In this document: positions 1-33,372 of the stretch, one piece after another
Position numbering within the stretch: position 1 is the first letter of the stretch
How the letters are laid out: each line of letters starts with the position of its first letter
Assembly: GCA_020832225.1 (NCBI GenBank)
Contig: JAFIFA010000047.1
Location: 1-33,372, forward strand
Direction: 5' to 3'
DNA: 33,372 nt
From: Balneolaceae bacterium
GTDB lineage: Bacteria; Bacteroidota; Rhodothermia; Balneolales; Balneolaceae
Notes under the pieces: model-generated
What the model was told of the DNA's origin: nothing
What the model saw: the letters and a program-made list of their open reading frames with translations, nothing else
Databases searched by the model: none
Made by a program: the position numbers and the translations under genes

Positions 1-503
1 TCTCCGCTCTCATCTGATCCCTTATTCATCTCCGCGAATCCACCGAAAATGGATCGTGCGGGTGAGCCGGAACCTTGCCTGGCGAAGACAGATAGCTGAC
101 GGTCATCTAATCCTAATGATCCCGCCTCATTGAATGCCTTAGCTAAAGCGGCAAAACCGGAGGCCGATGAAGCGAGTCCTGCACCGGTTGGAAAGTTGTT
201 ATCGCTCTCCACATGAATTGCAGGGCGTTCACTTCCGACCATAAGGTCCGCAAAGCGTGAAACTTTATTGAGTGTTTGCCCTTCAGCTTTAGATCCATTC
301 AGAATCAGCCTGTCTTCCTTTTCTGACCGACTAAACTGAACCTTTGTTACTGTTCTTAATGCATCGAGTGTAAGTGATAGTGAACCAACTGCAGGCAAAT
401 TCTTCAATTGAGAACGCTTACCCCAGTATTTTATCAACGCAATATTCGAATGCGCAACAGCCGTCACCGGTTTTTCTGAAAACTCCGTTTTTTTTTCAGG
501 CAT
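1..503 (-). CDS. mvaD: Diphosphomevalonate decarboxylase (GHMP kinase family), 5' part; runs off the left edge of the window
   Basis: Manual minus-strand translation from ATG (cat at 501-503): MPEKKTEFSEKPVTAVAHSNIALIKYWGKR...SNNFPTGAGLASSASGFAALAKA...RQGSGSPARSIFGGFAE. NIALIKYWGKR and the SGSxxRSxxGGF block are family signatures. Confidence 0.93.
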   Translation of the reverse strand, partial: MPEKKTEFSEKPVTAVAHSNIALIKYWGKRSQLKNLPAVGSLSLTLDALRTVTKVQFSRSEKEDRLILNGSKAEGQTLNKVSRFADLMVGSERPAIHVESDNNFPTGAGLASSASGFAALAKAFNEAGSLGLDDRQLSVFARQGSGSPARSIFGGFAEMNKGSDESG

Positions 504-594
504 CTAAATGGTGTTTCTTTGATAAGCCTGAAATTTACGAATCATTTCACTCTCATTGTAATGGTATGTTTACCTACTACATACAATCTATAGC

Positions 595-2844
595 CTACAG
601 ATTGATTTGAATAGAGAGGTTAACATTCCGCCCCGGTGCCGGCATAGAGTTTACGCTGAGGTGCTCTATATAGAACGTGTTCAGCATATTCTCCATACCA
701 ATCTGCATCGTTACGCTTCTGTTCAACGGCACCTGTGCAAACAGATCGAGAAGTGCGTAACCCCCTGTTTCTGTCTCCAGGCTGTTCTCTTCTGCAATTC
801 TGTTTTGTGAAGCCGCCCATCGAAACCGCCCTTCAAGCTGCACGGACTCAGATACCCTCTGCAGGGATATGTGACCTTTGAAGGGAGGTATCATCGGCAA
901 GGGCTCTTCGAGTTCCTGATGCGTGCCCAGCACATAGGCTATGGATCCGGAACCTCTCCATCGATCACTCAACCTGACAGATGCATCCACCTCGAAGCCT
1001 TTAAGAGTAGCCCGGCCCATATTCTGCATCCGCTTAAAGAGATCATCGGCCCGCAGACCGGCAATGTAGTTATCCATTTGGTTCACCCAAAGTGATAGTG
1101 ACCCGCTAACTCTTGACTGATCACTTCCCAAACGGGTAAATAGTTCTGCCTGAGTGCTGCGCTCCGGCGTCAATTCCGGATTACCGATGTAGAAAAAGCC
1201 ATCCAGAGGCTGATAGATATAGTAACCATACCGCTCCATATGATCGGGAATGCGCGTTCCGCTGCTTAGACTAAATCCGGCAGAGAGCCGGGAACTGATC
1301 TCATTTTTTGCCTTTATTCCCACCTGATAGGCCAGCGCAGTGGGTTCCAGTTCAATTTCACCATTATACTCTGCCCGGTAGGTTGCCCGTGCACTCTCAT
1401 TATTCAGCCGGTTCATACCGGCTTCACCTCTGATGTTTGTGGCAAAGGTCCACCCGGAGCCTGCAAACCAGGTGTGTGAGCCTGAAAAGATCAGGTTCTG
1501 TTGAACCACATCACCCAAATTAACCAGATACATATCTCTGACTGATGGGTCGGTGTGCTCCATCACCATATCGGCAAATGCATCAATTCGAAAACCCTCC
1601 AGAGAGAGATTAAATAGATGGTCACTCCTCGATGCACTTAGCTCGGAGGTAAATCCGGAGGTAACTGTTTCACCATACATCGGCATATACATATTACGCA
1701 TTACCTCCCTATCTCCAACATCCCGGTCGTAATCATCCATCCAGTGTTCAACCCTGTTTATGTAGAGGTTTGTGGTAATTGAGTGAACACCCGTAAAGGG
1801 ATTGCTCCAGGCATGTTCGAGGCCCCCAATGTGTGCATCTGCCCGGCGTGTATCCATGATCATCGACGGATATCCGATTTTGCCGGCAAAGTCGCCGATG
1901 TAGCGCAGATTGAACCGGTGTGATGGTGACGCTTCATAGAGAACGGAGGCCATCACATTCCCCTTCCGAAAACCTGACCCGTCTATTCGCCCTCCCCCGC
2001 CGGGCTGAAGATCTCCCGCATCGCGGAACGTGCCGGATAGCCTGAAGGCCCAATTCTCCTCTCCATGAGATAGACTCCCCTGATAGAACTGCTGGCGGCT
2101 AACCGACTGATACCCTGTCTCTGCTGATGCCCTAAAACCGCTGTTCAATGACGGCCGAACCATGGAGAAGTTCACCGATCCGCCGGGTGCCGTCTGCTTA
2201 CCGGTTCCGTTTTCAAATCCCCTGCCAATCTCTATCGACTGCAGGTTATCGGTCTCCACATATGCGGTTGCAGGATCCATTCCATCTACACAGGCCGGTG
2301 TGAGTCGCATCCCGTCGATCAAAACGTTAACCCGTCCGTCTCTGAGGCCTCGTATAACGGGATCTTTCGCCATGTTGGCACGGGTCACCATATCTAAACC
2401 GGAGATTCCCGACATGTGATCCTCAACAGATCTGGTTTTTGAGCTACCATAGATACCACTATGCTGCATTTGATTACGGTCTGCAGTTATAAGCAGCTCC
2501 TCACCCCGAAACTGTACAGGGACAAGTGCGATCTCCAGCTTTCCATGGCAACTGCAAACCTCACTCAATGGGATCCGTTTACCTGAAAATCCGATGTGGG
2601 AAACCGTCAGATAACTATCCGCTTCCTCAATCTGCAGCTCGAACAGGCCGTTCTTATCTGTTATTGTACCCGACGTTCCATGTTCAGACTGAACATGGAC
2701 ACCGGGGATGCTCTCCCCGGTATGCGCGTGTTTTACCACGCCCTTTATGATTTCATTTAAATTACTGCTCATTACCGCAGCAGGCAGTGACAGCAGTAAA
2801 AGAGTGATCAATATTGCATTCCTAAATTTCATAATCTCTCCCAA
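595..2844 (-). CDS. TonB-dependent outer-membrane receptor with N-terminal carboxypeptidase-regulatory-like domain; OprC/NosA-like copper receptor
   Basis: 749 aa: signal peptide, CarboxypepD_reg-like domain, plug (DPVIRGLRDGRVNVLIDGMRLTPACVDGMDPATAYVE), beta-barrel. CxxxM (ACVDGM) and HxM (EHWMDDYD) match the OprC/NosA copper site. Probable start at internal ATG (MKFRNA). Confidence 0.85.
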   Translation of the reverse strand: MGEIMKFRNAILITLLLLSLPAAVMSSNLNEIIKGVVKHAHTGESIPGVHVQSEHGTSGTITDKNGLFELQIEEADSYLTVSHIGFSGKRIPLSEVCSCHGKLEIALVPVQFRGEELLITADRNQMQHSGIYGSSKTRSVEDHMSGISGLDMVTRANMAKDPVIRGLRDGRVNVLIDGMRLTPACVDGMDPATAYVETDNLQSIEIGRGFENGTGKQTAPGGSVNFSMVRPSLNSGFRASAETGYQSVSRQQFYQGSLSHGEENWAFRLSGTFRDAGDLQPGGGGRIDGSGFRKGNVMASVLYEASPSHRFNLRYIGDFAGKIGYPSMIMDTRRADAHIGGLEHAWSNPFTGVHSITTNLYINRVEHWMDDYDRDVGDREVMRNMYMPMYGETVTSGFTSELSASRSDHLFNLSLEGFRIDAFADMVMEHTDPSVRDMYLVNLGDVVQQNLIFSGSHTWFAGSGWTFATNIRGEAGMNRLNNESARATYRAEYNGEIELEPTALAYQVGIKAKNEISSRLSAGFSLSSGTRIPDHMERYGYYIYQPLDGFFYIGNPELTPERSTQAELFTRLGSDQSRVSGSLSLWVNQMDNYIAGLRADDLFKRMQNMGRATLKGFEVDASVRLSDRWRGSGSIAYVLGTHQELEEPLPMIPPFKGHISLQRVSESVQLEGRFRWAASQNRIAEENSLETETGGYALLDLFAQVPLNRSVTMQIGMENMLNTFYIEHLSVNSMPAPGRNVNLSIQINL

Positions 2845-2849
2845 TATCT

Positions 2850-3653
2850 CTAAAAGTCGATTTCAAAAGCCTGCTGATCGATCTCAACTCCATCAATCTC
2901 CAGATCGAAACGAAGCTCCCAGTCGCCGGTCATGTTAAAGTTGACCTGACCGATGTAGAATCCATTCTCCTCATGAACCGGGGAGACATTATTGCTTGAC
3001 CCGTGATCCATCGACGGCATCCACGGTTCAAACTCCATGTTGGCGTTCAGCACCGGCGGAAAGTTCATCATCGACTCCCGCTTGTGGAGAGCTACTATCA
3101 GTTCATTCATCCCTACGGAGGGGGCTTTGGGCCCGACCAGCGTCAGCACATATCGTGACTCATCCTCTGTCATAAAGGTTTTTACACGATTGGAAGGCTC
3201 CACATCTATTTCGATGATTCCATTTGCTTCAAAACCGGTGTGCGCCTGATCGTGAATGGTGAGCTGAAGCTCCCAGGTGCCCATATCGCCTGATGGCATG
3301 GTAAAGATTGCCCAGCCGTGATAGAGATTGTACTCATCATCCCTGTGATGTCCCGGCTCCCCATACGGTGAAGCATGGGAGTGGTGCTCCATATCCATCA
3401 TTGTGTTGAAGTGAAAATGGAGGTTTTCAATCGGTGCTCCATCCTCGTGCACCTCGAACCAGATATCGTTATATCCAACTTCAAGAGGCCGATCTGTGTA
3501 GGCGATCACCGTTACATCATTATCTGTAAACTCACCGATCTTCATCAGATCCGGTTCATTTATGGTCTCGTTGCTGTTTAAGTCGCTGCATGCAGATGTT
3601 AGTACGACTAATAGAAGTATTGCAAAAACAGGTAGTCTTCTAATTGTTTCCAT
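2850..3653 (-). CDS. YtkA-like domain lipoprotein, His/Met-rich, probable metal (copper)-associated periplasmic protein
   Basis: 267 aa with lipobox (VVLTSACSD); FTMPSGDMGTWELQLTIHD and TGDWELRFDLEIDG resemble YtkA-like domains; His/Met-rich MMDMEHHSHASPYGEPGHHRDD. Gene ends 5 bp from the TonB receptor. Confidence 0.7.
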   Translation of the reverse strand: METIRRLPVFAILLLVVLTSACSDLNSNETINEPDLMKIGEFTDNDVTVIAYTDRPLEVGYNDIWFEVHEDGAPIENLHFHFNTMMDMEHHSHASPYGEPGHHRDDEYNLYHGWAIFTMPSGDMGTWELQLTIHDQAHTGFEANGIIEIDVEPSNRVKTFMTEDESRYVLTLVGPKAPSVGMNELIVALHKRESMMNFPPVLNANMEFEPWMPSMDHGSSNNVSPVHEENGFYIGQVNFNMTGDWELRFDLEIDGVEIDQQAFEIDF

Positions 3654-3800
3654 TGTGTATAAGCTGTTTGAATAATCAATTGATCTCTATATCCAGTCTT
3701 AAGCGCATAATTACTCAATCCGGAATGGATAGAGTCTGCCCTTAGTGGTGAGAATTGTTAAGCAGACGGCATTCGTCTGATTTTAGAAGGTGGGTTTCAA

Positions 3801-4163
3801 TCAGCTTATACGCGGAGGGGGGAGATCAATCAGGCTCCAAACCGTGGCAACCTTTTGTTTACAAAAGGGTTGATGTTCTGAGCCAACTACTGCCGCAAAC
3901 GGCACTCGATCAACTTTAGCCAATATGGTCCCGGGATAGTAGTCTGTCAGAGTTCGAAAGTTTTCAGACTGCCTCTCTTGCTTTTCAAGCTGGTTGGTTA
4001 GATAGCAGATACCGTCACAATCTGATTCCGGAACGTTTCGGTTTTCACAAAACAGCTCCATGATGCTCTCTTGGAACAGGTGATACTCAATCAGTGGCAG
4101 CACCGGCTGAATGGCGCCAACCATAAATGCGAGAAGCAATATTTGTGAGTAGAGAACTTTCAT
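3801..4163 (-). CDS. Small exported/membrane-anchored Cys-containing protein, uncharacterised
   Basis: ORF 3801..4190; likely start is the internal Met at 4163 (MKVLYSQILLLAFMVGAIQPVLPLIEYHLF...). N-terminal hydrophobic segment, then CENRNVPESDCDGICYLTNQLEKQE. Same strand as and upstream of the YtkA/TonB genes. Confidence 0.7.
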   Translation of the reverse strand: MKVLYSQILLLAFMVGAIQPVLPLIEYHLFQESIMELFCENRNVPESDCDGICYLTNQLEKQERQSENFRTLTDYYPGTILAKVDRVPFAAVVGSEHQPFCKQKVATVWSLIDLPPPRIS

Positions 4164-4379
4164 ACCTAATGATAACAGAATGTTGCTCAAAAATAAACGG
4201 TATTATTATTTAAACAACCGTTTTAAGATGGCATTGTCTGAATATAAGAATATTTAAGACAAAATAAGCTTATTATTATTCATATAAGCGTTTAAAGTTC
4301 TATTTGATCGTATTTTTCTTGGTTTTTATTAAAGATAAAAATATCTTTTATTTTCATTACATCAAATCAATCCCCTCTA

Positions 4380-6194
4380 ATGACAGTTCAGCAACCACAC
4401 CAGTTTCACATCCCCGTTATGGGTACCGGCCACTCCATCGACAGCCCGATCCGGGTTGCCCATCTTGGCATCAGTTCCGTTATCTCCGTGGTGGACGACC
4501 TCTTATGCGAAAAAATCCGAAAGCACTATTCCAAGGAGTTTAACCTGCCATATAAGAATATTGCACGTTCCAGGGCAGATGGCCGGGCAGAACGAATAAC
4601 CGTCTACCTAAATACCGTTCAGAAGATTGTTGAGCAGAAGTTTGAGAGCTTGAAGGAGTGCTCCTTCTACAGCAATAGCGAGAAAGACCGCTACTTCAAA
4701 TTGCTTCCTAAATCTAATCCGTTGCGAAAACTGTATGATAAGCTCTCGACATTGAATGATGAGAGTGAACGTAAGAGGCTAACAGAACAGCTGACCAAGC
4801 TGATGAGACCCGGCGAAATCGAGGTCAACATCATGGCCAAAGTGGATGCGCTGAAACTCGACAGCGACGATCAGCCGATGAGTGCCGAATTCTCAGATGC
4901 GAGTGCTGCACTGCGGGGCTTTGCAAATAGCGACCTCACCTCAAGTGTGGTATTATCAGCAGGGTTTAACCCACGACTCTACAGCTACATCTCGGAGTTT
5001 AAGGATTTCTATCGCGATAGCGCCGGAGAGATCAAAAAGAAGGTTATTCTGAAAGTAAGCGATTTTCGATCCGCACTGATTCAGGGCAAATTTTTGGCCA
5101 AAAAGGGAATTGAAGTTGCCGAATTCCGAATTGAGTCCGGACTCAATTGCGGAGGTCACGCCTTTGCATCCGACGGACATCTTATGCCCGTACTTCTTCA
5201 GGAGTTCAGGGAGAAACGGTCTCAGCTTGTTGATACATTCAGCCCTCTAATCAAAAATTATTATGAATTGGAAGGCTTGGACTACCCAGAGCTCTCCGAT
5301 GAAGAGATATCACCAAAAATCACCGTTCAGGGAGGCATTGGAACCCATGGTGAAATGCGCCGGCTTCTCGACGATTTTGAGATGGATGGGACAGGGTGGG
5401 GGAGTCCGTTTCTGCTGGTGCCCGAAGCGACATGCGTGGATGATTTCACATCAAAACTGTTGGCCAGTGCCGCAGAGAAGGATCTCTATCTGAGTAACGT
5501 CTCTCCGCTCGGCGTTCCGTTCAACAACATTCGGGGATCGGGTTCTGAAATCCACACCCGGGAGCTGATTGAAAAGGAGAAGCCCGGATCCAAATGTCCG
5601 AAAGGATTCCTGGTCTCCAACACAGAATTTACTGATAACCCGATCTGTACCGCATCTGCACAGTATCAGCTTCTCAAGATCAATCAGATTCGGGAAAGTG
5701 AAACGCTAAGCGGTGAGGAGAAGAAGAACCAAACCGAACGGGTGATGGAGAAAACCTGTCTCTGCACCAATCTTGGAACGGGATCGCTGATACGTCTTGG
5801 TATCACAAAGCCCTCATACGGGCGTCAGGCTATCTGCCCCGGGCCCAACATCGTCTGGTTCACCAGGGAGTACTCTCTGGATGAGATGGTCGACCACATC
5901 TATGGGCGCAGGGAGTCGCTTGTGCCCGATGAGAGGCCACACATGTTTGCCAAAGAGCTGACCATGTATGTTGACTATCTTGAGGAACTGGCTGATCAGA
6001 TAGATGATGGTGACAAAGGCGGACAGAATAAGCTCCAAAAAATTCGGAAGAATCTGGAGTCGGGTATGGAACTCTGCCTCGAAATTTCAGACAGGGAGCC
6101 CTACACCGGGGAGAATATCGAGTCGCTGAGGGGAGCCGTTTTTACTCAGAGAGTGAGGTTATCCGCTATTTTCGAAGATTCCCTGGTTCCATAA
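4380..6194 (+). CDS. Conserved-looking Cys-rich protein of unknown function, possibly TIM-barrel-like
   Basis: 604-aa intact ORF starting MTVQQPHQFHIPVMGTGHSIDSPIRVAHLGISSV; blocks GLNCGGHAFASDGH, VQGGIGTHGEMRRLLDDFEMDGTGWGSPFLLVPEATCV, SKCPKGFLVSNTEFTDNPICTASAQYQ, KTCLCTNLGTGSL, AICPGPNIVWF. Confidence 0.75.
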   Translation: MTVQQPHQFHIPVMGTGHSIDSPIRVAHLGISSVISVVDDLLCEKIRKHYSKEFNLPYKNIARSRADGRAERITVYLNTVQKIVEQKFESLKECSFYSNSEKDRYFKLLPKSNPLRKLYDKLSTLNDESERKRLTEQLTKLMRPGEIEVNIMAKVDALKLDSDDQPMSAEFSDASAALRGFANSDLTSSVVLSAGFNPRLYSYISEFKDFYRDSAGEIKKKVILKVSDFRSALIQGKFLAKKGIEVAEFRIESGLNCGGHAFASDGHLMPVLLQEFREKRSQLVDTFSPLIKNYYELEGLDYPELSDEEISPKITVQGGIGTHGEMRRLLDDFEMDGTGWGSPFLLVPEATCVDDFTSKLLASAAEKDLYLSNVSPLGVPFNNIRGSGSEIHTRELIEKEKPGSKCPKGFLVSNTEFTDNPICTASAQYQLLKINQIRESETLSGEEKKNQTERVMEKTCLCTNLGTGSLIRLGITKPSYGRQAICPGPNIVWFTREYSLDEMVDHIYGRRESLVPDERPHMFAKELTMYVDYLEELADQIDDGDKGGQNKLQKIRKNLESGMELCLEISDREPYTGENIESLRGAVFTQRVRLSAIFEDSLVP

Positions 6195-6235
6195 GTTGAA
6201 AAGCACGTTTTTTTGTATAGGGTTTGAGGCTGGGT

Positions 6236-6688
6236 TCAATCTGAAGAGATCTCCCCTCCCTTCCAAACAGCCTCTCCCTCATCATCAAAAAACTCTTTCT
6301 TCCAGATCGGCACATCCTGTTTGATCTGTTCAATGATTGCCAGAACCGCTTGGGTTGACTCCTTCCGGTGTGGCGTACTTACCGCCACAATCATCGATAC
6401 CTCTCCAACCGGCACCTCACCCGTTTTGTGAAAAATGGCCGCAGCTCCAAGAGGATACTCTTTCATTGCCCGATTCAGAATCACTTCGCACTGTGAAAGC
6501 GCCATCTCATCGTAGCTGTCGTAGCTAAGCAGAGTTACGCTTTTGCCGCTGTCGTGATTTCGGGTCACCCCTTCAAACAGGTTAACCGCTCCACAGTGAT
6601 CACGCCTCACAAACTTCGAAATCTCTTCAAGCGCCGGTAGTTCACCACCAATCTGGATCCAGATGTTTTCAGTTTTCTTGTGATGCAT
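6236..6688 (-). CDS. moaE: Molybdopterin synthase catalytic subunit MoaE
   Basis: GAVNLFEGVTRNHDSGKSVTLLSYDSYDEMA...HKTGEVPVGEVSMIVAVSTPHRKESTQAVLAIIEQIKQDVPIWKKEFFDDEG. ORF extends to 6787, but the first 33 codons read through a short tandem repeat; likely start is Met at 6688 (MHHKKTEN). Confidence 0.93.
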   Translation of the reverse strand: MHHKKTENIWIQIGGELPALEEISKFVRRDHCGAVNLFEGVTRNHDSGKSVTLLSYDSYDEMALSQCEVILNRAMKEYPLGAAAIFHKTGEVPVGEVSMIVAVSTPHRKESTQAVLAIIEQIKQDVPIWKKEFFDDEGEAVWKGGEISSD

Positions 6689-6734
6689 ATGAATTAATTT
6701 CGGACCAATTAAACTATTGGAGCGTTGATAAACC

Positions 6735-6774
6735 ATCTTCCACTCACCCTCTCTCCCATTCTCCCACTCCCAAA
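6735..6774. repeat. Degenerate octanucleotide tandem repeat (5 contiguous units) between moaA and moaE
   Basis: Plus strand: ATCTTCCA CTCACCCT CTCTCCCA TTCTCCCA CTCCCAAA; approximate consensus CTCTCCCA. Confidence 0.6.
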
Positions 6775-6776
6775 CT

Positions 6777-7742
6777 TCACCCACCAATCGTAACCATACT
6801 CCGATTCTCCTGCTTGGCGATGTTAAACCGCCCTGCGTGGCTCGGTTTTTTTTCGAGTATCACCTGGCGAATGATTGGCTCCGGATCTTCCCCGTTCCTC
6901 AGCGGAGTGAGCAGGTCCGTTTCGTCGGTGGAAAAGAGGCAGTTTTTCATAGCACCATTTGCAAGCAGCCTGATCCGGTTGCAGCTTCCGCAGAAATGCT
7001 CTGTCATGGAGCTGATAATCCCGAACTGTCCTGCAAAACCGGGCACCTGATAGTGCTTTGTTGTGTCGTGCGGGCCGTCGGTGAGTTTATCGAAATCAAA
7101 CTCCTCCCCGATCCGCTCCTTCATCTCCGCCAACGGCACCATTTTATCATCATCCCAGCGATTGCCGTCAAATGGCATAAACTCAATAAACCGGATGATG
7201 ATGGGCAAATCTTTGGTCCAGCGCACAAAATCGATCAGCTCATCCTCATTCATGTTGCGCATCACCACCACATTCACCTTCACCTCAAACCCCTCATCCA
7301 CAAGCAGTTTGATGTTCTTAATCACCTTCTCAAAGCCGGTGCGGCGGGTTATCATTGCGAACCGCTCGGGGATGAGTGTATCGAGGCTAACATTGATCTT
7401 GAGCAGGCCGTGATCCTTCAAATTCCGGATATGTCGGTCTATCAGTATGCCGTTGGTTGTCATCGAGAGCTCAACATCCCTGCCGGCAAGGTGCTCCAGA
7501 ATAGTATTGAAATCTTTTCGCACAAGCGGCTCACCGCCGGTCAGCCTCACTTTGACGACCCCCAGCTCAATAAAACGGTCGATAAGAGTCAGCAGCTCAT
7601 CCGTGGTGCAGAGCTCCTCCTTTGGGGTCCAGTCTGGATTTTCGGGCATGCAGTAGCGGCAGCGGAGGTTGCATTTCTCAATCAGGGAGACCCGCAGATA
7701 GTTGTGAATTCGGCCATGTTTGTCGATCAGGGGTTCATTCAT
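6777..7742 (-). CDS. moaA: GTP 3',8-cyclase MoaA (radical SAM)
   Basis: CNLRCRYC radical-SAM motif, LTGGEPLVRKDF, C-terminal cluster CGSCNRIRLLANGAMKNC, terminal ...TIGG. Likely start at 7742 (MNEPLIDKHGR), overlapping the moaD stop. Confidence 0.95.
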   Translation of the reverse strand: MNEPLIDKHGRIHNYLRVSLIEKCNLRCRYCMPENPDWTPKEELCTTDELLTLIDRFIELGVVKVRLTGGEPLVRKDFNTILEHLAGRDVELSMTTNGILIDRHIRNLKDHGLLKINVSLDTLIPERFAMITRRTGFEKVIKNIKLLVDEGFEVKVNVVVMRNMNEDELIDFVRWTKDLPIIIRFIEFMPFDGNRWDDDKMVPLAEMKERIGEEFDFDKLTDGPHDTTKHYQVPGFAGQFGIISSMTEHFCGSCNRIRLLANGAMKNCLFSTDETDLLTPLRNGEDPEPIIRQVILEKKPSHAGRFNIAKQENRSMVTIGG

Positions 7743-7743
7743 C

Positions 7744-8022
7744 TCATCCCCCTGATACCGGTGTGATAAAAGCCACTTCATCCCCATCATGAATAACAGT
7801 AAATGGTTCAACGTACGATTGATTAACCGCCAGCCTCACGTGTTTCTTCATTCGGTTCAGTTCATCAAACTCTTTGGCAAGTTGACTGATCAGCTCAGCA
7901 CCCGTAATACCGGATGGAAGCGTGATCGTTTCAGACCTGACCCCTCTCTTTTCAGCCAGCTGGCTGAACCATCTCAGCTCAGCTTCAATCGTCTTCAATT
8001 CCGCTTTTACAGCTCTGTCCAT
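7744..8022 (-). CDS. moaD: Molybdopterin synthase sulfur-carrier subunit MoaD
   Basis: 92 aa, ubiquitin-like, ends VAFITPVSGG (C-terminal GG); immediately upstream of moaA. Confidence 0.9.
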   Translation of the reverse strand: MDRAVKAELKTIEAELRWFSQLAEKRGVRSETITLPSGITGAELISQLAKEFDELNRMKKHVRLAVNQSYVEPFTVIHDGDEVAFITPVSGG

Positions 8023-8149
8023 CTTGCTACCTTAACTGTTGGTGAACCAATCTTTTAATACTTTATTCCAATGATGAAGATGTCAAAAGTTTGGTTGTTT
8101 GCAAAGCTCTGTCTCCAATCAACCTTTAACATGAATATCCCTTGCTGAG

Positions 8150-9055
8150 ATGATTAATATCTCCCACAAAAGAAATTCTCTACGCTACGCAAAAGCATCC
8201 GGCACCCTCTTTACCACAGAGGACGTGATCTCAAAAATCCGAAACGGAGAGATCCCGAAAGGAGATCTACTGGAGATTGCACGGGCAGCCGGTATACAGG
8301 CGGCCAAAAAGACGTCGGAGTGGATCGTGTTCTGCCACTCCATGCCGATCGACTGGGTGGGAATCAGCTACGAGTTTACGGATGAAAGTATGACGGTTAT
8401 TGCCGAGGTTGAAGCGGTCTGGAAAACCGGTGTGGAGATGGAGGCGGTTACGGCCGTTATGGGTACGCTTATGAACGCCTACGATATGCTCAAACCGCTC
8501 GATGCTCAAATTAAGATCGGCGAAATCACGCTGGTCGAGAAACGGGGCGGAAAATCGGACATGCGCGACACCTTTGATCCGCCAGTTAAAACCAGCCTGA
8601 TCAGCGTGGACAGCGACAAAAAAAAGGGACGCCAGGCTGACCGTTCTGCATCGGTAATTCTCGACTCACTCCGTAGCAAACCGGTTGAAGTGGTTTCTGA
8701 ACATCAGCTAAAGGAAGAGGAAGGGCAGGTTCGAAAGATGCTGGTGGACCTTACCGATAGCCGTGAGTGCGAGCTGATCTTTCTCTGTGGATCAACAGGG
8801 CCCGCCCCAAAAGATGTGGTTCCGAAGGTGATTCGCGAAATCTCTGACCGCGAAGTGCCCGGAATTGCCCACGCCATGCATCAGTATGGCCTTGAGCGCA
8901 CGCCTTTTGCCATGATCTCTGATCAGGTTGCAGGCATCAGAAACGGTGTGTTGATGGTTGCGCTGCCCGGCAGTGAACGCGGTGCCCGTGAGAGCATGGA
9001 CGCGCTCTTTCCCGGCCTGCTCCACATCTTCAAGACGCTTAGACGAACCCGATAA
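8150..9055 (+). CDS. moaCB: Bifunctional MoaC-MoaB fusion (molybdenum cofactor biosynthesis)
   Basis: N-terminal MoaC: KGDLLEIARAAGIQAAKKTSEWIVFCHSMPID...KTGVEMEAVTAVMGTLMNAYDMLK...KRGGKSD. C-terminal MoaB/MogA-like: LIFLCGSTGPAPKDVVPKV...VPGIAHAMHQYGLERTPFAMISDQVAGIRNGVLMVALPGSERGARESMDAL. Confidence 0.9.
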   Translation: MINISHKRNSLRYAKASGTLFTTEDVISKIRNGEIPKGDLLEIARAAGIQAAKKTSEWIVFCHSMPIDWVGISYEFTDESMTVIAEVEAVWKTGVEMEAVTAVMGTLMNAYDMLKPLDAQIKIGEITLVEKRGGKSDMRDTFDPPVKTSLISVDSDKKKGRQADRSASVILDSLRSKPVEVVSEHQLKEEEGQVRKMLVDLTDSRECELIFLCGSTGPAPKDVVPKVIREISDREVPGIAHAMHQYGLERTPFAMISDQVAGIRNGVLMVALPGSERGARESMDALFPGLLHIFKTLRRTR

Positions 9056-9070
9056 TAGTGAGGCTCTTTT

Positions 9071-10264
9071 TTAAGAGTTGATAATGCGCTTCCACGCTTC
9101 CATTCCGCCCTGCAAGTTGAACAGATTCTCTGCACCACTATCTATCAACCGCTGCACAACCTTCCCGCTTCGCCTGCCTGTGCGGCAGTAAAATAGAGAA
9201 GGACGCCCGTGCTCAGAGCAAAATGAGTCCGGATCGAGCTTTTCAACCGGAATCAGTTCACCTCCGATGTTGAATGCCCGATGCTCTTCGGGCGACCGGA
9301 CATCGATCAATCGTACACTCTCCCCTCGTTTCAGCTTCTCTGATAGCTCAGCGGGTGTGATTTCAGGTATTGACTCATCTGCTGATCCTGATCTGCAAAA
9401 GACTTCATAATCGATCAGCCCGGTAATCTTCGGGGTGGCTCCCGTTAACGGATTGTCATCCCTTTTGGATAGCCCTACATGGCGGCTCTCAAGGTGAAGT
9501 GCATCGAAAAGCAGCAGGCGTCCGTCGAGAAGCCCGTCAAGTCCTGCTATCCACTTTATCGTCTCCGCAGCCTGCATGGTGCCGATCATCGTGGGAAGGA
9601 CACCTAATACACCTGCATCAGCACAATCGGGGGCCAGTTCGGCTGGAGGAGGCTCGGGGAAGAGGTCGCGATAGTTGGGTCCTCGCACTCCATCTTCCCG
9701 GAGATGATTGAAAAGTGAGAGCTGTCCCTCAAAACGGTAGATCGATCCATACACAAATGGTTTACCGGAAAGTACGGAGGCATCATTGATCAGATAGCGC
9801 GTCGGAAAGTTATCGGTGCCGTCGATGATGATATCATAGCCGCCTATGATCTCCATACCGTTTTCAGAACTGAGATAGACCGGATGGGTTTCGATCTCAA
9901 CCTCGCTGTTACGCTCTCTAAGCCGCTCTGCAGCGGCTTCTGCTTTCAGTCGGCCAACATCACTCTCTCTGTAGAGCATCTGCCTGTGGAGGTTGCTCAG
10001 CTCTACCCGGTCACCATCCACAATTCCGATCCTGCCCACACCGGCTGCAGTGAGAGCGAGCAGCGCGGGGCACCCAAGTCCACCGGCACCCACAACCAGA
10101 ACGGAGGCCTGACTGAGCTTCTTCTGCCCTTTGGCACCAACTTCAGGCAGTGCAATTTGACGACTATAGCGTGGGTTCACAGCTTCAGCTTTATGGAGAT
10201 TGAGCCCGATCCTTGATGAAGGGGCGATTTTTTCTATCTTCAGCAAAAATAGGACGAATTTCAA
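9071..10264 (-). CDS. MoeB/ThiF-type adenylyltransferase fused to a C-terminal rhodanese domain (MoeZ-like)
   Basis: NPRYSRQIALPEVGAKGQKKLSQASVLVVGAGGLGCPALLALTAAGVGRIGIVDGDRVELSNLHRQ; C-terminal rhodanese VRLIDVRSPEEHRAFNIGG...LFYCRTGRRSGKVVQ. Listed start is TTG at 10264; GTG near 10180 (VNPRYSRQ) is more plausible. Confidence 0.92.
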   Translation of the reverse strand: MKFVLFLLKIEKIAPSSRIGLNLHKAEAVNPRYSRQIALPEVGAKGQKKLSQASVLVVGAGGLGCPALLALTAAGVGRIGIVDGDRVELSNLHRQMLYRESDVGRLKAEAAAERLRERNSEVEIETHPVYLSSENGMEIIGGYDIIIDGTDNFPTRYLINDASVLSGKPFVYGSIYRFEGQLSLFNHLREDGVRGPNYRDLFPEPPPAELAPDCADAGVLGVLPTMIGTMQAAETIKWIAGLDGLLDGRLLLFDALHLESRHVGLSKRDDNPLTGATPKITGLIDYEVFCRSGSADESIPEITPAELSEKLKRGESVRLIDVRSPEEHRAFNIGGELIPVEKLDPDSFCSEHGRPSLFYCRTGRRSGKVVQRLIDSGAENLFNLQGGMEAWKRIINS

Positions 10265-10282
10265 CCTAACCTACTTAAATCG

Positions 10283-10813
10283 ATGGAGACTGTTTCAATT
10301 GGAATTATCACCTTATCCGACCGCGCCAGCCGTGGTGAATATGACGATCTCTCGGGACCTGAAATCAGGAGATACTTCTCGGAAAGATTGAAAAACACGA
10401 TTGAGTGGCATTATGAAGTGATTCCGGATGAACCAGACAGGCTAAAAAGCCTTCTCACTGAGATGAGCGACAATCACATCGGACTGATCTGCACCACCGG
10501 CGGCACAGGTCCCGCACCCCGCGACATCACACCACAGGTCACCGAGGAGGTTTGTGACAAGATTCTTCCGGGCTTTGGGGAGGAGATGAGGCGGGTATCG
10601 CTTCAGGTAGTACCAACGGCGATCCTGTCGGCTCAGACGGCGGGAATCCGCAAGAAATCGCTGATCATCAACCTGCCCGGTAAACCCAAGGCGATTGCCG
10701 AATGCCTGGATGGCGTTTATGCAGCGATCCCCTACTGCCTCGACCTTATTGGCGCACCCCGCATGGAGTTCACCGCTAAAGGGAGTGACGCATTCAGGCC
10801 GAAGAAGAAATAG
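10283..10813 (+). CDS. mog: MogA/MoaB family molybdopterin adenylyltransferase
   Basis: IGIITLSDRASRGEYDDLSGPEIRRYF...LICTTGGTGPAPRDITPQVTEEVCDKILPGFGEEMR...AGIRKKSLIINLPGKPKAIAECL. Confidence 0.93.
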   Translation: METVSIGIITLSDRASRGEYDDLSGPEIRRYFSERLKNTIEWHYEVIPDEPDRLKSLLTEMSDNHIGLICTTGGTGPAPRDITPQVTEEVCDKILPGFGEEMRRVSLQVVPTAILSAQTAGIRKKSLIINLPGKPKAIAECLDGVYAAIPYCLDLIGAPRMEFTAKGSDAFRPKKK

Positions 10814-10874
10814 GCCGGTTCTCTCTCTAAATTGGATTCACTTTTCCCATAAATAAAACAACCAAAACACTCCA

Positions 10875-11612
10875 TTGGATCTGACTCTCCTGTTGCTTCT
10901 GCCGGCGGGCATTCTTCTGATAGCCTTCCTCTACTCCTCAGTAGGACATGGAGGGGCCTCCGGTTATCTGGCTCTGATGGCCATTTTGAGCGTCTCCCAT
11001 CTGACGATGCGTCCGGCCGCACTGCTCCTCAATATTCTGGTGGCCTCCATTGCTGCCTGGCACTTTATCCGCGCCGGTTATTTCTCAACCCGCATTTTTA
11101 TCCCCTTTGCTCTGGCATCGGTGCCTGCCGCATTCATTGGTGGCACCATTGTTTTGGGAGAGGATCTCTACAAGCCACTTGTGGGAGTGGTTCTGCTATA
11201 CGGGGCCTACAGACTTTTTCGGAGTTCTGGTTCAACGGAAGGAGCCCAAAATGTGAACCTCTCTTTTCTCACCATGTTTCTGATTGGCGCCGGTATCGGA
11301 TTGGTATCGGGACTCACCGGAGTTGGGGGTGGTATATTTCTGAGTCCGCTGCTTCTATTGGCCGGATTGTGCAACACGAAAACCGCCAGCGGAGTTGCCG
11401 CTCTCTTTGTACTGGTCAACTCGGTAGCAGGGCTCGCCGGAACTCTCATCTCACTTCAACACCTTGAACCGGCTATTGGCGCGTGGCTACTTGCCGCAGG
11501 CTTGGGAGGGTTGCTCGGTGCCCGTTTTGGAAGTCGCGTTTCACCTTTCATCATCAGAAGGCTGCTCTCAATTGTTCTGATCATAGCCGGACTGAAGATG
11601 GTCTTCACCTGA
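10875..11612 (+). CDS. TSUP (TauE/SafE) family membrane permease
   Basis: 245 aa, multiple TM segments, SSVGHGGASGYLALMAIL and GLVSGLTGVGGGIFLSPLLLLAG; apparent TTG start. Confidence 0.85.
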   Translation: MDLTLLLLLPAGILLIAFLYSSVGHGGASGYLALMAILSVSHLTMRPAALLLNILVASIAAWHFIRAGYFSTRIFIPFALASVPAAFIGGTIVLGEDLYKPLVGVVLLYGAYRLFRSSGSTEGAQNVNLSFLTMFLIGAGIGLVSGLTGVGGGIFLSPLLLLAGLCNTKTASGVAALFVLVNSVAGLAGTLISLQHLEPAIGAWLLAAGLGGLLGARFGSRVSPFIIRRLLSIVLIIAGLKMVFT

Positions 11613-11619
11613 ATTGAGA

Positions 11620-12957
11620 TCAGAACGAGATCTCTGCCTGCATCCAGAACTTTCGGGTATCGGGTAGTGCATTTATGCCCTGAAAGTTTGCAAACTTTAC
11701 CAGCAGGCTCAGGTGCTCGCTGACCTGCTTTCCAACCGAAGCCCCCGCCTCCCTGCCAAGAAGGTGGCCGGATTGATCTGAGTAAAACCAATGGTGATTA
11801 ATAGACGCCTCAGCGCCGCGAGGCAGGGAAATGTTCGCATAAAGCTTCAAATCCTGCAATCCTACTCCAGGTGTATTGAGAAAGAGATCAGCCCACCCCT
11901 GAAAGGCGTGAAGAGTGGCCAGCGGTGTCTGAAAGGAGGCAACGCCATCGTCACTCCCCAACACTTCCATTGACGCCCCAATTCGGCCGAGGCCTGTATC
12001 AGAAAGCCCCAAATCTACCAAGTAGTAGTTCGCATTGTAATCGAGCGGTGAGTTTCCTGCATCAGTTTGAATCGCAAACGATCCCGAGTAGTGGATCGCA
12101 TGGTCTGCGTTAAGGCTAAAACGCCCGTTAATTCGGAAACCTGCCGTTTGAGATGAGAGAACCGGGGCATTATCAAAATTGAGGTGGTAGAGAAACCCCG
12201 TCAAACGACTGCCGGGTATCAGGTTATCATACGTAAGGTGAGCCAGATGGCTGTCTGATTCGAAGATCCCCATTTGATGATCGGGTCCCTGAATGCGGTT
12301 TACCTGCCAAATGTAGTTGTACTCGAAGTGAAAAGAGTCAAGGCCCAAGGAGGTGGAGGCTGTAAATGCATCAAATGTCTGTTCATTTTGTCGCCATCCC
12401 ACATTTCCGACAAAGCGTGCGTTTTGATGGATAATCCGCTGCCTTCCGGTTCTCATCACTACCTCGCCGGTCTCACTACGAAACTCACCATAGAGTTGAT
12501 TCAGAACGGTCATTCGGGGATCGGGCACAACGGCACGCTCCGGTTGATTATTCAGCCCTGCCGCGTTGTAGCGCTCCGGTCCAATCGGTCGTACATCAAG
12601 AAAATCGACATATCCGGAAAAACCGTAGAGTGGCTGTGTTCTGTATCCAAGCCGGAGCCTGTTGGTAACGGCATGAGCGCTATCGAATCCGTCGGTGCTA
12701 ACTACTTCTGATCTGATTCTGTTGTTCAGGTCTACGCGTCCGCGGGTAAGTGCCTGCCAAAACCGTGACCGATTGGAAATGCTTCTATCAAGATCTGCAG
12801 CTGCCGTTAAGCCCACTCTGTTTTCCGTTGCGGAACTGTCACTATCGGCAGCAATAGTGGGGTTTGCCATCAGGCAGATCAGAAATACTGCCATGTAGAC
12901 CGACAGCAGCCATTTAATTTTTTGATAACACCGGACTCGATTCGGTTCAGTCATCAT
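11620..12957 (-). CDS. Outer-membrane beta-barrel protein resembling the alginate-export porin family
   Basis: Signal peptide (LLSVYMAVFLICLMANPTIAADS), RFWQALTRGRVDLNNRIRSEVV, alternating beta-strand pattern, VVMRTGRQRIIHQNARFVGNVGWRQNEQTFDA, C-terminal aromatic (QAEISF). Likely start at or near 12957, overlapping the upstream stop. Confidence 0.65.
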   Translation of the reverse strand: MMTEPNRVRCYQKIKWLLSVYMAVFLICLMANPTIAADSDSSATENRVGLTAAADLDRSISNRSRFWQALTRGRVDLNNRIRSEVVSTDGFDSAHAVTNRLRLGYRTQPLYGFSGYVDFLDVRPIGPERYNAAGLNNQPERAVVPDPRMTVLNQLYGEFRSETGEVVMRTGRQRIIHQNARFVGNVGWRQNEQTFDAFTASTSLGLDSFHFEYNYIWQVNRIQGPDHQMGIFESDSHLAHLTYDNLIPGSRLTGFLYHLNFDNAPVLSSQTAGFRINGRFSLNADHAIHYSGSFAIQTDAGNSPLDYNANYYLVDLGLSDTGLGRIGASMEVLGSDDGVASFQTPLATLHAFQGWADLFLNTPGVGLQDLKLYANISLPRGAEASINHHWFYSDQSGHLLGREAGASVGKQVSEHLSLLVKFANFQGINALPDTRKFWMQAEISF

Positions 12958-13180
12958 CCAATACTTTACGGGCACGGAGATCACGTATTACCGCATAGAT
13001 GTAGAGCACCACTCCTGCAAACATAATTGGCATTCCGAGAAATACCCCCAGCCCAACGCTCCAGGCCTGAAATCCGGCAATCAGAAACATCAGCACAAGT
13101 AACATACCGGCCATAGCGAGAAAAACGGCCGTTCGAACCAGCTTGTCCACATCACCCAATTGTTCATTCTCTTCACTCAT
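12947..13180 (-). CDS. Small two-TM membrane protein in the nap operon, unknown function
   Basis: ORF 12947..13210; likely start Met at 13180 (MSEENEQLGDVDKLVRTAVFLAMAGMLLVLMFLIAGF...). Overlaps neighbouring genes. Confidence 0.6.
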   Translation of the reverse strand: MSEENEQLGDVDKLVRTAVFLAMAGMLLVLMFLIAGFQAWSVGLGVFLGMPIMFAGVVLYIYAVIRDLRARKVLDDD

Positions 13181-14128
13181 TGAACTTCTCCATAAGTTTG
13201 GCCAGATCATCGGCGCTGATTTCCATTAGCTCCTGAGAGAATACATCCGGGTGACGGTCCGGCACATTCTCTCTTTCAGCAGGTGTTGGGTGTGCAGGTC
13301 CGTGGCAGGAGCTGCAGCTAACCTCATCGGCCCTCATCTTGTCAGAGAGCGCAATATGACTCGGCACGTCGTTGAACTTTTGGGTACCGCCGTGGCACGC
13401 CATGCAGTTTTGATTGGGGTAGCTACCTGAGAAGCTGATCGGCTCATCCCAGGTGCCGGTTACATAGAGCAGCCAGTGCCGGAAACCGTCCCGCTTCCCT
13501 TCAAAGGTACCGTGTGCACCATAGGTAGTGTGGTATAGCAGTGGTACTCCGAAATCCATCGGTTCTGATAGTGTTTAGCCGCCATGGTTGTGCTCTCTTC
13601 GTCGAAGAGATCATTTACGAAAGGATCCATAACATGACAGCTGGCGCAGGACTCCACGGTTTTTGTGGTTTCAAGCACTGTTGTACCTGTACTCAGAACC
13701 ACCACAACCGGCAGTGCAAACATCGAGACAATCATCAAACTTCGGTAGCTGAGGCGGCTGATGTTGTCTCTTCTGAAAAACTCGATATAGATAAGAATGA
13801 GTATGGCTGCAACTATAGAGAAAATTCCGGCACGCCGCATCAGCTCTCCAACGGTGACTCCCGAATCCGCTTCACTGGCAACACGAGGTGCCGGGTCGGA
13901 CTGAGCCGTTGCATAGAGTGGGATCACGTTTCCGTAAACGGTTGTACGGGTCTCCTCTGGTTCCATATTCACCCCGGCATGAATCTCCTCCAGGGACGGC
14001 TCATTGGGTTGAATGTCACCATCAACAACATAAACACCTATCAGGGCACTGGTTATACCGAATAGAACCAGCAGCGCAATTGAAGCCTGCAGAATCCAAT
14101 CCGGTCTTTTTGTTGGCTCTTTTTTCAT
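13173..14128 (-). pseudogene. NapC/NirT/NrfH-like multiheme cytochrome c, frameshifted (segments 13460..14185 and 13173..13559)
   Basis: Upstream frame carries TM segments, CASCH and AAKHYQNRWISEYHCYT; downstream frame continues HTTYGAHGTFEGKRDGF...CMACH...CSSCH. Frame change falls at about 13529-13537, inside the expected second heme motif. Likely start MKKEPTKR at 14128. Confidence 0.8.
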
Positions 14129-14157
14129 AGTCTCCGGTTTTAGACCATTCCTGATTG

Positions 14158-16497
14158 TTAAACTTTCTCGATTGTGACTGCACAACGCTTGTAATCCGGC
14201 TGACGAGAAAACGGATCTACCGCATCACTCGTAATCTTGTTAACCAGATGCTTGGCAGAGTGGAACGTCGCAAAGACGAGGCCCTCACGAATATCCCCGG
14301 TAATACGGGTTACAAAGTCGGCCTCGCCCCGGCGGCTTATCACTCGTACCTCGTCCCCTTCACTGAGTCCTGCAGCCTGTGCATCTGCGGGGTGAACTTC
14401 CAGAAAATCGGTACGCACACCCTGAAGGTCTTTAATCCCTCTGGTAATCGTCTCCGTATGCCAGTGCTCCAGTACTCGTCCGGTTGTGAGCGTCAACGGG
14501 TATTGATCATCCGTTGGCTCATAAGGAGGATCCTGTTCATGCAGGTAGATAATCGCCCTTCCGTCGGGTCTGGCGTAGAAATCGAGGCGTGCATCTTCAT
14601 TACGCTCCATAGGGTCCGATCCCGGCACAAAACGTCTGCAGGTTCCGGGATGGTCTTCATCGGGGCATGGCCACAAGATCCCGGGCTGGCTTTTAAGTCG
14701 TTCGTAGGTGATTCCTTCAAAATTGTAGTACGATTGGCCTGAAATCTTTCGCCACTCGTTCCAGATATCTTCCTGGGTTCGGTTGGGGAAGAGTTCAGAG
14801 TGCCCTAAGCGATCGGCCAGGTTGATCAGGATATCAAAATCGCTGCGCGCTTCGCCCGGCGGATCGGTAAGTTTTGGAACATAGTGGTAGCGGCGTTCCG
14901 GCTGACTAAAGACACCGCTCTTCTCAACCCACATCGCTGCCGGAAGCACAACATCGGCATACTTTGTGGTCTCAGTAGGGTGGAAAGCGTCTGCTACAAC
15001 CACAAACGTGCGTTCCATTGCTTCCCGGTAAGGCAGGATATTAGGGAGTGAGTGAATTGGATTGGTCGACATGATCAGCGCACACTCCACATCACCCTCA
15101 TACATCGCCTGAAACAAGGCCATTGTGTGATATCCGGGATTTGGACTAATCGTGCCCTCAGGTACATTCCAGAGCTCCTCAACCTCACGCCGGTGTTCGG
15201 GATTTGCCACCACTCTTCCCGTTGGCAGGGCGTGTGCCAAGGCTCCTGTATCACGGATTCCGCCACCCGCATTGGGTTGTCCGGTTAGTGAAAAGGGAGT
15301 GGCTCCCGGCCTTCCAATCTGCCCAGTAAGCAGGTGCATCGCCATCATCAGCCGGTTTGAAGCGGTTCCCTGCGTCTGCTGGTTAAGGCCCATGGTCCAG
15401 AACGACATGGTAGCGGGTGAGCTTCCAAAGCGAAATGCTGCCTCCCGTATCTGTTCGGGCGAAACCCCACACGTTGCAGCTGCTCGTTCCGGCTTATAGT
15501 TCTCCAGGTTTTCCCGGAATTGGTCCAGTGATATTCGGTCTGATCCCTGCTGAAACCTTAGATACTCTTCAACCATCTCATCATCAATCATTCCGCGCCG
15601 GAAAAACTCGTATATCATCGAATTATAGAGCGATACATCGGTACCCGGGCGGATCTGCAGATGCAGGTCGGCACGCTTCGCCGTGTTGGTTTTTCGCGGA
15701 TCCACGACAATGATAAATGTATCGGGATTGGTTCGCTTTCGGTCTCTGACGCGCTCCCAAACTATTGGGTGGCAATCTGCCATGTTGGATCCGGTAATAA
15801 TGAAACAGTCGGCATGGTCGGTATCCTCATAGCAGCTCATCGGCTCATCTACAACAAAAACAATGGTGTAGCCAACGGCTGCTGATGCCATGCAGAGGCG
15901 TGGGTTTCCATCCACATTATTTGTGCCTATTCCCGCTTTGAAGAGTTTGTTTGCGGTGTAGCTCTCTTCGGTGAAAAGCTGTCCGCTGCCGCAGTAGGCA
16001 ACACTATCCGGCCCCTTATCGGCAATGGCCGTGTTGAACCTTCTTGCAATCAACTCCATCGCCTCCTCCCAGCTGGCCCGCTCCAACTCGCCATTTTTAC
16101 GAATCAGCGGATAGTGCAGCTGGTCTTAGGCGTAAAGAATCTCACGGTTTAGTATCCCCTTGATGCAGAGACGGCCGCGATTATGGGCGTCGGGATCACC
16201 TTTTACGTCAACAACCTGACCGTTATTCATGCCGATCAGCATACCGCAGCCGGTACCGCAAAATCTACAGACACCGCGATACCAGCTATCCACGTCAATT
16301 ACATACTGACGCTCCCAAAGTTCACCACACCCCGCCATCAACGAACCGGTAAAGACACCGGCGGCAGAAAGGGAGGCCAATCGCATAAGCTCCCGGCGCG
16401 ACAGCCCCTTGTACTCTTCGGAAGGATCATCCGGTGATGAGCCTCTCCCCTTTTCCCCTATACCATTAAAATTTGAGCGATCTTTATCTTCTCTCAT
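14158..16497 (-). pseudogene. napA: Periplasmic nitrate reductase catalytic subunit NapA interrupted by an in-frame TAA (16126-16128)
   Basis: N-terminal piece 16126..16497: Tat-like SRRELMR, [4Fe-4S] CRFCGTGCGMLIGMNNGQVVDVKGDPDAHNRGRLC. C-terminal piece in the same frame: DQLHYPLIRKNGELERASWEEA..., Mo-ligand region NPRLCMASAAVGY, DEPMSCYEDTDHADCFIITGSNMADCHPI, C-terminal TTGRVLEHWHTETITRG. Confidence 0.88.
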
Positions 16498-16698
16498 AAG
16501 CTTAATTAGTTACATCCCATCAACATCCCGACAAAACAATTATAGTTTTATGAATTCAATCTCTCAAGTTCTAATTCTTATTTATACTCATTATAGCCTT
16601 CCGCTCCTCATTCACCAACCAGGGTTGTAAGACCACGTTTCTATTGGTTAGATTGAAAGCCTGAGAAAAATCAGAATGAAAATAAATTACTGATCACT

Positions 16699-17895
16699 AT
16701 GAAAAACAGAGAGTATATTTCTGTTGATGACGCTCTCAAAATCATCCGTTCAGAATCCAGACCTCACAGTAAATCTGAATCGGTTCCGGTTAAGGAGTCA
16801 CTAAGCCGGGTACTGGCCGAAGAGTTACCGGCTCAACGCGATGTGCCCCGATTTGACAACTCCGCCATGGATGGGTTTCTGTTTCTACACAGCGATCTTA
16901 AAAGCGGGGTTCGAAGTTTTTCCATCATGGGTGAAATCCGACCGGAGAACAACAACCCCAAGACCCTTAAAGCAGGCTCCTGCAGCCGTATCATGACCGG
17001 AGCAGCCGTGCCTGAAGGCGACTACTTCGTGGTTCCTGTAGAGCTGACCAAAGAGGATGGGGACACAGTTACGGTTCAGGAGCTACCCTCGAGAAATCCG
17101 ATTCGAAGAAAGGGGGAAGGATATGCCGTAGGTCGCCCCGTTCTGCAGAAAGGAACTGTGATCACCCCTTATGAACTGGGATTGATGATCGAGTCCGGAA
17201 ATAAAAAATGCCCGGTTCTGAAAGAGCTAAAGGTTGCCATACAGGTAACGGGATCTGAGATTGATGAGGACCTCAACTCCAACGGTCCGGTTCTGAAGGG
17301 CCTGCTCTCACAATGGCCTGGGCTATCAATCACCGAGCTGCCTGTTTTGGAAGATGACCCTCAGGTGGTGAGCAATCGCCTGAAAGAGCTACGTGACAAC
17401 TATGACATCGTACTGACAACGGGCGGCATCTCTATGGGTCGCCACGACTATATCCTGCAGGAGATGCAGAACCTTGGAGCAGAAGTGTTGATTCGTAAAA
17501 TCAGGCAGAAACCGGGAAAACCCTTCACCATGACCCGTCTCGGTGATACTCTCTTTTTTCACCTTCCGGGCAATCCCGTTTCAGCCATTTTTACGGCTGA
17601 ATATTATGTTCGAAAAGCCATTTACAACATGTTGGGTCTGCCGCAGCGTGAACGAAAGCTCCGATCAGCCAACTCACTGAGCAATCACCGTGGCGAAAAG
17701 ACCCTCTTTATCACTGGCTCGCTTCAAGTCGATTCCAACTATAACGTTTCAGTGAAAAGTGACGGCGTGATGAAGTCGCACCTGATGCAGCTCTATCGTG
17801 GTTGTGATCTCTACATTCGCATCGACCCCGAAACGGAGGTCAGTCCCGGCGAACCCGTAGAGGTAATACCGTTTTCCACAACCGGCAAGCTATGA
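16699..17895 (+). CDS. moeA: Molybdopterin molybdenumtransferase MoeA
   Basis: PRFDNSAMDGFLF, SRIMTGAAVPEGD, VQVTGSEIDED-type region, DIVLTTGGISMGRHDYI, FHLPGNPVSAIFTAEYYV. Confidence 0.95.
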   Translation: MKNREYISVDDALKIIRSESRPHSKSESVPVKESLSRVLAEELPAQRDVPRFDNSAMDGFLFLHSDLKSGVRSFSIMGEIRPENNNPKTLKAGSCSRIMTGAAVPEGDYFVVPVELTKEDGDTVTVQELPSRNPIRRKGEGYAVGRPVLQKGTVITPYELGLMIESGNKKCPVLKELKVAIQVTGSEIDEDLNSNGPVLKGLLSQWPGLSITELPVLEDDPQVVSNRLKELRDNYDIVLTTGGISMGRHDYILQEMQNLGAEVLIRKIRQKPGKPFTMTRLGDTLFFHLPGNPVSAIFTAEYYVRKAIYNMLGLPQRERKLRSANSLSNHRGEKTLFITGSLQVDSNYNVSVKSDGVMKSHLMQLYRGCDLYIRIDPETEVSPGEPVEVIPFSTTGKL

Positions 17896-18473
17896 AATCA
17901 TCAAGGAGGCTCTACATCTTTTGCGGGGGTGGATCCCGACGAATGGGGCGCGATAAGGCACTGCTGGAGCTGAATGGCGAGACCCTGCTGAGCCGTCAGG
18001 TTCGCAGAACTGCGCCTCTGTTTGCGGAGATTGTTCTACTGGCGGGCGGCAACAGTTACGATCTTCCCAATCGTACAGTACAGGACACTATCCCCAATGC
18101 CGGTCCGCTTGCCGGACTTTTAGCTGCCCTCGATGACCAAAAGAGTGCGGATACCGTTGCCGTACTGCCGGTCGACATCCCCAATCTCACCGATTCGACG
18201 CTGCAATTGCTCTCTGAAACCAATTTAACCCCGGATTTGGATGCACTCACGCTTCAAAATGATGAAACCGTTCAGCCCCTTGCCGGGATCTACACTACTG
18301 CGTTGGCTCAGCCACTGCGCCACTATCTTGAAGATGGCCAGCGGATGGTGATGAAGTTCCTGGGGTCGATCCGCAGCGGCTCGATTGAGGTCACCGAGGA
18401 TCAACTGATCAACATCAACTATCCCGATGATTACGGGAAGATTCGGGATCGTGTGGATTCAAACCAAACATAG
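17892..18473 (+). CDS. mobA: Molybdenum cofactor guanylyltransferase MobA
   Basis: LYIFCGGGSRRMGRDKALLELNGETLLSRQ nucleotidyltransferase motif; NAGPLAGLLAAL; VLPVDIPNLT; ATGA overlap with moeA. Confidence 0.9.
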   Translation: MKSSRRLYIFCGGGSRRMGRDKALLELNGETLLSRQVRRTAPLFAEIVLLAGGNSYDLPNRTVQDTIPNAGPLAGLLAALDDQKSADTVAVLPVDIPNLTDSTLQLLSETNLTPDLDALTLQNDETVQPLAGIYTTALAQPLRHYLEDGQRMVMKFLGSIRSGSIEVTEDQLININYPDDYGKIRDRVDSNQT

Positions 18474-18474
18474 A

Positions 18475-19560
18475 TCAGGGACTGTAACGCAGAAGCGTTG
18501 CTCCGGCATAGTCCAGAAAGTGGAAGCTGCCATCTTCGCCCGGTAGCATAGCCATGATCATCGACTCATAGCTTGTCTGTCCTACAAACTTCTGCTCAAG
18601 GAGTTCACCCTCCAGGCTGTACCTGAGCAGATATGCGCCTGAGACACCAGAATCAGGAAATGAAGCTGTTAGCAGGTATATGGAGTCGTCTGTGACTCTC
18701 ATTTCACGTGCATATTGCAGTCTGAATACCGAGTGCGGCGGAGATTCTGCATTCTGTTCAATAACCAGCCTGAGTATTGGCTCTGTGATCTCATTTGGAA
18801 TCTTTCGGCTCCAGACCCGTTCACCGTCGCTGCTGTATCTGCGTAACTCTCCCATGCCATACATAAACAGAATGTAATCCTCCCCATCTATTCCAACCAA
18901 CGCCTCATTCTTCATCCATCCGGGAATTTCACCACCGGCAAGTTTAAGACGATCTTCCTCTAAGTTGGGCCTTTCGGGTACTTCCGCTTCCGGTGTTCCA
19001 ATACGTTTTAGGATCTCACCATCCAGGCTCAGATCCAGGACAACCGCCAGCGCATCGTCATGACCCTGCGTTGCAACGAGCAGACGGTTCTCATCAATTC
19101 CAGCTTTAGATCCATAGTTCATATAGCGCGGATAGCTAACAGAACGCTCAAAGGATCCTTCGTTATCAAAAATGTCAAAATGAAACCGCTCACGGTTTGA
19201 AACAATGAAGTGATTCCCGGTAAAGATCAAATCACCGGCTCCCGACATCTGGCTCCACTCTCCGGGTCCGCTGCCTGTGCCCCCCATCTCCTGTAGCTGG
19301 TTTCCCTCATCATCAAAGAGAAGTATTCGGTTGAGGCCGTAATCCATGATGGCAAGCCTTCCTTCGCCGGCGCCAATCAGTTCAATCGGCTCTGCAAGAA
19401 GTCCCGAATCGGTATCGATTACCGTAGTGAATTTTTCCGGGGTGAACTCCCCTCTGATCACTTCATCGTATCCATTAGTACTACCTGTTTCGCTGTTGCA
19501 GGCAGATAACCCAATCATCAAGCCTGTTACGAATAGTACTGCTGATATTTGATTTTTCAT
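18475..19560 (-). CDS. 6-bladed beta-propeller-like lipoprotein
   Basis: Lipobox MIGLSACNSE; repeated propeller-like blades (NRILLFDDEGNQLQEMGGTGSGPGEWSQMSGAGDL, MRVTDDSIYLLTAS). Confidence 0.6.
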   Translation of the reverse strand: MKNQISAVLFVTGLMIGLSACNSETGSTNGYDEVIRGEFTPEKFTTVIDTDSGLLAEPIELIGAGEGRLAIMDYGLNRILLFDDEGNQLQEMGGTGSGPGEWSQMSGAGDLIFTGNHFIVSNRERFHFDIFDNEGSFERSVSYPRYMNYGSKAGIDENRLLVATQGHDDALAVVLDLSLDGEILKRIGTPEAEVPERPNLEEDRLKLAGGEIPGWMKNEALVGIDGEDYILFMYGMGELRRYSSDGERVWSRKIPNEITEPILRLVIEQNAESPPHSVFRLQYAREMRVTDDSIYLLTASFPDSGVSGAYLLRYSLEGELLEQKFVGQTSYESMIMAMLPGEDGSFHFLDYAGATLLRYSP

Positions 19561-19657
19561 TCCAACGCCATTGCTATTTCGAATTACCTCAATAGCACAA
19601 CGTTACGGAAAAATCACCGGATTGATTCAGGGCATAGCATTAATCGCAGTAATTCAA

Positions 19658-20089
19658 TCAGAAAAGCAGGTTTACCGATTGTGGCCGATGCAGTAGCCAG
19701 CCGGTGAGGCTATAGCGCGGAACGTTGGTTGTAAGCACCTCATGTTCGACGCTGTCGCTGCGGAAGAGCAGTAGCCGGCGCGCTATTGGTTCAATTAAAA
19801 TATCGCCCTCCTTTCGGTAGATCTTGAGCTCGCCGCCGTCACCCGGTTTCCAGTATTCGTTGAGGTAGAGAAGTACCGTTATCTGTTGGTTGGACCGCTC
19901 ATGAAACTGATCGAGATGTTTATCATAGTGCGATCCTTTTGGGTATTTGGCGATATGAAATTCGGAACCGGAAAGACTCAGGTAGCAGAATCGTCTCAGG
20001 TTCGCCATCAGTTCATCCATCACCGCGGAAAATGGTACCATCTCCAAATCAACGTATCGGTCCAGCCAATAGATAAAATCGCCCCTCAC
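19658..20089 (-). CDS. 2OG-Fe(II) oxygenase (prolyl 4-hydroxylase-like), apparently N-terminally truncated
   Basis: HYDKHLDQF (HxD), DSVEHEV (distal His), PRYSLTGWLLHR (2OG Arg); begins in frame at GTG with VRGDFIYWLDRY, a block normally found well inside this family. Confidence 0.75.
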   Translation of the reverse strand: MRGDFIYWLDRYVDLEMVPFSAVMDELMANLRRFCYLSLSGSEFHIAKYPKGSHYDKHLDQFHERSNQQITVLLYLNEYWKPGDGGELKIYRKEGDILIEPIARRLLLFRSDSVEHEVLTTNVPRYSLTGWLLHRPQSVNLLF

Positions 20090-20131
20090 TTCAGACTGGA
20101 TCGGAAAATTATTTTTTTCAGACTGTTCGAC

Positions 20132-20515
20132 CTATCTGTCTAGATCGTTCTCTGCAAAGATAAAATCGCGGACGGGCTCACCGCCGATAAGGTGCTCCTG
20201 AATAATCCGTTCCACTACTTCCGGCGTACAAGAGTGATACCAGGTGCCTTCGGGATAGACCACGGCTACCGGACCCCTCTTGCAGATTCTCAGGCAGTCT
20301 GCCTTGGTTCTGTAGACACCTCCCTTTCCATCAAGGCCTAGCTCCTTCAGCCTCTTTTTAAGATATTTCCAGGACTTCCTCCCCTCTTTTCCCTTGCAGC
20401 ATTTTGGTTTGGTGGGGTCAGCACAAATAAATATATGTCGCCTTACTGACTCAAGCTCGAGTTCACTGCTCTTCTTTTTCAGGCGTTTAAGGCTCTTTTC
20501 GTTCATTGCGATCAT
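20132..20515 (-). CDS. (2Fe-2S) thioredoxin-like ferredoxin
   Basis: [89 protein letters not shown]. Confidence 0.85.
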
Positions 20516-20680
20516 TTTCCGGTTGGCTGCTTAAAATAGGAACTACTTTTGAATTAGATGTTAATTGTTAGCGGAAAGTGCGTTTAAAATCCAGGTTAAT
20601 TGATGGATCCAAAAAGAGACCTTTCCAATCCCGTCCTTTTTTATCAAATTGGAGCTCACACTTCACCCAATCCTGAGGTT

Positions 20681-21580
20681 ATGAGACCGATCTCCATTAC
20701 TCTTACATCCCTTCTGATCAGCCTGCTTTTTCTTAATTTAGCTTATGCACAAGAATCTGAACTTGTAGGTGAACCGGAGTTGATTGCAGATGGATTTCAG
20801 TTTACAGAAGGCCCTTACTGGCATCCGGACGGATTCCTGATCTTCAGCGACATACCGGCAAGTATTATCTACAAATGGTCGCCGGAATCGGGTGAGACTG
20901 AAAGCTGGATAGAGCCGAGCGGCAACTCAAACGGCATCTCTGCCAGACCTGATGGCACAATGCTGGTTGCCCAGCATGCGGGACGGGTATCAGAGATCGA
21001 TGAAAATCGAGAACTGGTGCCAATTGCTGAGGAGTTTGACGGTAAAAGGCTCAATAGTCCAAATGATATCGCGGTGCGCTCTGATGGGCTGATCTACTTC
21101 ACGGACCCTCCGTTTGGCGTTTCCGATGATGACCGCGAACTGGATATCAGCGGCGTGTTTCGAATTGATTCTGATGGATCCATTACTCTTGTATATTATG
21201 TTTTTAACCTGCCCAACGCACACGTTTTTACACCCGATTAGCAACATTTCTACATTAACGACTCTGAAACAGGTGACATCCTGCGCTTTGAAGTAGAGGA
21301 GAACGGCGATCTGGTAAATCCAATGGTCTTCGCCAATGTAGGACCGATGGGCGACTTAGGTGGCGCCGACGGAATGGTAACCGATAGCGATGGAAACCTC
21401 TATACCACGGGTCCAAACGGTTTTATCGTCTTTGATCCGGAGGGAAACCGCATCCACCAAATTCGTTTCGATCATCAGATTACCAATATGACCTGGGGTG
21501 GCGAGGATCACAGCGACCTCTACATTACCGCGCCGGACCGTCTATATCGACTGCCTACTTCTGCCGAGGGTTGGTACTAA
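20681..21580 (+). pseudogene. SMP-30/gluconolactonase/LRE-like family protein interrupted by an in-frame TAG (21239-21241)
   Basis: Signal peptide MRPISITLTSLLISLLFLNLAYAQ; GPYWHPDGFLIFSDIPASIIYKW, RLNSPNDIAVRSDGLIYFTDPPFGV, LPNAHVFTPD*QHFYINDSETGDILRFEVEENGDLV..., then the annotated ORF 21323..21580 in the same frame. Confidence 0.85.
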
Positions 21581-21674
21581 CCGCACTTTTGTTAAAAACT
21601 TAAAGAATGAATACCACTATAAGCCCCATCTAAAGTGGATTTCATGACCTGATTTACTTTTACCCCAATCTCTA

Positions 21675-21690
21675 ATGTAACATTTTACAT
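21675..21690. promoter_or_regulatory. Short dyad ATGTAA-CATT-TTACAT upstream of the pseudopilin-like cassette
   Basis: Perfect 6-bp arms; an adjacent 12-bp palindrome CTCTTTAAAGAG lies at 21699-21710. Confidence 0.35.
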
Positions 21691-21788
21691 ATAAGCATCT
21701 CTTTAAAGAGTAGTCCCTTTTTCGGGAATGGATTGCAGCGAGAATTTTAACTCAAGCACCGGTTTAACAGACCGGCCGGCAACGGCCA

Positions 21789-22205
21789 ATGAATGACTAC
21801 TCTGATATTATAATGCTGACAGGAGCTATCCTGCTCTTCTCCATACTTACGCTTCAGGTAAACAGGAGCATGCTCTATAACAACCTGATGAGCGTAAATG
21901 CAGAAATAGACTATCACGCACTTTCGGTAGCTCAGGAGCTCATTGATGAAGTTCGCTGGATGACCTCACCTGCCGATCTCGAGGAGTTTGCTGAAGGTTT
22001 TCCTACGATCATTGACTTCACTACAGATTTTGAAGGTGAGAGTTCTATTCCCTTTACGGTGAACCTGATCTATGAAAGCGGCATCCTTGAGAATGAGAAT
22101 ATCGTCTCCTATCAGGTAACTGTTCAGGTTCAGAGCCCATATATGACCACTGGTGTTGGTGGGTCTCCAGTTGTCCTGACCATCGACAAATCATTTAATT
22201 CCTAA
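21789..22205 (+). CDS. Pseudopilin-like membrane-anchored protein, unknown
   Basis: 138 aa with N-terminal hydrophobic helix (DIIMLTGAILLFSILTLQVNRSML) followed by a soluble domain; no canonical GFTLxE prepilin motif. Confidence 0.65.
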   Translation: MNDYSDIIMLTGAILLFSILTLQVNRSMLYNNLMSVNAEIDYHALSVAQELIDEVRWMTSPADLEEFAEGFPTIIDFTTDFEGESSIPFTVNLIYESGILENENIVSYQVTVQVQSPYMTTGVGGSPVVLTIDKSFNS

Positions 22206-22218
22206 CAATGGTTTTCAT

Positions 22219-22788
22219 ATGAATTTTGGAATCACCATCAGTTTTGCAATCGGAGGTCTTCTCCTCATCTCTATTCTGACAATGAATAATACCGTCATGA
22301 AGAATTCCTACCAATCGGTTGCAGATATGAGGGAGAAAAACCAGGTCGACAATTTACGTCGCCTTATTTCGGAAGATATGCGGTATATCGGCTTTGGGCC
22401 CGGTAATGATTTGCTCAACTTCAGCGACAATCATATTCGATTCAGAGCACGAGTTGATGGCCAAAACAGGGTAATCAGTTGGCGAATCATGCCCGGAAAC
22501 AGTTTTAACGTACCAACTAATCCAAACTTGAAAGGATTGCGGCGAATGGGGCCCTACGGTGACCAAAACAATACGCAGCTCAACTTTCCTGTAAGCCGAT
22601 TTACCGTTCAGGCCTTCAGTGACGAACAGGGAACTCAGCCAACAGACCAGAAAGATCAGGTCCGAAGCATTTTGATTGAGTTGGAGGTGGAATCGAGAGA
22701 ACCGGTGGGATACAATCCTGATGGCACGCCCCGATATGCCCGTGCAAGCTGGCGCCACCTATTCAAACCAGACAACTTCATGTTTTAA
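22219..22788 (+). CDS. Pseudopilin-like membrane-anchored protein, unknown
   Basis: 189 aa; N-terminal MNFGITISFAIGGLLLISILTMNNTVMKNSYQSVADMREKNQVDNLRRLISEDMRYIGFG, reminiscent of minor-pilin PilW-like N-termini. Confidence 0.65.
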   Translation: MNFGITISFAIGGLLLISILTMNNTVMKNSYQSVADMREKNQVDNLRRLISEDMRYIGFGPGNDLLNFSDNHIRFRARVDGQNRVISWRIMPGNSFNVPTNPNLKGLRRMGPYGDQNNTQLNFPVSRFTVQAFSDEQGTQPTDQKDQVRSILIELEVESREPVGYNPDGTPRYARASWRHLFKPDNFMF

Positions 22789-22799
22789 CCCGATACATT

Positions 22800-24095
22800 A
22801 TGGGACGAGCACTTCTTTTTCTAACAGGCGGGATGTTTATCGTTTTTGGGATCATACAGTCGGGGGTTCAAAATCGACTGATGATGCTTCCCGAAAGAAC
22901 TTATAACTATCACGAGGAGCTGCATGCTGAAAATGCGGTTAATGGTGTTATGGAGTATGCTATCCGTGAAATTATTCGAGATCAGAGTTGGGACGAGGGT
23001 TATCAGAACAACACCTACATGGATGCTGATGTGAGCCTTCGGGTATACGACCGTAATACTCCGGACCGTCCCGCAAACAACATCGAAAACTGGGACGAAT
23101 ATACTCTGCTTCTATATGCCACAGCTCAATATGAGGGACAACTCGCTCAATCTGAAGTCTATCTCAGAAAAGACTCCTTCTCCAAATGGTCCTACTTCAC
23201 CGATTTTGAACCAAACAATATCTATTTCATCTGGTCGGATGAGGTTTCCGGACCGGTTCATACCAACGGCAGATTCAACATGGCGGGCGACCCAACTTTT
23301 TACGGACCAATTTCCAGCCCTGAAATGTGGCACGCCTATGAGCTGATGGATACCGATCCCAACTTCTTTGGAAGCACCGACTTCAATTCACCACGTCGTG
23401 ACCCTCCAAGTACATTGGAACTCGACCAGTTACGATCTCAGGGAACAAATGGCGGTCTCTATTTTGAAAACAATGCTGAAATCGAATTCCTGGATGATGG
23501 TCAGCTTTTGGTACGTGAAGAGCCCTCAAGGCCCTGGCAGCAACCATCTGAGTATACCGTCGATCTCTCACTCTACAATGGGGTAATCTCATCCAACTCC
23601 AGAATATCACTGAAAGGAACCGTAAACGGTAGTTACACTGTCCACTCTACGGATGATATTATCATTACCGGAGACATCGTATATAACGAAGATCCGAGAG
23701 ATGAACCCTCTTCCACTGATCTTCTCGGCATTGTCAGTGAAAAAAGCGTAATCATCGATCGTGATGCACACCAAAGCTCCGGGAATAACGACCTCAATAT
23801 TCACGCCTCTATTATGGCTTTAGATAAGTCATTTTCAGCAGAAGACTACAACCAGGGGTCATCAAGGGGCGATCTCAACTTGCTGGGTGGAATCATTCAG
23901 ATGGAGAGAGGACCAATGGGTACATTCAGCGGCGGACAGATCCGTTCCGGTTTCAACAAAGATTATGAGTATGACGAACGTCTACTACAGATGGTACCAC
24001 CAAGTTTTCCACGAGAAAGTGTCTTCTCCATCATTCACTGGCTTACCAATGTCTACCCTCACACTCCTTCACCTGATCCGGATGAAGAGGTTTAA
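22800..24095 (+). CDS. Large pseudopilin/PilX-like exported protein, possibly DUF4900-like
   Basis: 431 aa; N-terminal TM (MGRALLFLTGGMFIVFGIIQ), then beta-rich extracellular region with GPVHTNGRFNMAGDPTFYGPI, GTVNGSYTVHSTDDIIITGDIVY, HASIMALDKSF, GGIIQMERGPMGTF. Confidence 0.6.
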   Translation: MGRALLFLTGGMFIVFGIIQSGVQNRLMMLPERTYNYHEELHAENAVNGVMEYAIREIIRDQSWDEGYQNNTYMDADVSLRVYDRNTPDRPANNIENWDEYTLLLYATAQYEGQLAQSEVYLRKDSFSKWSYFTDFEPNNIYFIWSDEVSGPVHTNGRFNMAGDPTFYGPISSPEMWHAYELMDTDPNFFGSTDFNSPRRDPPSTLELDQLRSQGTNGGLYFENNAEIEFLDDGQLLVREEPSRPWQQPSEYTVDLSLYNGVISSNSRISLKGTVNGSYTVHSTDDIIITGDIVYNEDPRDEPSSTDLLGIVSEKSVIIDRDAHQSSGNNDLNIHASIMALDKSFSAEDYNQGSSRGDLNLLGGIIQMERGPMGTFSGGQIRSGFNKDYEYDERLLQMVPPSFPRESVFSIIHWLTNVYPHTPSPDPDEEV

Positions 24096-24128
24096 CGTAT
24101 CAAGAACTATTATCACAGCTCAGAAACC

Positions 24129-24533
24129 ATGAAAAGTTATCATCTAACTCTAACACCACTACTAACTGTGATGGTTTTCGCCTTCACTGCGGTCATCGCT
24201 TCAGCTCAAACCAACATCACCTTTCAGGTGAATCTCTCTTACGAGATTGAACAGGGAATTTTTGACACTGAAGAGCATACCGTTCAACTTTTGGGTAATA
24301 CCCACCCTCTATCTCCATCCCGAACAATTGAGATGGAACAAGATGGCGATGACCCATCTCTCTACATTGCGCAGGTCTCGTTTTCAGGAATCTCTGTAGG
24401 GAGCAACATTCAGTATAGTTTCCGCCTCGATCTCGGCGACCGCTTCATGAGTGAGGATATCCCCCGCTCTTTCCGAATGCCGGAAACCTCTACTGAACTT
24501 GATGCACTCTATTTCAATGCGTATGCGTGGTAG
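24129..24533 (+). CDS. Small secreted beta-sandwich-like protein, unknown
   Basis: 134 aa with signal peptide (MKSYHLTLTPLLTVMVFAFTAVIASAQ); ITFQVNLSYEIEQGIFDTEEHTVQLLGNTHPLSPS...LYIAQVSFSGISVGSNIQYSFRLDLGDRF resembles starch-binding/T9SS-associated beta-sandwich style. Confidence 0.55.
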   Translation: MKSYHLTLTPLLTVMVFAFTAVIASAQTNITFQVNLSYEIEQGIFDTEEHTVQLLGNTHPLSPSRTIEMEQDGDDPSLYIAQVSFSGISVGSNIQYSFRLDLGDRFMSEDIPRSFRMPETSTELDALYFNAYAW

Positions 24534-24539
24534 GTGAAT

Positions 24540-24567
24540 TGAGAAGGCAGACGAAAGACGTGAGACG
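24540..24567. repeat. Degenerate heptad repeat, reverse orientation
   Basis: TGAGAAG GCAGACG AAAGACG TGAGACG (reverse complement CGTCTCA CGTCTTT CGTCTGC CTTCTCA). Confidence 0.6.
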
Positions 24568-24796
24568 AATGAACTTTGCAACAAAAAAGTGGCCAATTGA
24601 ATTAGATTGATTTTACAGCTTAGTTTATGCTCTAATATCTACAAAGCTACCTTTACTGATATCCATTTTCATGATTCATAGTGTGACGGTGACTTGGTGG
24701 CAGTTTTTCCCGAATTTTTTTACCACAACGACGCTAAGGCAGTAAGTTCACAAAGTGTTGCTAACTTCATCTTTACTGAAATGGCTGGCTACTTGC

Positions 24797-24889
24797 CGTC
24801 TCCCGTTTCGCTTCGCGGTTCTTTGCTTCACTTCGAATCCCGTCTCACTTCTCACGTTTCACGTCTTCCATCTCACATCTTTCTTCCCA
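24797..24889. repeat. Degenerate heptad repeat, consensus approximately CGTCTCA, forward orientation
   Basis: CGTCTCC CGTTTCG CTTCGCG GTTCTTT GCTTCAC [ttcgaatcc] CGTCTCA CTTCTCA CGTTTCA CGTCTTC CATCTCA CATCTTT CTTCCCA. Confidence 0.65.
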
Positions 24890-24895
24890 TCATAA

Positions 24896-24923
24896 AAAAA
24901 CCCGGACCTTATTAAAGCCCGGG
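24896..24923 (-). terminator. Probable intrinsic terminator of the M14 carboxypeptidase gene
   Basis: On the minus strand: CCCGG-g-CTT-taat-AAG-gt-CCGGG followed by a T7 tract. Confidence 0.65.
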
Positions 24924-24949
24924 CTCATAAAAATACCGACAGTCAGATA

Positions 24950-27526
24950 TTAATTGGTTGCCTGCCAGCTAATTGTGTTTCCAAAGAAAACCGCATTCGC
25001 AAACAGCTTGTTGGTGCCGTACCAGAATGCGCGGAAGTTAGGGTTATCAACGAAGGCTATTACCCGACCGCTGCCGTAACTGCTCACAATCACAGAGGCT
25101 GTGCCACCAATTATCTCGAGATTCTCATCAGAGATATAACCACTTACAAGCGGCTCATCGGTCAACCAAAGTGGAGTGGCTGCCAGATTGGAGGTCTGCT
25201 GAAGGAAGTTTGTGCTGTTTCTGAAGATATGGAGATCTTCGCTTCTGAAACCGTATCCCAGCGGGTTTGTCACATCGATTTTACCACTGAATATGGACCC
25301 TCCAAGAACCTGCGCGCCTCTGGTAGCAGAGAGGTCTGCATAGGGAACACGCCCCTGCTCGGTCGACTCACGCTCTACAGGCTCCACATCTTTCAGGCCT
25401 TCACGCCTTGCCCAGTTGATAGCATTTCTCTGAACGATCAACGTACCACCATCACGAACCCACTCTTTGATGCCTTCAACGGCTCCATTTGAGAGATCGC
25501 CATAGTTGCCATTTACCATCACAAGGGTGTTGTATCGGCTCAGCGTATTCCCGCCTACCCGATGTTTGTCGAGAATCGTGATCGGCATCTCATAGCGCTG
25601 ATCGAGCTGGTGCCACACTTCACCCACTTCCAGATTGCTCACTCCGCGACCGGCAAGTATCGCTACATCAGGCTTTCGCAGATTGTTCATGCTTGGGCTT
25701 CCAAGATCAATTCCTCCAGTAGAAAGTCCGGAGCTCAGGCTGTAGATCGTCACACCATCCTCCTCGGCTGCGGTTCGGAGAGTCTGATAGATCTCCTCTT
25801 CATCCACATCCTGAATTCCCAGGGATACAAGTATGGTACCGTAATCGAAATCTTTCGAGCCACCGGCCGTAACCGACTGGAATGTATCTGAAGCCACTTT
25901 TAGCCTCAGCCCCAAATCGTGCAGTCGGTAGAGGGTTCGGGGAGCGTAGTACTCGTCCCATTCGAAGGCGTATGCGTAGTTGCTGCGCCCACCCACTACT
26001 TCAGCAGCAGGCAGTTCGGGTGCAGACACTTCACTACCCATCAGGCTGCTTCCAAACTGCCGGCTCGACAGTTCTGCATAGGGCAGGTTGAATGCGTGCG
26101 GAAGAGTCCATGTAGAAACATCATAGAATAGGCTGTCTTCAAACTCTGTGCGCTGCTCAAACATCGCCTCAATAAATTTGTACTCCTGCTGCTCCATCGG
26201 AATTACCCATGCACGCCCTGCCTGGAACTCCTTGTTGTCTACAGTGAGATCTTCAGCCAGTTCGTAAAGCTTCACATTGTGGTGGCTCATCAGATCGGCA
26301 AAGTGGAAGTTTTTCCCCTGATCTCTGTGATCGCCAATCACGATCCCTTTCACGCTGCTTCGGGCTGCTTCATCACGCACTTCCCGGTAGTGGGCTCTCA
26401 TATTTTCGTGGAGCTCAAGTCTCATATCAACTGACGCATCCACCGTAGAGAGCGAGGTGAGGAACTGGTTCCGAATGGTAAATGGAAACTCAACAACACC
26501 ATGTACGCTCTCCTGAGCATGTCCCCTTGAACTGGCCTGCTCAAAAAGGATACCGATTGAGCCGAAAATATCAGGGTAGGTGGAACCTTTTCCGTAGTAG
26601 AAATCATCAAACACCTCTTTTGTGTAGTAGAGTCCCTGAACCTCGTCCAGTGCCGCTGCGTGGTACTCAGCAATTGCTGCTGTGAGATCCTGATTTCGCT
26701 GCGGTGTGAGCGGGTGTGTTCTTGAAGGAATTCCTGGCTGGAAGAAGTAGGTGGCGTTGGTTCCCATCTCATGATGGTCGGTTAGAACGTGCGGACGCCA
26801 TTTATGGAACATATTGATACGTCCCCGGCTTTCCGGATGAACAACCGGCATCCAGTCGCGGTTAAGGTCGAACCAGTAGTGGTTGGTCCGGCCGTTGGGC
26901 CACACTTCGTTATACTCACGATCAGCGGGATCAGGGTTTATCACATTGCTCTTGTGCATGTTCACCCAGCCTGCAAATCGCTGAAGCCCGTCAGGGTTCA
27001 GCGAAGGATCAATCAGAATAATAGTATTGGAGAGCTTTTCCTCCATTTCCGGTCCTTGAGCAGCAGCGTAGTAGTAGGCAGAGAGCAAGGAAGCGTTTGA
27101 ACCGCTCGGCTCATTACCGTGTACACTGTAGCCAAGATTCACGATCACGGGCATGGCATCAACATCCAGGTCACCGGATCTGTCTGCATCTCTCAAGAGA
27201 GCCTGGTTTTCACGGATCTGATCGATATTCGCGTGGTTTTCAGGCGTGGTAATGGTTAGAAGGAGGAGCGGGCGACCCTCAAAAGTACGGGCGTACTCTT
27301 CGATGGTAACCCGATCAGAGGCCTCTGCAAGTGCCTGCATGTAGAATACAAGTTTGTCGTGCGTAATGTGCCACTCACCCACCTCGTGGCCAATTACCTC
27401 GGCCGGTGTGGGAATATCGGGATCGTAGGTAACATCATCGGGCAGATAGTAATCGAGCTGCACCTGTGCAAGAAGCAGTGCAGGCGTTATAAGCCAAAAA
27501 AGAAGGGATAGTAACGTAGACTTCAT
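24950..27526 (-). CDS. M14-family zinc carboxypeptidase, secreted
   Basis: 858 aa with signal peptide; GHEVGEWHITHDKLVFYMQALAEAS, TFEGRPLLLLTIT, NLGYSVHGNEPSGSNASLLSAYY, HVLTDHHEMGTNATYFFQPG. Confidence 0.88.
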   Translation of the reverse strand: MKSTLLSLLFWLITPALLLAQVQLDYYLPDDVTYDPDIPTPAEVIGHEVGEWHITHDKLVFYMQALAEASDRVTIEEYARTFEGRPLLLLTITTPENHANIDQIRENQALLRDADRSGDLDVDAMPVIVNLGYSVHGNEPSGSNASLLSAYYYAAAQGPEMEEKLSNTIILIDPSLNPDGLQRFAGWVNMHKSNVINPDPADREYNEVWPNGRTNHYWFDLNRDWMPVVHPESRGRINMFHKWRPHVLTDHHEMGTNATYFFQPGIPSRTHPLTPQRNQDLTAAIAEYHAAALDEVQGLYYTKEVFDDFYYGKGSTYPDIFGSIGILFEQASSRGHAQESVHGVVEFPFTIRNQFLTSLSTVDASVDMRLELHENMRAHYREVRDEAARSSVKGIVIGDHRDQGKNFHFADLMSHHNVKLYELAEDLTVDNKEFQAGRAWVIPMEQQEYKFIEAMFEQRTEFEDSLFYDVSTWTLPHAFNLPYAELSSRQFGSSLMGSEVSAPELPAAEVVGGRSNYAYAFEWDEYYAPRTLYRLHDLGLRLKVASDTFQSVTAGGSKDFDYGTILVSLGIQDVDEEEIYQTLRTAAEEDGVTIYSLSSGLSTGGIDLGSPSMNNLRKPDVAILAGRGVSNLEVGEVWHQLDQRYEMPITILDKHRVGGNTLSRYNTLVMVNGNYGDLSNGAVEGIKEWVRDGGTLIVQRNAINWARREGLKDVEPVERESTEQGRVPYADLSATRGAQVLGGSIFSGKIDVTNPLGYGFRSEDLHIFRNSTNFLQQTSNLAATPLWLTDEPLVSGYISDENLEIIGGTASVIVSSYGSGRVIAFVDNPNFRAFWYGTNKLFANAVFFGNTISWQATN

Positions 27527-27608
27527 TCTCAGGAGGTTAATTGCGGTTGAATTTTGAATGTCGTCATATAGTAACCATTTCAGGCCATTCTGTGAAATTC
27601 AACTCTCC

Positions 27609-27627
27609 CGTGAAACCTATTTTAACG
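27609..27627. repeat. 19-bp direct repeat, copy 1
   Basis: CGTGAAACCTATTTTAACG, identical to 30426..30444. Confidence 0.8.
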
Positions 27628-27947
27628 AAATTACTGATAATGAATTAAAACTACGCCGACTGAAATTTCTCATTCAGTTTACGGGGATCAGTTTAAATAA
27701 GTGAGGGCAAGTTAGTCCGAATTGTAATTGAAAAAGACGGAATGGATTAGAAGATCATTGATAATATTCAATTACGTTATAAGTCAACCATCAAAGAGGT
27801 AACTCCGTAAAGTTTCAGTGGGCGCAATTCTCCGCCAACTGGTTACGACTAATTGTTAGCGAAGAAATCCCTGATTGATTGAAACGGTTCTATTCATTAT
27901 TTGGGTTCATCAAAACAAATCACCATCTACATAAGAGGTTTCTATTC

Positions 27948-30320
27948 ATGAGGTTACAATATATTTTAACACTATTTATTACCTATTGCATACTCCTTTT
28001 ATCTGCACTAACATCGACCGATCTGTTAGCCCAATCTACAGGAACTTTGTCAGGCTATGTTACCGACTCAAGGACTGGAGAACCCCTGATTGGTGCCAAT
28101 GTGGGCATTGAGGGAACCTCACGCGGAGCCAGTACTGACTCAGACGGCTTTTACGAAATCACAAATATTGAACCCGGCAGCTACAATATCACGGCTACCT
28201 ATATCGGGTATGAGCCTCAACGGCAAGTAAATATCAACATTCGAAGTGCCGGTAATCGTAGTATTAATTTTGAGCTGACACCCACTGCTGAACAGCTTGA
28301 AGAGATCGTTGTATCTGTGAGTGAACCATTTAGAGCACCTCCCGAGAACCCGGTTAGTTTCAGGAGGCTCTCCCCCGAAGAGATCTCCACATATCCGGCC
28401 GGGAACAGCGATATTGCAAAAGTGGTGCAGTCGCTACCCGGGGTATCCGGATCCGTAACCGGCTTTCGAAACGATGTGATCATACGGGGTGGTGCACCTA
28501 ATGAGAACGTCTACTTCCTGGATGGGATTGAAATTCCCACCATCAACCACTTCTCTACACAGGGAAGTGCGGGCGGGCCGGTGGGACTGCTGAATGTTGC
28601 TTTTTTTGATGGAGTGGATTTAAGTACAAGTGCCTTCAACGCTTCAGCAAGTAATGCGCTCTCCGGAGTGTTACGGTTTAATCAGCGCACCGGAAACGAT
28701 CGTGAATTCCGCACAAACTTTCGTTTAGGAGCCAGTGAAGCAGCTCTTACCACCGAAGGCCCCCTGTTTAAGGGTGATGATTCCTTCTCAAATACCACCT
28801 TTATTGCATCCGTACGCCGTTCCTACCTGCAGTTGCTTTTTCAATTGATCGACCTCCCATTTCTGCCAGATTACTGGGACTATCAATACAAGGTGAATCA
28901 TAACTTTAATTCAAGAAACCGCGTCTCGCTTACCGGCGTAGGCTCAATCGACGATTTCCGGATCAACGTACCGGACGATATCACACCCGATCAACAGGCC
29001 ATTTTAGACCAGGTGCCGGTTATACGTCAGCGCTCCAATACCACGGGAATCACGTGGCAGCGCAGAATGAGTGACGGCAACGGTATTTCCCGAACATCAC
29101 TAAGCCGAAGCTGGTTTTACAACGACTTTTTGAGATATCGGGATAATGAAAACGAGGAGGGCCTGTTTTCCCGAAACCGTGCAAGAGAGTGGAGAAAAAC
29201 CCTTCGGAGTGAATTTACCTTTTTTCGTGATCGCTCTACCATCACAACCGGTGGATCAGCAAGGGTAAACACGTTCAGGAACGATTTTTTTGATGAAAAT
29301 ACTGATGTAGCATTTGATTCCGACCTCTCCTTTTTGAGTTACGGAGCATTTGTTCAATGGTCGTCTGAAGGTCTTTCCGACAGACTCGATCTAACGGCAG
29401 GAATCAGGTTTGACGGAAATAGCTTCACAGATAGCGGCAATGAGATCTACAGGACCCTCTCGCCCCGCGCCGCCCTTTCGGTCAAGCTTGATGAGGCAGG
29501 ACGCTGGAATTCGGTGATTTCTGCCGGACGATATTTTAAGAAGCCCCCTCTAAACCTTCTTGGATACCAAGAGAATGGTGAATTTGTTAACCGCGATACA
29601 CGCTATATTCGATCTGATCATTTCACCGGCGGTATTAACTTTTTTCCACGACCCAGTACCAAAATTTCTATTGAAGGTTTTCTGAAGCTCTATGATCACT
29701 ACCCTGTTTCCAGTAGAGAGGGAGTAAGCCTGGCAAACCTGGGCGGTGGTTTTGAAGTGCTTGGAAACGATAACGTTGAATCTGCCGGCAAGGGGCGAAC
29801 CTACGGAGTTGAATTTTTAACCCAGCAGACCTTCGAAACCAGCTATTACGCTATTCTGGCGTATACGCTTTTCTGGAGCGAGTTTACCGGTTTTGACAGG
29901 GATCTCTACCTTCCTTCGGCTTGGGACAGCCGTCACCTTCTCACCTTTACCGGCGGCTACCGTATAGGGAACAGCTGGGAGTTTAGTCTCAGAACGCGGC
30001 TGCTTGGAAAAACACCCTTTGCCCCAATTAACGAAGAGCGGAGTATCGAAACCTACCCCGCTTTTGTATTCGACTACAATCGTCTGGGAGATGAACGACT
30101 GAGACCGTTCCATGCAACAGACATCCGGGTCGACCGGAAATGGGATTTCACCAATTTTTCACTCGATGTGTACTTTGAGATTCAAAACGTGTTTGCCCAA
30201 AATACTCCCTCTGAACCAAGCTACCTGCTTCAAAACGGCTCGGACCCCGAACTTGTGAGGGTTGATCAGCTTAGTGAATCGTCAATACTTCCGACTATAG
30301 GTGTTATTTTGGATTTTTAG
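27948..30320 (+). CDS. TonB-dependent receptor with CarboxypepD_reg-like domain
   Basis: Signal peptide MRLQYILTLFITYCILLLSALTSTDLLAQ; GTLSGYVTDSRTGEPLIGANVGIEGTSRGASTDSDGFYEI; plug RNDVIIRGGAPNENVYFLDGIEIPTINHF; beta-barrel ending VILDF. Supplied ORF start is TTG at 27879; ATG 27948 fits the signal peptide better. Confidence 0.9.
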   Translation: MRLQYILTLFITYCILLLSALTSTDLLAQSTGTLSGYVTDSRTGEPLIGANVGIEGTSRGASTDSDGFYEITNIEPGSYNITATYIGYEPQRQVNINIRSAGNRSINFELTPTAEQLEEIVVSVSEPFRAPPENPVSFRRLSPEEISTYPAGNSDIAKVVQSLPGVSGSVTGFRNDVIIRGGAPNENVYFLDGIEIPTINHFSTQGSAGGPVGLLNVAFFDGVDLSTSAFNASASNALSGVLRFNQRTGNDREFRTNFRLGASEAALTTEGPLFKGDDSFSNTTFIASVRRSYLQLLFQLIDLPFLPDYWDYQYKVNHNFNSRNRVSLTGVGSIDDFRINVPDDITPDQQAILDQVPVIRQRSNTTGITWQRRMSDGNGISRTSLSRSWFYNDFLRYRDNENEEGLFSRNRAREWRKTLRSEFTFFRDRSTITTGGSARVNTFRNDFFDENTDVAFDSDLSFLSYGAFVQWSSEGLSDRLDLTAGIRFDGNSFTDSGNEIYRTLSPRAALSVKLDEAGRWNSVISAGRYFKKPPLNLLGYQENGEFVNRDTRYIRSDHFTGGINFFPRPSTKISIEGFLKLYDHYPVSSREGVSLANLGGGFEVLGNDNVESAGKGRTYGVEFLTQQTFETSYYAILAYTLFWSEFTGFDRDLYLPSAWDSRHLLTFTGGYRIGNSWEFSLRTRLLGKTPFAPINEERSIETYPAFVFDYNRLGDERLRPFHATDIRVDRKWDFTNFSLDVYFEIQNVFAQNTPSEPSYLLQNGSDPELVRVDQLSESSILPTIGVILDF

Positions 30321-30425
30321 GCTCTATCATGCCTTTGCCGCATGAACTATCGATGACAGACTGGAAAGTACTTCTAAATCATCAATTGATCATCCCTCTC
30401 GGCTAAAGTGTGGAATCTAGATTAT

Positions 30426-30444
30426 CGTGAAACCTATTTTAACG
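30426..30444. repeat. 19-bp direct repeat, copy 2
   Basis: CGTGAAACCTATTTTAACG, identical to 27609..27627. Confidence 0.8.
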
Positions 30445-30467
30445 TCTCGTCCGCCAACCATATAAAA

Positions 30468-30497
30468 AAAGCACTCTCACCTGAGTGAGAGTGCTTT
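30468..30497. terminator. Bidirectional intrinsic terminator between convergent genes
   Basis: AAAGCACTCTCAC-CTGA-GTGAGAGTGCTTT, perfect 13-bp arms, A-rich left flank and T-rich right flank. Confidence 0.9.
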
Positions 30498-30520
30498 GAT
30501 TTTACTGATTGATCACACGA

Positions 30521-31648
30521 TCAGAATCGATAGGAGGCTGCCACCATCGACTTCATTGGCATCTCCTCTTTTGGCAGGATAAATACCTTGCTTCCCTGTT
30601 TGTGGGCGGTAATTGAGAGCCAGTTCAGCAGCTCCACATCTCCGTTTCGGGGTTCTGTGCTGAAGTGCACGGTTTGATTATCCTCGTCGTAGTGTCCCCA
30701 CTTGGACTCACCGCGGGAGATAAAGACGGCTTGAGACCGGCCCATTACGGTTGCCTCAACAATTTCGCTGAGGTTGTTGGACACCTTGCCTTCGCCACGG
30801 GTTGTAAAACTCTCAAGGCTCGAATACATATCCTTGAGGAAGTGCTCCTGAATGAGTTCCCACCCTTTGTCGCGAAGTTTCTTATCCGACAACTCATCGG
30901 GGTTGTGATCTATATGCTGATCGATAGCTCGGCTGTAGTTGTTCACCTTCTTATAGAGGCTCACATTATCGGGTAGGCCGATTAGCACAACCGGATCACC
31001 ATTAACCCTCAATTTGGTGGTAGCCGCTTTTTCAAACTCACGGAAAAACTGCTCTACAACAATTTTGCGATCCTCTTCACTTGCTCCGTGGCCGAAGTAC
31101 ATCGCTTTCTGTCCCTTAGCACCACTGTGAAACTGAAGCTGCTTTTCAGGATCCACCTCAAGATAATCTTCTACCGACGTAGAGACTCCTTCAGGGGTGA
31201 TGTCGGTTACTTCGTTTCTGGTGCATTCCAAAAGCCTCATTTTTTGACGGCTGAGAGCAAGAACGGTGAATCGGCCGTCCATACTGAGCATTGGCAAAAG
31301 CGGTGTGACCAAATGGTGGTCATTTACATAAACCTGCTCCTCTACACTGTAAGGGAGCTTATAGACATTAAATCCTTCATCATTCAGATAGATAGCCAAT
31401 CCGTGATCGGCGTGTGACCAAAACATAGGTCTTTCCAAAAGATCTTTTGCCGGTTTCAGATACGCTTCTGCTTCCGCCTCTTTTTTCCCTCGCGCTTTCA
31501 GAATTTCAGTTGCCTTGCTTATTAGATTTTTAAACCTGATGGGGTCCTGTTTTGACTCTTCTCCTTTTTTGTGTGTGGGTAGTGTGATTGTTACAAGCTC
31601 CTTCCCGTTCTTTGTGATCAGCTCTTTAATACTTTTTTCACTTACCAT
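30521..31648 (-). CDS. Bacterial archaeo-eukaryotic release factor-like protein, baeRF7-type
   Basis: 375 aa; VTITLPTHKKGEESKQDPIRFKNLISKA, HADHGLAIYLNDEGFNVYKLP, LALSRQKMRLLECTRNEV, VVEQFFREFEKA, QAVFISRGESKWGHYDED. Confidence 0.75.
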   Translation of the reverse strand: MVSEKSIKELITKNGKELVTITLPTHKKGEESKQDPIRFKNLISKATEILKARGKKEAEAEAYLKPAKDLLERPMFWSHADHGLAIYLNDEGFNVYKLPYSVEEQVYVNDHHLVTPLLPMLSMDGRFTVLALSRQKMRLLECTRNEVTDITPEGVSTSVEDYLEVDPEKQLQFHSGAKGQKAMYFGHGASEEDRKIVVEQFFREFEKAATTKLRVNGDPVVLIGLPDNVSLYKKVNNYSRAIDQHIDHNPDELSDKKLRDKGWELIQEHFLKDMYSSLESFTTRGEGKVSNNLSEIVEATVMGRSQAVFISRGESKWGHYDEDNQTVHFSTEPRNGDVELLNWLSITAHKQGSKVFILPKEEMPMKSMVAASYRF

Positions 31649-31755
31649 CCTAACCTCGCTACTAGCTTTGGGTTATTATTAATCGTGTGTTATAAAAACA
31701 TAAAAAAAATCTATATATAAAGGTTCCGAATTCATAGCCCAAAAAATATATTTAC

Positions 31756-33009
31756 ATGTCTGGCTTCACACTGAAAGGATTGCGCAAAGCCGTTGGGCCC
31801 GGTATCATTATGGCTGCCGCCGCTATCGGAGTTTCCCATCTGGTACAGTCTACGAGAGCGGGCGCAGAGTTTGGCTTTGCCTTGGTCTGGGCTGTTCTTC
31901 TCGCAAATCTTTTTAAATACCCTTTTCTGGAGTATGGACCGAGATACGCCCTTGCCACCGGCCGTGATATGATCCGGGGTTATGCATCGCTCCACCCGGC
32001 AGCTTTATGGATTTTTATCATTTTCACCGTCTCCACCATGTTTGCCATTCAGGCAGCGGTAACACTTGTGAGCGGAAGTCTTGCTGGCAGCCTGACCGGC
32101 ATTGATCTTCCCGTATTATGGTGGAGCGGCATCATTTTACTCATCTGCATCTTTCTGCTGATACGCGACCGCTACTCTGTGCTGGACCGGGCCATTAAAA
32201 TCATCATGGTGATCTTTGCCATCTCCACGATGATTGCGATGATTGCGGCCTTTGCCGTTACCGACTATCAGCCCGATCCCGGTTTTGTTGGCCCGGAGCT
32301 CTGGACCGTTGGGGGTGTCGCCTTTTTGATTGCGTTGATGGGCTGGATGCCGATTCCCATTGATGCCGCCGCCTGGCACTCCATCTGGTCTGTAGAGCGT
32401 GTAAAGCAGACCGGTTACAAGCCTAAACTAAATGAAGCACTTTTCGATTTTAACCTGGGCTATATTGGAGCATCCGTTATTGCACTGGCCTTTCTCACGC
32501 TGGGCGCGATGGTTATGTACGGCACCGGTGAGTCGTTTGCATCAAGTGCAGCGGCATTTTCAGGGCAACTTGTGAGTCTCTACACCCTCACCCTTGGCGA
32601 GTGGGCGCGCGCGCTGATTTTGATCTGCGCATTTACAACGATGTTCAGCACCACACTTACCGTTACCGATACCTACCCCAGGGTGTGTACACGAATTGTA
32701 TCGGTGTTGAAGGGTGAGGATGGCTATTCAAGCAGCCTCTACAGGAAACTACTGGTTGGCATTGCGGCCGGCTCCTTCCTCTTCCTCCTCTTTCTGGGTG
32801 AGCAGTTCCGCTTTTTGATCGACCTGGCCACCACTCTCTCCTTTCTGACAGCGCCGGTTCTTGCTTTCATGAACCACAAATTGATTCACTCTCCGGAAGT
32901 GAACGAAGAGTTTCGACCAAAACCTTGGTTATGGTGGCTCAGTATTTCCGGAATTATTTTTCTGTCACTATTTGCTATACTCTATCTCTATTGGATGATC
33001 CGATTTTAA
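31756..33009 (+). CDS. Nramp-related divalent metal transporter homologue (divergent)
   Basis: 417 aa, about 11 TM; LRKAVGPGIIMAAAAIGVSHLVQSTRAGAEFGFALVWAVLLANLFKYPFLEYGPRYA; TM6 region ALMGWMPIPIDAAAWHSIW. Confidence 0.8.
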   Translation: MSGFTLKGLRKAVGPGIIMAAAAIGVSHLVQSTRAGAEFGFALVWAVLLANLFKYPFLEYGPRYALATGRDMIRGYASLHPAALWIFIIFTVSTMFAIQAAVTLVSGSLAGSLTGIDLPVLWWSGIILLICIFLLIRDRYSVLDRAIKIIMVIFAISTMIAMIAAFAVTDYQPDPGFVGPELWTVGGVAFLIALMGWMPIPIDAAAWHSIWSVERVKQTGYKPKLNEALFDFNLGYIGASVIALAFLTLGAMVMYGTGESFASSAAAFSGQLVSLYTLTLGEWARALILICAFTTMFSTTLTVTDTYPRVCTRIVSVLKGEDGYSSSLYRKLLVGIAAGSFLFLLFLGEQFRFLIDLATTLSFLTAPVLAFMNHKLIHSPEVNEEFRPKPWLWWLSISGIIFLSLFAILYLYWMIRF

Positions 33010-33022
33010 AACCCCGTTTGAC

Positions 33023-33372
33023 ATGCGAAAATCGCTACTTCTCATTTTTTCACTCCTCTTTGCAGCGCCTCTGCATGCTCAGTTTTACAATACCCAATAC
33101 AGACTGCCCGATCAGAACTGGCAAGAGATTCGGAGCGAACAGTTTCGGGTAATCTACCCGGCCCGATATGAGTCGGAAGCGATTCGCACCCTTTCGATTC
33201 TGGAAAAGGAGAGCAGTGATATCAGAGAGCTGGTGGGGGGAGAACTTCGTCACTTTCCCTTTATTCTGAATCCGGAAAATGATCGTTCAAACGGCTTTGT
33301 CTCCCCTATGAATTTTCGTTCAGAAGTAGAGATTGCCCCGATAAAGGGTAAGGCCCTGAATCCGCAATCGGG
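33023..33372 (+). CDS. Secreted protein, N-terminal part only (runs off right edge); possibly TolB/beta-propeller-like
   Basis: Manual translation: MRKSLLLIFSLLFAAPLHAQFYNTQYRLPDQNWQEIRSEQFRVIYPARYESEAIRTLSILEKESSDIRELVGGELRHFPFILNPENDRSNGFVSPMNFRSEVEIAPIKGKALNPQS, open to the end of the window. Confidence 0.7.
   Translation, partial: MRKSLLLIFSLLFAAPLHAQFYNTQYRLPDQNWQEIRSEQFRVIYPARYESEAIRTLSILEKESSDIRELVGGELRHFPFILNPENDRSNGFVSPMNFRSEVEIAPIKGKALNPQS

Follow-up and report, generated by a model that had tools for sequence, protein, structure and literature searches.

The window analysed here is the entire contig (C200, 33,372 nucleotides) of a draft genome (G000) of 3.37 Mb, which consists of 231 contigs and is 96.5% complete. 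The closest named relatives that the public collection offers are Balneolaceae assembled from metagenomes, whose sample names give the impression of a soda-lake origin. The minus strand of the window carries a gene for a NapA-like molybdoenzyme, a tetraheme cytochrome gene and a gene for a small membrane protein, and molybdenum-cofactor genes flank them (Table 1). In relatives from the genus, family and class, wherever the available locus is of sufficient length, the tetraheme gene is located directly 3' of the napA-like gene. Such a locus would specify an ordinary NapA-like molybdoenzyme together with its four-heme partner, a membrane-anchored member of the NapC/NrfH superfamily. Product names in the first cofactor cluster were assigned partly by sequence resemblance, while that of MoaA was confirmed by PF06463.

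Table 1. Position and state of the features discussed, numbered from the first base of the window.
Feature	Position	Strand	Remarks
moaE, moaA, moaD, moaCB-like, moeB-like and mog-like genes	6236-10813		Molybdenum-cofactor genes; every frame open
Small membrane protein gene, 87 aa	12947-13210	-	Downstream of the cytochrome gene; conserved with the module; intact
Tetraheme NapC/NirT/NrfH-superfamily cytochrome gene, interrupted	13173-14128	-	Start (ATG) at 14128, placed from relatives; natural stop 13173-13175
C-terminal fragment with hemes 3 and 4 (CMACH, CSSCH)	13173-13532	-	46 of 47 invariant columns kept
N-terminal fragment with membrane segments (by eye) and heme 1 (CASCHVM)	13460-14128	-	Ends at an out-of-frame stop
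Missing four bases; heme-2 motif lost and frame changed	13532-13535, between about 13533 and 13534	-	DNA alignment; present in all aligned relatives
NapA-like molybdopterin oxidoreductase gene, interrupted by a stop	14158-16497	-	4Fe-4S, molybdopterin and dinucleotide-binding domains
In-frame TAA, codon 124 of the NapA-like gene	16126-16128	-	Nine relatives have D, E or R
moeA-like and mobA-like genes	16699-18473	+	Open; full-length relatives
SMP-30/gluconolactonase-like gene, in-frame TAG at 21239-21241	20600-21580	+	Odd substitutions cluster at codons 202-217; unrelated to the module

Several other features of the region were recorded. The plus strand at 4380-6194 encodes a conserved 604-aa protein, 73% identical to an open reading frame of locus L146 (G023), for which no Pfam family was found at E 0.01. 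The window's outer-membrane protein gene (11620-12984) has a counterpart in a relative (L008 9970-10939, G020) that is split in two, about 145 residues being absent between the parts. A 2OG-Fe(II) oxygenase encoded on the minus strand at 19658-20107, directly adjoining a ferredoxin-like gene, is without about 60 N-terminal residues that are present in its best relative (L134) and is possibly truncated.

Read directly, the coding strand at the break in the cytochrome gene is GAG TAC CAC TGC TAT ACC ACA CTA CCT ATG. The sole heme motif of the upstream frame (from 14128 or 14185 to the stop at 13462-13460) is CASCH, those of the downstream frame are CMACH and CSSCH, and a motif for the second heme is absent from every frame of the cytochrome stretch. 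As written, the gene does not give four CxxCH motifs in one polypeptide; it gives three motifs in two frames. In the DNA alignment, four columns inside the codons of CYTCH are gapped in the window and filled in all four relatives, the boundary of the gap being ambiguous by a base or two. The heme-2 motif (CYTCH, CYACH or CFTCH) is present in 14 of 14 homologous loci inspected across the genus, family, class and phylum, a set that includes some near-duplicates (L039 and L040 are near-identical). By simple pattern, 12 of these 14 loci have four CxxCH in one polypeptide, and the distant L031 and L032 give three. The break can be taken to lie far beyond chance, because the two flanks meet at a single point and each aligns to the full-length genus relatives, at about 58-76% protein identity. 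A profile search of 396 genomes of the phylum found the window only as two pieces, covering profile positions 7-197 and 198-316 and meeting at 13529-13532.

These results bear out the initial annotation in placing a frameshift at heme 2 (about 13533/13534), in attributing both the change of frame and the loss of the motif to a single absence of exactly four bases, and in expecting the motif to be kept at this site in homologues. Its description of the gene as a four-heme NapC-like protein holds at the superfamily level. It had also read the absence as a deletion. The bases are indeed missing where relatives have the motif, but a biological deletion is not established, given the ribF break in the same assembly and the odd substitutions near the other lesions. 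Nor was the cytochrome lesion the whole account, since the partner NapA-like gene upstream has an in-frame stop of its own that also disables the module.

Judged from its relatives, the intact gene would encode a four-heme protein with a membrane anchor, a member of the NapC/NirT/NrfH superfamily whose assignment to NapC or NrfH proper is not established. PF03264 (NapC/NirT) scored above its curated cut-off in the intact relative L008 (30.8 versus 24.1 bits), with the best stretch covering only positions 7-84 of 174. A search of solved structures with the tetraheme profile gave no match. In intact relatives, heme 1 of the tetraheme protein would accept electrons from menaquinol, and the chain of hemes would relay them to the molybdoenzyme.

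The stop in the NapA-like gene is followed two codons later by R126Q. A second group of changes, G215V, K216V, G221S and F233I, lies around the DEPMGC stretch at sites that are invariant in nine other NapA-like proteins. Selenocysteine at the stop was considered and rejected: the codon is TAA, its relatives have D, E or R there, and the window protein retains the Cys of RLCMAS, which we take to be the active-site cysteine. The NapA-like protein is nearest, at 88.6%, to that of L037 (G257) from another genus of the family, and 82-85% identical to those of its own genus; this order of identities hints at a possible transfer of the module. In the SMP-30 gene, the third that is interrupted in the window, twelve close homologues of the same genus are open through the stretch containing the stop. 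Two of the reported SMP-30 matches do contain stops, in the stretch to which the search had extended each match.

Changes unique to the window at conserved sites form clusters near the stops, in NapA at codons 124/126 and 215/216/221/233 (P about 0.01) and in SMP-30 at 207/208/214/217 (P about 0.005), both values assuming uniform placement and being optimistic since the windows were picked post hoc. Outside the clusters, pN/pS of the NapA-like and tetraheme genes is similar to that between intact relatives. In a relaxed-selection test, of 402 columns that do not vary among the other copies, nine are changed in the window; the corresponding count for intact copies is 1-15, and the changes of the window are more radical and clustered. 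No patches of odd residues were noticed by eye in the intact window genes inspected (mog, moeA, ferredoxin-like, the 87-aa gene and part of an M14 peptidase). The pattern is unlike that of neutral decay with an even spread. Low-quality patches of a consensus are expected to give clustered substitutions.

Eight of the 28 genomes of the genus have moaA, seven of them with an identified molybdoenzyme. In four (G000, G016, G019 and G020) this is the present module, while G005 and G007 (strong PF00384 match) and G015 (PF02738) have another; the eighth genome is G017, which the PF02738 test left out. Searches of G000 with PF00174 and PF02738 revealed no other molybdoenzymes. Apart from the NapA-like gene, PF00384 matched a 586-aa frame on contig C62 that has a counterpart in nearly every genome of the genus and is probably NuoG-like. 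The NapA-like protein is thus the only full-length molybdoenzyme found in G000, and all of the cofactor genes are open. With the sole client found being broken and its cofactor pathway open, the loss must be either very recent or not real.

Breaks in other parts of the assembly were surveyed over about 0.81 Mb of G000, for comparison with 1.2 Mb of the relative G023 and smaller loci of others. Among about 139 comparable genes outside the window, ribF was clearly broken and one transposase had a late stop; DUF423, also a candidate, merely reads through beyond its natural end. The density of breaks is therefore 3 in 22 genes in the window, a count made up of the homologue table plus the three broken genes, versus 1-2 in 139 elsewhere (Fisher p about 0.01-0.02). 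No stops were found among the listed matches to ABC-transporter domains in G000. In ribF (L099 9151-10103, contig C120), one base is missing in a GGG context and the downstream frame is conserved. This gene is essential in most bacteria. Its frameshift is likely to be a consensus error, because it is the sole flavokinase match in G000, its downstream frame is conserved and the gene is presumably essential.

We slightly favour an error of the draft consensus over recent real inactivation as the origin of the lesions, a preference held with little more than even confidence. The missing bases of the cytochrome gene and the stop in NapA would then be artefacts, and the living cell would probably have intact genes. 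In a draft of 231 contigs with a frameshift in single-copy ribF, at least one consensus error is likely. Spurious stops and frameshifts are a known consequence of low coverage and of the choice of assembler (PMC11017572). A consensus error would also agree with the clustering of unique substitutions in NapA and SMP-30, with the unremarkable pN/pS of the remaining NapA-like and tetraheme sequence, and with cofactor genes that are open although their only full-length client is interrupted. It is harder to reconcile with the occurrence of two of the three lesions within one operon, the lower frequency of breaks in the rest of the assembly, the lack of stops in the listed ABC-transporter matches and of odd patches in the intact genes viewed, and a change of four bases that is not in a homopolymer. 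An absence of four bases and two nonsense substitutions are not among the commonest types of short-read error. The rival to which we give serious weight, though somewhat less than an even chance, is a very recent pseudogenisation, in which the lineage lost periplasmic nitrate (or similar) reduction and acquired the mutations after selection ceased, the cofactor genes being still undecayed. A lesion in each of two neighbouring genes of the module, accompanied by the radical NapA substitutions G215V, K216V and G221S, is what such a loss would leave, and the excess of breaks in the window over the rest of the genome points the same way. The module is, moreover, scattered over the genus, occurring in 4 of 28 genomes with G000 included, so that loss or transfer is common; searches of G000 gave no second full-length copy of either gene as a back-up; and NrfA (PF02335) had no match in G000, G016 or G019, while the module-bearing G020 has one, on another contig. 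However, by a rough estimate, relaxation long enough to produce the NapA substitutions should have struck the cofactor genes too, the substitutions beside the lesions are clustered rather than spread, and the unrelated SMP-30 gene on the same contig is broken in a similar style.

Two further explanations carry little weight. A population mixture, in which broken and intact alleles occur among strains and the consensus picked or mixed them, is improbable: the neighbours are metagenome-assembled genomes, and the joining of divergent reads could cluster substitutions, but the collections searched showed neither a second allele nor a second genome of the same species, and nothing from the same population was found among viral contigs. 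A functional variant, with a three-heme or frame-switched product made by the cell and put to use, is scarcely credible, even though the C-terminal fragment is well conserved. Heme 2 is kept in all of the homologous loci, no slippery heptamer is evident by eye at the site, the reductase upstream has its own stop, and the C-terminal fragment by itself has neither heme 1 nor the membrane part. Programmed frameshifting as a form of recoding was rejected for the same gene, as a switch of frame cannot restore the cysteine pair of heme 2, the second Cys codon of which is missing.

At face value, no complete NapA-like or tetraheme protein can be produced, and an annotator would conclude that the organism cannot use the only NapA-like reductase it has. 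That conclusion would be wrong were the breaks errors of the consensus. It is tempting to see meaning in a lesion that takes out exactly one functional motif, yet the same assembly also frameshifts the presumably essential ribF, which calls for caution. If the lesions are true, the stranded cofactor cluster would neatly illustrate an early stage in the loss of a pathway. It is conceivable, although we rather doubt it, that a periplasmic molybdoenzyme respiration module has just died in one lineage, its reductase and quinol dehydrogenase being broken and the cofactor pathway, for which no other client was found in the genome, still intact. Whether error or real loss, the phenomenon is an ordinary one, of little significance beyond annotation.

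Among known proteins, the tetraheme cytochrome most resembles, of the NCBIfam models, NrfH, the small subunit of cytochrome c nitrite reductase (TIGR03153). The alignment extends over the heme domain, intact relatives have four CxxCH, and the first motif takes the form CxxCHxM, described in NrfH for the heme that interacts with menaquinol (PMC8840924). However, the score of 45.4 bits falls below the equivalog cut-off of 134.2, the protein has extra N-terminal membrane segments (about 315 aa versus 138 model positions), and its partner is a NapA-like molybdoenzyme, in a genome without NrfA. Likeness to NapC/NirT (TIGR02161, PF03264) comes from the PF03264 score of L008 and the adjacent napA-like gene, while the Met after the heme-1 motif is as in NrfH and TIGR02161 scores 28 bits, far short of its cut-off of 310.6, with the profile covered in part. 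For the reductase, TIGR01706 and NF010055 (NapA) are the top-scoring NCBIfam families both for the intact L037 protein and for the window pieces, but L037 reaches 606.8 and 627.4 bits, below the equivalog cut-offs of 930.6 and 904. These proteins are also close to FdhA and NasC, nitrate is at most a putative substrate, and the window copy differs further in its in-frame stop. As for the lesions themselves, they share with the spurious pseudogenes of draft genomes (Cooley and Wright 2024, PMC11017572) the occurrence of stops and frameshifts, in a fragmented draft, in genes otherwise under purifying selection.
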